From the NCBI RefSeq assembly GCF_900115545.1, contig NZ_FOWV01000008.1, positions 62,001-126,000 on the forward strand: a DNA stretch of 64,000 bases. Direction: 5' to 3'. The notes beneath the pieces are model-generated. The model was not told the DNA's origin. It was given only the letters and a program-made list of their open reading frames with translations, and did not search any database. This DNA is from Ralstonia sp. NFACC01 (GTDB lineage: Bacteria > Pseudomonadota > Gammaproteobacteria > Burkholderiales > Burkholderiaceae). Both the position numbers and the translations under genes were made by a program. Positions 1 to 64,000 of the stretch are shown here, piece by piece (the stretch's first letter is position 1; every line of letters begins with the position of its first letter).

Positions 1-352
1 CGCCCACCATCACGCCCCACAGCAGCACCATCTGCCACGGCTCGTGCATCATCGCCGAGAGTGCCGTGCCCGACACCAGCACCGCCAGCGCACCGAGCAC
101 CGTGGGGCGGATGCCGAAATACTGCATCGACGCCGCTGCAAACGGCCCCGTCAGCCCATACAGGGCAATACCGATCGAGATGGCCAGCGAGATCGTGCTG
201 CGGCTCCAGCCGAATTCGTGCTCGAGCGGCAGCATCATCACGCTGGGCGTGGCGCGCGTGCCGGCCGCGCATAGCAGGATCAGGAACACCACCGCCAGCG
301 CAAGCCAGCTGTAGTGGAAACGTGGGGCGATGAGGCGGGCAAGTCGCTGCAT
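1..352 (-). CDS. MFS transporter, N-terminal part (cut by window edge)
   Basis: The first 117 residues of a major facilitator superfamily permease read leftwards from an ATG at 352 and run off the window. Hydrophobic segments are visible at about residues 17-30, 50-70 and 80-100, with a short charged loop ending in YFGIRPT between helices 2 and 3, where MFS proteins carry motif A. The protein should sit in the inner membrane and export or import a small molecule; the substrate cannot be read from this part. It is divergent from the TetR gene at 532, with two TetR-type operators between them, so it is probably the repressed target of that regulator. The start is the first ATG with a hydrophobic N-terminus behind it. 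Confidence 0.8.
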   Translation of the reverse strand, partial: MQRLARLIAPRFHYSWLALAVVFLILLCAAGTRATPSVMMLPLEHEFGWSRSTISLAISIGIALYGLTGPFAAASMQYFGIRPTVLGALAVLVSGTALSAMMHEPWQMVLLWGVMVG

Positions 353-407
353 GGGCTGTCCGATTCTTTCGATTCTTGATTCTTGTTGGGGCGATAATAT
401 CGCATTC

Positions 408-455
408 GTTACCGGTCGGTAACAACGTGGTTGCGATAGTAGGTACCGATCGGTA
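408..455. promoter_or_regulatory. Two TetR-family operator palindromes
   Basis: Two related palindromes lie between the divergent MFS and TetR genes: GTTACCGGTCGGTAAC at 408-423 (7-base arms, 2-base centre) and TACCGATCGGTA at 444-455 (perfect). They share the half-site TACCG/CGGTA. Spacing and placement fit a TetR-type repressor that controls both its own gene and the transporter; the binding itself is inferred. Confidence 0.7.
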
Positions 456-531
456 ACATGTCAAGCAGCCTTCGAATGACACCGGCGTGGCTGGGGGTTT
501 GTGCCCCCACCGCGCTTGCAGGAGCAACACC

Positions 532-1191
532 ATGGCCACTCTTAACCGCCGCGGCCCGCGCGCGCTGTCCACCGTTGATCAACCCAAGCCGACGCCGCGT
601 CGCATCAGCGGCGAGGATGCCCACGCGAGCCTGCTCGAGGCAGCTCGTCAACTGTTTTACTACGAAGGCGTGCGGGCCGTGGGCGTCGAGGCCGTGGTGG
701 AGAAGGCGGGCGTCAACAAGATGAGCCTGTACCGCCAGTTCAAGTCGAAGGACGATCTCGTCATCGCTTACCTGGAGCGCAGCGACGAGAGCTTCTGGGG
801 CTACTTCAACGCGAGCGTGGCCAAGCACCCGGACGACGCGCGCGCGCAACTGCTGCAGTTCTTCATCGATGTCTCCGAACGCGCTTCGCGCCCCGGCTAC
901 CGGGGCTGCCCGTTTGTGAATGTGGCGGCGGAGTTCCCGGACCCGACGCATCCGGCGCGGCAGTTTGTCCAGCGCAACAAGGCGCTGCTGCTCACCCGCC
1001 TGCGTGACCGCGCCCAAGCCGCTGGTGCGACCGATCCCGATGCGCTGGCCGACGACTTGGCCTTCCTGATCGAAGGCGCCTACGCCGCCAGCCAGACCTT
1101 CGGCACCGATGCACCGCGCCTCATCAAGAGCCTGCCGCGCACGGCACGCGTGTTGCTCGACTCGGCTATCCCCGCGCGCAAACCGGACTGA
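532..1191 (+). CDS. TetR/AcrR family transcriptional regulator
   Basis: A 219-residue DNA-binding repressor. The TetR_N helix-turn-helix lies at about residues 33-77, with the typical pattern ARQLFYYEGV, VEKAGVNKMSLYRQFKSKDD. The remainder is the helical ligand-binding and dimerisation domain. The ATG at 532 has an AGGAG ribosome site 7 bases upstream, so it is preferred over an in-frame ATG at 487. It is divergent from the MFS gene, and two palindromes with the same half-site occupy the shared promoter region, which suggests autoregulation and control of the transporter. The ligand is unknown. Confidence 0.88.
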   Translation: MATLNRRGPRALSTVDQPKPTPRRISGEDAHASLLEAARQLFYYEGVRAVGVEAVVEKAGVNKMSLYRQFKSKDDLVIAYLERSDESFWGYFNASVAKHPDDARAQLLQFFIDVSERASRPGYRGCPFVNVAAEFPDPTHPARQFVQRNKALLLTRLRDRAQAAGATDPDALADDLAFLIEGAYAASQTFGTDAPRLIKSLPRTARVLLDSAIPARKPD

Positions 1192-1284
1192 TGTTGTAGC
1201 GCACTCACGCACACGAAACATGGGCGCGCGGGTGTCGTGCGATGCCGCTACACTCGCTGGCATTGTTGCTTCGGCCGCACCTTG

Positions 1285-2247
1285 ATGACGCCTAACCAAG
1301 TCCCGCTTTCTCCCGTTCGTACAGCGCCCGCTACGCCGCTGACCTTGCCGGCCGCGTTGTCGCAGGCGCAACGCGCGCTCGATCGCATCGTGCTCGGCAA
1401 GCCGCTGCAGATCCGCCTGGCGCTGGCGTGTCTGCTGGCCCGCGGGCATCTGCTGCTGGAAGACCTGCCGGGCGTGGGCAAGACCACGCTGGCGCATGCG
1501 CTGGCCCGCACGCTCGGCCTGCAATATCAGCGCGTGCAGTTCACGAGCGACTTGCTGCCGACTGACCTGATCGGCGTGTCGATCTACGTGAAAGAAAAGG
1601 GCGCCTTCGAATTCCACCCGGGGCCGCTGTTCGCGCAGGTTGTGCTGGCGGACGAGATCAACCGCGCCACGCCCAAGGCGCAAAGCGCACTGCTCGAAGC
1701 CATGGCCGAAGGGCAGGTCACGCATGACGGGGCGACGTATCCGCTGCCCGAGCCGTTCTTCGTGATTGCCACGCAGAACCCGCTGAACCAGATCGGCACG
1801 CATCCGCTGCCGGAATCGCAGTTGGATCGCTTTACGATGCGGCTGTCGCTGGGTTACCCCGATCAAAGTTCGGAACGTGCGCTGTACCTCGGCGGCGGTG
1901 CGCCGCAAGACATCGAGCCGGTGCTGACCGCCGCGCAGGTCATCGCCTTGCAGACTGCCGCCGATGCCGTCCACGTGGCGCCGGCGCTGGTCGACTACGT
2001 GCTCGCGCTGGTGAACGCCACGCGCACCGACGCACAGGTGCAGATGGGCCTGTCGCCGCGCGCCGGTCTGGCACTGCTGGCGGCGGCGCGTGCCTGGGCG
2101 CTCATCGATGACCGCGATGCAGTGCTGCCCGAAGACGTACAAGCCGTATTCAAGGCCGTGGCCGCGCACCGCTTGCTGCCCACGGGTGGCACGCTGTCGG
2201 CAACCGCGCTGGCGCAGCGGCTGCTCGACACGGTCGCCATTCCCTGA
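1285..2247 (+). CDS. MoxR-family AAA+ ATPase
   Basis: A 320-residue cytoplasmic AAA+ ATPase of the MoxR group, thought to act as chaperones in the assembly or activation of partner complexes. Walker A (LPGVGKTTLA) is near residues 61-70 and Walker B (LADEINRATP) near 121-130, with sensor and lid regions following. It is 12 bases upstream of a DUF58 gene, which in turn overlaps a transglutaminase-like gene. This MoxR/DUF58/TgpA order recurs widely in proteobacteria and marks one operon. The ATG at 1285 is chosen because upstream in-frame codons encode an unlikely Cys/Trp-rich stretch. Confidence 0.92.
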   Translation: MTPNQVPLSPVRTAPATPLTLPAALSQAQRALDRIVLGKPLQIRLALACLLARGHLLLEDLPGVGKTTLAHALARTLGLQYQRVQFTSDLLPTDLIGVSIYVKEKGAFEFHPGPLFAQVVLADEINRATPKAQSALLEAMAEGQVTHDGATYPLPEPFFVIATQNPLNQIGTHPLPESQLDRFTMRLSLGYPDQSSERALYLGGGAPQDIEPVLTAAQVIALQTAADAVHVAPALVDYVLALVNATRTDAQVQMGLSPRAGLALLAAARAWALIDDRDAVLPEDVQAVFKAVAAHRLLPTGGTLSATALAQRLLDTVAIP

Positions 2248-2259
2248 GTACGCGGCGCC

Positions 2260-3342
2260 ATGGCGCGATTGCGTTCTCTGCTGCTCGCGCCATTGCGTCT
2301 GCTCGGTGCGGGCCTGGCGATGCTGCCCGGCGTGCGCTTTGCACGGGCGCGTGTGCAACGCTTTCTGCAACGGCCGCGCACGCCGCGCGAAGGCCGCATC
2401 CGCCTGGACCGCAACCACGTCTACATCCTGCCCACCGCAGCCGGTGCCGGCTTTGCGCTGCTGCTGTTAGTGATGCTGCTCACCTCGCTCAACTACAACG
2501 TCAGCCTGGGCTTTCTGCTGACCTTCGTGCTGGCCGGCGTGGCAGCGTCCGCCATGTGGCAGACACATCGCAACCTCGTTGATCTGGAAGTACGCGGCGC
2601 GGCGGGCGATGCCGTGTTTGCCGGGCATGCGTTGAATGTTGGCGTGGCATTGGCCAATGTCACACCATGGGCGCGTGTGGGTGTGGATGTGAGCGCCGCG
2701 CAAGCCGCTGCCGTGGAAACCTCGCTCGACGCGCAGGACGCCATCGTGGCCGCGTTGTCTTTCGCCGATCAGCCGCGCGGTTGGTTCAAGTTGCCGCGCC
2801 TGACGGTGTCGACGCGTTTCCCGCTCGGCCTGTTTCGCGCGTGGAGCTACGCCGATGCGCCGCTGACATTGCTCGTCTATCCGGCACCGGAACCCTCCGC
2901 GCCGCCGCTGCCCGCCAGCTTTGCCCCCGAACCTGGCGAAGAAGACGACACGCGCGCCGCCCGCACCCATGTCGAAGAAGCCGCAGACCAACTGCGCACC
3001 TACCGCCCCGGCGACGCACTGCGCAGCATTGCCTGGAAGCACAGCGCGCGGCTCGACACGTGGATGAGCCGCACCGGCCAGCAAGTGCGCCACGCGCAAT
3101 GTGTGCTCGCGTGGGAAGCGCTGCCGCCCTCGATGAACGTGGAACAACGCCTGTCGCGCCTGTGCGCCTGGGTGCTGGCCGCCGAGCACGCCCCCGCCGG
3201 CGATGAACCCGAATACACGCTGAGCCTGCCGGGCACTGTCATTGGCCCGGCGCGGGGTGTTGCGCATCGGGACGCATGTCTGCGTGCATTAGCGTTGTGG
3301 GGTAAGCCTGCGATGCCGGAAGCGGAAGGCGAAGCCACATGA
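2260..3342 (+). CDS. DUF58 domain-containing protein
   Basis: A 360-residue protein. An N-terminal arm is followed by two adjacent membrane segments at about residues 62-100, then a soluble region with the DUF58 signature around residues 245-265 (RTYRPGDALRSIAWKHSAR), where the family resembles von Willebrand A-type folds. DUF58 proteins are partners of MoxR ATPases; their biochemical role is poorly defined. The stop codon overlaps the next start in an ATGA, so translation of the transglutaminase-like gene is probably coupled. Confidence 0.88.
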   Translation: MARLRSLLLAPLRLLGAGLAMLPGVRFARARVQRFLQRPRTPREGRIRLDRNHVYILPTAAGAGFALLLLVMLLTSLNYNVSLGFLLTFVLAGVAASAMWQTHRNLVDLEVRGAAGDAVFAGHALNVGVALANVTPWARVGVDVSAAQAAAVETSLDAQDAIVAALSFADQPRGWFKLPRLTVSTRFPLGLFRAWSYADAPLTLLVYPAPEPSAPPLPASFAPEPGEEDDTRAARTHVEEAADQLRTYRPGDALRSIAWKHSARLDTWMSRTGQQVRHAQCVLAWEALPPSMNVEQRLSRLCAWVLAAEHAPAGDEPEYTLSLPGTVIGPARGVAHRDACLRALALWGKPAMPEAEGEAT

Positions 3343-5372
3343 CCACTGCCACCATCGGCACCGAAGCGGCCGCCTTCGGCTCGGCCCGGGCCCTGACGCA
3401 CCGCGAACATGGCTGGCTGATCGCACAGCTTGCCGTCGTGCTCGCGCCGCTGCTGCGTGCGCTGCCGCTGGTGACGTGCGCTGTGTTCGGCGTGCTGCTG
3501 CTCTGGCGCGCGCTGCTGTGGGTGCGGCGCGCGCCGTTGCCCGGCAAGTGGCCGCTGGGGCTGACGGGCGTGGCCACGCTTATCGTGACGCTGGCACTCG
3601 CCATGCGCACCGGCGGAAACATCGGGCGGGACTTGTCGGTCGCGCTGCTTGGCGCGTTTCTCGTGCTCAAGCTGATGGAATCGCACACCGTGCGCAACGG
3701 CGTGCTCGTCACGCAGTTGTGCTGTTTCCTGCTGCTCTCGCAGGTGCTGTTTGACCAGCCACCCTGGTTGGCCGCGACCATGCTGGGGACCGTGGCGTTG
3801 CTCTTGCGCAACTGGCTGTTGCTGCTGCATCCGCAGGCGCGTGCGCGCGTATCCCCCGCGCGTGTGCTGGCGCGTTTGGTGCTCATGGGGTTGCCGTGCG
3901 CGGCGGTGCTGTTCCTGTTGTTTCCGCGGCTGGATCATCCGCTGTGGCGCCTGCCGCAAACCGCCGACACCGCCGTCAGCGGCCTGTCCGACCGCATGGC
4001 GCCCGGCTCCGTCGGCCAGTTGATCCTCTCCGACGATCTGGCCTTCCGCGTCGATTTTGCCGGCGTGCCGCCACCGCTCGATACGCTCTACTGGCGCGGC
4101 ATGGTGCTGTGGCGTTTCGATGGCCAGACGTGGACGGCCGCGTCGATGCGGCAACGTCCCGCAGCGGAAAGCGTACCCAATTCTGCGGACGCAATTAGCG
4201 GCGCGCCGGGCGTATTCGATTACAACATCACACTGGAACCGACGCGCCAGCGCTGGCTGTTTGCGCTTGATCGCGGCCAGTCGATCGAGGCGCGAGACGG
4301 CACCGGCCGCAGCATCGACGGCGAATTCATCAGCACGCAACCGCTCGAGCAGCGCGTGCGGTATCACGCGCGCTCGCGGCTGCCAGAGCGCAATCGCGCG
4401 GACGACGCTCGCCCGCTCGACCCACTTACGCAGCAGATGGCGCTGGCGTTGCCGGCGGGCAACGGCCAAGCGCGTGCGCTGGCAGCGCAATGGGCAGAGC
4501 TGCCGCCGCCTGAGCGCGTATCGGCGGCGCTCAAGCTGTTTGGCCGCGCACCGTTTGCCTACACGCTTGAACCGGAACCGCTGCAGGATCAGCAGATCGA
4601 CGATTTTCTTTTCCGCACGCACCGTGGCTTCTGCGAGCACTACGCGGGCAGCTTCGTCTTTTTGATGCGCGCGGCAGGCGTGCCGGCGCGTGTGGTGGTG
4701 GGCTACCTCGGCGGCGAGGTGAACGCCATGAGCGGCGACATCATCGTGCGCCAGTCCGATGCACACGCCTGGGCTGAGGTGTGGCTCGACGGACGCGGCT
4801 GGGTGCGTGTGGACCCAACTGCCGCCGTGGCGCCGCAACGTGTCGAACGTGGCTTGGCTGCCGCCGTGCCCGCCAGTGAATTCCGCTCGCGCCGTGCAGA
4901 AGAACCTGGCTGGCTGCGCAGCGTGCGCTGGGGGCTCGATGGCCTCATCAGCGGCTGGAACAGTTGGGTGCTTGGCTACGACCGCAGCCGCCAAGCGCGC
5001 CTGTTCGCGTGGCTGGGGCTGGATGCAGCAGACCCTCGCGCGGTGCTGTGGGGTGTGTCGGGTTTGTTCCTGCTCGCTGCGCTGCCGCTCCTCTGGCAGC
5101 AACGCAAGCCCAAACCTGACCCGGTGCAGGCCCTGTGGCAGCGGTTGTGTGACCGGCTGGCGCGACATGGTTGCACGCGGGGCCCGGCAGAGGGCCCGAT
5201 GGCGTATGCCGAGCGTGCCGCCGCGCAGTTTCCGCACGCGGCGCAGGCGTTGCGCAATGCAGCCGCCGGCTACGTTGCCCTGCGCTACGGACGCGAGGAT
5301 GGCGATGCGCAAGCGCGTGCCCAGCGGTTCACGCAATGGCGCGAAGCGGTTGCGCAAGTTCGCCTGGGTTAA
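3339..5372 (+). CDS. TgpA-like membrane transglutaminase (DUF3488 / transglutaminase core / DUF4129)
   Basis: A 677-residue polytopic membrane protein. Six or so hydrophobic helices fill residues 25-200 (DUF3488). A periplasmic transglutaminase core follows, with the catalytic triad visible as Cys in GFCEHYAG (about residue 431), His in DAHAWAEVWL (about 475) and Asp in VDPTAA (about 492). A late membrane helix near residue 565 and a DUF4129-like tail end the protein. Pseudomonas TgpA of this architecture is essential; its substrate is not settled. It is the third gene of the MoxR/DUF58 operon, starting inside the previous stop. Confidence 0.92.
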   Translation: MTTATIGTEAAAFGSARALTHREHGWLIAQLAVVLAPLLRALPLVTCAVFGVLLLWRALLWVRRAPLPGKWPLGLTGVATLIVTLALAMRTGGNIGRDLSVALLGAFLVLKLMESHTVRNGVLVTQLCCFLLLSQVLFDQPPWLAATMLGTVALLLRNWLLLLHPQARARVSPARVLARLVLMGLPCAAVLFLLFPRLDHPLWRLPQTADTAVSGLSDRMAPGSVGQLILSDDLAFRVDFAGVPPPLDTLYWRGMVLWRFDGQTWTAASMRQRPAAESVPNSADAISGAPGVFDYNITLEPTRQRWLFALDRGQSIEARDGTGRSIDGEFISTQPLEQRVRYHARSRLPERNRADDARPLDPLTQQMALALPAGNGQARALAAQWAELPPPERVSAALKLFGRAPFAYTLEPEPLQDQQIDDFLFRTHRGFCEHYAGSFVFLMRAAGVPARVVVGYLGGEVNAMSGDIIVRQSDAHAWAEVWLDGRGWVRVDPTAAVAPQRVERGLAAAVPASEFRSRRAEEPGWLRSVRWGLDGLISGWNSWVLGYDRSRQARLFAWLGLDAADPRAVLWGVSGLFLLAALPLLWQQRKPKPDPVQALWQRLCDRLARHGCTRGPAEGPMAYAERAAAQFPHAAQALRNAAAGYVALRYGREDGDAQARAQRFTQWREAVAQVRLG

Positions 5373-5755
5373 CGCGCAAGCTGTTGATCGGCTTAGAAAA
5401 CGTGCCCCAAATGCGGGCGCCCGCGCGGTTGATCCAGCGCGCGAGTCATTCACCTGTGATGGAATATTTTCCGATCCAGGGTTTAAATATTTCGGATAGA
5501 TAACTCGGGCAATGCAATAACTGCACGCAGTTTCCCGATTGCAGATAATGGGTGCGACACAGTTACGCAGGGCGTGCGCATTATCGGTGCATATTTGATC
5601 CGATTTGGCGTCGATACCTTCACTGGCACAGCGGGAACCTTTCTCATACGATGGTTTTCGTAACGTTTCCGCTGCACTGCAATGTTGCCGAGAACACCCG
5701 CCCAACTGGGGTTTCGGCCTGCAGCGGTCTCGCAGATTCCGCAGGAGCCATACCA
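5373..5755. other. Intergenic region without a recognised gene
   Basis: 383 bases between the transglutaminase and carbonic anhydrase genes. It is less GC-rich in the middle (about 5455-5540), where a promoter for the carbonic anhydrase may lie. No convincing terminator or conserved small gene was seen. Confidence 0.5.
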
Positions 5756-6400
5756 ATGCATCGACCGAAACGCATGCTTGTCGAGAATGTCGCGTGGGCG
5801 CACGAAACTGCCGCACGTGATCCCGGATTCTTTTCGCGTTTGGCCCAAGGCCAACAACCCCAGGTGTTATGGATCGGCTGTGCAGATAGCCGCGTGCCCG
5901 CTGAAACCATTACACATTCCAACCCGGGCGATTTATTCGTCCATCGCAATATCGCCAATCTTGTTTGCCCGGCGGACGACAACACGATGAGCGTGCTGGA
6001 ATATGCGGTGCGCGTGCTCAAGGTCGCGCACGTGATCGTGTGCGGGCATGACGGCTGTGGTGGCGTGCGCGCGTCGCTGCTGCCACCGCCCGACGGTTTG
6101 CCGCACGTGGCGCGCCGCATTGCGCCGCTGTGCGCGCTGGCCGGCCGCCACCGTACAGAACTTGACGCCGTGTCTGATCTGGACGCACGCGTCAATCGCC
6201 TGGCGGAACTCAACGTGCTCGAACAGGTGCGCTGCCTGCGCGAGAGCGCCATCGTGCGCGAGGCAGAACGCCCGCCGCGCGTGCACGGCTGGATATTCGG
6301 CCTGGCCGATGGACACATCCGCGTGCTGGCTTCGGGCGATCCGGATGCGGAACACGCCACCCGCGGCGACATCCTGGTGCCCGCCGAGGCCATCGCTTAA
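5756..6400 (+). CDS. Beta-class carbonic anhydrase
   Basis: A 214-residue zinc enzyme interconverting CO2 and bicarbonate in the cytoplasm. Zinc ligands are seen in CADSR (about residues 42-46) and in GHDGCGG (about 97-103), the diagnostic beta-class pair, with the catalytic Asp-Arg dyad in the first motif. Length fits the family. The start at 5756 has GCAGGAG upstream at 5741-5747; the frame stays open further upstream but that extension is not protein-like. It is followed after 126 bases by a SulP transporter, a pairing that suggests bicarbonate supply or pH homeostasis. Confidence 0.92.
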   Translation: MHRPKRMLVENVAWAHETAARDPGFFSRLAQGQQPQVLWIGCADSRVPAETITHSNPGDLFVHRNIANLVCPADDNTMSVLEYAVRVLKVAHVIVCGHDGCGGVRASLLPPPDGLPHVARRIAPLCALAGRHRTELDAVSDLDARVNRLAELNVLEQVRCLRESAIVREAERPPRVHGWIFGLADGHIRVLASGDPDAEHATRGDILVPAEAIA

Positions 6401-6526
6401 CCCGATCGGCGGCGGCGTTTGTGGCTGCTGCCGTTTCCCGACGTTTTCTCTCCTCACGCATGCCGGCGGTGCCCCCGCCCGCAGGCAGGCGTTCGCGCGT
6501 GCGCAGTTCATACAACTCCAACAACC

Positions 6527-8089
6527 ATGCAGACACCAACCTCTCCGGCGTTCTTCCCGCGCGACATGCTCGCCGGGGTCATCGTGTTCTTTGTCGCCCT
6601 GCCGCTGTGCCTGGGTATTGCCAATGCATCGGGCGTTGACCCGCTTGCCGGGCTGCTCTCCGGCATGATCGGTGGCCTGGTGGTGGCGCTGCTCAGCGGC
6701 TCGCAACTGAGCGTGAGCGGCCCGGCGGCGGGCCTCGTCGTGATCGTCGTGGACGGCATTGCCAAGCTGGGCGGTTTCCCGGCATTTCTGGTGGCCGTGG
6801 CGCTGGCGGGCGCACTGCAGTTTGTGTTCGGCATGCTCCGCGCCGGTCGCTTTGCGGCATATGTACCGTCGTCCGTCATCAAGGGCATGCTCGCGGCGAT
6901 CGGGCTGCTGCTGATCATCAAGCAGGTGCCGCTCGCGCTTGGGATGGCAAGCGGAGATGCCGCTGCCGGCGCCGGCACGCTCGCCACACCGTTTGGCGCG
7001 TTCTCGGTCACGGCGATGCTGGTGACGCTGCTCTCCGCCGCCGTGCTCATCGGCTGGGATACACCGATGCTGCGACGATTCATGCTGGTCCGCGCGCTGC
7101 CTTCGCCGCTTGTTGTGGTGGCACTCGGCATTGGCGTGACCTTGCTCCTTGAGGTGGTGGCACCGGGCATTGCAGTGCCGGCTGAGCATCGTGTTGGTCT
7201 GCCGTCGCTCGCGTCGTTCGGGGCGTTTCTCGATGCGCTTGAGTCGCCCACGCTCGGGGCTCTGGGCAATCCGGATGTCTGGCGCGTAGCGATGGCGCTG
7301 GCCATCGTCGCCAGTCTCGAGACGCTGCTGTGCCTGGAGGCCGTCGAGCAGATCGACCCAAAGAAACGTGCCGCATCGCCGGATCGCGAGCTGAAGGCGC
7401 AAGGCGTGGGCAATTTGGTGGCGGGCCTGCTGGGCGGGCTTCCCATCACCTCCGTCATCGTGCGCAGCTCGGCCAACGTGCACGCCGGCGCGCAGAGCCG
7501 CTGGTCGGCCGTCGTGCATGGCGCGCTGCTGCTGGCGAGCGTGTTTGCGCTCACCGCCATCGTCAATCTGATTCCGCTGGCGTGCCTGGCCACCATCCTG
7601 ATCTTCACCGGCTACAAGCTGGCCAAGCCGTCGCTGTTCGTGGCGGTGGCGCGGCAGGGGTGGGATCGCTTTGCACCCTTCATCGCCACCATCGTCGGGG
7701 TGCTGCTGACGGACTTGCTGATCGGCATCGTGATCGGCATTGCGCTGAGCATCGCGCTGGCGATCCGCGCCAACCTGCGCCGCACGATTGTCATGGCGCG
7801 CCATCACGACCACTTCCTGCTGTCGTTCCGCAAGGACGTGTCGTTCATGGGCAAGGTGCCACTCAAGCGCTATCTGGCACAGGTGCCGGACCACGCCACG
7901 CTCATCGTCGACGGCGCCCGAGCGGATTACATCGACCCCGACGTGCGCGAGATGGTCGAGCACTTCATCGAGGGGGCGCCGGCGCGCGGCATCGTTATCG
8001 AGCGCCATCACTTTGATGCGTCGGTGCCACAGCGCGCTCCAGGGCTACGCATGCCACGCCTGCCATTTGTGCGGACGGCCACCAGATAA
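6527..8089 (+). CDS. SulP family inorganic anion transporter
   Basis: A 520-residue inner-membrane permease with about ten to fourteen hydrophobic segments from residue 10 to 415, beginning with the SulP-typical LPLCLGIANASG region and containing the SGPAAGL motif near residue 65. The cytoplasmic tail after residue 425 looks like a short STAS domain. SulP proteins move sulfate, bicarbonate or other anions. The neighbouring carbonic anhydrase makes bicarbonate the likelier substrate here, but this is context, not proof. The ATG at 6527 precedes a polar N-terminus directly leading to helix 1; upstream in-frame sequence is Cys/Pro-rich and rejected. Confidence 0.88.
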   Translation: MQTPTSPAFFPRDMLAGVIVFFVALPLCLGIANASGVDPLAGLLSGMIGGLVVALLSGSQLSVSGPAAGLVVIVVDGIAKLGGFPAFLVAVALAGALQFVFGMLRAGRFAAYVPSSVIKGMLAAIGLLLIIKQVPLALGMASGDAAAGAGTLATPFGAFSVTAMLVTLLSAAVLIGWDTPMLRRFMLVRALPSPLVVVALGIGVTLLLEVVAPGIAVPAEHRVGLPSLASFGAFLDALESPTLGALGNPDVWRVAMALAIVASLETLLCLEAVEQIDPKKRAASPDRELKAQGVGNLVAGLLGGLPITSVIVRSSANVHAGAQSRWSAVVHGALLLASVFALTAIVNLIPLACLATILIFTGYKLAKPSLFVAVARQGWDRFAPFIATIVGVLLTDLLIGIVIGIALSIALAIRANLRRTIVMARHHDHFLLSFRKDVSFMGKVPLKRYLAQVPDHATLIVDGARADYIDPDVREMVEHFIEGAPARGIVIERHHFDASVPQRAPGLRMPRLPFVRTATR

Positions 8090-8392
8090 CGTGTGTCTGG
8101 AGGTTTAACCCATTTTGGGTAATTTTGAGTGTTCCCTCCAAACATAATCCCGAAAGCTTGTCGGAGGGTGAACGTTTGCGCCACGGTGGCACTTCGTCTG
8201 GTAGTGATGTCCTGGGTCCGGTTGGCGTGATGACGGGCGTTGCCGGCGTTTGACAATGTTTGCAATTGCCATCGACTCGGTTAATAGACTGAATTTGAAC
8301 GCGTTATCGAGTGATTCGGATGGCGCACCGATAAAGTATCGAATCAGGCAAAAGTGCGCATTATCAAGCGCATTTTTAAACGGGAGGCAGAC
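8090..8392. other. Leader region of the Gly-rich lipoprotein gene
   Basis: 303 bases without a gene. The right half (about 8250-8385) is AT-richer than its surroundings and ends in a strong GGGAGG ribosome site for the lipoprotein start at 8393. A long untranslated leader or promoter is likely; no specific operator was recognised. Confidence 0.45.
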
Positions 8393-9529
8393 ATGAAGAC
8401 ATTGCAACGAGGGACCCTGGTTTCGGCGGCCTTGGTCGGCCTGCTTGTGCTGGGCGGTTGTGCCAGCTCCGGCTCGGGCGACATGAGCGGTACGTCCGGC
8501 AGCGACGGCAGCTCCGCCAACAACGGTGGTGGCTCCGGTTCCAACGGCTCGGGCGGCACGACCACCACCGCATCCACCACGCCCACCGGCGAAGTGGCGA
8601 ACAAGAGCGGCGGCGTACTGACGGCCACGGGCGGTGCCGTCAGCGGGCTCGGTTCGACCATCGGCGGGAGCAATCTGCCAGGCGCATCGGCGCTGGGCAA
8701 TGTGGTCGACAACGTAGGCAACACAGTGTCGGCCCTCGGCACGGGCGTGCAGTCCGGCCTGGGCAGCATCGGCACCAACCCGAACCCGATCGGGACCACG
8801 GTATCGAACACCGGCAACGTGGTGACGCAGGTCGGGAACACCGTCGACGCAACAGGTGGCCTTGTGAGCAGTCTGGGCACAGGACCGCTGCAGCCGCTGT
8901 CGCCGGTCACGTCACCGGTGGGCGGCGCGGTCTCGCAGGTTGGGCAGGCGGTGGCGGGCGCGGGCGGCACGCTCGGCACGGCCTTGTCGACCGGGCCGGT
9001 GGAGCAGGTCACGCAGCAGGTCAGTTCTGCTGTGGTGCCGCTCACCTCGCAGGTGACCACCGCCACGCAGACGCTGGGTAACACAACAGGCCTGGGCGCT
9101 CCGGCAACCAATCTGCTGCAGACCGTGGGCGACGGGGTGGCGAATGTGGGTACCTCGCTGACGGCGACGAACGCGCCAGTCGTGTCCGGCCTGGGTGGTG
9201 TGGTGACGGCCACGGGCAACACGGTGGCCGCGTTGGGCGGCGTGACCTCCACGCCGGGCGGGGCGACTTCGGCAAATCCGCTGGCGCCGATTACCGGCGC
9301 GTTGGGCGGCGCCACGGGCGGCAGCAATCCGCTTGGTGCGGTGACGGGTGCCTTGGGCGGTGCGACCGGCGGCGGCACGTCGGCTACGGGCGCGACGGCG
9401 CCGGTTGGTTCGCTCGTCACCAGCGTCGGCACGTCGCTCACGTCCACGGGGGCGACGACGCCGCTTGCGCCCGTCACAGGTGCTGTGGGTGGCGCACTGA
9501 CCACCGTGGGCGGGGCGCTGCACCATTGA
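8393..9529 (+). CDS. Gly/Thr/Ser-rich lipoprotein (collagen-like repeat type)
   Basis: A 378-residue secreted protein. A signal peptide ends in the lipobox LVLGGC (Cys near residue 20), so it should be lipid-anchored in an envelope membrane. The mature part is low complexity: Gly, Thr, Ser, Val and Ala dominate, aromatic residues are almost absent, and imperfect units of the form VGNTVxALGxG recur about every 20-25 residues. Similar proteins in Ralstonia and Cupriavidus are named collagen-like, but no strict Gly-X-Y run is present here. A surface filament or matrix role is possible; nothing in the sequence proves it. GGGAGG sits just before the ATG. Confidence 0.75.
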   Translation: MKTLQRGTLVSAALVGLLVLGGCASSGSGDMSGTSGSDGSSANNGGGSGSNGSGGTTTTASTTPTGEVANKSGGVLTATGGAVSGLGSTIGGSNLPGASALGNVVDNVGNTVSALGTGVQSGLGSIGTNPNPIGTTVSNTGNVVTQVGNTVDATGGLVSSLGTGPLQPLSPVTSPVGGAVSQVGQAVAGAGGTLGTALSTGPVEQVTQQVSSAVVPLTSQVTTATQTLGNTTGLGAPATNLLQTVGDGVANVGTSLTATNAPVVSGLGGVVTATGNTVAALGGVTSTPGGATSANPLAPITGALGGATGGSNPLGAVTGALGGATGGGTSATGATAPVGSLVTSVGTSLTSTGATTPLAPVTGAVGGALTTVGGALHH

Positions 9530-9545
9530 GCGCATGACCCGTCAT

Positions 9546-9577
9546 CGAGCCGTTCCCGTTGCGTGCGGAACGGCTCG
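9546..9577 (+). terminator. Strong hairpin after the lipoprotein gene
   Basis: An 11-base perfect stem, CGAGCCGTTCC at 9546-9556 against GGAACGGCTCG at 9567-9577. There is no T-run after it, so it may stabilise the mRNA end rather than terminate by itself. Confidence 0.5.
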
Positions 9578-9667
9578 TACGCGTGTTCGTATGAGGCGGC
9601 CCGCCGCTTTCGGCATACAGTACGCCTGACCGCGCATGCCCCTTCAGCGCGGTATCAGGAGACCGAA

Positions 9668-9976
9668 ATGATCAAGCACGCATTATTTGCCCGGCTCATT
9701 GCCAAACCGGGCAAGGAGCAGGCAGTGGCCGATTTTCTTTCGGCCGGCCTGCAAATGGCCAACCAGGAAGCCACCACGCCAATCTGGTTTGCGCTGCGCA
9801 TTGCGCCCAACGTATTCGGCATCTTCGACGCCTTTGCCAGCGAGCAGGATCGCCAGACGCATCTCGACGGCCCGATTGCCAAGGCGCTCATGGCGAATGC
9901 GGCCGAGTTGCTGGCCTCACCGCCTGAGATTGCACCGATCGAGGTGCTCGGCATGAAGAACACCGGCGCAAGCTGA
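9668..9976 (+). CDS. Putative quinol monooxygenase / ABM-domain protein
   Basis: A 102-residue protein with the antibiotic biosynthesis monooxygenase (dimeric alpha/beta barrel) pattern: ARLIAKPGKEQAVADFL at the N-terminus, a central FGIFDAFASEQDRQTHL, and a C-terminal helix-strand. Such proteins oxidise small aromatic or quinol compounds without a metal or flavin cofactor, but many members have no known substrate. GGAGACCGAAATG gives the ribosome site and start. It ends just before a bidirectional terminator shared with prpF. Confidence 0.75.
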   Translation: MIKHALFARLIAKPGKEQAVADFLSAGLQMANQEATTPIWFALRIAPNVFGIFDAFASEQDRQTHLDGPIAKALMANAAELLASPPEIAPIEVLGMKNTGAS

Positions 9977-9990
9977 GTTTCGAGAGAAAA

Positions 9991-10035
9991 AAAGAAACCG
10001 CCGCATCCAGCCGTCAGCCGGATGCGGCGGTTTTG
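9991..10035. terminator. Bidirectional rho-independent terminator
   Basis: CCGCCGCATCC at 9998-10008 pairs with GGATGCGGCGG at 10020-10030, with an A-run on the left and TTTT on the right. It can end the plus-strand monooxygenase transcript and the minus-strand prp operon. Confidence 0.88.
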
Positions 10036-10058
10036 CTTTGCGTGCGTCCGTCGGCGGG

Positions 10059-11255
10059 TCAGCCCGGCACGCGCACCCAGCCTTCCATCAACACGCGCGC
10101 GCTGCGGCTCATGATGGCCTTGGTGACCGTCCATTCGCCGTCAACGAGCTTGGCCTCCGCGCCCACGCGCAGCGTGCCGGACGGATGCCCAAATCGCACA
10201 GCATTAGGCGCCGCACCACGTTCTCCGCCGCCGGCTGCCAGGTTGACGAGCGTGCCCGGAATGGCCGCTGCCGTGCCGATGGCGACCGCAGCCGTGCCCA
10301 TCATGGCGTGGTGCAGCTTGCCCATCGACAGCGCGCGCACGAGCAGATCCACATCGCCCGCGCCGACCTTCTTGCCGCTCGACGCAACATAGTCCTTTGG
10401 CGGCGCAACGAATGCCACCTTGGGCGTGTGCTGTCGTGTGGCGGCTTCATCGATGCTCTTGATCAGGCCCATGCGCACCGCGCCGTGCGCGCGAATGGTC
10501 TCGAACATCGCCAGCGCTTTCGCATCGCCGTTGATGGCGTCCTGCAGCTCGGCGCCGGTGTAGCCGATGGCCTCTGCGTTGATGAAGATCGTCGGGATGC
10601 CCGCGTTGATCATCGTCGCCTTGAGCGTGCCCACGCCGGGCACATCCAGGTCGTCGACGAGGTTGCCGGTGGGGAACATCGCGCCGCCGCCGTCACCGTC
10701 TTCCTCGGCTGCGGGATCGAGGAATTCGAGCTGCACTTCCGCCGCCGGAAACGTCACGCCGTCGAGTTCAAAGTCGCCCGTCTCCTGCACCGCGCCGTTG
10801 GTGATGGGCACGTGCGCGATGATGGTCTTGCCGATGTTGGCCTGCCAGATGCGGATGACGGCGACGCCGTTTTGCGGCACTCGGCTCGCGTCGACGAGGC
10901 CGTTGCTGATGGCGAACGGCCCAACCGCTGCGGAGAGGTTGCCGCAGTTGCCCGACCAGTCGACAAACGGCTTGTCGATGGAGACCTGGCCAAACAGGTA
11001 GTCCACGTCATGGTCCGGGCGCGTGCTTTTGCTGAGGATCACCGTCTTGCTGGTGCTCGACGTGGCGCCGCCCATGCCGTCGATCTGCTTGCCGTACGGG
11101 TCGGGGCTGCCGATCACGCGCATCAGCAGCGCATCGCGCGCGGCTCCCGGCTCCTGCGCGGGCAGCGGCAAGTCTTGCAGACGGAAGAACACGCCCTTGC
11201 TGGTGCCGCCACGGATGTAGGTGGCGGGTATTTTGATTTGAGCGGGATGGCTCAT
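10059..11255 (-). CDS. prpF: 2-methylaconitate cis-trans isomerase PrpF
   Basis: A 398-residue isomerase of the two-domain diaminopimelate epimerase-like fold. With AcnD it replaces PrpD in the 2-methylcitrate cycle: AcnD makes trans-2-methylaconitate and PrpF converts it to the cis form. The family N-terminus is seen in IPATYIRGGTSKGVFFR, and the conserved WSGNCGNLSAAVGPFAI block lies near residues 98-115. It is the last gene of the prp operon, with its ATG overlapping the acnD stop by four bases, implying coupled translation. Confidence 0.96.
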   Translation of the reverse strand: MSHPAQIKIPATYIRGGTSKGVFFRLQDLPLPAQEPGAARDALLMRVIGSPDPYGKQIDGMGGATSSTSKTVILSKSTRPDHDVDYLFGQVSIDKPFVDWSGNCGNLSAAVGPFAISNGLVDASRVPQNGVAVIRIWQANIGKTIIAHVPITNGAVQETGDFELDGVTFPAAEVQLEFLDPAAEEDGDGGGAMFPTGNLVDDLDVPGVGTLKATMINAGIPTIFINAEAIGYTGAELQDAINGDAKALAMFETIRAHGAVRMGLIKSIDEAATRQHTPKVAFVAPPKDYVASSGKKVGAGDVDLLVRALSMGKLHHAMMGTAAVAIGTAAAIPGTLVNLAAGGGERGAAPNAVRFGHPSGTLRVGAEAKLVDGEWTVTKAIMSRSARVLMEGWVRVPG

Positions 11256-13849
11256 GCCGCCTCCTTGTTCGATTCCAAAAAGTCCTGCGCAAAGCGCTGC
11301 AGCACGCCGCCGGCTTCGTAGATCGACACTTCCTCATCGCTGTCCAGGCGGCACGTGACGGGCACTTCCACGCGTTCGCCGTTCTTGCGGTGGACGACGA
11401 GCGTGAGGTCCGCGCGCGGTTTGCGCTCGCCGATCACGTCAAAGGTTTCGGTGCCGTCAATGCCGAGCGTGAGGCGCGTGGTGCCCGGCTTGAACTCCAG
11501 CGGCAGCACGCCCATGCCGATCAGGTTCGTGCGGTGGATGCGTTCGAAGCCTTCGGCCACGATGGCTTCCACGCCCGCCAGGCGCACGCCCTTGGCGGCC
11601 CAGTCGCGCGAGCTGCCCTGGCCGTAGTCGGCGCCGGCAATCACGATCAGCGGTTGCTTGCGGTCCATGTAGGTTTCGATGGCTTCCCACATGCGCGTGA
11701 CCTTGCCTTCCGGCTCGATGCGCGTGAGCGATCCCTTCTTCACGGTGCCATCGACCACGGCCATCTCGTTGATGAGCGTCGGGTTGGCAAACGTCGCGCG
11801 TTGTGCGGTCAGGTGGTCGCCGCGGTGCGTGGCGTACGAGTTGAAGTCCTCTTCCGGCAGGCCCATCTTGGCCAGGTATTCACCCGCAGCACTGCTGGCC
11901 AGAATGGCGTTGGAAGGCGAGAGGTGATCGGTCGTGATGTTGTCGCCCAGCACGGCCAGCGGGCGCAGGCCCTGGAGCGTGCGCTCGCCGGCCAGCGCAC
12001 CTTCCCAATATGGCGGGCGGCGGATGTAGGTGCTCTGCGGGCGCCATTCGTACAGCGGGCTCACATTGGCAACCGACGCGCTGCGCTGCTCGAACATCGG
12101 GATGTACACCTTGCGGAACTGTTCCGGCTTGACCGACGCACGCACGATGGCGTCGATCTCTTCGTCGGTCGGCCACAGGTCTTTCAGCAGGATCGGCTTG
12201 CCGTTGGCATCCGTGCCGAAGCTGTCGCGTTCGATATCGAAACGCACGGTGCCGGCAATCGCATAGGCCACCACCAGCGGCGGCGATGCGAGGAACGCCT
12301 GCTTGGCATACGGGTGAATGCGGCCGTCAAAGTTGCGGTTGCCCGACAGCACGGCCGTGGCGTACAGGTCGCGGTCGATGATCTCTTGCTGGATCTTCGG
12401 GTCCAGCGCGCCGCTCATGCCGTTGCAGGTGGTGCAGGCAAACGCGACGATGCCAAAGCCCAGCTTTTCCAGTTCGTGCTTCAGGCCGGCTTCTTCCAGA
12501 TACAGCTCAACGGCCTTGGAGCCCGGCGCCAGCGAGCTTTTCACCCACGGCTTGCGGGTCAGGCCCAGGCGATTGGCATTGCGCGCCAGCAGCGCCGCGG
12601 CAATCACGTTGCGCGGGTTGCTGGTGTTCGTGCAGCTCGTGATGGCCGCGATGATGACCGCGCCATCGGGCATCTGGCCCGGCGTTTCTTCCCACTTGGC
12701 GGCGATGCCCTTGGCGGCCAGGTCGGTCGTTGCCACACGTGCGTGCGGGTTGGACGGGCCGGCCATGTTGCGCACCACGCTCGACAGGTCGAAGCGCAGC
12801 ACGCGTTCGTATTCGGCGTTCTTGAGCGTGTCGGACCACAGGCCCGCGGTCCTGGCATACGTTTCGACCAGCTTGACCTGCTCGTCGGTGCGGCCGGTGA
12901 GGCGCAGGTAGTCGAGCGTGTTGTCGTCAATCGAGAACATCGCCGCGGTGGCGCCGTACTCGGGGGCCATGTTCGAGATGGTGGCGCGGTCGCCCAGCGT
13001 CAGCTTGGATGCGCCTTCGCCGTAGAACTCGAGGTATGCGCCCACCACCTTCTGCTTGCGCAGGAATTCGGTCAGTGCCAGCACGATGTCGGTGGCGGTG
13101 ATGCCGGGTTGGCGCTGGCCGGTCAGTTCCACGCCAACGATGTCCGGCAGGCGCATCCACGAGGCACGCCCGAGCATCACATTCTCGGCTTCCAGGCCGC
13201 CCACGCCGATGGCGATCACGCCGAGTGCGTCGACGTGGGGCGTGTGGCTGTCGGTGCCGACGCAGGTGTCGGGGTAGGCCACGCCGTCGTGCGCCTGGAT
13301 GACGGGCGACATCTTCTCCAGGTTGATCTGGTGCATGATGCCGTTGCCCGCCGGGATCACGTCTACGTTCTTGAACGCAAGCTTCGTCCAGTCGATGAAG
13401 TGGAAGCGGTCTTCGTTGCGGCGGTCTTCAATGGCGCGGTTCTTGGCGAAAGCGTCGGGGTCGAAGCCACCGCATTCCACCGCCAGCGAGTGGTCGACGA
13501 TCAACTGCACCGGCACCACCGGGTTGACCTTGGCGGGGTCGCCGCCCTGGTCGGCAATGGCGTCGCGCAGGCCGGCGAGATCGACCAGCGCGGTCTGGCC
13601 CAGGATGTCATGGCACACCACGCGCGCCGGGAACCACGGGAAATCCAGGTCGCGCTTGCGTTCGATGAGTTGCTTGAGAGAATCGGTGAGCGTGGCAGGG
13701 TCGCAGCGGCGTACCAGATTCTCGGCGAGGACGCGGGAGGTGTACGGGAGCTTGTCGTAGGCGCCGGCCTGGATGGCTTCGACGGCTTCTCTGGCGTCGA
13801 AGTAGTCGAGGTTTGTGCCGGGGAGGGGTTTGCGGTGTGCTGTGTTCAT
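11252..13849 (-). CDS. acnD: Fe/S-dependent 2-methylcitrate dehydratase AcnD
   Basis: An 865-residue aconitase-family enzyme, the size expected for AcnD. It dehydrates 2-methylcitrate in propionate breakdown. Iron-sulfur ligands are seen as Cys in ITSCTNTSNP and the pair in FACTTCNGMSG; the C-terminal swivel domain carries GADYGQGSSRDWAAKG. The presence of prpF directly downstream separates it from housekeeping aconitase AcnA. A 321-base gap containing REP-like hairpins separates it from prpC upstream in the operon. Confidence 0.96.
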   Translation of the reverse strand: MNTAHRKPLPGTNLDYFDAREAVEAIQAGAYDKLPYTSRVLAENLVRRCDPATLTDSLKQLIERKRDLDFPWFPARVVCHDILGQTALVDLAGLRDAIADQGGDPAKVNPVVPVQLIVDHSLAVECGGFDPDAFAKNRAIEDRRNEDRFHFIDWTKLAFKNVDVIPAGNGIMHQINLEKMSPVIQAHDGVAYPDTCVGTDSHTPHVDALGVIAIGVGGLEAENVMLGRASWMRLPDIVGVELTGQRQPGITATDIVLALTEFLRKQKVVGAYLEFYGEGASKLTLGDRATISNMAPEYGATAAMFSIDDNTLDYLRLTGRTDEQVKLVETYARTAGLWSDTLKNAEYERVLRFDLSSVVRNMAGPSNPHARVATTDLAAKGIAAKWEETPGQMPDGAVIIAAITSCTNTSNPRNVIAAALLARNANRLGLTRKPWVKSSLAPGSKAVELYLEEAGLKHELEKLGFGIVAFACTTCNGMSGALDPKIQQEIIDRDLYATAVLSGNRNFDGRIHPYAKQAFLASPPLVVAYAIAGTVRFDIERDSFGTDANGKPILLKDLWPTDEEIDAIVRASVKPEQFRKVYIPMFEQRSASVANVSPLYEWRPQSTYIRRPPYWEGALAGERTLQGLRPLAVLGDNITTDHLSPSNAILASSAAGEYLAKMGLPEEDFNSYATHRGDHLTAQRATFANPTLINEMAVVDGTVKKGSLTRIEPEGKVTRMWEAIETYMDRKQPLIVIAGADYGQGSSRDWAAKGVRLAGVEAIVAEGFERIHRTNLIGMGVLPLEFKPGTTRLTLGIDGTETFDVIGERKPRADLTLVVHRKNGERVEVPVTCRLDSDEEVSIYEAGGVLQRFAQDFLESNKEAA

Positions 13850-13936
13850 GGTGTGGGTGCATCCCTTGTTTCATCCCCTGTCGGGGGCGGGCGGTTGTGG
13901 TCCATCCCGGGTATCGTCCCCTGCCGGGGCCGACTC

Positions 13937-13964
13937 ACTTTTCTTTGTCTTGCCAAAGAAAAGT
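13937..13964. repeat. Short REP-like hairpin
   Basis: ACTTTTCTTTG at 13937-13947 and CAAAGAAAAGT at 13954-13964 form a perfect 11-base stem with a 6-base loop. The wording, followed by AAGCAAAAGAAAGG, matches a hairpin repeat I know from many betaproteobacterial and Xanthomonas genomes. Copy number here cannot be judged from one window. Confidence 0.75.
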
Positions 13965-13986
13965 AAGCAAAAGAAAGGCGCGCCCG

Positions 13987-14101
13987 AGATGGCGACTTCC
14001 CCTTGAATTTCTGTAACCGGGCGGAGACGGGAAAAACTCGCTTCGCTCAGACAGTTTCCCGTCTTTTTTCCGCCCGCTTACAGAAATTCAAGGCGCCATC
14101 T
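13987..14101. repeat. 115-base inverted repeat in the prpC-acnD gap
   Basis: Nested arms pair across the element: AGATGGCG/CGCCATCT at the ends, CCTTGAATTTCTGTAA (14001-14016) with TTACAGAAATTCAAGG (14078-14093), CGGGCGGA with TCCGCCCG, and GACGGGAAA with TTTCCCGTC. The loop is about 20 bases. On the transcript it forms one long hairpin between prpC and acnD. A mobile REP/MITE-like origin is likely, and it may affect message decay or expression of the distal genes. Confidence 0.85.
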
Positions 14102-14106
14102 AGGGC

Positions 14107-14153
14107 AGGAACGTCAACGGCCACACCGTCGGTGGGTTTGCGTTGACGTTCCT
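14107..14153. repeat. 13-base inverted repeat downstream of prpC
   Basis: AGGAACGTCAACG (14107-14119) and CGTTGACGTTCCT (14141-14153) are perfect complements around a 21-base loop, 18 bases after the prpC stop on the minus strand. There is no T-run, so an attenuator or RNA-stability role fits better than a full terminator. Confidence 0.7.
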
Positions 14154-14170
14154 TTCTTCTTTCCTACTTC

Positions 14171-15340
14171 TTACGGGCGCTTGCCGATGGGTACGAACTT
14201 CAGGTCGTCGGGGCCGGTGTAGTTGGCGCTCGGGCGGATGATCTTGTTGTCGATGCGTTGCTCGATGATGTGCGCTGCCCAGCCGGACGTACGCGCGATC
14301 ACGAACAGGGGGGTGAACATCGCGGTCGGCACGCCCATCATGTGGTACGACACGGCGCTGAACCAGTCCAGGTTCGGGAACATCTTCTTGATGTCCCACA
14401 TCACGGTTTCCAGGCGCTCGGCAATGTCGAACATCTTGGTGTTGCTGGCTTCCTTCGACAGCTTGCGCGCCACTTCCTTGATGACCTTATTGCGCGGGTC
14501 TGACACGGTGTACACCGGGTGGCCGAAACCGATCACGACTTCCTTGGCCTCCACGCGGCGGCGGATGTCGGCTTCGGCCTCGTCCGGCGTGTCGTAGCGT
14601 TTCTGGATTTCGAAGGCGACTTCATTGGCGCCGCCGTGCTTCGGGCCGCGCAGCGCGCCGATCGCGCCGGTGATGGCCGAGTAGATGTCCGAGCCCGTGC
14701 CGGCAATCACGCGGCCGGTAAACGTCGATGCGTTGAACTCGTGCTCGGCATACAGGTTGAGCGAGACGTGCATGGCGTCAACCCACGACTTCGGCGGCTC
14801 CACACCGTGCAGCAGGTGCAGGAAGTGGCCGCCGATGGAGTCGTCGTCCGTTTCCACTTCGATGCGCTTGCCGTTGTGGCTGTAGTGATACCAATACAGC
14901 AGCATCGAGCCGAGCGATGCCATCAGGCGGTCGGCGATGTCGCGTGCACCGGGGGTGGCGTGGTCGTCCTTCTCGGGCAGCACGGTGCCCAGCACCGACA
15001 CACCCGTGCGCATCACGTCCATCGGGTGGGCGGAGGCGGGCACCCACTCCAGGGCGGCCTTCACGTTGGCGGGCAGGCCGCGCAGCGCCTTCAGCTTGGT
15101 CTTGTAGGCAGCCAGCTCAGCCTTGTTGGGCAGCTTGCCGTGCACCAGCAGGTGGGCGACTTCTTCAAACTCGCACGCGCCGGCCAGGTCGAGGATGTCG
15201 TAGCCGCGGTAGTGCAGGTCATTGCCAGTGCGGCCAACGGTACACAGCGCGGTGTTGCCGGCGGTGACGCCCGACAGCGCCACGGATTTCTTCGGCTTGA
15301 AAGCGCCAGCGTTCGGCGTGCTGTTATCGGCTTCGCTCAT
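14171..15340 (-). CDS. prpC: 2-methylcitrate synthase PrpC
   Basis: A 389-residue citrate synthase-family enzyme condensing propionyl-CoA with oxaloacetate in the cytoplasm. Family blocks are visible: [17 protein letters not shown] near the N-terminus, the substrate-binding KHGGANE region near residue 230, and [13 protein letters not shown] near residue 270. Length fits PrpC. The ATG at 15340 has GGAG upstream; an open extension further upstream is rejected because it is not homologous-looking. It is the second gene of the operon, 46 bases after prpB. Confidence 0.96.
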
Positions 15341-15386
15341 GGTGTGGTCTCCTTGGATGCGTTGAATTGGTTTGGATGCGGAGGCG

Positions 15387-16283
15387 TTATTTCTGTGCGG
15401 CAAACAGCGCGTCGAGCTTGTCTTCGTACGCGTGGTAGCCGAGATATTGGTACAGATCGGCGCGCGACTGCATGGTTTCCACGGCTGCCTTCTGCGTGCC
15501 GTCACGCATCACGGTCTGATAGAAGTTGAGCGCCGCTGCGTTCATCGCACGATAGGCGCCGCAGCAGTACAGCGCGATATCCACGTTGGCGCTGCGCAGT
15601 TCGTCGGTGGTAAAGAGCGGTGTGCTGCCGAACTCGGTCAGGTTGGCCAGGATGGGCACCTTCACGGCGGCCTTGAAGCGGCGGTAGTCGTCCAGCGTCT
15701 TCATCGCCTCTGGAAAGATCATGTCGGCGCCCGCTTCCACGTACGCGACGGCGCGCTCGATGGCAGCGTCGATGCCTTCGGAGGCGGCTGCGTCGGTGCG
15801 GGCCATGATGACGAAATCATCATCGGTGCGCGCATCCACGGCGGCCTTCACGCGGTCGACCATCTCGTCGGTGGAAACGACTTCCTTGCCCGGGCGATGG
15901 CCGCAGCGCTTCTGGCCGACCTGGTCTTCGAGGTGCACGGCGGCCACACCGGCCTTGATGAACGAACGAATGGTACGTGCGATGTTGAAGGCGCCGCCCC
16001 AGCCCGTGTCGATGTCGACCATCAGCGGAATCTGTACGGCATCGGTGATGCGGCGGGCGTCGATCAGCACGTCTTCCATCGTGCTGATGCCCAGATCCGG
16101 AATGCCCAGCGAGTTGGCAGCCACGCCGCCGCCCGACAGGTACACGGCTTTGAAGCCGGTCTGCTCGGCCATCTTGGCAGCGTAGGCGGTGATGGCGCCC
16201 ACCACTTGCAGCGGTTGGGATTCAGCCACGGCGGCACGGAATTTAGCGCCGGCGCTGGCGGGTTTTCGTTGGGTTGTGCTCAT
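15387..16283 (-). CDS. prpB: 2-methylisocitrate lyase PrpB
   Basis: A 298-residue isocitrate lyase-superfamily enzyme that splits 2-methylisocitrate into pyruvate and succinate, the last step of the cycle. The catalytic loop appears as [10 protein letters not shown] (canonical KKCGHR; the second Lys is Arg here), with metal-binding acids in [10 protein letters not shown] and VHLEDQV. It is the first gene of the operon. A GGAG ribosome site precedes the ATG at 16283, and a sigma-54 promoter lies about 30 bases further upstream. Confidence 0.96.
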
Positions 16284-16311
16284 GAGGGCTCCAGAAAGAA
16301 CGGCCTAAAAG

Positions 16312-16327
16312 AGCAGGAAGCGGGCCA
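16312..16327 (-). promoter_or_regulatory. Sigma-54 promoter of the prp operon
   Basis: Read on the minus strand the site is TGGCCCGCTTCCTGCT: GG, ten bases, GC, the -24/-12 signature. Transcription should start near 16301, leaving an 18-base leader to prpB. The divergent PrpR has the sigma-54 activator domain that such a promoter needs. Confidence 0.8.
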
Positions 16328-16392
16328 CCCGTGCGAAGCGACGTAACCCCTTGATTCTTATGGATGTGACGTTGCCGTCCGCGTGCACTCTG

Positions 16393-16418
16393 TTTCAGAA
16401 ATGAAATTTGCAATTTCA
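16393..16418. promoter_or_regulatory. Probable PrpR activator sites
   Basis: Two overlapping palindromes share the half-site TTTCA/TGAAA: TTTCA-GAAA-TGAAA at 16393-16406 and TGAAATT-TGC-AATTTCA at 16402-16418. They sit about 90-115 bases upstream of the predicted prpB start point, the usual distance for a sigma-54 enhancer, and upstream of prpR. Confidence 0.65.
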
Positions 16419-16476
16419 ATATGGAAACGCTCGGCGCATAATGTCGAGACTGCTGTTTTCCTGGCCGCACCGCACC

Positions 16477-18423
16477 ATGAGCCCCACTGCAACCGACCCA
16501 GCCGACCGCCCCCGCATCTGGGCCTGCGGCATCAGCCGCCTGAGCGATCTCTTCCTCGACATTGCTGCCGAGTACAACGACCGCGCCGAGCTGCGCGTCA
16601 TCACGCGCGGCTTTGAAGACATCGTGCGCGAGATCGAGGCCGCAGGCACCGAGCGACCCGACGTGGTAGTGGCGGGCGGGTCCAACGGCGCGTATCTCAA
16701 ACCGCGCTTGTCGCTGCCCGTGGTCGTCATCAATCCGACGGGTTTTGACGTGATGCACGCGCTGGCCCGCGCCCGGCGCGATGCGGAATCGGTGGCGCTC
16801 GTCACCCACGGCGACACGCCCGAGGAAGTGCGCCGCTTTGTCGCCGCCTATGGCATGGATGTGGTGTTTGCTTCGTACACCTCGCGCCAGGGCGCGGAGA
16901 GCTGCGTGCTGGACCTGCGCGACCGTGGCGTTGGCGTGGTGGTCGGCCCCGGCCTGGTGACGGACCTGGCAACGCAGGCGGGCATGAACGCCGTGTTCCT
17001 GTATTCGCGTGACTCCGTGCGTGCCGCGTTCGATACCGCGCTGGAAGTCGTGCAGGCCACGCGCCGCGAAACGCTGCGCCGCCAGCGGCTGGACAACCTG
17101 CTGCAGCATTTGCGTGACGGTGTGGTCGCGCTGGATGCGCAGGGCCGCGTGGAGGCCATCAACCAGCGGCTGGCCACGGCGTTGGGCATCGAGGCCAAGC
17201 AGGCCATCGGGCAACCGCTGCTCAGCATCGCCCCCAACCTGCTGGGCCTGCTGCCCGATAGTGATGGCGACACGCTGGGCACGGTGCGGGGCGTGAACTA
17301 CGTCATCCACCGCGGTCCTCTGGCGAGCGCCGGCGCGGGCGCCGCCGAAGGCACGGTCTTCACCTTCCAGGAATCCCGCGCGGTGGAGCGGCTGGACCGC
17401 ACGTTGCGCTCACGCCAGCGCCCGCAGCAGTTCAGCGCGCGCTACCGGCTGGAAGACCTCGTGGGCGAGTCGCTGCCGATGGAGCGCGTGCGCACGCTGG
17501 TGCGTCGCTATGCCAAATCGGACGCCACCGTGCTCGTGTTGGGCGAATCCGGCACGGGCAAGGAGATGGTCGCGCAGGGCATGCATCAGCTCAGCGCGCG
17601 GCGCGATTTTCCATTTGTCGCCATCAACTGCGGCGCATTTCCCGAGGCGCTGCTGGAGAGTGAACTGTTCGGCTACGAGGAGGGCGCTTTCACGGGCGCG
17701 CGCAAGGGCGGCAAGACCGGGCTGATTGAAGCCGCGCACCGCGGCACGCTGTTCCTCGATGAAATCGGCGAGATGCCGCTGCCGCTGCAAAGCCGCTTGC
17801 TGCGCGTGCTGCAGGAGCGCGAGGTGGTGCGACTGGGCTCCACGGAGCCCACACGCGTCGACATCCGCGTGATGGCCGCCACGCACCGCGCGCTGACGGA
17901 CGCGGTAGAGGCCGGCACTTTCCGCGCAGACCTTTACTACCGACTCAACATCCTCAGCATTGCGCTGCCCCCGCTGCGCGAACGGCCTGACGATGTGATG
18001 CCCCTGGCCGCTGAACTGCTCGTGCAAGCCGCGCGCCGCGAACCGCGCCTGCTGCTGCGCATTGCTGATACCGAGGAGGCAGCCCGCGTGCTGGCCGGCG
18101 TTGCCGAGCCGCTGCGGCGCTACGCCTGGGCCGGCAACGTGCGCGAATTGCAGAGCGTGGTCGAACGGATCGCCGTGGAGCTGGCATACACCGAAGACGC
18201 CAGCGCCGTCACACACGACGTGTTGCGGCTGATTGCGCCGGAAGTGTTTTCCCACGCCACGCCAGGCAAGCCGGCGGCATTGACGCTGCGCGAGCGCAGC
18301 CGGGGCGTGGAAGCCGAAGAGATACGCGTGGCGCTGGCGGCCCACGGCGGCGATCGCGACGCCGTATGTGCAGCATTGGGCATCAGCAAGACGACGTTGT
18401 GGCGGCGGTTGCAGATGGGGTAG
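16477..18423 (+). CDS. prpR: Propionate catabolism operon regulator PrpR (sigma-54 activator)
   Basis: A 648-residue enhancer-binding protein. Residues 1-190 are the PrpR_N sensor domain ([14 protein letters not shown] block), likely binding 2-methylcitrate. A PAS-like linker follows, then the AAA+ domain with Walker A GESGTGKE (about residue 360), intact GAFTGA loop, and Walker [10 protein letters not shown]. The C-terminus is a Fis-type helix-turn-helix ([20 protein letters not shown]). The ATG at 16477 is chosen because it leaves the same short lead to the first strand as E. coli PrpR; 16441 is an in-frame alternative. It is divergent from prpB, whose promoter it should activate. Confidence 0.93.
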
Positions 18424-18536
18424 ATCAAAAATGTCCGGGGTGGGTGGTTGCGGTCGACTGGCGCCCTGACTATCGTGCAATGCTCCATCGGGCCTCACCG
18501 CGCGCCGACCAGCGCGCTACCAAGAAAGTCAACACC

Positions 18537-19232
18537 ATGGCACAACAAAGCCGCCCCCACATCATCCTCGCCAGCCTGACGCTTGCTGGCGGGTCGCGCT
18601 ATCCGTCGGCTCTGGGCCATCTGCTCCGGACGGCCGCTGTTGCGGCGTATCTGGCAAACGTTTTGGAGCTCGACGACGTCGAGCAGCGGCACATCTACCT
18701 TGTGGCTCCCGTGCACGACATCGGCAAGTTGGGCATTCCGGATGACGTGCTGCTCAAGCCCGCATCCCTGACCGATGCAGAGCACGAGATCATGCAACGG
18801 CACTCGGACATCGGTGCCGACCTGCTTGCCGGAACGCCCGACCCGATCCTGCAAATGGCGGCGAGCGTTGCGCGCCATCATCACGAGCACTTTGACGGCA
18901 GCGGGTATCCCGCCGGCCTTGCGGGCGAAGATGTCCCGCTTGCCGCCCGCATCGTGGCCATCGCAGATGCGTTCGACGCCATGCTGGAGCCGCGCGTCTA
19001 CCGCCGAGCGATGCCGGAAGACGATGCACTCGATGCGCTGGCAGACCGGAGCGGCCAGTACTTTGACCCGACGCTGGTGGAGCGCTTTCTGAACAAGGTG
19101 CCAGAGGTTCGACGCGTTCGTGCTGCTGCAGAAGGCCTGATACGGCGGTACGGCGACGTGTCGGGCGTCATCCGGTTCTACGGCGCACGAGATAAATCCC
19201 CTGCATTCCTGAGGCATATCCAGACGCTTTGA
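18537..19232 (+). CDS. HD-GYP domain protein (c-di-GMP phosphodiesterase-like)
   Basis: A 231-residue stand-alone HD-GYP domain with no receiver domain. Motifs: VHDIGKLGIPD (HD pair with Lys, about residues 58-68), HHHEHFDGSGYP (HHExxDGxGYP signature, about 118-129), and IVAIADAFDAM. These residues coordinate metals in enzymes that hydrolyse cyclic di-GMP. The C-terminal 40 residues are basic and specific to this protein. The GGDEF gene downstream makes an opposing enzyme. The start at 18537 is chosen because homology-like sequence begins right after; 18481 is another ATG but reads into a poor sequence. Confidence 0.85.
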   Translation: MAQQSRPHIILASLTLAGGSRYPSALGHLLRTAAVAAYLANVLELDDVEQRHIYLVAPVHDIGKLGIPDDVLLKPASLTDAEHEIMQRHSDIGADLLAGTPDPILQMAASVARHHHEHFDGSGYPAGLAGEDVPLAARIVAIADAFDAMLEPRVYRRAMPEDDALDALADRSGQYFDPTLVERFLNKVPEVRRVRAAAEGLIRRYGDVSGVIRFYGARDKSPAFLRHIQTL

Positions 19233-19471
19233 TGGCGGCGCGCGACGCAGGGCATCATTGCTGGCGGCGCGCGCCGGGGCGGGGAAACGCCGTGCGCGGC
19301 GATCCTGCCAAACGGGGTCACGCTCTTCGCGTAGATGCTTGCCGCGACACCCAATTTGGCGAGCTTTAGCCGTGCAGCGCAAAGCCCACATAACCCTTTG
19401 GACGGCTTTTCGGTCGGGCCGGAACCGTGGAGAATCGCGCTCCAACCCTGCTCGCCAACCTGTAGTTCGGA

Positions 19472-20818
19472 ATGACAGAAAACAATCCCTCGGAGACTGC
19501 CCGGCATGCCCTCAGGCTGCTGGCCTCACGCAGGTTGGCGCCCACGCCAGACAACTTTGCCTCGATCTATTACGAGATCGCTGGCAGCAAGCCAAACGGA
19601 GACGCTTCAGACGCCGAACGGATGGCGCTGGTACGGGAGTTGTGCGAACAGCTCGCGCGCACGGTGGAATGCTGCCTTCCGGTGCTCGGTGAAGACGATG
19701 CCAGCATCGGCCCCGCCGCCTGGGCGCTGATCCGGGCCTGTCGCTCCGAATTCGAAAGCCTTGCCAACCTGACCGCCAAGCTCTCGACGTTCAACCACCG
19801 GCTGTCGCTCGCGGCCGAAGACCAGAGCGAGATCCGCCGGGCGTTGCTGGGCCTGCTGCAACTGGTGTTCGAGAACATCGGCGAGCTGTCATTGGACGAC
19901 CGCTGGCTGCGCGGCCAGATCGAAGCCCTGATGAAAGCCAGCGAAGCCCCCGTGAGCCTGCGCCGGCTGGATGACCTGCGGCGCCGCCTCATGGAGGTGA
20001 TCCAGAAGCAAAGCTCGCTGAAGTCGAAATCGATCGAAGCCCAGGAAGAGATGAAGCGACTGCTGGCCGCCTTCATGGAGCGCCTGTCGGCCGCCGCCGA
20101 AACCTCGGGCGAGCACCACCGCCAGATGGAAGCCTGCGCCAAGAAGATCGAATCGGCCAACAGCATCGCAGAGATCGCGCCGGCCATTCAGGATGCGCTG
20201 TCGGCCACCCGCTGGATGTCGGTGGAGTCGGCTCGCAATCGCGATGTGCTGTCGGCGATGAAGGTCAAGGCCGAAGAGGCCGCCGCCGAGGTGGCGCAAC
20301 TGCGCAAGGCGCTCGACATGGCATCGGCTTCAGCGCGCCACGACCTGCTGACCGGCGCGCTCAACCGCAAAGGTCTGGAAGAGGCGCTGGAGCGCGAAGT
20401 TGCCCGGGCCGCGCGCCAGAACACCACACTCTCCATTGCGTTTCTCGACATCGACGACTTCAAGTCGATCAACGACACGCACGGCCACAGCTTTGGCGAC
20501 GATGCGCTGTCGCACCTGGCCCAGGTGGCCCGCGAGTCGATGCGCCCGCAAGACACGCTCGCCCGCTTTGGCGGCGAGGAGTTCGTGATCCTGATGCCGG
20601 ACACGCCGCTGGAAGAGGGCGTGCAGACCATCGTCCGTCTGCAGCGGGCGCTCACGCAGCGCTTCTTTGCGGCGGGTGACACGCGGCTGTTCATCACCTT
20701 CTCTGCCGGCGTGGCGGAAGTCGGCAAGGACGAACCACCCATGGCGGCCATCCACCGCGCCGACCGCGGCATGTATCAGGCCAAGCGCGCCGGCAAGAAC
20801 AAGGTGGTCAGCACCTGA
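19472..20818 (+). CDS. GGDEF diguanylate cyclase
   Basis: A 448-residue cytoplasmic protein. Residues 1-270 are helical with heptad-like stretches and probably form a sensory or dimerising domain. The GGDEF domain spans about 285-445: FLDIDDFKSINDTHGH binds metal and substrate, and the active site is GGEEF. An RxxD inhibitory I-site (RPQD) lies exactly five residues before GGEEF, so product inhibition is expected. Both signs point to an active cyclase making cyclic di-GMP, which drives biofilm and motility choices. No membrane segment is seen. Confidence 0.9.
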   Translation: MTENNPSETARHALRLLASRRLAPTPDNFASIYYEIAGSKPNGDASDAERMALVRELCEQLARTVECCLPVLGEDDASIGPAAWALIRACRSEFESLANLTAKLSTFNHRLSLAAEDQSEIRRALLGLLQLVFENIGELSLDDRWLRGQIEALMKASEAPVSLRRLDDLRRRLMEVIQKQSSLKSKSIEAQEEMKRLLAAFMERLSAAAETSGEHHRQMEACAKKIESANSIAEIAPAIQDALSATRWMSVESARNRDVLSAMKVKAEEAAAEVAQLRKALDMASASARHDLLTGALNRKGLEEALEREVARAARQNTTLSIAFLDIDDFKSINDTHGHSFGDDALSHLAQVARESMRPQDTLARFGGEEFVILMPDTPLEEGVQTIVRLQRALTQRFFAAGDTRLFITFSAGVAEVGKDEPPMAAIHRADRGMYQAKRAGKNKVVST

Positions 20819-20840
20819 GGCACGCTAAAAAACGCTGTGA

Positions 20841-21410
20841 TTACTCCAGCAGCGACAACGCATCTGCCAGCGAAAGCACTGTCGTGCGCGATTCAAACGC
20901 CGTCGCAAAAAGACGGTCATGCACGATCGGATCCGGGTCGTAGCAGCAATCCTTCACGGTGAACAGGCGGTAGTCCGCATCGCTCGCGTGAGCAATGGAC
21001 GACAGCATCACGCCCGTCGACGCAACGCCCACCATGATCAAGGTATCAATGCCCCTGGCGGATAACCGCACCTGCAGATCGGTGCCGTAGAACACGCTGG
21101 CGCGGTGCGCGATGATGACCGGCTCATCAGGCTGCCGGCCGAGTTCCGGCGAGATGCGATCTTCAACGAACAGCCCCAGTTGCTTGACGCCTTGCCCGTT
21201 CTTGTTCAACGGGCTGACTTCCGGATAGCCGGGGCTGAAGTGGAACTTCGCAAAATAGACGCTGACGCCCTTGGCTCGCGCAGCGTCGCACAGCGTGCGG
21301 GTGTTGGAGAGCAGCGTGGGCGCGACCGATGGAAACAACGCCATGATGTCGGTCTGGTAGTGCATGACCAACAACGCCGTTTGCTTGGGGACAAGCGCGA
21401 ATGTCGACAT
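20841..21410 (-). CDS. Isochorismatase-family protein lacking the usual catalytic Cys
   Basis: A 189-residue alpha/beta hydrolase-like protein of the isochorismatase/nicotinamidase family. The family start (ALLVMHYQTDIMALF, with the first catalytic Asp) and the SVFYGTDLQVRL block are present. At the position of the nucleophilic Cys, usually in a GvaTxxCVl context, the sequence is GVASTGVML, so no Cys is there. The Lys of the triad also seems to be replaced by His/Arg near AHRASVF. This may be a non-canonical hydrolase subgroup or a binding protein. It stands alone, convergent to the GGDEF gene. Confidence 0.8.
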   Translation of the reverse strand: MSTFALVPKQTALLVMHYQTDIMALFPSVAPTLLSNTRTLCDAARAKGVSVYFAKFHFSPGYPEVSPLNKNGQGVKQLGLFVEDRISPELGRQPDEPVIIAHRASVFYGTDLQVRLSARGIDTLIMVGVASTGVMLSSIAHASDADYRLFTVKDCCYDPDPIVHDRLFATAFESRTTVLSLADALSLLE

Positions 21411-21731
21411 AGGGCTACACGATCAGGGACGGGATGGCGGTCGACTCTATCATGCGCACCTGTGTCAATTGGGCACAGCCGAGCGTGCCTCCCATTGCTG
21501 CCCGCCAGCCGCAGCGCTACATTACGACCTTGTCGAAAAAGGCAGACTTGGTTTGGTAAGCCCAAGTCCTTCCCTGCACTTGCATTGCGCGCAGCGGAAG
21601 CTCTGGCCGTGCCGCGTGCACTAGTCCCCCGACGAACATCGGACGCCATTCCGGCGCCATTGTTCGTCCGTGCGGTTCTAGATGGAGACACGACGAGCCG
21701 CTCCGGTCGAACGACCACACAGGAGTAGTTC
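21411..21731. other. Intergenic region between divergent genes
   Basis: 321 bases between the isochorismatase-like gene and the flavin monooxygenase. Only short frames without protein-like composition were seen. The promoters of both genes should lie here; no clear operator was recognised. Confidence 0.4.
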
Positions 21732-23276
21732 ATGCACGACGCAACTGTCTACGACGTTGTCATTGCCGGTGCCGGCCCGGTTGGTTTGTTCCTCGCCTGC
21801 GAGCTGCGCCTCGCCCGTCTCTCGGTGCTGGTGCTTGAGCAAGCCGAAACCCCGCACTCACCCTTGAAGCAGCTCCCGTTCGGGATGCGCGGGCTGGCAT
21901 CTCCCTCCATCGAAGCGTTCTACCGTCGCGGTTTGCTGGCCGACATTGCGGCGCAGCCTCGCGCGCAAGATGCGCATAGCCGCCGCAACGCGTCGACCGC
22001 GCATTGGATGCAACACCAGCGCCGCCCAGGCGGCCACTTTGCGGGCATCCAGTTTTTCCACGACAAGATCGATATCGATAGCGCGCGCTGGCCGTATCGC
22101 TTACCAAGTCCGGCCGACACCCATATGGCCAGCGACATGGCACACATCGAATCCGTGCTGGCCGCGCGCGCCAACGCAATGGGCGCAGAGATCCGGCGTG
22201 GCGCCGGTGTGACCGGCTTCGAGCAGACCGGCGACGCTGTGACCATCCATGCGGGCGGTGAGACCTGCCGTGCACGCTGGCTGGTCGGATGCGATGGCGG
22301 CCGCAGCACGGTACGCAAAGCGGGTGGTTTCGAATTTGCCGGCACGGACCCGGAGTTCACCGGTTATTCCGCTGAAGTTGAACTGGCAGCGCCGCATACG
22401 CTCGCACCCGGCCGTCACTACACGCCGACCGGCATGTTCACTTACCAACCGCCCGGCACCATCGCCATGGTCGACTTTGATGGCGGCGCGTTTCATCGCA
22501 CGCAGCCGGTCACGCTGGAACACGTGCAAGCGGTGTTACGGCGGGTTTCCGGCGCGGATGTCACCGTCGCGGCGCTCAAGCTTGTGACCACCTGGACGGA
22601 CCGCGCGTTTCAAGCGGCCAGCTACCGCAACGGGCGCGTGCTGCTCGCTGGCGATGCAGCGCACACGCATTCACCGCTGGGTGGCCAGGGGCTGAACCTC
22701 GGCCTGGGCGATGCCATGAATCTTGGGTGGAAGCTCGCCGCCACCATTCGTGGCGACGCGCCCGACGGCTTGCTCGACAGCTACACGCTGGAACGGCACC
22801 CCGTGGGCGCGCAGATTCTCGATTGGTCGCGCGCGCAGGTTGCGCTCATGCGGCCAAGCCCCAGCACGCGCGCGCTCGCAGCGATCATCCGAGACCTGAT
22901 CGAGACGCGCGACGGGGCGACCTATTTTGCAAGCCGCGTCTGGGGTCTCTCGCTGCGTTATGACCTGGGCGACGGCCACCCGCTGGCTGGCCGCAGCGCG
23001 CCCGACTTTGCGCTGGCCGACGGCACCCGCCTTGGCGAGCGCCTGCGCAATGGCAGAGGCCTGTTGCTGGACTTTACCGCAGGCGCGTCGCTGCAAACGC
23101 TGGCAGACGGGTGGAATGATCGCCTCGTCTATGTCGCTGGCGACGCAACCGACGCGCAGGGCCTGAGCGCTGTGCTGGTGCGACCAGACGGCATCGTCGC
23201 GTGGGCGGCCGAGGGAGCAGTGAGCCAGGCGGAGTTGGCTCAAGCCGCCATGCGCTGGTTTGGCGAGCCTGTCTGA
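21732..23276 (+). CDS. FAD-dependent aromatic monooxygenase (PheA/TfdB group)
   Basis: A 514-residue class A flavoprotein hydroxylase. The FAD-binding GxGxxG is GAGPVG at residues 13-18, the DG motif is GCDGGRSTVRKAGG near 192-205, and the second FAD motif is GDAAHTHSPLGGQGLNLGLG near 307-326. The C-terminal 110 residues resemble the thioredoxin-like tail of phenol hydroxylases. It should hydroxylate an aromatic or polyketide-type substrate using NAD(P)H and oxygen; the substrate is unknown. CAGGAG lies a few bases before the ATG. Confidence 0.88.
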   Translation: MHDATVYDVVIAGAGPVGLFLACELRLARLSVLVLEQAETPHSPLKQLPFGMRGLASPSIEAFYRRGLLADIAAQPRAQDAHSRRNASTAHWMQHQRRPGGHFAGIQFFHDKIDIDSARWPYRLPSPADTHMASDMAHIESVLAARANAMGAEIRRGAGVTGFEQTGDAVTIHAGGETCRARWLVGCDGGRSTVRKAGGFEFAGTDPEFTGYSAEVELAAPHTLAPGRHYTPTGMFTYQPPGTIAMVDFDGGAFHRTQPVTLEHVQAVLRRVSGADVTVAALKLVTTWTDRAFQAASYRNGRVLLAGDAAHTHSPLGGQGLNLGLGDAMNLGWKLAATIRGDAPDGLLDSYTLERHPVGAQILDWSRAQVALMRPSPSTRALAAIIRDLIETRDGATYFASRVWGLSLRYDLGDGHPLAGRSAPDFALADGTRLGERLRNGRGLLLDFTAGASLQTLADGWNDRLVYVAGDATDAQGLSAVLVRPDGIVAWAAEGAVSQAELAQAAMRWFGEPV

Positions 23277-23433
23277 CCATGCATCATGAAACACCCAGAT
23301 TCAATTCAAAATGATGCGGTGCTTTTAGCCTTTTAATTCAAAGTTTCGACATCAGAATCTCGTAAGAATCGTAAGAAAACGCTTTAAAAACAGGCTGAAT
23401 AAGGTGTTCGCAAGGGAAAAGCAACACGCAGGT

Positions 23434-23460
23434 TAAAGACGAAAACATCATGGTCGATGA
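23434..23460 (+). promoter_or_regulatory. FliA (sigma-28)-like flagellar promoter
   Basis: TAAA at 23434-23437, exactly 15 bases, then GTCGATGA at 23453-23460, matching six of eight bases of the sigma-28 -10 element GCCGATAA. It lies about 100 bases upstream of flgE and points at it. Confidence 0.65.
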
Positions 23461-23566
23461 GCGGATGGCGATGCCGTGAGGTCGACTCCGAAGTCTTTAA
23501 CGCAAGCAGGCCGTTTCAACTGGCTGGCCCGCAGAACGGCGGTACAACTTTCCAAGCGAGAACATC

Positions 23567-24778
23567 ATGGGATTCCAACAAGGGCTGAGCGGCCTGAATG
23601 CCGCGTCCAAATCGCTAGACACCATCGGCAGCAACATCGCCAATGCCAACACCGTCGGCTACAAGAAAGCGACCACCGTGTTTGGCGACGTGTATGCACG
23701 CTCGCTGGTGGGCGCGTCGGACAACCAGATCGGGCAGGGCGTGAACGTGACCCGCGTGTCGCAGTCTTTCACCCAGGGCAATGTCACGCGGACGGGCAAT
23801 CCGCTGGACATCGCTATTAATGGCACGGGGTTTTACCGCATGGTGGACCCGAGCAGCGGGCAGGTTTCATTCACGCGCAACGGCCAGTTTCATACCGACA
23901 AGAACGGCTACATCGTTTCCGCCACGGGCCAGAACCTGACCGGCTACGGCGTGGATGCAACGGGCAAGGTCAACACGGCTGCGCTGGTCAACCTGCAGAT
24001 TCCCGTGAACGATCTGGCGCCGCTGGCCACCACCAGCACCGTGTTTGGCGTCAATCTGGATGCGGGTGCCAAGGTGCCCGCCACCACGCCGTTCTCGGCC
24101 ACCAACTCGGCCACGTTCAGCCACTCGGTGTCGCAGCAGGTGTACGACGGCACGGGCAAAGCTCATACGCTCACCAATTACTACGTGCGCACCGCCACGG
24201 GGTGGGACGTTCACGCCATGGTGGATGGCGCGGCACCCACGGGCGGCAACCCGATCAGTACGCTCACCTTCAACGGCAGCGGGCAATTGACCTCCACGCC
24301 TGCCAAGGTCAACGTGGCGTTTGCCGGCATGAGCATCGGCAGTATCGACATGACTGGCACCACGCAATACGGCGGTGGCTATAACGACACTGCGCCGGGC
24401 GTCTCGCAGGATGGCTACGCCACCGGGCGCCTTGCCAGCTACGCCGTGGGCAACGATGGCACGGTGATGGCGCGTTACTCCAACGGCCGCACGGCCGTGC
24501 TGGGCCAGTTTGCGATGGCCAACTTCAAGGCCCCGGACGGCCTGCAGAACATCGGCGGTAACCAGTGGGTGGAGACGGTCGATTCGGGCGCGGCCAATCT
24601 CGGCACGCCGGGCATGGGGTCATTCGGCTTGTTGCAATCGCAATCTGCGGAGCAGTCGAACGTGGATCTGTCTGCCGAGCTGGTCAACATGATCGTTGCG
24701 CAACGCTCGTATCAGGCCAACGCACAGACCATCAAGACGCAGGACACGATCCTGCAGACGCTGGTCAGCCTGCGTTGA
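23567..24778 (+). CDS. flgE: Flagellar hook protein FlgE
   Basis: A 403-residue protein, the full FlgE length, exported through the flagellar type III apparatus to build the hook. The N-terminal rod-domain motif (LNAASKSLDTIGSNIANANT) and a C-terminal helix (SAELVNMIVAQRSYQANAQTI) that pack together in axial proteins are both present, with the variable hook domain between. No flgD hook-cap gene precedes it, and no flgF follows, unlike standard flg operons. A FliA-like promoter lies upstream. Confidence 0.92.
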   Translation: MGFQQGLSGLNAASKSLDTIGSNIANANTVGYKKATTVFGDVYARSLVGASDNQIGQGVNVTRVSQSFTQGNVTRTGNPLDIAINGTGFYRMVDPSSGQVSFTRNGQFHTDKNGYIVSATGQNLTGYGVDATGKVNTAALVNLQIPVNDLAPLATTSTVFGVNLDAGAKVPATTPFSATNSATFSHSVSQQVYDGTGKAHTLTNYYVRTATGWDVHAMVDGAAPTGGNPISTLTFNGSGQLTSTPAKVNVAFAGMSIGSIDMTGTTQYGGGYNDTAPGVSQDGYATGRLASYAVGNDGTVMARYSNGRTAVLGQFAMANFKAPDGLQNIGGNQWVETVDSGAANLGTPGMGSFGLLQSQSAEQSNVDLSAELVNMIVAQRSYQANAQTIKTQDTILQTLVSLR

Positions 24779-24818
24779 TCGCCCACGTTGCTGATTCTGA
24801 CTCTGACGAGGCCACCAA

Positions 24819-25604
24819 TTGATCCGCTCCCTGTGGATTTCCAAGACCGGGATGGACGCCCAGCAAACACAGCTGGACGTCGTGTCCAACAACCTGGCGA
24901 ACGTCAACACGACGGGCTTCAAGCGTTCGCGCGCCGTATTCGAAGACTTGCTGTATCAGAACGTGCGCGAGCCGGGTGCGCAGTCATCGCAGCAGACCAC
25001 GTTGCCCTCCGGTCTGCAGATCGGCACCGGCACGCGCATCGTCGCCACCGAGCGTCTGCACACGCAGGGCAACCTGACCAAAACCGGAAATTCCACCGAC
25101 GTGGCCATCAACGGCAACGGCTTCTTCCAGGTGCAGATGCCCGACGGCACGCTGGCCTATACGCGTGACGGCAGCTTCCAGATCAACGCGCAGGGGCAGC
25201 TTGTGACCTCCAGCGGCTACCCGGTCCAGCCGGCCGTGACGGTGCCGCAGAACGCCACCAGCCTGACCATCGGCAAGGACGGCGTTGTGACGGTCACTAC
25301 GCCGGGCACGGTCAACAACACGCAGGTGGGCACGTTCCAGCTGGCCAACTTCATCAACCCGGCCGGCCTGCGCAGCATGGGCGAAAACCTGTACGCCGAA
25401 ACCGAAGCGTCGGGCACGGCCAACCTGGCCAACCCGGGCTCGAACGGCGTGGGCGCGCTCAATCAGAACTACGTTGAAACGTCCAACGTGAACGTGGTGG
25501 AAGAAATGGTCAACATGATCCAGACGCAGCGCGCGTATGAGATCAACAGCAAGGCCGTGCAGACAGCCGACCGCATGCTGGAGAAGATTGCGCAACTCAA
25601 GTAA
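24819..25604 (+). CDS. flgG: Flagellar distal rod protein FlgG
   Basis: A 261-residue protein, the exact FlgG size, forming the distal rod that links basal body and hook. It starts with the highly conserved [14 protein letters not shown] and [16 protein letters not shown] blocks and ends with the typical [20 protein letters not shown] helix. The start codon is TTG at 24819; this is chosen because FlgG proteins begin IRSLW right after the initiator. It lies 40 bases after flgE and 21 before flgK, in one operon. No flgH or flgI ring genes follow. Confidence 0.93.
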
Positions 25605-25625
25605 TGAGGTGATGCAGGTGCACAT

Positions 25626-27560
25626 ATGAGTTCCTCTCTTCTGAACATTGGCGCATCGGGCTTGCGCACGGCGGGCATTCACCTGCAGGTGACGGGCAAC
25701 AATATCGCCAACGCCAACACGCCCGGGTACTCGCGCCAGGAAGCGGTGCAGGCGCAGAACATTCCGCTGCAAACGGGCGTCGGCTTTCTGGGCCAGGGCG
25801 CCAACGTGGCCACCGTCAAGCGTATCTATGACCAGTTTCTGACCACGCAGGTGCAGAACGGCCAGGCGGCCACCAGCGCCGCAAGCCAGCTCAGCAGCCT
25901 GCTCACGGGTCTGGACAAATATCTGGCAGACCCGAACAGCGGGCTGAGTTCAGCGCTCACGGGTTTCTTCAACGCCGCGGATGGCTTGGCTTCCAAACCG
26001 TCGGATACCACCGCGCGGCAGGTCTTTATGAACGCCGTCTCGGGCCTGCAAAGCCGCTTCAATGCGGTGGCGGGGCAGATGACGGCGCTGACGAACCAGG
26101 TCAACACGCAGGTGCAGATGCACATCAGCACCGTCAACAGCGCAGCCAAACAGCTCGCCGCACTCAACGAGCAGATCGCCAAGGCAGAAAGCGCCACCGG
26201 CCAGCCAGCGAATGACTTGCGTGACCAGCGCGACCAGCTTGTGCAGACGCTCAACAAGTCGATCAAGGCCAGTGCAGTGCAGACGAGCGACGGCCAGTAC
26301 AACGTCTACGTCGGCAACGGGCAGGCCCTGGTGCAGGGCAACCAGAGTTTCGAATTGACGGCGGTCTCGTCGCCGTATGATCCGACGCAACTGTCGGTGG
26401 GCTACAAGAGCCCTGCCGGCACGGTCGGCATGGACGACAGCCAGCTCGGCGGCGGCGCGCTGGGTGGCCTGATGGAGTTTCGCCGCAACACGCTTATCCC
26501 TGCGCAGAACAGCCTGGGGCGTCTGGCGGCCGCCGTGTCGGCCAGTGTGAATGCACAGAACAGGCTTGGCATGGACGCCAACGGCAAGCTGGGTGCAGAT
26601 GTGTTCTCCGTGGCCGGACCCCGCGTCGCACCCAGCACCAGCAACACCGGCAGCGGCGCGCTCACCGCCAGCATCACCAACGCCAATGCGGGGCAGGGTT
26701 ACGACTATCAGGTGAAGTTTCAGGGCGGCGCTTATACGGTGTCGCGCTATCCGGACGGCAGCGGCGCGGTCACGGTAACGAGCTGGCCGACCACCGTGGA
26801 TGGCGTCACGCTCAACCTGAGCGGCACGATGAACAACGGTGATTCGTTCCTCGTGCGCCCGACGGCCGATGCCGCGTCGAGCATGAAGACGCTGACGAGC
26901 GATCCGCGCGCCATTGCCGCCGCATCGCCCGTGGTGGCAGACGTGGGCAGCAACAACAAGGGCAGCGGGGCGGTTACGGCCGTGGGCGTGAATGCGGGCT
27001 ATGCGAGTGCGCCGCTCGCAGCACCCGTCACGCTCAGCTACAACGCCGCGAGCGGCGGTTCGCTCTCGGGCTTTCCGGGCAGCGTGACTGTCACCGTCAA
27101 CGGCACGTCGACTACGTACACCGGCACGGCGCCCTACGCCCAGGGTGCAACGTACGCGTTCAACGGCGTGCAGATGACGATGACGGGCACACCCGCCAAC
27201 GGCGATACCTTCAAGCTCTCGCCCAACGTTGCCAACAGCACCGACAACGGCAACGCCAGCGCATTTGCCAAGCTGCGCAATGCCACGCTGCTCGATGGCG
27301 GTACCACGTCGATGGGCTCGGCATGGAACAACCTCGTCACGCAGGTGGGCGTGCAGACCCACCAGGCCAGCGGCAACCTCACCTCGCAGACGGCGCTGCT
27401 GGCAGGCTCAACGCGGCAGCAGCAATCGGTGTCGGGCGTGAGCCTCGATGAAGAAGCAATGAACCTGATGCGGTATCAGCAGGCCTACCAGGCATCAGCC
27501 AAGGTGATGCAGGCAGCAAACAGCTTGTTCGATTCGCTGCTGTCGATTGCAGGGCGTTAG
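25626..27560 (+). CDS. flgK: Flagellar hook-associated protein 1 FlgK
   Basis: A 644-residue axial protein joining hook and filament. The N-terminus carries GASGLRTAGIHLQVTGNNIANANTPGYSRQEA and the C-terminus the matching helix with SLDEEAMNLMRYQQAYQA. The middle region (about residues 320-560) is longer than in E. coli FlgK (about 547 residues) and Gly/Thr/Asn-rich, as is common in Burkholderiaceae. It closes a three-gene cluster; flgJ, flgL and filament genes are not nearby. Confidence 0.92.
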   Translation: MSSSLLNIGASGLRTAGIHLQVTGNNIANANTPGYSRQEAVQAQNIPLQTGVGFLGQGANVATVKRIYDQFLTTQVQNGQAATSAASQLSSLLTGLDKYLADPNSGLSSALTGFFNAADGLASKPSDTTARQVFMNAVSGLQSRFNAVAGQMTALTNQVNTQVQMHISTVNSAAKQLAALNEQIAKAESATGQPANDLRDQRDQLVQTLNKSIKASAVQTSDGQYNVYVGNGQALVQGNQSFELTAVSSPYDPTQLSVGYKSPAGTVGMDDSQLGGGALGGLMEFRRNTLIPAQNSLGRLAAAVSASVNAQNRLGMDANGKLGADVFSVAGPRVAPSTSNTGSGALTASITNANAGQGYDYQVKFQGGAYTVSRYPDGSGAVTVTSWPTTVDGVTLNLSGTMNNGDSFLVRPTADAASSMKTLTSDPRAIAAASPVVADVGSNNKGSGAVTAVGVNAGYASAPLAAPVTLSYNAASGGSLSGFPGSVTVTVNGTSTTYTGTAPYAQGATYAFNGVQMTMTGTPANGDTFKLSPNVANSTDNGNASAFAKLRNATLLDGGTTSMGSAWNNLVTQVGVQTHQASGNLTSQTALLAGSTRQQQSVSGVSLDEEAMNLMRYQQAYQASAKVMQAANSLFDSLLSIAGR

Positions 27561-27633
27561 CGGTAACCGCACGGAGGCCGTCTCGCGTCGGGTCCTATAA
27601 TCTCCGCTTCACGGACTCGACGCCCAAACCTCC

Positions 27634-28944
27634 ATGTTTTCTCCTCTCCACATCGCCGATCGATCAGCGCGTCGAGCCAGGAGACTCTGGGCAAACTACG
27701 GCATCTTCTGGCTTGGTGCCGTTCTCGTGGGTCTGGTATCCGTCGCTTACGCCAAGCTCATCGATGTTGGCTTCGAGCTTTTTCGAGGCATGGTGTCGCA
27801 CGCGTTCTGGCTGCCGATCATCATTACACCGGTTGGTGCGGCGCTTGCCATCTGTCTGACGCGCCAGTTTTTTCGTGGTGCCGAGGGCAGTGGCATTCCG
27901 CAGGTCATTGCGACGCTGGAAGACGGGCGGCTATCCAGTGCGCTGCTCTCCGTGCGCATCATGTTCGGCAAGATCGTGGTCTCGTTCCTGGGCATCCTCT
28001 GTGGCTTCACGATCGGCCGGGAGGGGCCGACGGTGCAGATCGGGGCATCGCTCATGTACGCCATGCGGCGGGGCTATCGTCGAAGCAGCACGCACATCGA
28101 GCGACAACTCGCGCTCGCGGGCGCAGCGGCGGGGCTTGCGGCTGCATTCAATACGCCGCTGGCAGGCGTCGTGTTTGCCATTGAAGAGCTGACGCGCAGT
28201 TTCGTGGCCCGCAACAGCGGCACGCTCATTACGGCCATCATTTTTTCCGGCGTGGTCGCCCTGGGCCTGCAAGGCAACTACCTGTACTTCGGGCGCATCC
28301 AGGCCATTGGGCAGTTTCATCTGGCGTTGGTGCCTGTGGTGATTGCCGCGAGCGTCATCTCGGGCGTGGCCGGCGGCGCGTTCTGCTGGCTGCTGCTTAA
28401 CATACCCCGCTGGATGCCCGCGCGGCTGGTTGATATCCGACAAGCGCAACCGGTGTGGTTCGCTTTTCTGTGCGGTGTCGCCATCGCGCTGATTGGCCTG
28501 GTTTCAGGCGGCACCACGTTCGGCAGCGGGTATGCAGAAGCGCGGGGCTTGCTGGAGACCCATCAGGCGCTTTCGCCGTTCTATGCGGTGCTCAAGTTTT
28601 GCGCGCTGATCGCGTCGTATCTGTCCGGTATTCCGGGCGGCATCTTCGCGCCGTCGCTGGCAATTGGCGCGGGGCTGGGCAACGTCATGTCGCTCGTAAC
28701 ATCGGCGATACCGCTGCCCAGTCTTGCCGCGCTCTGCATGGTCGGCTACCTGGCGGCGGTCACGCAATCGCCCATCACGTCGTTTGTAATCGTGATGGAG
28801 ATGATCGACGGCCACGAGATGGTCTTGCCGCTCATGGCGGTGGCGTTGTTGTCCAGCCAGGTGTCCAAGGCGCTGACGCCGTCGTTCTATCACACGCTTG
28901 CGCATCGGTTTCGTGCATCAATGCCGCGCCCAGCCGCGCAGTGA
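27634..28944 (+). CDS. ClC-type chloride channel/antiporter
   Basis: A 436-residue membrane protein with about 12 hydrophobic segments. Anion-path motifs are visible: GSGIPQV (about residues 87-93), GREGPTVQ with the gating Glu (about 129-136), and GIPGGIFAPSLA (about 332-343). The FAIEELTRSF block holds the Glu that carries protons in exchangers, so H+/Cl- antiport is the likelier mode. No CBS domains follow. A TATAAT sequence lies 33 bases upstream of the ATG, suggesting its own promoter after flgK. A terminator lies about 90 bases past its stop. Confidence 0.9.
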   Translation: MFSPLHIADRSARRARRLWANYGIFWLGAVLVGLVSVAYAKLIDVGFELFRGMVSHAFWLPIIITPVGAALAICLTRQFFRGAEGSGIPQVIATLEDGRLSSALLSVRIMFGKIVVSFLGILCGFTIGREGPTVQIGASLMYAMRRGYRRSSTHIERQLALAGAAAGLAAAFNTPLAGVVFAIEELTRSFVARNSGTLITAIIFSGVVALGLQGNYLYFGRIQAIGQFHLALVPVVIAASVISGVAGGAFCWLLLNIPRWMPARLVDIRQAQPVWFAFLCGVAIALIGLVSGGTTFGSGYAEARGLLETHQALSPFYAVLKFCALIASYLSGIPGGIFAPSLAIGAGLGNVMSLVTSAIPLPSLAALCMVGYLAAVTQSPITSFVIVMEMIDGHEMVLPLMAVALLSSQVSKALTPSFYHTLAHRFRASMPRPAAQ

Positions 28945-29032
28945 AAGTGAAAACACTCGTCTAACGGCACAAATGCATCAAACGCACGCCGCCGGTGCAG
29001 CGGCAGTCCAAATCCCCTAATGTGTGCGCGAT

Positions 29033-29075
29033 AAAAAAGCGGCACGCCCCGATATGAGGCGAGCCGCTTTTTTTT
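29033..29075 (+). terminator. Rho-independent terminator after the ClC gene
   Basis: AAGCGGC-A-CGCC pairs with GGCG-A-GCCGCTT around a 9-base loop and is followed by eight T residues; an A-run on the left side would let it also act leftwards. Confidence 0.9.
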
Positions 29076-29852
29076 CGTTCTTTGCGCAACGTTTTCTTTG
29101 AAGTGAAACCGTCGATATTAACCACTGCGTGAGCGTGGATTTAGTCGTCGATATCGGCAGAATATTTCAATACGTTAACAATGGCGCATGACTAAGTATG
29201 TCTAAACCAACGCATACGCAGAAATGCGCATGGGTGGTGGTTCGAATTGTAAAAACCCCGCGTTTCTTAGTACTAAATATCTAGACACAATATTCAAACT
29301 CGACTATTTTTCTTCGGTATTTGAAGTTTTTCCCTCTGCGCCTATCTCAGCCCCTGCACATCAAGACGGGTCTGTGCACGAGATAGCGCTCCTTCGTCAA
29401 TAAGAAAGCCGCACTGCCGGGGGTACGGTAGCAATGAATACGACGAGCTACACGGTCAGGGCAAACGTTTGGGCAAATACAAGGCACCTGCGACGTGTCG
29501 ATCCATGCCCAGCCCACGCCATTCATGTCGCTATCAAGTGGCCCTTTGATCCTCCCTGATTTCCTGTGCCCTTCACGGGCCAAGCCGTTGACCACTAAAC
29601 GTTAGGCTCGGCGGACCAACACCCAACTCGTGTTGTATTGAAGACGCTTCCAAAGGGAGTGCTGAGTTGCTGCGTCCGTTTTAAAGCCGCGTGGTCATCG
29701 TCCATTGATTTTCTGGCAGTTCCAATCAATCGGGAACCCGCTGCCTTGCGGGTGCCAAGGGGGCGCTCGTCCTTATGGTTTGCGCCGCGCGATGGCTCCC
29801 CCCGTTTTTTCTATTTCTTTCTTGAGCTCACGGCGAGCACGATGGAATCAAT
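29076..29852. other. AT-richer region upstream of the autotransporter, no gene recognised
   Basis: 777 bases whose first part (about 29100-29330) is clearly less GC-rich than the surroundings. A minus-strand open frame at 29347-29595 has unusual composition and no recognisable motif, so it is not called. The region probably holds the promoter and regulatory sites of the trimeric autotransporter and may mark the edge of an acquired segment. Confidence 0.5.
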
Positions 29853-32800
29853 ATGAACAAATCATATAAAACGATTTGGAATGAGGCGCTGGGCGCTTGG
29901 GTGGCGGCGTCGGAGCTGGACCGGGCAAAAGGAAAGGGCGGCACGGTCGTCCGGCGCGCTTGCCATAACTCGGCCGGCGGCGCGATGACCTTGGTTGCAG
30001 CCGCCGTGGCGCTCCTGGGTTCTGTTCTTCCTGGGCAGGCATATGCGCAGGTGAACTGCTCCACGGCGCCGTACAACTTTTACAGCGGTAGCACGACGTG
30101 CGTCGGTTTCATGTCGATCGCCACGCAAGGCGGGGCGACGGCGGTCGGTTATGGCGCCAACAGTACTGGGCTTAACGCAATAGCAGTCGGCTTTCAAGCT
30201 GTTGCCTCCGGGACCAATTCCATCAATGTGGGTGCGCGCACCGCCCCGGGCACGGGTGCAACTGCCGATTCGACGATCGGTATCGGTACGGACGTCACTG
30301 CCAGCGGCACGGCGGGCATTGGTATTGGCGTCCAAAGCGTTGCCAGCGGCAACTTGGCGACGGCCGTCGGGTCTTTGGCAAAGGCAACCGCAGACAACGC
30401 CGTCGCGCTTGGCGCAAATGCCCAGGCGACGAATGCCGCCGCCACCGCTGTCGGTAACGGCGCTAAAGCCAGCGGCAACACGGCACTTGCAATCGGCGGA
30501 CAGGCGTTCGCCATCGGCGACGGCACCGTTGCGGCGGGTCAGGGCGCCGGCGCGGGCTCGACCACGGGCAACACCGGCTCGGTGGCCGTCGGTATCGCCA
30601 CCGGCACGCTCGTGAGTGGCGCGCAGAACACCGCAGTCGGCGGCGGTATCGCGAGCGCGATGCGCGGCGCGGGGTCTGGCGTCACCGGCACGCGCAACGT
30701 CGCGTTCGGCACGGGCGACGGCACGGTCACGTATGACGGTACGTTGGCCGCTTCCGCAGGTAACTTGGTATCCGGCAACGACAACGTCGCGATCGGCACG
30801 AACGCGGGCATCGGCGTGACAGCAAACGGCACCACCTCGGTCGGCCTGAACGCCAAGGCATCCGCCACCGGATCGATCGCCATCGGCGTTCAGTCGACGG
30901 CCGCGGGCGGTTTTGGCGTGGCGGTGGGCAACGCGTCGGTGGCTTCGCAAAGTGGTGCAACTGCCATGGGCAGCGGTGCAACGGCGTCGGGTGTATCAGG
31001 CACGGCCATCGGAAACAACGCGGTGGCCTCCGGCACGAACGCCGTGGCGATGGGTCTGGGCGCGCGGGCTACGGCCACCAACAGCGTGAGCATCGGCACA
31101 AACAACGTCGTCAGCGGTGCGAACTCAGGCGCCATCGGCGATCCGAGCACCATCACGGGCTCGGGTTCGTATTCGCTCGGTAACAACAACACGATCAATG
31201 CGAACAACGCGTTCGTCGTGGGCAACGGCGTGACGGTAGCCGGCGGTCTGGACGGCGCGGTCGTCCTCGGTAATGCGTCGACGGTGTCGGCCGCCGTGCA
31301 GACGCCGAACGCCACGATCGCAGGGACGACCTATACGTTCGCGGGCGGTGCGCCGGCGGCGGGCGATGTCGTCAGTGTGGGCTCGGCTGCCGCGCCGCGG
31401 CAGATCCAGAATGTCGCAGCCGGACGGATTAGCAGTAGCTCGACCGACGCGGTCAACGGCTCGCAGTTGTTTGCGACCAACCAAGCGGTGAATGGCGTCT
31501 CCACCACGGTCAACAACATCCAGAACGGCGCCGGCATCAAGTACTTCCACGCCAACTCCACAGCGGCGGATAGTCAGGCCACCGGCGCGGACAGCGTCGC
31601 CGTGGGCCCGCTCGCGGTCGCCAGTGGGGCGAACAGCGTTGCGACGGGTAACGGAGCCCAGGCGCAGGCCGCCAACGCGCTGGCACTCGGCGCCACTGCA
31701 CGTGCAACCAATGCAGGAGATGTGGCACTGGGCTCCGGCTCCGTTACCGCCGCATCCAACCCGACAGGGAGCGCGGTGGTTGCCGGTGTCACGCGCAACT
31801 TTGCGGGTGCGACCCCGACCAGCGTCGTGAGCGTCGGTGCGCTCGGCGCAGAGCGTCAGATCACCAACGTCGCGGCCGGGCGCCTGAGTAATTCGAGCAC
31901 CGATGCCGTCAACGGCTCGCAACTCTTTGCGACCAACCAGGCTATCGATGGTGTTTCCACCACCGTCAACAACATCCAGAGCGGCGCGGGTATCAAATAC
32001 TTCCACGCCAACTCCACGGCGGCGGATAGCCAAGCCACCGGCACGGACAGCGTCGCCGTGGGGCCGCTCGCGGTCGCCAGTGGGGTGAACAGCGTGGCAG
32101 CCGGCAACGGTGCGCAAGCGCAAGCCGCCAGCGCGCTGGCACTCGGCGCGACTGCACGGGCAACCAACGCAGGGGATGTGGCACTCGGCTCCGGCTCCGT
32201 TACCGCCGCATCCAACCCGACAGCGAGCGCGGTGGTTGCCGGCGCCACGCGCAATTTCGCAGGGACCAACCCGACCAGCGTTGTGAGCGTCGGTGCGCTC
32301 GGCGCAGAGCGTCAGATCACCAACGTCGCCGCGGGCCGCCTCAGCAACTCGAGCACCGATGCGGTCAACGGCTCGCAACTCTTCGCGACCAATCAGGCGG
32401 TGGACGGCATCTTCACCACCGTCAACAACATCCAGAGCGGCGCGGGCATCAAGTACTTCCACGCCAATTCCACGGCGGCGGATAGCCAAGCCACCGGCAC
32501 GGATAGCGTCGCCGTGGGGCCGCTCGCGGTCGCCAGCGGGGCGAACAGCGTTGCGACGGGTAACGGTGCCCAGGCACAGGCCGCGAACGCGCTTGCGCTT
32601 GGTGCGACTGCACGGGCAACCAATGCAGGGGATGTGGCACTCGGCTCCGGCTCCGTTACGGCTGCATCCAACCCAACAGCGAGCGCGGTGGTTGCCGGCG
32701 CCACGCGCAATTTCGCAGGGACCAACCCGACCAGCGTTGTGAGCGTCGGTGCGTTGGGCGCAGAGCGTCAGATCACGAACGTCGCGGCCGGGCGCCTGAA

Positions 32801-35138
32801 CAATTCGAGCACCGATGCCGTCAACGGCTCGCAACTCTTCGCGACCAACCAGGCGGTGGACGGCATCTTCACCACGGTCAACAACATCCAGAACGGCGGG
32901 GGCATCAAGTACTTCCACGCCAATTCCACGGCGGCGGATAGCCAGGCCACCGGCACGGACAGCGTGGCCGTGGGGCCGCTCGCGGTGGCCAGCGGTGCGA
33001 ACAGCGTGGCCATGGGCAATGGCGCACAGGCAACGGCCGCCAACTCCGTCGCACTCGGCGCCAATTCCACCACCACCGCCAACCTGGGCGCCGCCGCGTA
33101 CAACCCCGGCACGGCAGCGCTGGCAGGCACCTCGCCGGTGGGCGAGGTCTCGGTGGGTTCGGCCGGCAACGAGCGCCGCATCACCAACGTGGCTGCAGGC
33201 TCGGCGGCAACGGATGCCGTGAACGTGAGCCAGTTGCAGTCGGTGCAAACCGAGCTGACGCAGACGAAGAACGACGCGCTGCTGTGGGACCCGACCGCCA
33301 ACGGCGGCACGGGCGCCTTCAGTGCCAACCACGGCGGCACGGGCCCGAACATCATCACCAACGTTGCACCGGGCGCGTTGAATGCCACCAGCACGGATGC
33401 GGTGAATGGCTCGCAGCTCTTCGCGACCAACCAGAACGTGACCAACCTGGGCAACTCGATCACCAATATCCAGAACGGCGGCGGCATCAAGTACTTCCAC
33501 GCCAACTCAACGGCGGCTGACAGCCAGGTCACCGGCACCGACAGCGTGGCCATTGGGCCGCTGGCGGTTGCAACCGGCGCCACAAGCCTTGCAGCGGGCA
33601 ATGGCGCGCAGGCGCAAACGGCCAACGCGCTCGCGCTCGGTTCGCTGTCGACGGTGTCGGTGGCAGGCGGTGTTGCGATCGGCTCTGGCGCGATCTCTGA
33701 CCGCCCCATTGCTTCTGGTATCGGGGCGATTCCCGCAGGGAGTCAGGCCGTGCCGTTCAACACGTCCGACGGGACACTGCTGGGCGCCGTGTCGTTTGGT
33801 AGCGCGGCAGGCAATACGTACCGCCAGTTGACCAACGTGGCCGACGGCACGGGCCAGCACGATGCGGCAACGATCCGCCAGTTGACCGGCGCGCTGCAAT
33901 CCTTCGCGGTCACGCCCACGCTGTACTTCCACGCCAACTCGACAGCGGCCGATTCGCTCGCGGTCGGCTCGCAGTCGGTGGCCGTTGGGCCGACGACGGT
34001 GGTCAACGGTGACAACGGTGTCGGCATCGGCAACGGCGCGATCGTCCAGCAAACCGCGCCTGGCGGTATCGCCATTGGTCAGGCATCGACTTCCGGCCAA
34101 GCCGATGCCATTGCGTTGGGCAGCGGATCGACGGCCAACGGTGCGCAGTCCATCGCGCAAGGTGCCAACGCAAATGCCGCATTGGCGGGTGGCATCGCCA
34201 TTGGCTCCGGTGCGAAGAGCAACGCGGTGGATGCAGTGGCCCTGGGCTCTGGCGCCAACGCCACCTTTGCCAACAGCGTTGCGCTGGGCGCCGGTTCGCT
34301 CACCTCCGTGGGCGCGTTGACCAACTACATGGCATTCGGGCTGACGGCGCCGCAAACGTCGTCGGGTGAGCTGAACGTTGGCAACCGCCAGATCACGGGC
34401 GTGGCTGCCGGTCGCCTGGGTACGGATGCGGTGAACGTGTCGCAGTTGCAGGCCGTCCAGCAGCAGCTCTCAACGATCATCAGCAACAACGGTGGCCCGT
34501 TCACCTCGACCTCGCCCAACGGCACCACCAACAACACGCCGCCGACCACGCCGGGGCCGAACTCCTCGGCGGGGGGCACGGGTTCGGTGGCGTCGGGCAG
34601 CAATAGCACGGCGCTGGGCAACAGCTCACAGGCAACCGGCAACAACACCACCGCCGTTGGTACCGGCGCAGTGGCCACGGGCAGCGGGTCAACCGCCATT
34701 GGCGCAGGCAGCAATGACGGCGGCCGCACGGATGTCGTCTCGGTGGGCTCCTCCACCTTGTCGCGGCAGGTCATCAACGTGGCCGCCGGCACGGCACCCA
34801 CCGATGCCGTCAACGTGTCACAGCTGAACAACGCCGTGACGCAAGCCAACAACTACACCGACAACCAGGTCGCGGGCTTGCGCAACAGCATCGATTCGTA
34901 TCGGCGCGATGCTGAAGGCGGCACCGCCATGGCCATGGCAATGGCGGGCCTGCCGCAACCCACGGGCCCCGGCAAGAGCATGGTCGCGGTGGCAGGCAGT
35001 GTTTACAACGGCCAATCGGGGCAGGCGCTCGGTATCTCAACGGTGTCAGAAAACAACCGCTGGATCTACAAGGCCGCCGTCTCCACCAACACGCGCGGCA
35101 CGTATGGCGCCGTGGTTGGTGCCGGGTATCAGTGGTGA
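29853..35138 (+). CDS. Trimeric autotransporter adhesin (YadA-like, type Vc)
   Basis: A 1761-residue surface adhesin. The extended signal peptide (MNKSYKTIWNEALGAWVAASE) precedes a hydrophobic core ending near AYAQ at about residue 66. The passenger is built of YadA-head 14-mers of the VAVGxxAxAxGxxSxA kind, followed by neck/stalk modules (ITNVAAGRxxxxSTDAVNGSQLFATNQ). A 152-residue block recurs nearly unchanged. The last 75 residues form the YadA membrane anchor (GGTAMAMAMAGLPQP to VGAGYQW, ending in an aromatic residue). It should trimerise in the outer membrane and bind surfaces or host. A BamE-like and a DUF4019 gene follow closely. Confidence 0.95.
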   Translation: MNKSYKTIWNEALGAWVAASELDRAKGKGGTVVRRACHNSAGGAMTLVAAAVALLGSVLPGQAYAQVNCSTAPYNFYSGSTTCVGFMSIATQGGATAVGYGANSTGLNAIAVGFQAVASGTNSINVGARTAPGTGATADSTIGIGTDVTASGTAGIGIGVQSVASGNLATAVGSLAKATADNAVALGANAQATNAAATAVGNGAKASGNTALAIGGQAFAIGDGTVAAGQGAGAGSTTGNTGSVAVGIATGTLVSGAQNTAVGGGIASAMRGAGSGVTGTRNVAFGTGDGTVTYDGTLAASAGNLVSGNDNVAIGTNAGIGVTANGTTSVGLNAKASATGSIAIGVQSTAAGGFGVAVGNASVASQSGATAMGSGATASGVSGTAIGNNAVASGTNAVAMGLGARATATNSVSIGTNNVVSGANSGAIGDPSTITGSGSYSLGNNNTINANNAFVVGNGVTVAGGLDGAVVLGNASTVSAAVQTPNATIAGTTYTFAGGAPAAGDVVSVGSAAAPRQIQNVAAGRISSSSTDAVNGSQLFATNQAVNGVSTTVNNIQNGAGIKYFHANSTAADSQATGADSVAVGPLAVASGANSVATGNGAQAQAANALALGATARATNAGDVALGSGSVTAASNPTGSAVVAGVTRNFAGATPTSVVSVGALGAERQITNVAAGRLSNSSTDAVNGSQLFATNQAIDGVSTTVNNIQSGAGIKYFHANSTAADSQATGTDSVAVGPLAVASGVNSVAAGNGAQAQAASALALGATARATNAGDVALGSGSVTAASNPTASAVVAGATRNFAGTNPTSVVSVGALGAERQITNVAAGRLSNSSTDAVNGSQLFATNQAVDGIFTTVNNIQSGAGIKYFHANSTAADSQATGTDSVAVGPLAVASGANSVATGNGAQAQAANALALGATARATNAGDVALGSGSVTAASNPTASAVVAGATRNFAGTNPTSVVSVGALGAERQITNVAAGRLNNSSTDAVNGSQLFATNQAVDGIFTTVNNIQNGGGIKYFHANSTAADSQATGTDSVAVGPLAVASGANSVAMGNGAQATAANSVALGANSTTTANLGAAAYNPGTAALAGTSPVGEVSVGSAGNERRITNVAAGSAATDAVNVSQLQSVQTELTQTKNDALLWDPTANGGTGAFSANHGGTGPNIITNVAPGALNATSTDAVNGSQLFATNQNVTNLGNSITNIQNGGGIKYFHANSTAADSQVTGTDSVAIGPLAVATGATSLAAGNGAQAQTANALALGSLSTVSVAGGVAIGSGAISDRPIASGIGAIPAGSQAVPFNTSDGTLLGAVSFGSAAGNTYRQLTNVADGTGQHDAATIRQLTGALQSFAVTPTLYFHANSTAADSLAVGSQSVAVGPTTVVNGDNGVGIGNGAIVQQTAPGGIAIGQASTSGQADAIALGSGSTANGAQSIAQGANANAALAGGIAIGSGAKSNAVDAVALGSGANATFANSVALGAGSLTSVGALTNYMAFGLTAPQTSSGELNVGNRQITGVAAGRLGTDAVNVSQLQAVQQQLSTIISNNGGPFTSTSPNGTTNNTPPTTPGPNSSAGGTGSVASGSNSTALGNSSQATGNNTTAVGTGAVATGSGSTAIGAGSNDGGRTDVVSVGSSTLSRQVINVAAGTAPTDAVNVSQLNNAVTQANNYTDNQVAGLRNSIDSYRRDAEGGTAMAMAMAGLPQPTGPGKSMVAVAGSVYNGQSGQALGISTVSENNRWIYKAAVSTNTRGTYGAVVGAGYQW
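31533..32900 (+). repeat. Three 456-base tandem repeats inside the adhesin gene
   Basis: The GIKYFHANSTAADSQ codons start at 31533, 31989, 32445 and 32901, always 456 bases (152 codons) apart, and the bases between are nearly identical. A fifth, diverged start follows at 33483. The high identity suggests recent duplication or gene conversion and allows copy number to change without a frameshift. Confidence 0.9.
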
Positions 35139-35190
35139 GGCCAGCCGCAGCACAGCAACCACCGCAACGTGACACTTTCGGATTCCTGAT

Positions 35191-35580
35191 ATGAACAAGC
35201 GCTCAATCCCAGCCTGCATCGCAACGCTCTCGTGCATCTTCGCCCTTGCGGCATGCGCGGGCCCTGGCCCCACCGATACCGCGTTCCCAACACTGGACAC
35301 GGCGATGACGCCCGAGGGTTCGTTCCCCAACGTTGACCACCTGCGCATGGTCGAGCCCGGCATGACGAAGGGCCAAGTCTATGACCTGATCGGCGTGCCG
35401 CATTTTCATGAGAGCGTGTTTCGCGTGCGCGTGTGGAACTACCTGTTCCACTTCCGCAGCGCAGACAAGCCTGTCGCGTGTCAGTACCAGATCCAGTTTG
35501 ACGACGACAACCGCGTGACCAAGACGCGATGGGCCGACCCGCAGTGCGAAACCTTTGCCCCGGCAAAGCCCGCGCAGTAA
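35191..35580 (+). CDS. BamE-like (SmpA/OmlA) lipoprotein
   Basis: A 129-residue lipoprotein: signal peptide ending in LAAC (Cys near residue 22), then one BamE-type domain with the signature GMTKGQVYDLIGVPHF and a WNYLFHF strand. BamE proteins assist the outer membrane beta-barrel machinery. This copy lies 52 bases after the trimeric autotransporter and 27 before the DUF4019 gene, so it may be a dedicated helper for that adhesin rather than the housekeeping BamE. That role is inferred from position. Confidence 0.8.
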   Translation: MNKRSIPACIATLSCIFALAACAGPGPTDTAFPTLDTAMTPEGSFPNVDHLRMVEPGMTKGQVYDLIGVPHFHESVFRVRVWNYLFHFRSADKPVACQYQIQFDDDNRVTKTRWADPQCETFAPAKPAQ

Positions 35581-35607
35581 CCAGACAGATTCGAAGGAGA
35601 GTGGTTG

Positions 35608-36081
35608 ATGAAACGTTTTAACGGCGCATTCAAGGTGGTTGCGGCGTGCGCCCTTGCCGCCGCTTCCGTGCTGGCACACGGCGCAGAAGCGGGCGACTCC
35701 GCAGATGAGTTGCTCGGCAACGCTGCGCTCGCGCTCAAGCGCATCGACGCGGGCGACTACACCGCGCTCTGGCAGCAGACGGCGCCTTTCGTACGCGGGT
35801 TCTACACGCCGGATCGCTTTGCCAGCGGGCTCACGCAAGCGCGCAAATCTGTGGGGGCTGTCAGCGAGCGCGGCTGGGCTTCGGTTACGCGGCTCACCTA
35901 TACGAAGGTCAAGGAGGTTCCAGATGGGCTGTATGCAAACGTCGACTTCGCGACGCGGCTGACCGATGGCCGCGTTGTCTACGAGAAGGTGAGTTTCCAG
36001 CTAGGAGCAGACGGGCATTGGTACTTCACCGGGTACGATCCGCGCCAGAACCAGGGGGCCGGCACGCAGGCGCAGAAGTGA
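35608..36081 (+). CDS. DUF4019 domain-containing exported protein
   Basis: A 157-residue protein with a signal peptide (cleavage near AHGAEA, about residue 26) and a DUF4019 domain: ALKRIDAGDYTALWQQTAPF, then GWASVTRLTYTKVKEVPDG and a C-terminal WYFTGYDPR. The fold resembles NTF2-like lipid- or ligand-binding domains, but no activity is known. AAGGAGAG sits 7 bases before the ATG at 35608; a TTG three bases earlier is less likely. It closes the autotransporter gene group and probably works in the periplasm. Confidence 0.75.
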   Translation: MKRFNGAFKVVAACALAAASVLAHGAEAGDSADELLGNAALALKRIDAGDYTALWQQTAPFVRGFYTPDRFASGLTQARKSVGAVSERGWASVTRLTYTKVKEVPDGLYANVDFATRLTDGRVVYEKVSFQLGADGHWYFTGYDPRQNQGAGTQAQK

Positions 36082-36179
36082 CCGCGCGGTTTTGCCAAAC
36101 CAGCGCGGCCTGATCAACGCATTGGTCTGCAATGCCGAGTCGCTGGCGCTCGGCAATGCAGATGCGGCAACCGGTGAAC

Positions 36180-36659
36180 TTAGCCGCGCCGCGCCGCCTC
36201 GATCGTGGCGATGTCGATCTTGCCCATCGTCATCATCGCGTCAAAGGCGCGCTTGGCCGCTGCGCGGTCCGGGTCGGTAAAGGCCGCGGTGAGCGCGCGT
36301 GGCGTGATCTGCCACGACAGCCCCCATTTGTCTTTGCACCAGCCGCACGCGCTTTCCTGCCCACCGTTGCTGACGATGGCGTTCCACAGCCGATCGGTTT
36401 CGGCCTGGTCGTCGGTCGCAATCTGGAACGAAAACGCCTCGCTGTGCTTGAACTGCGGGCCGCCGTTCAGCCCCAGGCACGGAATGCCCGCCACGGTGAA
36501 CTCCACCGTCAGCACATCGCCTTCCTGGCCGGCGGGGTAGTTGCCGGGCGCACGGTGCACGGCGGTGACTTTGCTGTCTGGGAAGGTCTTGGCGTAGAAG
36601 TTGGCCGCATCCAGCGCATCGCGGTCGTACCACAGACAGATCGTGTTCTTGCTGACCAT
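36180..36659 (-). CDS. VOC family protein (PhnB-like)
   Basis: A 159-residue protein of the vicinal oxygen chelate superfamily, 3-demethylubiquinone methyltransferase-like subgroup. Seen are TICLWYDRDALDAANFYAKTF at the start, LTVEFTVAGIPCLGLNGG in the middle, and the CGWCKDKWGLSWQITP block typical of this subgroup. Members bind metals but few have known substrates. GGAGAC before the ATG at 36659 fixes the start; upstream in-frame sequence is His/Cys-rich and not counted. It is separate from the downstream RidA-like gene. Confidence 0.82.
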   Translation of the reverse strand: MVSKNTICLWYDRDALDAANFYAKTFPDSKVTAVHRAPGNYPAGQEGDVLTVEFTVAGIPCLGLNGGPQFKHSEAFSFQIATDDQAETDRLWNAIVSNGGQESACGWCKDKWGLSWQITPRALTAAFTDPDRAAAKRAFDAMMTMGKIDIATIEAARRG

Positions 36660-36819
36660 GCATGTCTCCTCAATGGGCGGGCATCGGCATTTGCGGTCGA
36701 GGCATTCCACTGCGTGCGCGTGCCCGTGATGTGACGTGGATGCCATTGCCGTGGCTTGCACTCTCTCACACTCCACCGGCAGCAGCGGGTACTGTTTCTC
36801 GTAGGTTTTGACGCATCTG

Positions 36820-37218
36820 TCATGCCGGCTCGGGCAGCTTCGCGATCACCTTGATCTCGAACTGAAAGCCGTAGAGCCACGTCACGCCAATGCCCGTGAG
36901 CGTGGGGTAGGGCGCCTCACCCCAATGCTCTCCGACCACCTTCCAGATGGGCTCGAACTGCGTTTCCGGGTTCACGATAAAGACCGTCACATCAATCACG
37001 TCCTGGAACGTGCACCCGGCAGCAGACAGGATCGCGTTCAGGTTGTCGAAAGCCAGCCTGACCTGCTTCTGAAGATCGGGCTCGGGCGAACCGTCTGGCC
37101 GGCTGCCCACCTGGCCCGACACAAACAGAAAACCGTTGGAGCGGATGGCCGGTGAATAGCGGTTTTGCTCATACAGGGCTTGGCGCGCGGCCGGAAACAC
37201 AACATCGCGTGCAGACAT
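36820..37218 (-). CDS. RidA family protein
   Basis: A 132-residue Rid/YjgF-like protein. The family pattern runs from NRYSPAIRSNGFLFVSGQVG through QVRLAFDNLNAILSAAGCTFQDVIDVTVF to PYPTLTGIGVTWL. RidA members deaminate reactive enamine/imine intermediates, but the Arg that marks the active group (usually in a PARxxV context at the end) is not present (PTLTGIGV), so another Rid subgroup is likely. It is divergent from a LysR gene that may control it. Confidence 0.8.
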   Translation of the reverse strand: MSARDVVFPAARQALYEQNRYSPAIRSNGFLFVSGQVGSRPDGSPEPDLQKQVRLAFDNLNAILSAAGCTFQDVIDVTVFIVNPETQFEPIWKVVGEHWGEAPYPTLTGIGVTWLYGFQFEIKVIAKLPEPA

Positions 37219-37327
37219 GAATCGCTTCCTTGCAGGGGTGAATAGGGCGTTGGCTAGTTGGGCTGCGCAGCCAGGGCACTGTAAGCATTCCCACCGCGTG
37301 AATAAACCGCCCATGCCTACAATCACT

Positions 37328-37344
37328 GTTTGTGGTTGCCAAAC
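37328..37344. promoter_or_regulatory. LysR-type binding box
   Basis: GTTTG-TGGTTGC-CAAAC is a 17-base interrupted palindrome of the T-N11-A form used by LysR regulators. It lies 25 bases before the LysR gene start, between it and the divergent RidA-like gene. Confidence 0.5.
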
Positions 37345-37368
37345 AATCTTCCCGGGGCAGGAGCCAAC

Positions 37369-38283
37369 GTGGACCGTTTCGATGCACTGCAGGCCTTCGT
37401 TCGCGTGGTCGAGGCCGGCAGCTTTACCAAGGCCGCGCAGACCCTCCAGATCAGCAAGACCACCGTCACACAACTGGTTCAGCAATTGGAGGCGCGGTTG
37501 CGCGTCAAGCTGCTGAACCGCACCACGCGGCAGGTCAACGTCACCGAAGATGGCGCTGCCTATTACGAGCGCGCCGTGCGCTTGCTGGCTGACCTTGAAG
37601 ACGCCGACACCAGCCTGTCCACCGCATCCGCCGCACCGCGCGGGCGCCTGCGCGTGGATGTGCCCACCCCGTTTGCAAGGTTGATCCTCGCCCCCGCCTT
37701 GCCCGAATTCCACGCGCGGTATCCCGACATCCAGCTTCACATTGGCGCGAGCGACCGCATGGTCGACGTGATTGGCGACAACGTCGATTGCGTGCTGCGC
37801 GGCGGCGACCTTGCCGACTCTTCCCTACAGGCCCGCCGCGTGGGCGCATTGCGGCTTGGCGTATATGCGGCACCGGGCTATCTGGACCAGGCCGGTACGC
37901 CCCTGCACCCCAGCGAGTTGGAAGACCCGCGCCACCGCATCGTCGGTTTTCTGAGCACGCTCAGCGGCAAGCTCCGGCCGCTCACGCTGCAGCGTGACAA
38001 CGAAACCTTCAACGTGAGGGCGCGCTATGTGGTTGCACTGGATGACGGCAATGCCTACCTGGCGGCCGGCGTGGCCGGGATGGGCGTGATCTGGTTGCCG
38101 CACTACATGGGCGAGCCGCACGTGGGGCGCGGCGAACTGGTGCCGCTTTTCACTGATTGGCACCTCACCCCAATGCCGATGTATCTGGTGTTTCCGCCCA
38201 ACCGGCATGTCAGCGCAAAGCTGCGTGCGTTCATGGGGTGGGTCGATGAGCTGATGGCGCGCCATGCACCGTTGGTGGGTTGA
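37369..38283 (+). CDS. LysR family transcriptional regulator
   Basis: A 304-residue regulator. The winged helix-turn-helix occupies residues 1-60 (DRFDALQAFVRVVEAGSFTK, TLQISKTTVTQLVQQLEARL), and residues 90-300 form the periplasmic-binding-protein-like effector domain. The start is a GTG at 37369 with GGGGCAGGAG just upstream; family members begin DRFDAL right after the initiator, so the earlier ATG at 37330 is rejected. It faces the RidA-like gene across a LysR-type box. The effector is unknown. Confidence 0.88.
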   Translation: MDRFDALQAFVRVVEAGSFTKAAQTLQISKTTVTQLVQQLEARLRVKLLNRTTRQVNVTEDGAAYYERAVRLLADLEDADTSLSTASAAPRGRLRVDVPTPFARLILAPALPEFHARYPDIQLHIGASDRMVDVIGDNVDCVLRGGDLADSSLQARRVGALRLGVYAAPGYLDQAGTPLHPSELEDPRHRIVGFLSTLSGKLRPLTLQRDNETFNVRARYVVALDDGNAYLAAGVAGMGVIWLPHYMGEPHVGRGELVPLFTDWHLTPMPMYLVFPPNRHVSAKLRAFMGWVDELMARHAPLVG

Positions 38284-38369
38284 GTACGGCTCGGTCAAGA
38301 ACCGAATGAGATACGGCGGCGAAAAGTCAGCTTCCTGTGCCTTTGGCCCGTGCAATGGCTCTGCGCGGC

Positions 38370-39377
38370 CTACAGGACAATACCGTGCGCTGCTGCCGGT
38401 TCGACGACATCGCTCTTCTCGCCAAGCATGTCCATGAGTTCGCGTTCGATCTTCCTGCAGATCCGGGCCATGGGCACGTCATTCGGGTTGCCTTCGAATG
38501 GGTTCTCCGTGCTTTCGCCCACTTGCTCCAGCGCTAGGTACATCCACGAGATCATGGTGCTGAAGGGAATGACGAGCCAGATCATGTGGCCATGCATGAC
38601 ACCTGTCACGCTGGCATTGAGCTTTTCGAACTCAGTCAGAATGCCGAAAGGCAGCAGCAGACAAAAGGTACTGACAAAGAGCTTGTTGATGACCTCATAT
38701 TGCCTGGGATACGGGTACTCCTTGACGCGCTCCGCCCGCCCTTGCTGCACGAACAGGCTTCGTATCACGCCTCCCAACTCCAGGTAGAAGGCATTGCTGA
38801 TCTCGTCGGTGGTAAGCAACCGCTTGAATTCCGCCGCTTGCGTCGCGAGCAACCGGGTTGTCCTGTTCTCGGCATGCAGTACCGAGTCGAGAGCGGCTTG
38901 CGGCAGATATCGTGAAAGCGCCTGTTCCAATGAGGTTTCCCACTCGGGCACCTGGTAGTACTTCCGGTACTCCATGTTGGCTGCCTTGCCGGTGTTTTCC
39001 CACACTCGTGGGCTTCTCAATTGATAGCGAAGTGCCGTCAACCATGCGCAATGCCGGAGAACCAGTTCTCGCCCGGCGGCTGGCGCTGCCGGAAAGTCTC
39101 GCGCCATGACACCCAGGCCTCGGCTGAGGCTCAGGATTTCCGTCCAGATTTGCTGTGCTTCCAAGGCTCTGCCGTAGGTCTGCACATTCCTGAAACCGAC
39201 GATGAATGACGTGGCCGTGCCCAGCAGCACCACAACCGACACCGGAATCGACAGCCATTTCAACCCGAGGAACTGGTAGAGGAGAACGGGCAGCGAACCA
39301 CATGCCAGAGAGGCATAGAGCTGCCGTCTCGACCAGAGCGTGAACTCGAACAGTGAGTACGATTTCCCCAGGTGCAT
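38370..39377 (-). CDS. Bestrophin-family membrane protein (UPF0187/YneE-like)
   Basis: A 335-residue protein of the bacterial bestrophin group, pentameric ion channels. The N-terminal FEFTLWSRRQ, two early hydrophobic helices (residues 24-60), the FRNVQTYGRALEAQQIW block, and the C-terminal signature ENPFEGNPNDVPM are all present. Bacterial homologues conduct cations or anions. It is the last of a minus-strand series SDR, AhpD-like, cupin, bestrophin, though 55 bases separate it from the cupin gene. Confidence 0.85.
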   Translation of the reverse strand: MHLGKSYSLFEFTLWSRRQLYASLACGSLPVLLYQFLGLKWLSIPVSVVVLLGTATSFIVGFRNVQTYGRALEAQQIWTEILSLSRGLGVMARDFPAAPAAGRELVLRHCAWLTALRYQLRSPRVWENTGKAANMEYRKYYQVPEWETSLEQALSRYLPQAALDSVLHAENRTTRLLATQAAEFKRLLTTDEISNAFYLELGGVIRSLFVQQGRAERVKEYPYPRQYEVINKLFVSTFCLLLPFGILTEFEKLNASVTGVMHGHMIWLVIPFSTMISWMYLALEQVGESTENPFEGNPNDVPMARICRKIERELMDMLGEKSDVVEPAAAHGIVL

Positions 39378-39432
39378 GGTGTGCCTCTCTCAACGGTGCG
39401 GCAGAACGGCGATGCCTGCGTAGAAGACTCGG

Positions 39433-39837
39433 CTACTTCACCGGCGTCAGGACCGGCGCACCTTTCTTCTTGATCAGGAACACCACAAACCTCGCCGGCT
39501 GCGTCGCACTGGCATTGCGCCCGACGGTATGGACGTCGTTGGGGCCTTCGTGGAACGTATCGCCAGCCTTGAGTGTGACCTCCTTGCCGCCGTTCAGACT
39601 CATGACGATGCTGCCTTCGAGCACATAGACAAAGGCGTGCGCGTCATGGCGATGCACGGGGTCGACCGAGCCGGGCGGATAGTCCACGACGATCATCTGA
39701 ACCTCTTTGCCTGCGTACTCCGGCAACGATTCCGTGCGCAGGGGCGTCACGCTCGCTTCCGGCGCAGCCTTGACCAACTGCGCCATCAGCAGGCACGAGC
39801 ACACCACGGCTGCAGCAAAGGACACTGGATTTTTCAT
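39433..39837 (-). CDS. Exported cupin-domain protein
   Basis: A 134-residue protein: a signal peptide to about residue 25 (cleavage near VKAAPE) and a single cupin barrel. Metal-ligand residues are seen in PVHRHDAHAFVYVLEG and in the second motif GDTFHEGPNDVHTV. The barrel ends in a Lys-rich strand. It is probably periplasmic and may bind or oxidise a small compound; no substrate is indicated. It starts 4 bases after the stop of the AhpD-like gene, so the two are cotranscribed. Confidence 0.8.
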   Translation of the reverse strand: MKNPVSFAAAVVCSCLLMAQLVKAAPEASVTPLRTESLPEYAGKEVQMIVVDYPPGSVDPVHRHDAHAFVYVLEGSIVMSLNGGKEVTLKAGDTFHEGPNDVHTVGRNASATQPARFVVFLIKKKGAPVLTPVK

Positions 39838-39841
39838 GGCA

Positions 39842-40321
39842 TCACTCCAGATGGGCCTTGTCGAGCCCGAACGCCTTGTCGGATGACCCGGGCACCATGC
39901 GGAACGCCACGTTCAGGCGGTTCCAGCTGTTGATCGCGCCCACAAGGAACGTCAGATCGGCCAGCTCTTTTTCGGAGTACTGGGCACGCACGCTGTCGTA
40001 GATTTCGTCTGACACGCCCAAGGCGGGAATCTGGGTCAGCACCTCAGCCCATGCCAGCGCGGCGCGTTCGCGCGGCGAGAACAGCGTCGATTCGCGCCAG
40101 ATCGCCACGTGGTAAAGGCGCAGTTCACGCTCGCCGTGGATCTTCGCCATCTTGACGTGCATATCGACGCAGAAGGCGCAGCCATTGATTTGCGACACGC
40201 GTAGCTCGACAAGCTCGCGGATGTGCGTCTCGATGGTCGTTTTCTGAAGCAGCGTGTTGAGCTCCACGAGCTTCTTGCTCAGTTCGGGAGATTGCTGAAA
40301 GTAGTTGAGGCGTTGCGTCAT
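39842..40321 (-). CDS. Carboxymuconolactone decarboxylase / AhpD-like protein
   Basis: A 159-residue helical protein with the CxxC-containing AhpD core: ELVELRVSQINGCAFCVDMHVKMAK, where CAFC plus the later His form the redox/catalytic centre. Such proteins act as peroxidase partners or decarboxylases. The ATG at 40321 is chosen over an upstream frame that is Pro/Arg-rich. It sits between an SDR gene and a cupin gene on the minus strand, forming a small redox-themed operon facing the MocR regulator. Confidence 0.85.
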   Translation of the reverse strand: MTQRLNYFQQSPELSKKLVELNTLLQKTTIETHIRELVELRVSQINGCAFCVDMHVKMAKIHGERELRLYHVAIWRESTLFSPRERAALAWAEVLTQIPALGVSDEIYDSVRAQYSEKELADLTFLVGAINSWNRLNVAFRMVPGSSDKAFGLDKAHLE

Positions 40322-40410
40322 GATGCGCTCCTGATGAGATGACCGCGTGGCGGTGCCCGGCAACGGCGTGATGCGCGGCCCCGGACCTGGTGGGATGTGT
40401 GAGTCGGTGG

Positions 40411-41166
40411 TCAGTGGCCTTTTGCCTGTGCGTCGAGCCACTGGTCGAGACTGATGCGGCCGATTCGAGCGTCGCCGAGCGGCACGAGCGACAGTTCCTC
40501 GACCAGGCCGCCGTAGTACCGTGCGTCGGGATCCGTCACGACCTGGCGCGTATCGCCGATCGATTTCAAATAGCGCGCGATGATCTGGGCGAAGGGCGCG
40601 CGGTCCGGTCCGGCAATGTCGATCGTGCCGTTCAGCGGTGCCGCGACTGCCACCTGCGCGAGGATCGCCGCAATATCGTCGGCCGCGATCGGCTGGAACA
40701 AACCGTCACCGACGCGCACCGTGCCTGCGACCGTGCTGAAGTCGGCAATGCCCCCGATGAACTCCATGAACTGAGTCGCACGCACAATCGTGTACGGCAC
40801 ACCGGCCGCTTCGATCGCCTCTTCCTGCGCAACTTTGGCGGTGAAATAGGCGTTGTCCGCCATCCGATCCGTGCCAACGATGGACAGCGCGACGTGATGG
40901 CGCACCCCCGCGGCGACCTCTGCCTTGCCAAGATTGCGCGCCGAGCTGCGGAAGAACTCGAGCACTGCTTGCGGCTCCCACGACGGCGCATTCGTCACAT
41001 CCACAACAACATCAGCGTCCGTGAGTGCATTGCTCAGGCCCTCGCCCGTCACGGAATTCACACCGTTGCGCGGCGAGGCGGCAAGCACCGTATGACCGGC
41101 TTCGCTTAGCAGCGTGACAACACGTGAGCCGATCAGGCCCGAACCACCGATTACGACGATCTTCAT
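40411..41166 (-). CDS. NAD(P)H-binding SDR/NmrA-like protein
   Basis: A 251-residue Rossmann protein. The cofactor motif GGSGLIGS lies at residues 7-14, and the body matches atypical short-chain dehydrogenases of the NmrA/NAD(P)H-binding group (VDVTNAPSW, YFTAKVAQEEAI, YTIVRATQFMEF). These often sense redox state or reduce quinones. It is the first gene of the minus-strand operon and is divergent from the MocR gene, with a palindrome between them. Confidence 0.85.
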   Translation of the reverse strand: MKIVVIGGSGLIGSRVVTLLSEAGHTVLAASPRNGVNSVTGEGLSNALTDADVVVDVTNAPSWEPQAVLEFFRSSARNLGKAEVAAGVRHHVALSIVGTDRMADNAYFTAKVAQEEAIEAAGVPYTIVRATQFMEFIGGIADFSTVAGTVRVGDGLFQPIAADDIAAILAQVAVAAPLNGTIDIAGPDRAPFAQIIARYLKSIGDTRQVVTDPDARYYGGLVEELSLVPLGDARIGRISLDQWLDAQAKGH

Positions 41167-41277
41167 GGCAGATTCTCCGAATGAGAGTCAGTGAATGCAC
41201 AAGGTGCTGGGGGGGCGCGGCGCCGTCTGAACATGTCGCTGTCGTCGCATCGCTTGAGACCAGTGTGGAACAATCAC

Positions 41278-41294
41278 GCCCTATAAATAAGGGC
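41278..41294. promoter_or_regulatory. Palindrome between SDR and MocR genes
   Basis: GCCCT-ATAAATA-AGGGC has perfect 5-base arms around an AT-rich centre, and outer ACAAT/ATTGT arms surround it. It is a plausible operator/promoter for the MocR protein acting on the divergent SDR operon. Confidence 0.45.
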
Positions 41295-41354
41295 CAAGAA
41301 TTGTCGAAATGACTAGTCCAAGTCGTTTGCGCCTCTCTTGCCGACGAGACCGCC

Positions 41355-42887
41355 ATGACCGCCCCCACACCCGCACTGACCATCGAAATCGACCGGCAAC
41401 AGGCATTGCCGATCTATCTGCAGATTTGTGAGCGGTTCAGAACGGCGATCGCGGCCGGGCATCTGCGTCCCGGCGATCGGGTGCCTGCATTGCGGGGCCT
41501 GGCGGCGCAACTGAACACGGCGCGCGGCACCGTCGAGCTGGCCTACACGATCCTTGTGGATGAGGGCTACCTGCAGATGCGCGGGGCGGCAGGCACGTTT
41601 GTGTCGCCGTCGCTGCCGGCATCGGTGGTGCGTTCGTCGCGCCGGGAAGCGCCTGAAGCCGCAGGAAGCAAGCGTGGCGCTGGGAAAAGGCGGGAACACA
41701 AGACCTCGGACACATCAGATCGGATACCGCCGACCCCCGCGCGCCCGTTGACAATCGCCGTAGCCATGAGCGGCGAGCCCCGGCCGTTGCAGCCAGGTCT
41801 GCCCGCCCTCGACGCCTTTCCGCGCAAGGTATGGAATCGGCTCATTTCGCGCCACGCGCGCAGCGGCGAACGTGCCGTGCTTGCGTACCCAGACCCGGCT
41901 GGCTACCGGCCGCTGCGCGAACACATCGCCACCTATCTCGGGCTGGCACGCGGTGTCACCTGTTTGCCGGAGCAGGTGTTTGTAACCGGCGGCTATCGCG
42001 CAACGCTGGAACTCGTCTTGCGCAGCCTCGCCCAGCCGAACGACCACGTATGGTTTGAAGACCCGGGCTACCTGCTCGCGCGCAGCTTTCTGGCCGAGAC
42101 GGGCATGCAGCTCGTACCGGTGCCGGTGGATGAAGAAGGGCTCAACGTCGAGCGCGGTATCGAACTGGATACGCAGGCGCGCTTTGCCTTGGTCACGCCG
42201 TCTCATCAGAGCCCGCTGGGGCACACACTTTCGCTCGCAAGACGCATGGCGCTTCTGGATTGGGCAGAGAAGGGGTCTCGCTGGATCGTCGAAGACGACT
42301 ACGACAGCGAGTTCCGCTATCAGGGGCGGCCGTTGCCCGCGTTGAAGAGCCTCGACCGGCATGATCACGTCATCTATTGCGGCACGTTCAGCAAGATGAT
42401 GTTCCCGGGTTTGCGGCTCGCGTATGCGGTCGTGCCTGAGCGCGCCATCGAGCGCGTCACGCGGGTGGCATGCAGCATGAACGCCGGCTCGCCAACGCTG
42501 TTGCAGGCGGCGGTTGCAGACTTCATGGACGAAGGACATTTCGCGCGCCACGTAAAGCGAATGCGCGCGTTGTATGGGCAGCGGCGCATGCTGATCGCGC
42601 ACGCGCTGGAGCGTGCGTTTGGCGACCGATTGCATGTCGAGTTGCCGCCCGGTGGCGTCCAGTTCGCTGTGCAGTTCACTGAAGGGGCAGACGGCCCTGT
42701 CAACGATGTTGCCGTTGCCGCGCGTGCCCGTGAGGCAGGGCTCGCCGTGCTGCCACTTTCGATCTGGTATGCAAATGCCCGAATGTTGCACGCGCCACGC
42801 GGCCTTGTGATCGGCTTCGCCAACATTGCGGATGCGAGTGAGGCGGCCCGTCTCGCACGAACGTTGCGCACGTGCTTGCCTGACTGA
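41355..42887 (+). CDS. MocR-type GntR/aminotransferase regulator
   Basis: A 510-residue fusion protein: a GntR winged helix (residues 10-80, with GDRVPALRGLAAQLNTARGTVELAY) and a fold-type I aminotransferase domain (about 130-500). The PLP lysine lies in YCGTFSKMMFPGLRLAY, and the phosphate-contacting Arg follows in the same block. MocR proteins sense PLP or amino compounds. Its divergent position suggests it controls the SDR/AhpD-like/cupin genes. A terminator follows 40 bases after its stop. Confidence 0.92.
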   Translation: MTAPTPALTIEIDRQQALPIYLQICERFRTAIAAGHLRPGDRVPALRGLAAQLNTARGTVELAYTILVDEGYLQMRGAAGTFVSPSLPASVVRSSRREAPEAAGSKRGAGKRREHKTSDTSDRIPPTPARPLTIAVAMSGEPRPLQPGLPALDAFPRKVWNRLISRHARSGERAVLAYPDPAGYRPLREHIATYLGLARGVTCLPEQVFVTGGYRATLELVLRSLAQPNDHVWFEDPGYLLARSFLAETGMQLVPVPVDEEGLNVERGIELDTQARFALVTPSHQSPLGHTLSLARRMALLDWAEKGSRWIVEDDYDSEFRYQGRPLPALKSLDRHDHVIYCGTFSKMMFPGLRLAYAVVPERAIERVTRVACSMNAGSPTLLQAAVADFMDEGHFARHVKRMRALYGQRRMLIAHALERAFGDRLHVELPPGGVQFAVQFTEGADGPVNDVAVAARAREAGLAVLPLSIWYANARMLHAPRGLVIGFANIADASEAARLARTLRTCLPD

Positions 42888-42926
42888 CACCCGCAGAATC
42901 CAGAAGCGCTCCAATACAGCGCCCCA

Positions 42927-42962
42927 ACAAAAAAGCCGCCCCAAAGGCGGCTTTCTTTTTAT
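42927..42962. terminator. Bidirectional rho-independent terminator
   Basis: AAAGCCGCC and GGCGGCTTT flank a short CCAAA loop, with an A-run before and T-run after. It serves the converging MocR and DUF2242 transcripts. Confidence 0.9.
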
Positions 42963-42990
42963 GTAGCGGCAATCGACGCGTGCATCGCGC

Positions 42991-43860
42991 TTAGCTTGCG
43001 CCGCCTGTTGTCGAACTCGCCGGTTCAGACGTGGGCGCGGTGTTCGGCGCCGGGGTCGTTACTGCCGGGGCCGATGCCGGTGCAGCTTCAACCGGCGCCT
43101 TCGAGGCCGGCGCAACCACAGGCGCCGCCGCAGGCGCGGAAGCCGGCGCAGCAGCCGGAGCCGAAGCCGGCGCCACCACCGGCACAGGCGGCGCGGCGGG
43201 TGTGGGCACCACCGGCGTGGTCATCTTCATCGGCTCGCCCTGCGGCGTGGGTGCGGGCTCGGGCAGCGGGGCCACGTGTTCCTTCTCCGCTGCCTTGGCG
43301 ACCTTGCGGTCATGGCGGGCGGGGTCGATCTTCAGGAAGTGGTCAACCAGGTTGAAGTAGCGCTCGTAAAACACCCCGGCCGGAATCGTCTCGCTTGCCA
43401 CCTTCACCATCGAATCGTCACCCGAGCCGATGGGCAGCGACACCGAGCCCAGGATGCTCAAGCCCACGCTTGCCGACGTGCTCGTCTTCTTGAGCGTGTA
43501 GCGGTCTTGCACCGCGTTCACATAGGCCGTGCTCGACGTGCCCTCGGTATTGGCCTCTGCGCACACCACGTGGAACGAGATCACCACGTGCGAATCGTTG
43601 CTCGGCTGGAAGTTCTTGCTGCCGTCGATCGTGTCGGGGCGGGGCGAGCTCGACACATACCCCTGGCTCAGCAGCGCCCGGCGTGCCGCCTCGCACGTCG
43701 CGTCAGATTTGGCGTGGAAGGTGCGCGCATAGGGGCTTGCCGCCGCATCAAACTGCTCCTGCTGATAGAGCGGCGTGGGCGCAGAGCTGCACGCAGCCAA
43801 AGCGGCAGCGATGCTGGCAGCAGCGCACAAAACGGACAACGGACGGAAGCGATAGGGCAT
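42991..43860 (-). CDS. DUF2242 lipoprotein with Pro/Ala-rich tail
   Basis: A 289-residue lipoprotein. The signal peptide ends in ALAAC (Cys near residue 24). Residues 30-190 match the DUF2242 pattern (YARTFHAKSDATCEAARRALLSQGY, VVISFHVVCAEA, GVFYERYFNLVDHFL). The last 90 residues are a low-complexity PAPASAPAAAP tail that likely reaches through the periplasm. No function is known for the domain. The ATG at 43860 is selected because the signal peptide begins there. Confidence 0.8.
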   Translation of the reverse strand: MPYRFRPLSVLCAAASIAAALAACSSAPTPLYQQEQFDAAASPYARTFHAKSDATCEAARRALLSQGYVSSSPRPDTIDGSKNFQPSNDSHVVISFHVVCAEANTEGTSSTAYVNAVQDRYTLKKTSTSASVGLSILGSVSLPIGSGDDSMVKVASETIPAGVFYERYFNLVDHFLKIDPARHDRKVAKAAEKEHVAPLPEPAPTPQGEPMKMTTPVVPTPAAPPVPVVAPASAPAAAPASAPAAAPVVAPASKAPVEAAPASAPAVTTPAPNTAPTSEPASSTTGGAS

Positions 43861-44295
43861 GGCGTTGGGCAAAAGGGCTCGGCCGGGTGATGGTGCGGCG
43901 GCGGCGCCACTGCGTATGCAGCGCAAGTTTTGTGCGCGGCAGGCGGTGGCGGCGTAGGCGGGTGGCCGGGCGACATTATAAGTTTGTCTGGTGACACGTC
44001 ACCCGCAGCGTGCGCCCATTCAGCGCGCACCACCAGGGCGCTCCAGTCTGCACGCAAAGCCAGCGCCATCAGTCGGTTCCGGCCCAACTCTCAAGAAAAC
44101 TCATATTGCGTTGACCCATGCCGGCGCGCGGTGTCTTATCGCCCCCAGTGCGCGACACCCCACTTTAGTAGGGGGTGGCAAGCACCAGCAGCGACCGCGC
44201 TCTCAGCCAAACGCACGAGCTACCGCAGCGCTGCAGAGTTCGCCCGTCCGTCTGGCCTATCGATCAATCGAACAATCGAAGTCTTGAGACCCCCG
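43861..44295. other. Intergenic region before the GH74-like gene
   Basis: 435 bases between divergent genes. The only marked structure is a hairpin near 44157-44177 (CACCCC against GGGGTG). An open frame runs in from 43930 but is Arg/Ser-rich and lacks a signal peptide, so it is not treated as coding. Promoters of both neighbours should lie here. Confidence 0.45.
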
Positions 44296-46626
44296 ATGAA
44301 TAGAAATTGCAACGTCCTCATCCCGGCCTTGCTGGCCGCTCTTCTGGCCGGCTGCGGCGGCGACGGAAGCAGCGTCGCCGGTAGCGGCGGCACGGCTACA
44401 CCGGCCACAACCGCAACCACAGGCACCGTCGTCTCGCCCAGCGGCAACCAGCCGGGAACCACCTGGACCAGCGTCAAGTGGGGCGGCGGCGGGTATGTCA
44501 CCGGCCTCATCTACCACCCGAGCAACGCGGGCCTGCTGTATGCACGCACTGACGTTGGCGGCGCTTACCGTTGGGACACGGCCAGCTCCACCTGGACGCC
44601 CATCACAGACGGCATCGGTTTTGGCGCAGGCGAGGGCGATTTCCACGGCGTTGAAAGCATCGCGCTCGACCCGAACAACGACCAGCTCGTCTACATGATG
44701 ACGGGCATTACCGTGACGCAGGGTCACAACGGCCGCATCTATATCTCCAGCGACCGCGGCAACACCTGGACGCACTACGATCTGCCGTTCCCGGTGGGCG
44801 GCAACGACAACGGACGCGGCACCGGCGAGCGCCTGCAGGTGGACCCGAACAACCCCACAACGCTGTTCTACGGCTCGCGCACGGCCGGCCTGTGGAAGAG
44901 CACGGATTCCGGCCACACCTGGGCGCAAGTCACAGGCCTGTCTTCCACCACTATCAACGGCGGCAGCTCCCCTATTGGCGTGGAGCAGGTGATTTTTGAT
45001 ACGTCGGGCAAGGGCGGCGGCCAGCCGACGTGGATCATGTGGGCCACCGTTGCGCCCGACTACGCCAACGCGGCGGGCCTGACGTCCACCCTGTACAGAT
45101 CCACCAACGGCGGGTTTTCGTGGAGCCCGGTGTCCGTTCCGCAGGCGGTGTCGGGCTACTACATCCCGCACGTGGTACGCACGTCTGACGGCAACTTCTA
45201 CGTGGTGTTCAACGCAGGCGTTGGCCAGGGCATCAACGGCCCGAGCTACCTCTACAAGTTCGGGGGCAGTAACGACAGCAACTGGACGCAGCTCAAAAGC
45301 TCCACCAGCAACGGCTTTGGCGGCTTGTCCGTCTCTGGTCTTGGCGCGTCTGCCCGCATCGCCCTTGGCATGACGGGCTGGAGCGACACCAGCAAGACCA
45401 TCCAGCTATCTGACGACGGCGGCAGCACCTGGCGAGAAATCGAAGCCGGCATGCCGCACACCGGCCTTGCCTCAGGTGGCTGCGCTGGCTGGGTCGAGAG
45501 CGTCGTGATTGACCCAGCCAACCGCGATCACATCATGCACGTGCACGGTGGCGGCGTTTGCGAAACCATGAACGCCTCGTCGCCAGCGCCCACCTGGAGC
45601 GCCAAGGTCGACAACCTTGAAGAGACCGCCACCCTCGCGCTCGTGACGGCGCCGCCCGGTGCTTCGTACAACTTCATCAACAGCGCAGGCGACATCGGCA
45701 CGTGGGTCAATACAGACCTCACGACGCGGCCGACCAAAGGCCCGTTGAACACGTGGAGCAGCGGCAACTCCGCCGACATGTCGTGGGCAGACCCGACGTA
45801 CATTGCCGCCGCAGGTGTGGACAACGCCAACGGCCATGTCACCAAGGGCTTCTGGTCTGGCGATAGCGGCAATAGCTGGTCGACGTTTGCATCGCTGCCC
45901 AATGGCGCCGCCGCAAGCCAGAGCAACGTAGGCAACCTGGTCGTGCCGTCACGCAACAACGTGACCTGGGCACCGCCCGACTCGGTGCCGTCGTACACCA
46001 CCAACAATGGCGCGAGCTGGACGGCCACCAACCTGCCGGCGTTCAGCGCCACCTGGAACGGCTACGCCCGTGGCTACCGCCTGGCCGCAGACCGCAAGAA
46101 CCCCAACAAGGTCTACGCCTACGACTCCGGCGGCGCACCGTGGAGCTGGCAGCGCGGCAAGGTCTACGTCTCGAACGATGGCGGCCACACCTTCACGCTC
46201 AGCCAGGGCTCCGTCAACGCAAACATGGCCTGGAACTCGTGGTGGGATACATCGATGGCAGTCAACCCCAACGCCGAGGGCGACATCTGGCTGGCTGACG
46301 GCACAGCCGTGTACCACTCGGTGGATTCCGGCGCCACGTGGACAAAGCTCAACGCCTTTGCATCCGCCAACGGCACGATGGGCGCCACCGTGCTCACCTT
46401 GGGCAAGGCACAAGCGGGCGCGCCGTACTCCGCTGCCATCTACGTAGAAGGCACGCTCAACGGCGTCTGGGGCATCTACCGCTCTGACGACGGCGGCGCA
46501 ACGTGGTCGCGCTTTAACGACGACGCACACCAGTTTGGCGGCTCCGGCGTGATGGCGGGCGACTGGAACACGTACGGCCGCATCTACGTCAATGGCGCCG
46601 CGCGTGGGCTGATCTATAGCAATTGA
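44296..46626 (+). CDS. GH74-like secreted glycoside hydrolase (xyloglucanase type)
   Basis: A 776-residue lipoprotein: signal peptide ending in LLAGC (Cys near residue 19), a Gly/Thr-rich linker, then a double seven-bladed propeller. The GH74 opening is clear: WTSVKWGGGGYVTGLIYHPS, LLYARTDVGGAYRWD (which should contain one catalytic Asp) and FHGVESIALDPNN. BNR/Asp-box repeats (SSDRGNTWTHY, SDDGGSTWREI, SNDGGHTFTL) recur through the chain. GH74 enzymes cut xyloglucan and related beta-glucans, so plant cell-wall material is a likely substrate. A terminator follows. Confidence 0.85.
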   Translation: MNRNCNVLIPALLAALLAGCGGDGSSVAGSGGTATPATTATTGTVVSPSGNQPGTTWTSVKWGGGGYVTGLIYHPSNAGLLYARTDVGGAYRWDTASSTWTPITDGIGFGAGEGDFHGVESIALDPNNDQLVYMMTGITVTQGHNGRIYISSDRGNTWTHYDLPFPVGGNDNGRGTGERLQVDPNNPTTLFYGSRTAGLWKSTDSGHTWAQVTGLSSTTINGGSSPIGVEQVIFDTSGKGGGQPTWIMWATVAPDYANAAGLTSTLYRSTNGGFSWSPVSVPQAVSGYYIPHVVRTSDGNFYVVFNAGVGQGINGPSYLYKFGGSNDSNWTQLKSSTSNGFGGLSVSGLGASARIALGMTGWSDTSKTIQLSDDGGSTWREIEAGMPHTGLASGGCAGWVESVVIDPANRDHIMHVHGGGVCETMNASSPAPTWSAKVDNLEETATLALVTAPPGASYNFINSAGDIGTWVNTDLTTRPTKGPLNTWSSGNSADMSWADPTYIAAAGVDNANGHVTKGFWSGDSGNSWSTFASLPNGAAASQSNVGNLVVPSRNNVTWAPPDSVPSYTTNNGASWTATNLPAFSATWNGYARGYRLAADRKNPNKVYAYDSGGAPWSWQRGKVYVSNDGGHTFTLSQGSVNANMAWNSWWDTSMAVNPNAEGDIWLADGTAVYHSVDSGATWTKLNAFASANGTMGATVLTLGKAQAGAPYSAAIYVEGTLNGVWGIYRSDDGGATWSRFNDDAHQFGGSGVMAGDWNTYGRIYVNGAARGLIYSN

Positions 46627-46675
46627 TGTGGGGAGGACTGGTCGATCAACGATCCGTCGATCAGTCATTACGTCA

Positions 46676-46709
46676 CCCGAAAGCTGGTTGTCGGCTTTCG
46701 GGTTTTTTT
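46676..46709 (+). terminator. Rho-independent terminator after the GH74-like gene
   Basis: CCCGAAAGC (46676-46684) pairs with GCTTTCGGG (46694-46702), followed by seven T residues. Confidence 0.92.
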
Positions 46710-46744
46710 ATAAGCGATCGAGAATGGGCGGCTTGAAGAATCGC

Positions 46745-46768
46745 TTCGGGATCGTGCCCATACCTTCG
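46745..46768 (+). promoter_or_regulatory. hrpII-like box (TTCG-N16-TTCG)
   Basis: TTCG at 46745-46748, exactly 16 bases, and TTCG at 46765-46768. This matches the hrpII box that precedes HrpB-controlled type III genes in Ralstonia. It lies 71 bases before the effector-like ATG. One such match is expected by chance per strand in a window this size, so position is what makes it notable. Confidence 0.6.
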
Positions 46769-46839
46769 CTACGGTTGCCATGCCTGCCCCAGCGCGCGAC
46801 AACAATGGAGTTCATCGCTAACCAAACACTCCGATCACT

Positions 46840-47526
46840 ATGGGCGGCTGCATCTCTAAAACGGGCGGGGCGCGCGGTCCCGTCACGTACGGTTCCGATG
46901 GATATGAATCGGACGTCGAAACACGAAACAACCGCGCCACGTCGTCACAGGGCTCGCGTCCTGATGCAGCGCTGAGCGGCCTGGTCCCGTTGGCAAGACG
47001 TGTGTACGAAGACAGCACGCTTTACCATGGCACCAAGCGCGAGCACGTGCCATCGATCCGCAAAAACGGCTTCCAGAAGGAACGCAAAAGCGACGGAGCG
47101 ACGGAAGGCGGCGGTGGCAACTTCATGATGCGATTCAGTAGTGGCGGCGTCACCGCTTCCAGCGAACACCACTACCTATCAAGCAGCCGTCAGATGGCGA
47201 AAGACTTCGCCATGTATGCCGACCCGGATCGGCCCGCGCTCGTGCGCACTATTGGCGTTGCAAACAACGTCCATCTGGAGAGCGACCCCTACTCCGAGGG
47301 GCCGGCGCTGCGCACCAGGGACTCGATTCCCCCGGCGTACGTGCTGGGTTCGAAGCGAAGCCCAGCAGGCGCCAACGCAAAAGTCTTTCGCGACGAAATG
47401 CAGAAGGCCGGTCACGATGTATCAACAAAGCAGGCCGGGCAACTGCTGAGGGAGGTGCAGTCCGATTCCGAGGACGATGCCTACCCATCCCACGACGAAT
47501 TCATCATGCGCCATTTGCGCGGCTGA
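46840..47526 (+). CDS. Candidate type III effector: myristoylated ADP-ribosyltransferase-like protein
   Basis: A 228-residue protein. It starts MGGCISK, a eukaryote-type N-myristoylation signal (Gly2) with a possible palmitoylated Cys4, sensible only if the protein works in a eukaryotic cell. The first 55 residues are Ser/Gly-rich and disordered-looking, as in secreted effectors. From about residue 60, LYHGTKREHVPSIRKNGF and YLSSSRQMAKDFAMYA resemble the His and Tyr motifs of PARP-like ADP-ribosyltransferases. Xanthomonas XopAI is the closest known type I recall. An hrpII-like box precedes it. No close ribosome site is obvious. Secretion and activity are inferred. Confidence 0.7.
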   Translation: MGGCISKTGGARGPVTYGSDGYESDVETRNNRATSSQGSRPDAALSGLVPLARRVYEDSTLYHGTKREHVPSIRKNGFQKERKSDGATEGGGGNFMMRFSSGGVTASSEHHYLSSSRQMAKDFAMYADPDRPALVRTIGVANNVHLESDPYSEGPALRTRDSIPPAYVLGSKRSPAGANAKVFRDEMQKAGHDVSTKQAGQLLREVQSDSEDDAYPSHDEFIMRHLRG

Positions 47527-47596
47527 AGAAGGCGTTGATTGAGTCGGTCGCCCTGGGTGCCGGATGCGTTGGGCCCTGGGTCTGGCGCAGTTGTTG

Positions 47597-48520
47597 TCAG
47601 AGCTGCGCCAACAACGTTTCAGCGATCGCTCTGCCGTGCAACGCCGAACGCCAGCGCTTCGGAATCGCGTCTTCCCCGTACACCAGCCCAGCCAACCCGC
47701 CGGCAATACATGCCGTGGTGTCCGTATCGTTGCCCAGCGCGACCGCACGCTTAACGCAGTCCTCATAGCTGTGCGTTGACAGCACGCAGTGGATTGCCGA
47801 CCAGAAGCTGTCCACCACATAGCCTGACCCTTGCGGTGCATCGAAGCGGCCGTCCAGTGCGATCTTCAGTTCGGTGTCGTCCGTGGTGCCGGCATGGCGT
47901 TCGAGCAGTTCGTCCTCCGCGGCGCGTACCGCATCGGCGGCGGACTGACCTTCCAGAATGCCCATCGCAGTCAGGCAGTAGAGCGCGCAACAGAGTTGAG
48001 AACGGATGTGGCCATGCGTGGGCAGACTCTGCTTGCGCGCAAGGTGGATCGCCTCGTCCCGAGAGGCCGCCACCATGACAACGGGCAGGCAACGCATGAG
48101 TGATCCGTTGCCGTTGTCGCGTTCGCCGCTCGGCCCCGACGTGGACGGGCTGGCGCCAGCCGCTATGGCGTAGAAAGCCTGCCGCGTTTGCAAGCCGATA
48201 TCGAAGACATTCCCGTCGGGTGTGAAGGCCCCTTGCTGGAACCAGTTCAGCAGGTTCGCCGCAAATGCGTCGAGATCCAGTGTTGGATCGCGAACCAAGG
48301 CATCGAGCAGGGCGAGTGCCTGAGCACCGTCGTCGCTCCACGTGCCGGGCAGTACGCCCGCGTGAGCGCGGTTAAAGCCCGCTGGCGGCGTCATATCGAT
48401 CTCTGCGGCGGGCGGGATCGAGGCTGCGTCGTGAAACTCGTACGGGACGCCCAGCGCATCACCGACCAGGAGGCCAAGCAGGCCGCCGCGCAGGCGGGCT
48501 TGGCGGGATGGGGTTGTCAT
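47597..48520 (-). CDS. ADP-ribosylglycohydrolase family protein
   Basis: A 307-residue DraG/ARH-type hydrolase that removes ADP-ribose from proteins or small molecules. Magnesium-site motifs are visible: RGGLLGLLVGDALGVPYEF at the N-terminus, TWSDDGAQALALLDAL near residue 60, and the C-terminal LGNDTDTTACIAGGLAGLVYG. All metal-binding acids seem present. It converges on the ADP-ribosyltransferase-like gene with 70 bases between stops. On its own strand it follows the metallophosphoesterase and small membrane protein genes at short spacing, so it is likely the third gene of that operon. Confidence 0.92.
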   Translation of the reverse strand: MTTPSRQARLRGGLLGLLVGDALGVPYEFHDAASIPPAAEIDMTPPAGFNRAHAGVLPGTWSDDGAQALALLDALVRDPTLDLDAFAANLLNWFQQGAFTPDGNVFDIGLQTRQAFYAIAAGASPSTSGPSGERDNGNGSLMRCLPVVMVAASRDEAIHLARKQSLPTHGHIRSQLCCALYCLTAMGILEGQSAADAVRAAEDELLERHAGTTDDTELKIALDGRFDAPQGSGYVVDSFWSAIHCVLSTHSYEDCVKRAVALGNDTDTTACIAGGLAGLVYGEDAIPKRWRSALHGRAIAETLLAQL

Positions 48521-48544
48521 GTGCTTGTTGTGGTTTGTAACGGC

Positions 48545-48817
48545 CTACTTTTTTGCGGCCCTCTCGTACGGCGCTACGTACGTCTCATACGACGTAAAAA
48601 TGTCTTCGATGAGGGCAAAGTCCGGCACGAAGACATAGCCGATGATGCCAAGGATGCAGCGGACGACAATGCCCGTGTGTTCCCAGATCATGTAGAACGC
48701 GAACGCAAACACGACCCACGCCACCAGCATCCACACGACGCGCCATCGATACGCCGTGTACTGCTCGCGCGTCATCTTGGGCATCGCGGGCAACGGTTTC
48801 AATAGGTCGTTGAGCAT
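48545..48817 (-). CDS. Small two-helix membrane protein of unknown function
   Basis: A 90-residue protein I do not recognise. A polar N-terminus (residues 1-27) is followed by two hydrophobic segments, about 28-46 (VVWMLVAWVVFAFAFYMIW) and 51-67 (VVRCILGIIGYVFVPDF), and a short charged tail ending KK. It should be an inner-membrane protein. It starts 2 bases after the metallophosphoesterase stop and ends 24 before the ADP-ribosylglycohydrolase start, so all three are probably cotranscribed. Confidence 0.65.
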   Translation of the reverse strand: MLNDLLKPLPAMPKMTREQYTAYRWRVVWMLVAWVVFAFAFYMIWEHTGIVVRCILGIIGYVFVPDFALIEDIFTSYETYVAPYERAAKK

Positions 48818-48819
48818 GT

Positions 48820-49566
48820 CTAGCCCCGTGGGTCCACCTTGCCAGTGCGCAACGCAACCGCCCAATCCGGCCGGCCCCGCTGCTCCGCAATTGCCGCCGC
48901 ATCATCCCACGCGTATTCAACCGCACGGAATTCCGCACTCCATTCACCCGCCTGTTCAGTCACGATGGCATAGCGCGCATGCGGGCTGCCGGTTTCAATC
49001 GAGTGGGGGAAAGGATAGGCATCGCTGTAAGCCTGCAGGCCGACACTGCCCGGGTTGACGATCAAGCGGCCATCCACCAACTTCATCGCGCGCGGCATAT
49101 GGGTGTGGCCGCACAGCACGAGCTTGGCTTCGGCATCTTCGGCGCGGGAGAGCACTTCATCGTGCGTGGCTGCGCGGCACTCTTTCTCAGCAAGCGATTC
49201 CAGAAAGTAGGTCTGGTCGTGCTGGGCAGACCCGTGAACGAGCAGCACATCGTCGTCGATATACCGAAGCACCGGCAGGCTGGCAAACCATGCGAGCTGA
49301 TCCGGCCGCAATTGCTCAAACGCATACTGATCTGACGCGCCCATGCGTGATGGATCACCCGCAAGAACCTGCCTTTCGTGATTGCCGCGAATGGTCGGCA
49401 GGTTCAGTGCCATCAACCGATCCACCGTTTCGCGCGGTTGCAGCGGGCCAGACGCAATATCGCCCAGGTTCACGATCAGATCGACGCCCTGGGCCTGAAT
49501 GTCTTCCAGCACTGCGTCCAACGCGGCCAGATTGCCGTGAATATCGGAGAGGGCGGCGATTCTCAT
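48820..49566 (-). CDS. Metallophosphoesterase (YfcE/MJ0936-like)
   Basis: A 248-residue calcineurin-like phosphoesterase. The five metal-binding blocks are present: LSDIHGN (residues 6-12), NLGDIASGP, IRGNHE, LLVHGSAQHD and CGHTHMPRA. Such enzymes hydrolyse phosphodiesters including 2',3'-cyclic nucleotides; the substrate cannot be assigned. The ATG at 49566 starts directly at the conserved first strand. It is the first gene of a three-gene run ending in an ADP-ribosylglycohydrolase. Confidence 0.88.
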   Translation of the reverse strand: MRIAALSDIHGNLAALDAVLEDIQAQGVDLIVNLGDIASGPLQPRETVDRLMALNLPTIRGNHERQVLAGDPSRMGASDQYAFEQLRPDQLAWFASLPVLRYIDDDVLLVHGSAQHDQTYFLESLAEKECRAATHDEVLSRAEDAEAKLVLCGHTHMPRAMKLVDGRLIVNPGSVGLQAYSDAYPFPHSIETGSPHARYAIVTEQAGEWSAEFRAVEYAWDDAAAIAEQRGRPDWAVALRTGKVDPRG

Positions 49567-49926
49567 GGGGCGTGAGAGCCATGACGATATGGGAAATAGG
49601 TGCCGAATCGTACCGGAGAGTCTTTGCGTGAGTAAGTGAAAAAAGGACCGGCACCCGCAGCCACGCAGCGCCGCGCGCCACCACAGCCCCAAGATATGCC
49701 CAATTCTTAATTCAGATTTTCACCAAACATAAATCAGCATCCCGCATTCGATCTTTATCAACCCCCGCCCAAAAAACCTCCAAAGACCCCACCAACGGGG
49801 GCAGCGCAATCCCGATGCATCGCCTATGCTGTTTCCCAATTAAAAACCGGCGCCCTGATTTGAATCGGATTATCAGAGAAAGCGCCTAGTCCTAAATATC
49901 TAAAAGCATTAGGCCGGGGGCAGTAA
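49567..49926. other. Intergenic region, AT-richer, between divergent genes
   Basis: 360 bases with lower GC than its left side, especially 49700-49760 and 49840-49910. It marks the change from a core-like gene group to the defence-like genes on the right. No gene or clear operator was recognised. Confidence 0.45.
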
Positions 49927-50880
49927 ATGGGGCGGAGGAGAAAACAAGCATCCACCAGCGACGTGCTGTTGGCGCTGCCGTGGTGGATGCTGGCGATTGG
50001 CTCGGCAGCCAGTTACCTGATTTTTCACAACATCCTCCCAGCCGCGTTTGCGGCCAACCCCATCTTGAGCAGTCTGGGGATGCTGGCGCGGGGGCTGGCC
50101 TGGATGCCCGCGCTGCTGCTCGCCTTCTTTGCCGTGCTGTCGTACCTGCGGGAGCGCAGCCAACAGGCCGATGCCCGGCTCGGCCCCCCGCGCACTGAAC
50201 CGACTGGGCGCGCCCGCCCGCCGAAGGCGCCGCCCCAGCCCGCCGGCAACGCCACGGGCAGCAACACGCCCAACCCCGCACGCAACACCACCACACCCCC
50301 GCAAGCCCCCACACCGGCAGAACCCGCCACGCCCCAGAGCTGGACGCTGGAGGCCATCCAGTCGCTTGAGTGGAAGCGGTTTGAGCTGCTGTGCGTGCAG
50401 TACTACGAACAGATGGGGTTTGCGGTGAAGACGGTGCCGCACGGCGCAGACGGCGGCATTGACGCCACGCTGTACAAGGCCGGCCAGGACGCGCCCGTGG
50501 CGGTGGTCCAGTGCAAGGCGTGGTCCAAGCCCGTGAAGGTGGAACAGGTGCGGGCGCTGGGCGGCTCCATGCTGGCGCACAAGGTCAAGCGGGGCGTGTT
50601 CTGGTCTTTGTCGGGTTATGTCGGCAACCCGGTGCAGGAGTATTCCGGGCTTGCCGGTATCCAGCTATTGGACGGGCCGGCGGTGCTTGAGCGCATCCGC
50701 GCGCTGGCCGAAGACAAGCAGGCCGCGCTGCTGGCGAAGGTGTTTGATGGGGATTACCGGACGCCTTCGTGCCCGGCTTGCGGGGTGAAGCTGGTGGCGC
50801 GGAATGGGAGGAGTGGGGCGTTTTGGGGGTGTAGCAATTACCGGAGGGGGTGTCGGTATACGTTGCAGATGGGAAAGTAA
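49927..50880 (+). CDS. Membrane-anchored Mrr-like restriction endonuclease with zinc finger
   Basis: A 317-residue three-part protein. Residues 15-75 hold two membrane helices. A Pro/Ala-rich linker follows (about 80-140). Residues 145-265 are an Mrr_cat PD-(D/E)xK nuclease domain with LEWKRFELLCVQYYEQMGF, the acid in GADGGIDATL and the QxK in VVQCKAWSK. The end (about 280-317) is a topoisomerase-type zinc ribbon (CPACG, FWGCSNYRRGCRY). Mrr-type proteins cut foreign or modified DNA. It converges on the cold-shock/RT genes, with 11 bases between stops. Confidence 0.88.
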   Translation: MGRRRKQASTSDVLLALPWWMLAIGSAASYLIFHNILPAAFAANPILSSLGMLARGLAWMPALLLAFFAVLSYLRERSQQADARLGPPRTEPTGRARPPKAPPQPAGNATGSNTPNPARNTTTPPQAPTPAEPATPQSWTLEAIQSLEWKRFELLCVQYYEQMGFAVKTVPHGADGGIDATLYKAGQDAPVAVVQCKAWSKPVKVEQVRALGGSMLAHKVKRGVFWSLSGYVGNPVQEYSGLAGIQLLDGPAVLERIRALAEDKQAALLAKVFDGDYRTPSCPACGVKLVARNGRSGAFWGCSNYRRGCRYTLQMGK

Positions 50881-50891
50881 AGTGCGCGCAT

Positions 50892-51110
50892 CTAGCCGAC
50901 GCGCTCGACTTGTTGAGCGTATGGTCCCTTTGCACTATTAAGCAGCTTGAACTTTACCTTTGCTCCTTCAAAAACATCCGATTCTTCGCGTACGTCTCGA
51001 AAGTAGAAAAAAACGTCTTTCCCTTTCTCTCTGCTAATAAAGCCGAATCCCTTAAACGGATAGTAGGCCTTCACGATGCCGTACTCTGTGTTTTCAGATT
51101 GGCTCGTCAT
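50892..51110 (-). CDS. Cold-shock-domain protein overlapping the RT gene
   Basis: A 72-residue single cold-shock domain. RNP1 is KGFGFI and RNP2 is DVFFYF, the aromatic nucleic-acid-binding faces; the latter differs from the usual DVFVHF. Its ATG lies 17 bases inside the RT gene, preceded by GAGG, so translation is coupled to the RT. Housekeeping Csp genes stand alone, which makes this copy a likely partner of the reverse transcriptase, binding single-stranded RNA or msDNA. Cold-shock proteins are among reported retron accessory proteins as far as I recall. Codon use is less GC-rich than the surroundings, suggesting transfer. Confidence 0.88.
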   Translation of the reverse strand: MTSQSENTEYGIVKAYYPFKGFGFISREKGKDVFFYFRDVREESDVFEGAKVKFKLLNSAKGPYAQQVERVG

Positions 51111-52263
51111 ATAATGCCTCGTCGGATTGATTAATTGGTTTGCAGGTTGCTAATTTTTCCCTAAGGCGACGCGCTAGTCGCGGATCGCTGCGCGCGACAA
51201 TATTAATTCTCTGCATTGTTTTGAAATAATTCAAATTGAAGGCGTATTCCTCCCTGTCAGATTCAGATGATCGGCTGAGAACATTGACGATGTTTATTGT
51301 CTTTGTAAGTTCATTTGCGTCATAAAGCGGAAGAATGTCTGCAAGTGTTTTCCTGAATCTCTCGGCTTCAGCATGGCCAACGTGGTTCAGCATTGCGACT
51401 TTTCCTGAGACACTTGCATGTGCCTTGTGATAGCTCTGGCTCGTTCGGCTAGTCATCGCAGCGACGGCGCACTGATGGACCTCCGTGCGAATCTTTCGAC
51501 GATTATCAGTGCTGACCCTGGGGCTGCCTCTATTAAGCCAGAGGCCTGTAACTTCCATTAATATCTTCGGGTTGCTCCGTGACGAAATTCTCGTCTTTTT
51601 GTTTTTTAGCTTTAAGCCCTTTTCTCGAAGCATTCTCGCTACCATATCGATGAGCTTGGAGATTCTCTGCTCAGATAATGGTTTTGTCGAGGATATCGTT
51701 ATGTCATCAAGGAGTCTCGTGTATATGAGTCCAGCGTTTTCGCAGTACTGGGCTAGATGATACTCGGTGTCATGTAAAACGAGATTGGCCAAGTGAGAGC
51801 TGGTGGCTGCGCCTTGGGGGAGCTTATTCTGAAATGTCGTAAGTTTGGCGAGCAGCTCGGAAACTTCCGGGCTAAACTTGAAGAAATATTGAAATATGTT
51901 CAGAACGCGGTGAAACGATATTGATGGATAAAAATCCTTTACGTCCAACGCAATGACTACATGAGCCGAACGATGCGCACTGGCATTCCGTACGTAATCT
52001 TTCCCCTCAATGCCACCATACAGATAGGGAGGGTAGACAATATTCGAAAATATCTCCCGATTGATGCGCTTCTGGAGCGTCTTAAGGTGAAGGCTGGGAA
52101 TGACGATGGCGCGTACTTTTCCGTCCGCTTTCGGTATTTCGTATGGTGTGTAGTGTTTTTCTATATTTCTTGCCGTATGCATAAGCACAGGCTCGGCCGC
52201 GCGAAGTGCAGCAGATAAGGATGAAACTGTGCCAATCGGCTTTTTTGTATAGTATGGCCGCAT
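51094..52263 (-). CDS. Retron-type reverse transcriptase with LLDD active site
   Basis: A 389-residue reverse transcriptase. Retron marks are clear: NASAH fits the NAxxH region-X motif (about residues 92-96), ALDVKDFYPSIS holds the first catalytic Asp, LPQGAATSSHLANL is RT motif 4, GLIYTRLLDDITIS is the catalytic block, and MEVTGLW carries the retron VTG of region Y. The usual YADD reads LLDD, with both Asp kept. About 100 residues beyond the thumb exceed shorter retron RTs. Group II intron maturase domains are absent. It reads into the cold-shock gene, and a candidate msr-msd lies just upstream. The gene is AT-richer than its neighbours. Confidence 0.9.
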   Translation of the reverse strand: MRPYYTKKPIGTVSSLSAALRAAEPVLMHTARNIEKHYTPYEIPKADGKVRAIVIPSLHLKTLQKRINREIFSNIVYPPYLYGGIEGKDYVRNASAHRSAHVVIALDVKDFYPSISFHRVLNIFQYFFKFSPEVSELLAKLTTFQNKLPQGAATSSHLANLVLHDTEYHLAQYCENAGLIYTRLLDDITISSTKPLSEQRISKLIDMVARMLREKGLKLKNKKTRISSRSNPKILMEVTGLWLNRGSPRVSTDNRRKIRTEVHQCAVAAMTSRTSQSYHKAHASVSGKVAMLNHVGHAEAERFRKTLADILPLYDANELTKTINIVNVLSRSSESDREEYAFNLNYFKTMQRINIVARSDPRLARRLREKLATCKPINQSDEALYDEPI

Positions 52264-52276
52264 AAGCTAAAAAAAA

Positions 52277-52582
52277 GTAGGCACCTACTCTACTTCAGAT
52301 GATGATGAAGATAATCCCAAGGTAGAGATTCCAACAAAAACCAACACTTGGAAACCAAGGTGGCAATGCCGAACCAGCGGTTAGCGCTGTCTATAATGTT
52401 GGTCTGCTCCCGCTTTGCAACATTCGTTTTCTTGGCAGCGCGAGCGCCGCCTTTCGTAGTGCTTGTTTTACGCTTTCGCATAAATTCTCCTTTATTCAGA
52501 TTACGCCGGATCAAAGATCCGACTGCTCATCACCGAATAAAGGAACGGAAACAAAAAACTCACCGCTGGCTCAGGTGCCTAC
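52277..52582 (-). ncRNA. Candidate retron msr-msd RNA
   Basis: On the minus strand a1 GTAGGCACCT (52582-52573) is perfectly complementary to a2 AGGTGCCTAC (52286-52277), which ends 13 bases before the RT ATG. Right after a1 comes GAGC, offering the AGC branching guanosine context. Inside lie a 9-base stem CCTTTATTC/GAATAAAGG closing a CGGATC-TTT-GATCCG hairpin (msr-like), then CTTGG-TTT-CCAAG within an ACCAACA/TGTTGGT stem. At 306 bases it is longer than known retron RNAs and it overlaps a 63-codon frame. The alternative is that a2 plus the T8 run is a terminator hairpin for that frame. Confidence 0.6.
52290..52481 (-). CDS. Small basic protein gene inside the candidate retron RNA
   Basis: A 63-residue frame with a strong AAAGGAG ribosome site 6 bases before its ATG. 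The N-terminal third is Lys/Arg-rich (MRKRKTSTTKGGARAAKK), and the C-terminal half is hydrophobic/aromatic (WFGIATLVSKCWFLLESL). I recognise no family. Its ribosome site lies in the stem CCTTTATTC/GAATAAAGG, so translation could be blocked by RNA folding. It may be a real third component of the retron operon, or the frame may be an accident of a structured RNA. Confidence 0.45.
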   Translation of the reverse strand: MRKRKTSTTKGGARAAKKTNVAKREQTNIIDSANRWFGIATLVSKCWFLLESLPWDYLHHHLK

Positions 52583-53032
52583 GCATTTTGCTCATCAACC
52601 GTAGTTAGATGCAGTCATCAATTTATTGACGCGACGGCAAACACCGCGCACCCCATTGATGGGCCGTCATCCCGGTCATGTTCTGACTTTAGAAAGACAA
52701 ACCAGAACGTCTCATGCGAGACTTAGATTTTCCGTTCAAGCGAACAACGATTTTTCGAAAACAGACAACCTAGGCGATACGCCTAGTTGGCACAAATTTA
52801 AATGGTCTTCGCTAGAAATTCTACCCGCCGAAAGTTGGGGTGACAGTGTGGTTAAGCGCTGAAAATTTGCCTTGGTAGTGAGTCTTATAAGCGAAGAGGG
52901 CTAGTCATTTTGTATGGGCGAGAGTTTGCTGCCTGCGTTTCCAATGGGAGAAAACGCCATCCTTCTTACCCAACTTGATTCACTTACTTCGAACCGGCTA
53001 AACTCCCCCCGCTGCGGCAACAACCGCAGCCG
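52583..53032. other. AT-richer region with a palindrome, no gene recognised
   Basis: 450 bases upstream of the retron. CTAGGCG-ATA-CGCCTAG at 52770-52786 is a perfect 7-base palindrome extendable with one bulge. An open frame at 52626-52862 on the plus strand has no recognisable domain and no good ribosome site. The promoter for the retron transcript should lie near 52590-52660. Confidence 0.4.
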
Positions 53033-53170
53033 GGACTGCAATCCCGAACAAGTATTTCCCGTGAGTGCCGATACAGCCCTCGCGTGTCGTCGTTCGCCCT
53101 ACGGGCGGGCCTCGGCAGGGAGGGCCTCGGCCCTGCCGGTTCTTGGAAACACTTGTCGGTATTGCAGACC
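53033..53170 (+). ncRNA. Multi-hairpin structured element before two small genes
   Basis: The arm at 53033-53059 pairs with 53145-53170 over about 26 positions with few mismatches (for example ACAAGTATTTCC with GGAAACACTTGT). Inside are the perfect hairpins CGCCC-TAC-GGGCG and GGCAGGG/CCCTGCC; CCACC/GGTGG follows just outside the right arm. The whole folds as a branched long-stem structure ending about 60 bases before a 34-codon gene. It could be a regulatory RNA leader or a DNA hairpin origin or recombination site. I do not recognise the family. Confidence 0.6.
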
Positions 53171-53231
53171 TTGTCGTGTGCCCGCCCACCCTCACCGGTG
53201 GGTGGCTCCTCACTCAACCAGAGGCAAGACA

Positions 53232-53336
53232 ATGGATCAACCGACCCAAGCTGTACCCATCCCACGCGGGCATCGCCCCGCAAACTGTTACTTCACCTGC
53301 ATCGTGCAGCGTCCTCCGTCAGGAGGTGCCCGATGA
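53232..53336 (+). CDS. 34-residue leader-type ORF coupled to the next gene
   Basis: A tiny frame starting after AGAGG at 53223-53227. The peptide begins MDQPTQAVPIPRGHRPANCY and ends PSGGAR; no domain is known to me. Its stop overlaps the next start as ATGA, so ribosomes finishing it can restart on the 92-residue gene. It may be a regulatory leader peptide of the structured element. Confidence 0.5.
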   Translation: MDQPTQAVPIPRGHRPANCYFTCIVQRPPSGGAR

Positions 53337-53611
53337 GCCTTGAAGACAATCTCCTGTATGCACAAGGCGCCCTGAGCGCGCGGGATTATCTGCGGCGCAC
53401 CCAAATGAACATGAAGGTGCAGCGGCAGTTCAGCCCCCAGACATTGCGCTTGGAATACCAGCATCAGGTCAAGGACAAGGCCGTTGAATACCAGGCCGGG
53501 TTTCTCGATGCGATTGGCGCCTTCATGCTGACATCGCTGGATGGCGTAACCGTGGACTTGTACCGGTGGGAAGTCCTGCACGTGCTGGCACGTGCGAACA
53601 AGCAGAAATAA
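53333..53611 (+). CDS. Small protein of unknown function
   Basis: A 92-residue soluble protein beginning MSLEDNLLYAQGALSARDYL and ending VLHVLARANKQK. Helices are likely through most of its length; there is no signal peptide or membrane segment. I recognise no family. A perfect AGGAGGT ribosome site at 53321-53327 and the four-base overlap with the upstream 34-codon frame support real translation. It lies between the structured element and the 21-base repeats. Confidence 0.7.
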   Translation: MSLEDNLLYAQGALSARDYLRRTQMNMKVQRQFSPQTLRLEYQHQVKDKAVEYQAGFLDAIGAFMLTSLDGVTVDLYRWEVLHVLARANKQK

Positions 53612-53729
53612 AAAAACAGCAGCAAAGCGAACCCGCGACGGGCGGGGGCGCCAGGCCAGGGCACAACGCCCAGCCCTCTACGTGCCGAGCCCAACGGGCC
53701 GTGCACGACACTCAACGGCCCGACCGCCA

Positions 53730-54178
53730 AGGTCTGAGGCCCAAACGCCGAGCGCCAACACCCAAGCGCCGCTCGCAGACATTCAAATTTTCGAGCTCAA
53801 ACACTCGCGCGCCGAGGTCAGACACCCGCGTGCCGACCTAAAACAGTCGAACGCTGGGGTCAGAGGTCCAACCGCCGAGGTTTAAGGTCCGACAAATCGG
53901 AGCTTGGAGGGCCGATCGTGCGGTTCTGAACTCGGAACATGGAGGTCAGAGGTCCAAAGATGGGGCTCAGAGGCCCAACCATGGGCTTCAGAACTCCAAG
54001 CGTGAGGTTCCGAACTCCACATGCCGAGCTTGGAGCTTCGAACGTCGAATTCAGAACTCGGAGCGCGGAGTTCAAAGCGTCAAACGCCGGGTTCAGAACT
54101 CCAAACGTGGGGTTCGGAACTCCAAAGGTCGAGTTCAGAACGCCAATTGCAGAGTTCAGAACTCGGCACGCGGGACCA
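53730..54178. repeat. About 21 degenerate 21-base tandem repeats
   Basis: The stretch divides into units of 21 bases with a rough consensus GAGTTCAGAACTCCAAACGCC (written loosely). Many units carry the interrupted palindrome GAGTTC-A-GAACTC. Phase is kept through both halves, apart from about two extra bases near 53880-53905. Because 21 is a multiple of three, both halves can be read as heptapeptide repeats (FRTPxxx type), but two frames would be needed and no start with a ribosome site was found. Right-hand units are better conserved than left-hand ones. Confidence 0.85.
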
Positions 54179-54264
54179 AGGGTGGCAGCCGGTAGGCCGG
54201 GCCTGTCGGGGTTTCCGGGCCCGTCAGAATTTCCGTGTTCTTCACCGGCCGTGAAAGCGCACCT

Positions 54265-54897
54265 TTAGGTGCCACCGTGCGCGGCGATGAACAGGGCGAC
54301 GGCCGCCCGGCAATAGGATTCGATTTCGTTGTTGTCTTCCGCTCTCGCCTCATCAAAGCGTGCGATCAGCAAGAGATCCGACCCTTTGAAAAGTGCGGCA
54401 AACAAGCGGGCGGACAGGTGCGTATCGGGCACGTTCAGCATCCCTTTCGCGTGCAGCTGACGCAATACGGCCTCGATGTGGGCGATGACACGGGCAGGCG
54501 CGGCTTCGTAATGAAGCTTGCTTAACGACTGTTGATTCGTCTTGTCGGCCAGGACCATGGCTTCGACGCTGCGGACGTCCGGGCTCAACAGCGTGCGCAG
54601 CAGGGATGAGCCCACCGCCATGAGCTGATCTTCGGCCGAACCGTCGACGCCTTCAGAAAGGGCCTGCGGTGCAAATTGATCGCAGCGGGCCACCATGGCC
54701 GCGCTGAACAGCGCCTCTTTGTTCTCGAAGTGCCGATAGATGCTCAGCTTGGATATCTTCGCCCGCTGGGCAACCTTGTCCATCGTCGTCGCTTGAAAAC
54801 CCAATTCCACAAAGAGTTCGCAGGCGGCGTCGACGATCGTTTGGCGAAGCGCTTCGTTGGCGGGCCGGCCGCGCCGGCTTTGGCTGTTTTCGGTCAC
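54265..54897 (-). CDS. TetR family transcriptional regulator
   Basis: A 210-residue repressor. The helix-turn-helix lies at about residues 16-62 (IVDAACELFVELGFQATTMDKVAQRAKISKLSIYRHFENKEAL). The C-terminal part matches TetR_C domains of the AefR/YxaF-like kind (VEAMVLADKTNQQSLSKLHYEA). It is divergent from a TrxB-like oxidoreductase gene, and a palindrome overlaps the promoter of that gene, so the oxidoreductase is the probable target. The inducer is unknown. Confidence 0.9.
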   Translation of the reverse strand: MTENSQSRRGRPANEALRQTIVDAACELFVELGFQATTMDKVAQRAKISKLSIYRHFENKEALFSAAMVARCDQFAPQALSEGVDGSAEDQLMAVGSSLLRTLLSPDVRSVEAMVLADKTNQQSLSKLHYEAAPARVIAHIEAVLRQLHAKGMLNVPDTHLSARLFAALFKGSDLLLIARFDEARAEDNNEIESYCRAAVALFIAAHGGT

Positions 54898-54911
54898 GAC
54901 AATTAAGGTAC

Positions 54912-54954
54912 TTGACAGTATTGAAATTGGTTAATACGATACCACTCAGTATCG
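54912..54954 (+). promoter_or_regulatory. Promoter with overlapping TetR operator
   Basis: TTGACA at 54912-54917, 17 bases, TACGAT at 54935-54940: a good sigma-70 promoter for the oxidoreductase. CGATAC-CACTCA-GTATCG at 54937-54954 overlaps its -10, where a bound repressor would block transcription. Confidence 0.72.
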
Positions 54955-55043
54955 CAATGTGCAAGACAAGGGCAGGTTTCAACCGGTTGTGCAGATCAGG
55001 TTTCCCCGGCCCACCCCTCATCCACAACACGGAGCCCATCACC

Positions 55044-55937
55044 ATGAATGACGTCATCATCATCGGCGGCAGCTTTGCCGGCCTCGCCGCCGCACTGCAG
55101 CTTGGCCGTGCCCGCCGCAAAGTCACCGTTCTCGATACCGGCCGGCCACGCAACCGCTTTGCAGGCCACTCGCATGGCCTGCTCGGCCACGATCACAAGC
55201 CGCCGCTGGATATCCTGGCCGAGGCGCGGCAGCAGCTTGCGCGCTATCCAACGGTCAGCCTCGTCCACGCCCGGGCCGAGAGCGTGTCTGGCGCCATCGA
55301 TGATTTCTGCGTCGTCACTGACGATCACGAAACCCTGAGGGCGCGCCGCGTGATCCTGAGCTATGGCGTCGCCGACCAGATGCCTGATGTGCCGGGCTTT
55401 GCCGAAAGCTGGGGCACGTCCATCGTGCCGTGCCCGTATTGCGATGGCTTTGAAGTCGCCGGCCAGCATTGGGGCCTTGTCTGGTCCAGCCCGCAGTCGT
55501 ATCAGTCTGCCAAGCTGTTCCGCGATTGGACTGACAAGTTGACTGTCTTCGCCGATGGTCGTGACATTGCGCCCGATATTCAGGCCGATCTGGTGCGCCG
55601 CAACATCCCTCTCGTCGATGGCCGGATCGTCGAGATCGCGCACAAGAAGGGCCATATCACCACCGTTAATCTCGATACCGGCCGCAATGTCGCGGTCGAC
55701 ATCCTATTCGCCAATCCGCGCAACAAGCCGTCCGCAAGCCTGCATGAATCACTGGGCCTCGCCACGCTCGATACGCCCACTGGCGTAGTGCTCAACGTCG
55801 ACGACCGACGCCAAACCAGCATGCCCGGCATCTACGCCGCCGGCGACCTCACCACGCCCTTCTTGCCATCGGTCACCCAAGCATCCTCGCAGGGGGCGAT
55901 GGCGGGCATCTTCGCCCAGCAGTCGATGGTTGTTTGA
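55044..55937 (+). CDS. Thioredoxin reductase-like NAD(P)/FAD oxidoreductase
   Basis: A 297-residue pyridine nucleotide-disulphide oxidoreductase of the TrxB-like group. FAD binding is shown by IIIGGSFAGLAAA (residues 5-17), the redox Cys pair by CPYCDGFE (about residue 130), and the C-terminal FAD motif by GIYAAGDLTTPF. The NAD(P)-binding glycine motif is poor (GLVWSSPQS in place of GxGxxA), so cofactor choice is uncertain. Control by the divergent TetR protein fits the operator seen between them. Confidence 0.88.
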   Translation: MNDVIIIGGSFAGLAAALQLGRARRKVTVLDTGRPRNRFAGHSHGLLGHDHKPPLDILAEARQQLARYPTVSLVHARAESVSGAIDDFCVVTDDHETLRARRVILSYGVADQMPDVPGFAESWGTSIVPCPYCDGFEVAGQHWGLVWSSPQSYQSAKLFRDWTDKLTVFADGRDIAPDIQADLVRRNIPLVDGRIVEIAHKKGHITTVNLDTGRNVAVDILFANPRNKPSASLHESLGLATLDTPTGVVLNVDDRRQTSMPGIYAAGDLTTPFLPSVTQASSQGAMAGIFAQQSMVV

Positions 55938-56035
55938 GAGCACAGATTCCCCTCTCCCGTTGCGTCGTCGCCTTCAAAAAAAGGTTGGCGTAGAACGGCG
56001 CTGTGAAAGGTGGATCGTCAAGTCAAGGAGATGAC

Positions 56036-56899
56036 ATGGCAAAGCAAAGTGCGGATCAGGTTGGTGACTGGAATGGTCAAAGCGGTGAGCGTTGGGTCGC
56101 CAACCAGGCGCGGCTGGACGCTCTCGTAGCGGTGTTCGGCCAAGCCGCGATAGAAGCCGCCGCGCCCGCAGCGGGCGAGCGCGTGCTGGACGTCGGCTGC
56201 GGCGCTGGCGCGTCGACTCTAGCTCTGGCATCCCGCGTTGGCGCGGAGGGCCAAGTGCTGGGCGTGGACATATCCGAACCGCTGATCGACCGAGCGCGCG
56301 CGCTTGCGCCAAAGGATTCGCTGGCACTGTTTCAGGTGGCCGACGCCAGTAGCGCAGCGCTGCCCGAAGGCGCGTTCGACATCCTGTTCTCGCGTTTCGG
56401 GGTGATGTTCTTCGACGATCCGACAGCGGCGTTCGCGCATATGCGACGCGCGCTCCGGCCGGGCGGCCGGGTCGCTTTCGTCTGCTGGCGCGGTGCGGCC
56501 GAGAACGACTGGATGCGCCTGCCAGTGGGCGCGCTCAAGGGCATCCTCCCGCCGAGCGCGCTGCCCGATCCCGAAGCACCCGGCCCGTTTTCGTTCGGTG
56601 ACCGGGAACGCGTTGCACGCATCCTGATGGCGGCCGGCTTTAGCGATATCGCTATCTCGCCCTTCGACGCGGCCGTCCCATTCGGCGAGGGCGAAACGCG
56701 GGACGCCGCGATTGACGACGCAGTGAAGATGACGCTCGAAGTCGGCCCGCTGTCGCGGGTGCTCGCTGATCAGCCCGACGACATTCGCGCCCGCGCCTCG
56801 GCCGCAGTTCGTGCCGCCTTTGCGAGCCTTCCCGGCGAGCGGTCGGTGATGATCAACGGCGCCGCGTGGATCGTCATGGCGCGCAATCCGGCAGGCTGA
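56036..56899 (+). CDS. Class I SAM-dependent methyltransferase
   Basis: A 287-residue methyltransferase. Motif I is VLDVGCGAGASTLALA (about residues 51-66), motif II acid in VLGVDISEPLI, and motif III region in FDILFSRFGVMFFDDP and LRPGGRVAFVCWR. The C-terminal part is helical and probably binds the substrate, which is unknown. AAGGAG lies 5 bases before the ATG at 56036. It stands alone after the oxidoreductase gene, about 100 bases downstream of it. Confidence 0.88.
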   Translation: MAKQSADQVGDWNGQSGERWVANQARLDALVAVFGQAAIEAAAPAAGERVLDVGCGAGASTLALASRVGAEGQVLGVDISEPLIDRARALAPKDSLALFQVADASSAALPEGAFDILFSRFGVMFFDDPTAAFAHMRRALRPGGRVAFVCWRGAAENDWMRLPVGALKGILPPSALPDPEAPGPFSFGDRERVARILMAAGFSDIAISPFDAAVPFGEGETRDAAIDDAVKMTLEVGPLSRVLADQPDDIRARASAAVRAAFASLPGERSVMINGAAWIVMARNPAG

Positions 56900-56985
56900 C
56901 AGGGATTAAGAGGGAAGACGCGCTCGGTGGAGCGAGGCGTCTGTGGCCGGGCTCAGTGCAGCCAAGCGAGTTCGAAACACCACCC

Positions 56986-57175
56986 CTACCGACTGCGTTG
57001 ATAAATCGTCGCCAACTCAGTGCGGTTGCGCGCTCCCATGCGCACAAGCGGTTGGCGCATGTGGCTTTTAACGGTTTCCACGCTGATGTGCAGCCGTTCC
57101 GCACTCTCGGAGTTCGACCGGCCGCACGCCCGAACACTCAAAAATCCTCACCGTTTGCCCATTTGCGTTGACGCG
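56986..57175 (-). pseudogene. Decayed LuxR C-terminal (HTH) fragment
   Basis: Read on the minus strand this codes for CGRSNSESAERLHISVETVK followed by SHMRQPLVRMGARNRTELATIYQRSR and a stop, closely matching the end of the intact LuxR gene at 59783-60247. Similarity fades to EDFLSVRA before it, and no N-terminal domain or start remains. It is a duplicated or left-behind 3' end of that regulator, in the same orientation, on the other side of the alginate-lyase-like gene. Confidence 0.82.
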
Positions 57176-57230
57176 CCTTCGCACGCTGCCATACGGTTGC
57201 GCCATTAAAAAAAGATGGTCGGGTCAATAC

Positions 57231-59522
57231 ATGATGAAAAAATCCGTGGAACGCGCCAGCGTCGGCGCGGTGCCTAATCCTGTGCGTCGAGCGCTGTCAT
57301 TGGGTCTGGGGCTGTTCCCCTTGTTGCCGTTTTTGCCGGGATGCGGTGGAGGGGGCGAAGACGCTTCCGCAGCGGGGCTAGGCCAGCCGCAAGAGAAGAC
57401 AGGCGGCACGGTCCCGACCGCCCCGACTGCCCCGGCCACTCCAGCACCTGCGACGGCTGCGTCGGCGTATGAGAGTGGCGTCTTCCGCCACCCGGCCCTG
57501 CTGGTGACTGAAGACGCCTTCACCCGCATCCGCGCGCATATCAAGGCTGGTGACCAGCCGTGGACGAACTGGTGGAACACGCTGGGCGTCGATCGCTTCG
57601 GCACGCTCGACACTAAGCCCTTCCCGCTGCCCGCTGTCTACCGGGCCGATGGCAGCAAGAACAACCTGTACGTGGATATCTGGCGCGCGTGGTCTCTGGT
57701 GCTGCACTGGAAGTTGTCTGACCCGCAAGACAACCGCTATGCCGATAAGGCAGTGGAGTTCCTGGACGCTTGGGCCAGCACCCTGAAGGTGATCGGAACG
57801 GTGCCCCCGGGCTCGACCGCCCATGACGACCACACCTTCATCATCCTGGCCGGCATTCAAGGGCACCAGTTGGCGCAGATTGGCGAAGTCCTGCGCACGT
57901 ACTCCGGCTGGGCACCCGCAAGCCTGAAGCGCTTTCAGGACATGCTGCTCAACGTTTTCGCGCCCATCTGCTCGAACTTCCTCAGCGACGGGCGCATCGG
58001 CTCGCATGCCAACTGGGACATGGCCTCGATGGCGGGCGCCATGGCCATCGGCGTGTTCTGCGACAAGCCGGATCTGTACCGCCTGGCCTACGACTGCTAC
58101 GCGGGCAACAACCGCGGCAAGCTGCGCAATTTCGGCAATGGCTCGATCGTGCACGGCGTGTACTACATGCACCCGGGCCATTTCGGGCAGTGGGAAGAAA
58201 GCGGGCGCGACCAGGGCCACTCCACGTTGGGTATGTCACTGGGTGGGGACTTGATGGAGATGGCCTGGAACCAGGGCGACGATCTCTACGGGCTCTATAA
58301 CAACCGCTTCCTTTCTGCGGCCGAGTACGTGGCGCGATCGAACCTGCTGGACGAGAACGGCAAGCCGTATGCGATGCCCTATGCACGCGAGCAGAACCCC
58401 ACGGCCCCGCACCCGGCACCGTGGACGGAGGTGAACCAGTCGTTCCAGCACCGCCGCAATGCGTGGGAGCCCATCTACAACCACTACGTCAATCGCATGG
58501 GGCTGGCCGCGCCCAACGTCGCGCGCATGGTGACGTGGTGCGAGCCGAACTACGGCGGCAGCAGCGACGACGTGATGTACCCCACGCTCACGCAGCGTCT
58601 CTCGCCTTATGCGGGGCCGATGAAGCCACCGTCTGGGCTCACGGCGCATTTGCGCGGCAACCGCGTCGTGCTGTCGTGGTGGGGCAGCGTGGGCGCGACG
58701 TCGTATGCGGTCAAGCGCGCCAGCCAGGCCAACGGCCCCTTCAGCCTGCTGGGCACGGTCTCGGCCAGCGAGCTGCTCACCTACAGCGATACCCCGCCCA
58801 ACGGCATCTGGTTCTATCAGATCAGCGCCCAGGGCAACGGTGCGCCGAACACGGGCTCCAACGTGGCGCGCATTGCCGTGCCGGGTGAGACGCGGCTGTC
58901 ATTGCCGCTGAACGACCCGAACGGCACCGGCACGGTCGGCGCGGTGCTGACCGCCGCCGGCACTACGGCCTTGGTGCAGGGCACGCTGCTGGACGGCGCA
59001 ACCTGGGGCGACGGGCGCGTCAACGACAAGGCCATCGCGTTCGACGGTCAGAAGGCAGGCCTGCAGTTGCCGTCTGGGCTGTTTGCTGACCTGGACGACT
59101 TCAGCCTGTCTTTCTGGGCCTACGCGAATGGGCTGCACTGGGATAGCTGCATGTTCTTCGCAGGGCAGGACGCGAATGCAGCCATGTTTGTCGCGCCCCA
59201 GTCCGGCTCGGGCGTGCTGCGTTTCGGGATCTTCGGGGCGACAGGCAACGACATGCAGGCTGTAGATGCCCCGTGGGCCATGCCGATTCGCCGCTGGGTC
59301 CATGTGGCGGTCACGCTGCAGGGCAACACCTGCCGCCTCTACGTAGACGGCACGGAGGTGGGGAAGAACGACGACATGCTGTTGTCGCCGCGGCAGGTTG
59401 GCGATCAGGTGACCTTCCTGGGCCGCAACTGGGCGCATCCATCGTTCAACGGGCGCATTCAGGGCTTCCGCGTTCAGGCGGGGGCGTTGAGTGCCGCGGA
59501 GGTTGCGACGCTGGCGCGCTGA
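57231..59522 (+). CDS. Alginate-lyase-like lipoprotein with Fn3-like and LamG-type domains
   Basis: A 763-residue lipoprotein: signal peptide ending LPGC (Cys near residue 38), a Thr/Pro/Ala linker, then an alginate lyase-superfamily alpha/alpha domain at about 80-420 (FRHPALLVTEDAFTRIRAHI, SHANWDMASMAGAMAIGVF). An Fn3-like segment with WWGSVGATSYAVKRA (about 465-540) and a concanavalin/LamG-type jelly roll (about 560-760) follow. It probably degrades or binds acidic polysaccharide at the cell surface. It is flanked by an intact LuxR gene and a decayed copy of it, which suggests insertion. Confidence 0.72.
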   Translation: MMKKSVERASVGAVPNPVRRALSLGLGLFPLLPFLPGCGGGGEDASAAGLGQPQEKTGGTVPTAPTAPATPAPATAASAYESGVFRHPALLVTEDAFTRIRAHIKAGDQPWTNWWNTLGVDRFGTLDTKPFPLPAVYRADGSKNNLYVDIWRAWSLVLHWKLSDPQDNRYADKAVEFLDAWASTLKVIGTVPPGSTAHDDHTFIILAGIQGHQLAQIGEVLRTYSGWAPASLKRFQDMLLNVFAPICSNFLSDGRIGSHANWDMASMAGAMAIGVFCDKPDLYRLAYDCYAGNNRGKLRNFGNGSIVHGVYYMHPGHFGQWEESGRDQGHSTLGMSLGGDLMEMAWNQGDDLYGLYNNRFLSAAEYVARSNLLDENGKPYAMPYAREQNPTAPHPAPWTEVNQSFQHRRNAWEPIYNHYVNRMGLAAPNVARMVTWCEPNYGGSSDDVMYPTLTQRLSPYAGPMKPPSGLTAHLRGNRVVLSWWGSVGATSYAVKRASQANGPFSLLGTVSASELLTYSDTPPNGIWFYQISAQGNGAPNTGSNVARIAVPGETRLSLPLNDPNGTGTVGAVLTAAGTTALVQGTLLDGATWGDGRVNDKAIAFDGQKAGLQLPSGLFADLDDFSLSFWAYANGLHWDSCMFFAGQDANAAMFVAPQSGSGVLRFGIFGATGNDMQAVDAPWAMPIRRWVHVAVTLQGNTCRLYVDGTEVGKNDDMLLSPRQVGDQVTFLGRNWAHPSFNGRIQGFRVQAGALSAAEVATLAR

Positions 59523-59782
59523 CGTAACGGCGCATCGCAAGGTTGCCGGACAATCCCTCGCGGCCGGAAGGGTGCACGCATGTTGCGCGCACTCGCAGTG
59601 CAGCGGGGGGTGTACGAATCTGCGCGCATTAGGGCGCTCGCCCAGCGTCAAACGGAGTCACATGCGGCAATCGGCCATGTGATGACCCATGCCAGCAAGC
59701 CGGATCAAACGGCTGCGCTGTGCTCCCAATCAGAACGTACCGCACGCGAAATGTTGCGCGAGCCAGGCGCTGCTTGGCCGGC

Positions 59783-60247
59783 TCAGCGGCTGCGTTGGTA
59801 AATCGTCGCCAGCTCTGTGCGGTTGCGTGCACCCATGCGCACGAGCAGTTGGCGCACGTGCGTTTTGACGGTCTCGACGCTGATATGCAGCCGTTCGGCA
59901 ATCTCTGAATTGGAGCGGCCGCAGGCCACCTCTTTCAGGATGTCGCATTGGCGCGGGGTGAGGGGTTTCGGCTCCAGCGTGGCGGGCGATGGGCTGGCCT
60001 CCATGTCGTTGGCCGCCGCCTGCGGTTTCAATGCGCCGCTCAGCATCTGCTGCACGTCTTCCAGCGCCATGGGCTGCAGCTTGGCCGCTGAAGGCAGCCA
60101 GGTGGAATCATTGAGGAGCGAAGTGTCGAGAAAGATGACAGCCAGCGATGTCGGGGCGGCGTCCCAGCGCGCAACCATGGCGGTCGATGGAAGGCCAGGA
60201 CGGCATATGTCTGGCGGACTGGTCGACGGTGGTGTTTGCGCTGGCAT
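59783..60247 (-). CDS. LuxR-type HTH regulator
   Basis: A 154-residue protein. The C-terminal 65 residues are a complete LuxR_C HTH (LTPRQCDILKEVACGRSNSE, then IAERLHISVETVKTHVRQLL). The N-terminal 85 residues are short and degenerate for a receiver domain, with no obvious phospho-acceptor set, though FLDTSLLNDSTWLPSAA could be a remnant. AGAGGA precedes the ATG at 60247. It is divergent from the second LuxR-type gene. Confidence 0.82.
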   Translation of the reverse strand: MPAQTPPSTSPPDICRPGLPSTAMVARWDAAPTSLAVIFLDTSLLNDSTWLPSAAKLQPMALEDVQQMLSGALKPQAAANDMEASPSPATLEPKPLTPRQCDILKEVACGRSNSEIAERLHISVETVKTHVRQLLVRMGARNRTELATIYQRSR

Positions 60248-60526
60248 GCGGGTTCCTCTTCGAAAAGCACGATGCAACTTGATTTGAGGCCAGGCGGCGG
60301 CTCGCAGCCGCGGCAACCAGCCTTCGTCAGGCGCACTATCGCAAAATCGGGCGGCCCGCAACCATCGCTATGGATAGCGATGGCCGGTACGGCACAACTG
60401 CGCTAGGCGTTCTGGCCGATCTGAAGTACACCGGCTATAGGCCTCGGCCGTTGTGCCGATATACCTGTCGTATGGATAGACGCGCTTGGAGCACCACGAT
60501 GGATTTTCAGACTCAACACCGGCTGC

Positions 60527-61570
60527 ATGCCGGCCAAGCGATCGATGGATCTCTCTACAGCTGAACTACGGGCGCTGCTCGATATCACCGGGCATTTGCA
60601 CCAGGCATCGAGCGTCAGTGTTCTCGAACGTCCGGAAGTGGCAGAGAAGCTGGGGTCGCTGCTGCATTTCGATCTTGCGGCGCATATCCAGTGGGGGCGC
60701 GACGGTACGCATCAGACACGCCCAAGCGCGCTGTGGGGCCGAGACCAGGCCATGCGCAGTGAGTATCAGCAGTACTTCCATGGGGTCGACTCGATTGCGC
60801 AGTGCCTGACGGGCAGCTTTGAACCCGTCGTGATCGAGCGGAAGATCTGCCGCTCCGAATGGGGCAAGTCGGAGTACTTCACAGATTTTCTCTGCCGGCA
60901 CAAGGCGTATCCGGGCATCAGCCTGCGCCTGCCCGATGCCAACGGGATGCTGCTGGACTATCGCTTCAGCACCAGCGATCCAAACAAGCGTTTCGGCGAT
61001 CGCGAGACATTGCTGCTGAGCCTCTTGAAGCCGCATCTGTTGAATGCGCATCAACTTCGCGTCATCCAGGAAGTGGGGGAAGTCGGCGCTGTTGCTGATG
61101 CCGGTGCGCACGTGCCAACGTTCATGCTCGACGGCAAGTCACCGCCCCTGCCCAACGCAAAGGCGCGCGCCATCATGATTGGGTTGTGCATGGAAGAGCG
61201 AGACGCGCTCTATCAGCAATTGACAGAGGCGGCCAACGGATCACGCCACGGGCAATGGAAAGGCTTCGGGTTTTGCGTGGAGCGACTGGCTGCGCACGAT
61301 GGCCCTGCGCTCGGTTGCCGGATTCACCTCGTCGCACGGGGCGTGGGGTCGTCTGCCTGGTTCCAGCAGCAGTTTGGCGTGACCGTGCGCGAAGGGGAGG
61401 TCTGCCACCTCATGCTCAAGGGCATGTCAGACAAGCAGATCGCCCTGGCCCTGAACATGAGCTACTGGACGGTGCGCACCCACGTGGGGCACATCATGAA
61501 AAAGCTTGGCGTGGAGTCACGCAGTGCGATCGGGCTTGCCGCGCTGGAAGCTGGCGGATCGCTGAAGTAA
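60527..61570 (+). CDS. LuxR-type transcriptional regulator
   Basis: A 347-residue regulator. The C-terminal 65 residues are a LuxR_C helix-turn-helix (EGEVCHLMLKGMSDKQIALA, NMSYWTVRTHVGHIMKKLGV). Residues 1-270 form a GAF/PAS-like sensor with no recognised ligand site; this is not a standard acyl-homoserine-lactone binding domain. An alternative ATG six codons later (60545) is equally possible. It is divergent from the small LuxR gene. Confidence 0.85.
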   Translation: MPAKRSMDLSTAELRALLDITGHLHQASSVSVLERPEVAEKLGSLLHFDLAAHIQWGRDGTHQTRPSALWGRDQAMRSEYQQYFHGVDSIAQCLTGSFEPVVIERKICRSEWGKSEYFTDFLCRHKAYPGISLRLPDANGMLLDYRFSTSDPNKRFGDRETLLLSLLKPHLLNAHQLRVIQEVGEVGAVADAGAHVPTFMLDGKSPPLPNAKARAIMIGLCMEERDALYQQLTEAANGSRHGQWKGFGFCVERLAAHDGPALGCRIHLVARGVGSSAWFQQQFGVTVREGEVCHLMLKGMSDKQIALALNMSYWTVRTHVGHIMKKLGVESRSAIGLAALEAGGSLK

Positions 61571-61757
61571 TGCCCACGCGCGTGGCCATCTGTGCCGCGC
61601 CGGCAACGGTTTGATTGCGCGAATTTCAAACATCCTCAAATCGCTGTCTTTAAAGAGATGTTGATCTGGTGACGTTGCGCCGGTTCACGGGCAAGCCATT
61701 GCCAAAGACCGGCCAGTGGGTGCCCCGCCGCAGCGTTACGTGCAGGGCTGGCCCGCC

Positions 61758-62222
61758 TCAAACAATCGGCAACCGCTTGGTCGACTTCACCTGACGAAGC
61801 GAAATATTCGAGCGGATGCCAAACACACCGGGCAGCTTTCTCAGGACTTTTTCAACGAAGCGGCTGTAGTCGTCCAGATCATTGGCGACCACCTGGAGCA
61901 GGTAGTCGGCTTCGCCCGTTGTGTTGTCGCAGGCCAGGATGTTGGGGCTTGCCAGGATGAGCCGTTCGAACTCCGCCGTGACCTCTTCGGTGTGTTGGGT
62001 GCACATGATCTGCACATACACCATCACGCCGAGCCCGAGCTTGCGGCGGTCGAGCGCTGCGTGATAGCCCTCGATGAGGCCGGCATCATCCAGGCGCTTG
62101 AGCCGCCGCCAGCATGATGCTTCACTCAAGGAAAAGCGCTCCGCCAGCTTGGCGTTGGAGACGCGTCCGTCTTGCTGGAGTTGATCCAAAAGGCCCAGAT
62201 CGATGGTGTCCAGTGCTTCCAT
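61758..62222 (-). CDS. Lrp/AsnC family transcriptional regulator
   Basis: A 154-residue regulator. The HTH_AsnC domain covers residues 5-60 (LLDQLQQDGRVSNAKLAERF, SEASCWRRLKRLDDAGLI) and the RAM/AsnC effector domain 65-150 (GVMVYVQIMC, EADYLLQVVANDLDDY). Lrp-like proteins respond to amino acids and bend DNA. It is divergent from a zinc alcohol dehydrogenase gene, 133 bases apart, and probably controls it. The ATG at 62222 starts directly at the conserved first helix. Confidence 0.9.
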   Translation of the reverse strand: MEALDTIDLGLLDQLQQDGRVSNAKLAERFSLSEASCWRRLKRLDDAGLIEGYHAALDRRKLGLGVMVYVQIMCTQHTEEVTAEFERLILASPNILACDNTTGEADYLLQVVANDLDDYSRFVEKVLRKLPGVFGIRSNISLRQVKSTKRLPIV

Positions 62223-62355
62223 GAAATCTCCTTTCCACGGCGTATCGGAATCAGAAAGGGCGCTTCGAAAGACTCCAGAAACGCCCTCGAAATAGAAAGA
62301 TACTTTCGGCGACTGCGGCTTATATTGCAACGCTCATCCGCTCTGCGTTGGAATC

Positions 62356-63402
62356 ATGAAAGCCATAGTCTACGAAGCCTTCGGCGCCGTGCCGAAGCAC
62401 ATGAACGTTCCCGACCCGACTCCGGCAACGGATGGCGTGGTCGTGCAGGTGATGGCCAGCGGCGTGTGCCGCAGCGACTGGCACGGCTGGATGGGCCACG
62501 ACGCCGATATCGAGCTTCCGCACGTGCCCGGTCATGAGCTGGCCGGCGTGGTGGCGGCGGTCGGCGCGGATGTGACGCGCTGGAAGGTGGGTGACCGGGT
62601 GACGGTGCCGTTTGTGGGCGGCTGTGGTCACTGCCCAGAATGCCATGCGGGGCATCAACAGGTGTGCGAACAACAGTTCCAGCCGGGCTTTACGCACTGG
62701 GGCTCGTTTGCTGAATACGTTGGCATTGGCTATGCCGACCTGAACCTCGTGCGCCTGCCGGACGACCTGGACTTCACCACGGCGGCCAGCCTCGGTTGCC
62801 GCTTCGTGACGGCGTTTCGTGCGGTGGTCGACCAGGGCAAGACCACTGCCGGCCAATGGGTTGCGGTGCATGGATGCGGCGGCGTGGGCCTGTCGGCCAT
62901 CATGATTGCCAACGCCATCGGCGCGAATGTCGTGGCCATCGACATTTCAGACAGCGCGCTGGAGCTGGCGCGTTCATTGGGGGCCGTCGCCACGGTCAAC
63001 GCATCGCGTGAGTCTGATGTGGTTGAGGCGGTGAAGGCCATCACGCAAGGGGGCGCCCATGTTTCGCTCGATGCGCTGGGCCATCCCACCACGTGCTTCA
63101 ACTCGATCAGCAATCTGCGCCGGCGCGGCAAGCATGTGCAGGTCGGCCTGATGCTGGGTGATCACACGACGCCCGCAGTCCCCATGAGCAAGGTGATTGC
63201 GCATGAGTTGGAAATTCTGGGCAGCCACGGCATGCAGGCCCATCGCTATGGCCCGATGCTGGACATGATCCGCGCGGGCAAGCTGCAGCCCGGGCGAATG
63301 GTCCGCAGGGAGATCAGCCTCAGTGCTTCGATCGAGGCATTGACGAACATGAACCGGTTTGAAGGCACCGGCGTGACGGTGATCACGGATTTCGCATCCT
63401 GA
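62356..63402 (+). CDS. Zinc-dependent alcohol dehydrogenase (MDR family)
   Basis: A 348-residue medium-chain dehydrogenase. Catalytic zinc ligands are Cys in [11 protein letters not shown] and the GHELAGVV His-Glu pair. Structural zinc ligands form [17 protein letters not shown]. The NAD(P) site is [19 protein letters not shown]. It should oxidise alcohols or reduce aldehydes in the cytoplasm; the exact substrate is open. Its divergent partner is an Lrp-like regulator, which suggests a link to amino acid-derived alcohols. Confidence 0.9.
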
Positions 63403-63612
63403 ACGGTGTCACGGGCGGATCCTGTGTGCTGTGTGCTGTGTGGTGTCGAACGCGTCACCTGCGCCGCCGCTGCAGGGGCGATGGTCGGCTGGCCCCCTCG
63501 CCGCATCGCTAGTCATAGCGATGGATGAACACACTGTGAACGCTATGCTTTTGCGAAACATAACAAGCGGGGTGGACGTATTGATCGACCCCGCGCCGTC
63601 GGGGAGCTTGCC

Positions 63613-64000
63613 ATGAAATTTGCTGTACTGACCACCAACCCAACCAGTTTTGCTTATGTAGCGGCCTGCCTGTCAGCGCAGGGCGTGACGTGCGTGCACT
63701 TCGACGACGCATTGGCCCTGATGCGCACCGGGCACACCGAGGCCTTTGCGTTGCTGATGATTGATGCGAAGCAGTTCAGCACGGCCGCCCGACAGTTGCT
63801 CTCGGGGCGCGAGCGCAACGCCAACATGTGCCGACCAACGTTGGTGTTTGGCGACTTTGCCGGCCGCCACGAGATGCTCGGCGCGTTCGACGCCGGTATC
63901 GACGACATCATTTCCGGCCACTTCAGCGCCGAGGAGTTGTGCGCGCGCGTTCGCCGCATCCTGCGCGGGGCCGGCAAGTCGACGCAGGCCGCGCCCGATA
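63613..64000 (+). CDS. Response regulator-like protein, N-terminal part (cut by window edge)
   Basis: The first 129 residues of a receiver-domain protein that runs off the window. The phospho-acceptor strand is LLMIDAKQFS (Asp near residue 50), and FDAGIDDIISGHFSAEELCARVRRIL is the last strand and helix, typical of OmpR-type regulators that continue into a winged helix. The usual acidic pair at the N-terminus (DD after the first strand) is not seen (VLTTNPTSF), so it may not be phosphorylated normally. GGGGAG sits 7 bases before the ATG. Confidence 0.75.
   Translation, partial: MKFAVLTTNPTSFAYVAACLSAQGVTCVHFDDALALMRTGHTEAFALLMIDAKQFSTAARQLLSGRERNANMCRPTLVFGDFAGRHEMLGAFDAGIDDIISGHFSAEELCARVRRILRGAGKSTQAAPD

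Follow-up and report, generated by a model that had tools for sequence, protein, structure and literature searches.

A small gene conserved inside the repeat-bracketed RNA of type V (Se72-kind) retrons, seen from a chromosomal Ralstonia locus

The stretch of Ralstonia sp. NFACC01 DNA analysed here (64,000 nucleotides, the window) carries on its minus strand a retron that is a new member of type V, and the RNA of this retron very probably holds a real protein gene, as judged from the pattern of sequence conservation. The predicted gene, of 63 aa (52290-52481, minus strand; ATG at 52481-52479, stop codon TAG at 52292-52290), sits between the outer inverted repeats of the retron RNA, and a frame of 57-73 codons was found at the same place in all 18 type V loci compared. 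The novelty lies in this nesting: in the literature that we examined, to which the founding Se72 papers do not belong, no retron was described that has a conserved protein gene within its repeat-bracketed RNA as a functional part.

Assignment of the locus to the type V (Se72-kind) retrons is practically certain, since RT_V and CSD_V were the best models for its reverse transcriptase (RT) and its cold-shock protein, and the latter scored above the cut-off of NCBIfam NF038236. The RT (389 aa, 51094-52263, minus strand) reached 352.2 bits with PADLOC RT_V, 96 bits more than with the second model, RT_IV (256.6 bits), and 88.2 bits with Pfam RVT_1; the motifs NASAHR, PQG, LLDD (catalytic) and VTG could be read off its sequence, which bears out the retron-type RT proposed in the sequence-only reading on which this work builds. 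The RT also fell within retron clades, as anticipated there: in a tree of 33 RTs, built without the other viral loci of the alignment scan and the loci found later, 10 of the 11 type V RTs grouped together, with a support of 84/86 that lies below the starred level of the tool. The eleventh (L013) was left unplaced, and the sister relation of types IV and V was not settled by this tree. A profile made from eight type V RTs gave at least 392 bits for the 11 type V loci and at most 277 for loci without a cold-shock gene, a gap that arises partly by construction because the profile was built from members. Type V itself was reportedly defined by Mestre in 2020.

The cold-shock-domain protein (72 aa, 50892-51110, minus strand) is encoded by a gene that shares 17 bases (51094-51110) with that of the RT, an overlap already pointed out from the letters. 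It matched NF038236 retron_eff_Se72 ('retron Se72 family effector') with 87.7 bits against a cut-off of 82, PADLOC CSD_V at 5.2e-27 and Pfam CSD with 47.4 bits, the next NCBIfam model, CspE, being far below its own cut-off (48.6 vs 120). Its stretches KGFGFI and DVFFYF are presumably those that usually bind nucleic acid. The gene was present in 10 of the first 11 type V loci, the exception (L054) being cut by the record end, and in 6 of the 7 viral type V loci found later, where L075 ends too soon. Single-protein scans of viral contigs returned no relative and an alignment scan returned 25; in one of these (L047) a distant RT is preceded by a weak cold-shock-like ORF (27.7 bits), and the cold-shock gene was absent from the other relatives of that scan. 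A known retron type (type V/Se72) has this protein as its defining partner; the earlier view of a rare and unclassified partner found no support, and a new or rare cold-shock pairing was rejected on the RT_V, CSD_V and NF038236 matches. Nor was the cold-shock protein borne out as the only partner, a second, small gene lying inside the RNA. The co-occurrence of RT, cold-shock gene and upstream RNA across genomes was found as expected.

Directly upstream of the RT gene there is indeed a structured RNA. The segment 52274-52590 (minus strand) has a folding energy of -118.9 kcal/mol, its shuffles averaging -88.6 (z -6.6; 0 of 100 shuffles), and it contains an outer inverted repeat of a perfect 10 bp, in which the 5' arm (a1-like, GTAGGCACCT, 52573-52582) pairs with the 3' arm (a2-like, AGGTGCCTAC, 52277-52286), whose end lies 14 nt 5' of the RT start. 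The repeat ends exactly at 52582, the right boundary given to the locus in the sequence-only reading; what that reading drew too short was the RNA, whose conserved part extends on its upstream side as far as about 52,810 and has a gene within it. The outer arms were able to pair in 18 of 18 loci with letters that differ by lineage (those above in the window, GAGTTAAAAGTC/GACTTTTAACTC in Se72, GGTTAGGAGTT/AACTCCTAACC in several viral loci), which amounts to the covariation that had been looked for. Among the first 11 loci, to which the shuffles were confined, arms as good arose in at most 5 of 100 shuffles for nine loci, in 14 for L020 and in 68 for L057, the arms at the shared place in the last two being second-best ones chosen by eye. 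None of the three observations named beforehand as speaking against a retron, namely an RT outside retron clades, an upstream RNA without covariation and a cold-shock gene without conserved linkage, was made.

The first 11 loci had been collected by RT similarity (the window, G174, Ca. Burkholderia humilis/G296, G305, Halomonas, Hafnia, Klebsiella, Salmonella Se72, Edwardsiella, G1316 and G1581), and each of them has a frame of 57-73 codons with a Shine-Dalgarno-like motif, the shortest frame of at least 50 codons having been chosen where several ATGs were open. In the window this motif is GGAG (52490-52487), which starts nine bases 5' of the ATG. Because the frame had first been spotted by eye, viral contigs were searched blind with a DNA pattern holding leader letters only, GGCGATCN{3,14}GATCATGACCGG. 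The pattern hit 23 viral stretches, in seven of which a type V RT follows after some 420-440 nt, and thus pulls type V retrons from raw DNA in 7 of 23 matches. All seven carry a small gene (59-69 codons) and an outer repeat; the Shine-Dalgarno-like motif was clear in five, L084 and L089 having only GAGA. Being related among themselves and also to L057/L059, these loci amount to fewer than seven independent cases. No type V RT was seen in the other 16 stretches, of which L072 and L085, at the least, stop too early for a verdict. The total of 18 loci corresponds to 17 effectively distinct ones, the L084 and L089 small genes differing by one base and both being counted; L003, which is the window itself (analysed as L002), was left out, as were the near-identical L001, L056, L021, L024, L026, L028 and L055, all with an identical peptide. 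Among 18 related RTs with no cold-shock gene in sight there were 15 blanks, two helix-turn-helix-like ORFs (classed by eye) and one small hydrophobic ORF, in L017, a locus that ends just past its RT. Annotation mostly omits the small gene: 16 E. coli rows covering the whole locus had only the RT and the cold-shock protein annotated, the gene is missing from eight plasmid records (with incomplete gene tables), and one copy, from Edwardsiella, is listed as a hypothetical protein.

Coding potential was assessed by placing the observed transitions and transversions at random and comparing the in-frame similarity with this null, a procedure biased towards the tested frame by its protein-based alignment and applied to pairs that are not independent. 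In the first set of pairs, in-frame conservation exceeded the null in eight of nine at P<0.05, the ninth giving 0.055, and in a further set it did so in 8 of 10 at P<=0.0017; the two failing pairs were L084/L089, with a single substitution, and L074/L084 (P 0.18). Control frames reached P<0.05 in only 2 of 38 cases (0.022 and 0.037, both in the first set). Of the 13 pairs for which a simple dN/dS could be estimated, 10 lay below 1 and three at about 1, the mark of a fast-evolving protein. When 1789 ORFs were ranked with a profile of six viral copies, the small genes of L057, L059, L022 and L004 came above every unrelated ORF, with an E value of 0.00087 for L057 and of 0.47-2.3 for the other three; seven other small-protein profiles gave no link to the small genes of other clades. 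Searches of Pfam, NCBIfam, PADLOC and PHROGs yielded no convincing family for the small protein, only scattered matches at E 0.03 or weaker.

As to their layout, the proteins of most clades begin with a strand-like segment; the middle is polar and mostly contains QVDS or QVDG in the viral and L057/L059 copies, and the end is hydrophobic. The C-terminal part was more hydrophobic than the N-terminal one in all of the first 11 loci (P 0.005-0.2 each). Half of the 18 copies reached a best 19-residue Kyte-Doolittle mean of 1.6, the threshold of that scale, or more, and the window copy, at 1.07, was the least hydrophobic of all. An AlphaFold model of the window protein, of modest confidence (pLDDT 70.7, pTM 0.33), places a long helix at residues 10-52 and a short one at 55-62.

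In the window, the start site of the small gene is predicted to be folded shut. Its Shine-Dalgarno-like site would lie in a 13-bp hairpin, with the 5' strand TTCCTTTATTC at 52535-52545 and the 3' strand GAATAAAGGAG at 52487-52497, and its ATG in a GAAA-capped hairpin, TTTATGC-GAAA-GCGTAAA (52467-52484; all minus strand). Opening this site costs a computed 16.8 kcal/mol vs 8.7 in shuffles, none of 100 being as high, and the closure was equalled by 0 of 100 shuffles in the window and by 0 and 1 of 100 in the two relatives nearest to it. Closure at 2% of shuffles or less was obtained in 7 of the 18 loci (6 of the first 11 and, with plain shuffles, 1 of the later 7), the least closed site being that of L054 (92 of 100 shuffles). 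A consensus fold of 11 aligned 5' regions did not recover the start-site hairpin and gave four pairs, none changed on both sides, probably because lineage-specific insertions were misaligned; the start-site structure is based on single folds with shuffles.

Upstream of the outer repeat runs the leader RNA (52583-52812, minus strand, upstream limit approximate), delimited from alignment A6 and the pattern search, with hairpins at 52786-52770 and 52722-52709 and the letters ACATGACCGG; by analogy with Se72 it is likely to be the template (msd) region. A weak promoter-like site, CTGTCA-17-TAGAAT (52818-52846, minus strand; 9 of 12 matches), lies 5' of it, such sites numbering two in the region vs 3.0 in shuffles. 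The leader ends in a direct repeat, R1 (TGATGAGCA, 52589-52597, P 0.006 by shuffles), just 5' of the outer arm, and its second copy, R2 (TGATGAGCA, 52524-52532), is on the loop side of the Shine-Dalgarno hairpin. A repeat of this kind, of 7-9 nt, occupies matching places in 15 of 18 loci, being exact over 8-9 nt in 8 of the first 11 (P 0-0.026) and over 7-8 nt in all of the later seven (P 0.02-0.14), with parts only in L004 and L005 and none in L013. Its letters vary by lineage (GTCTGGC, TGATGAGCA, or GTCTGGTG in both copies of L086). Since the leader end (R1) and the hairpin loop (R2) share these letters, DNA copied from R1 could pair with R2, and the repeat may serve either such a pairing or as a site for the RT. 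A complement of R1/R2, sought elsewhere in eight transcripts, yielded no consistent partner, and an R1..R2 pattern had one match on viral contigs (L095), without a type V RT.

Se72 (Retron-Sen1), the type V retron of small Salmonella, E. coli and Klebsiella plasmids, resembles the window locus in its RT (35-37% identical), in a cold-shock protein of the same NCBI family, in a leader with ATGACCGG and in an outer inverted repeat that encloses a small ORF immediately 5' of the RT. Repeats and small protein differ between the two in their letters, and the window copy lies on a chromosome, in a defence hotspot adjoining an Mrr gene. That an ORF lies between repeats in Se72 was already described in a 2019 review. 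Its treatment as a conserved protein was not found in the literature searched, a scope outside which the founding Se72 papers lie. Work by Pilousova and Rychlik in 2011, and by Rychlik in 2001, is said to deal with the Se72 RNA. Should those papers already propose a nested protein gene, the novelty of the present finding would be lower.

Type IV retrons (Ec48; phage pro147, L027; the sister species G158, L007), whose RT_IV model is the second-best for the window RT, share with type V a RecBCD trigger, as stated in the literature, and in G158 the same chromosomal slot. Their effector, in contrast, is a membrane protein encoded after the RT (2TM_IV; 243 aa and 229 bits in G158), and L007 and L027 have neither a small gene before the RT nor a cold-shock gene. 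No match to the two-helix membrane effector 2TM_IV was found among the window neighbours scanned (the cold-shock and Mrr-like proteins). A further possible parallel concerns type I toxin-antitoxin loci, some of which have a shut start site. Small membrane-acting proteins under RNA control (TimP, TisB, DinQ) are described for them, where repression is by a small antisense RNA, whereas the window retron has an RT, a putative RT-made DNA and a cold-shock protein linked instead. Set beside a type I toxin, the small gene of the window has a strong predicted closure of its start site and a peptide of weak hydrophobicity.

The four parts are the structured leader RNA, the small gene between the outer repeats, the RT and the cold-shock protein, and in the reading that we find most likely they would work together as follows. 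The RT would copy the leader into DNA, as others report for Se72, and the same transcript would be the mRNA of the small protein, its ribosome site computed to be folded shut at rest, strongly so in the window lineage. Both Se72 and Ec48 are activated via RecBCD inhibition, according to two papers (PMC12409349, PMC10732053). RecBCD would normally remove the RT-made DNA; when a phage disables it, this DNA would persist, the RNA would be remodelled, probably aided by the cold-shock protein as an RNA chaperone, and the small protein would be translated, act at the membrane and halt growth. One of the two, from 2023, states that growth arrest follows, by a mechanism which it calls unknown. That the small protein, and not the cold-shock protein, is the effector seems to us an evenly balanced proposition. 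In its favour are the constant place of the small gene, the substitution tests, the start-site closure in the window and its closest relatives, and the membrane effector of type IV retrons, one of which fills the same slot in a sister species. In L026, L055 and L001/L005 a broken RT accompanies an intact small gene; the RT is hence not needed to keep the small gene harmless in those copies, a point that we count against the proposal, though it also fits a toxin that is off by default and argues against the RT as a needed antitoxin. Further points against it are that the window peptide is the least hydrophobic of 18, that the closure passes in only 7 of 18 loci, and that NCBI names the cold-shock protein the effector. 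That label agrees with a reading in which the cold-shock protein, activated or released on infection, stops growth by bulk binding of RNA or single-stranded DNA, and the small gene is regulatory or accessory. PADLOC names it likewise, the gene is in 10 of the first 11 and 6 of the later 7 loci, L054 and L075 being cut by the record or contig end, and its likely binding stretches are intact; a database label, however, is not a test, and the next NCBIfam model, CspE, an antiterminator and RNA-stability regulator, hints, even at its 48.6 bits vs 120, at an RNA chaperone rather than a toxin. We regard a cold-shock effector as a possible but minority explanation.

The nested frame could, alternatively, be a leader peptide or a part of the RNA, whose translation opens the RT start or which serves as an alternative msr, the peptide itself doing little. 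The 2019 review presents the repeat-flanked Se72 ORF as a possible alternative msr; moreover, in 18 of 18 loci a gap of 4-32 nt separates the best-scoring 3' arm from the RT start, and the start codon falls within a predicted hairpin in the window and others. Such a role is unlikely in our estimation, the protein reading being conserved beyond random substitutions whereas 36 of 38 control frames are not. Very improbable is a sensor or antitoxin subunit that locks the RT and its cold-shock partner into an inactive complex: retrons are described in the literature as a sensor of RT and RT-made DNA beside an effector, yet the strongly hydrophobic end in half of the copies and the shut ribosome site of the window lineage better fit a toxin than a constant subunit.

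For the small protein as effector, one could conceive of type V retrons as an RNA-encoded time bomb, in which a nested membrane toxin behind a shut ribosome site is controlled via R1/R2 by DNA derived from the leader; on loss of RecBCD this DNA would accumulate, the cold-shock protein would help to open the lock and the toxin would be made. We put this complete scheme forward as a rather doubtful proposal. If it were true, the 'effector' of the databases, the cold-shock protein, would be the key and not the bomb. More generally, the small gene, for which Pfam, NCBIfam, PADLOC and PHROGs have no model, offers a concrete alternative to a cold-shock effector. Such a retron type, with a toxin encoded inside the retron RNA, would link retrons to type I toxin-antitoxin loci and explain how the visible partner could be no more than a nucleic-acid-binding domain. 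Genome annotation would, moreover, be missing a component of a known defence system.

Regarding the genomic setting, the retron genes are AT-richer than their surroundings, as had been remarked, with a GC content of 45.7% (51001-52000) and 46.7% (52001-53000), against 52.5% in the next lowest 1-kb block and 57-69% in the others. An Mrr-like gene (49927-50880, plus strand; Mrr_cat 88.7 bits) adjoins the locus, as first described, and lies tail to tail with the cold-shock gene; its membership in the retron found no support, and Mrr was rejected as a retron partner given its presence in 13 of 16 genomes of the genus, that of the window included. Similarity to the window ends at the end of this gene, at 50869-50874 in 10 of 11 relatives and L007 and at 50842 in the other relative, and the sequence beyond differs among relatives. 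The scan of this slot covered 10 of the 12 loci, taking the largest ORF after the Mrr gene in nine relatives together with the L007 effector. The ORFs matched AriAB (549 bits), Old (230), bSEFIR (235), two further AAA proteins, a NACHT protein, a PIN protein and 2TM_IV (229, L007), with one weak match and one ORF without a match. The Mrr gene flanks a defence hotspot, which supports a defence role for the retron. The type IV retron of G158 lies between the same Mrr gene and a C4-RNA-like stretch, and the C4-RNA element of the window begins at 52,993.

The stretch of the window that follows the Mrr-like nuclease gene, from 50881 to about 52990, is a defence hotspot within the genus, in which sister species carry AriAB, Old, bSEFIR, NACHT and a type IV retron after the Mrr gene. 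The flanks of this hotspot have been rearranged, since a 94% match to window positions 54277–55433 sits on the opposite side of the Mrr gene in another genome (G077, locus L067). A C4 antisense RNA was detected on the forward strand at 52998–53193, where it scored 46.7 bits against a cut-off of 45. Immediately 5' of it lies an a1/b1-like target that scored 39.2 bits, under its cut-off of 46.7; the two elements together are arranged as in the immunity regions of P1/P4-type phages. A stretch resembling this C4 region adjoins the type IV retron of the sister species G158.

The small gene carried inside the retron RNA was found intact beside a cut or frameshifted RT in L026, L055 and L001/L005. 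The first of these loci lies on an E. coli plasmid next to blaCMY-2, where no cold-shock gene was seen, while in L055 a cold-shock gene is present alongside the broken RT; L001/L005 come from Ca. Burkholderia humilis. Other retrons too may hide small membrane proteins, as judged from an ORF of 52 aa that lies 5' of a non-type-V RT (L017, genome G787) and encodes a peptide with one strongly hydrophobic end. On a viral contig (L047), a weak cold-shock-like ORF (2467–2880, forward strand; 27.7 bits, E 4.5e-7) appears immediately 5' of a distant RT, possibly a separate pairing of these two functions.

Among the leaders of the first 11 distinct type V loci, the window's included, six (L022, L020, L023, L054, L013 and L025) display GCTCTTTAA at the leader start, close behind a hairpin-like stretch, a combination that resembles the boxB-boxA antitermination site known from rRNA leaders. 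Within this set of 11, the arrangement was not seen in the lineage of the window.

Elsewhere in the window, at 46840–48520, a forward-strand ORF of 228 aa containing YHGTKREHVPSIRKNGF faces an ADP-ribosylglycohydrolase gene on the reverse strand (233 bits). The 228-aa ORF had no family match; its residues suggest that it could possibly encode an ADP-ribosyltransferase partnered with its hydrolase. Finally, overlapping forward-strand ORFs at 53592–54268 consist of short motifs that recur, RGPKMGLRGPTMGFRTP among them, and apparently represent a degenerate repeat array.
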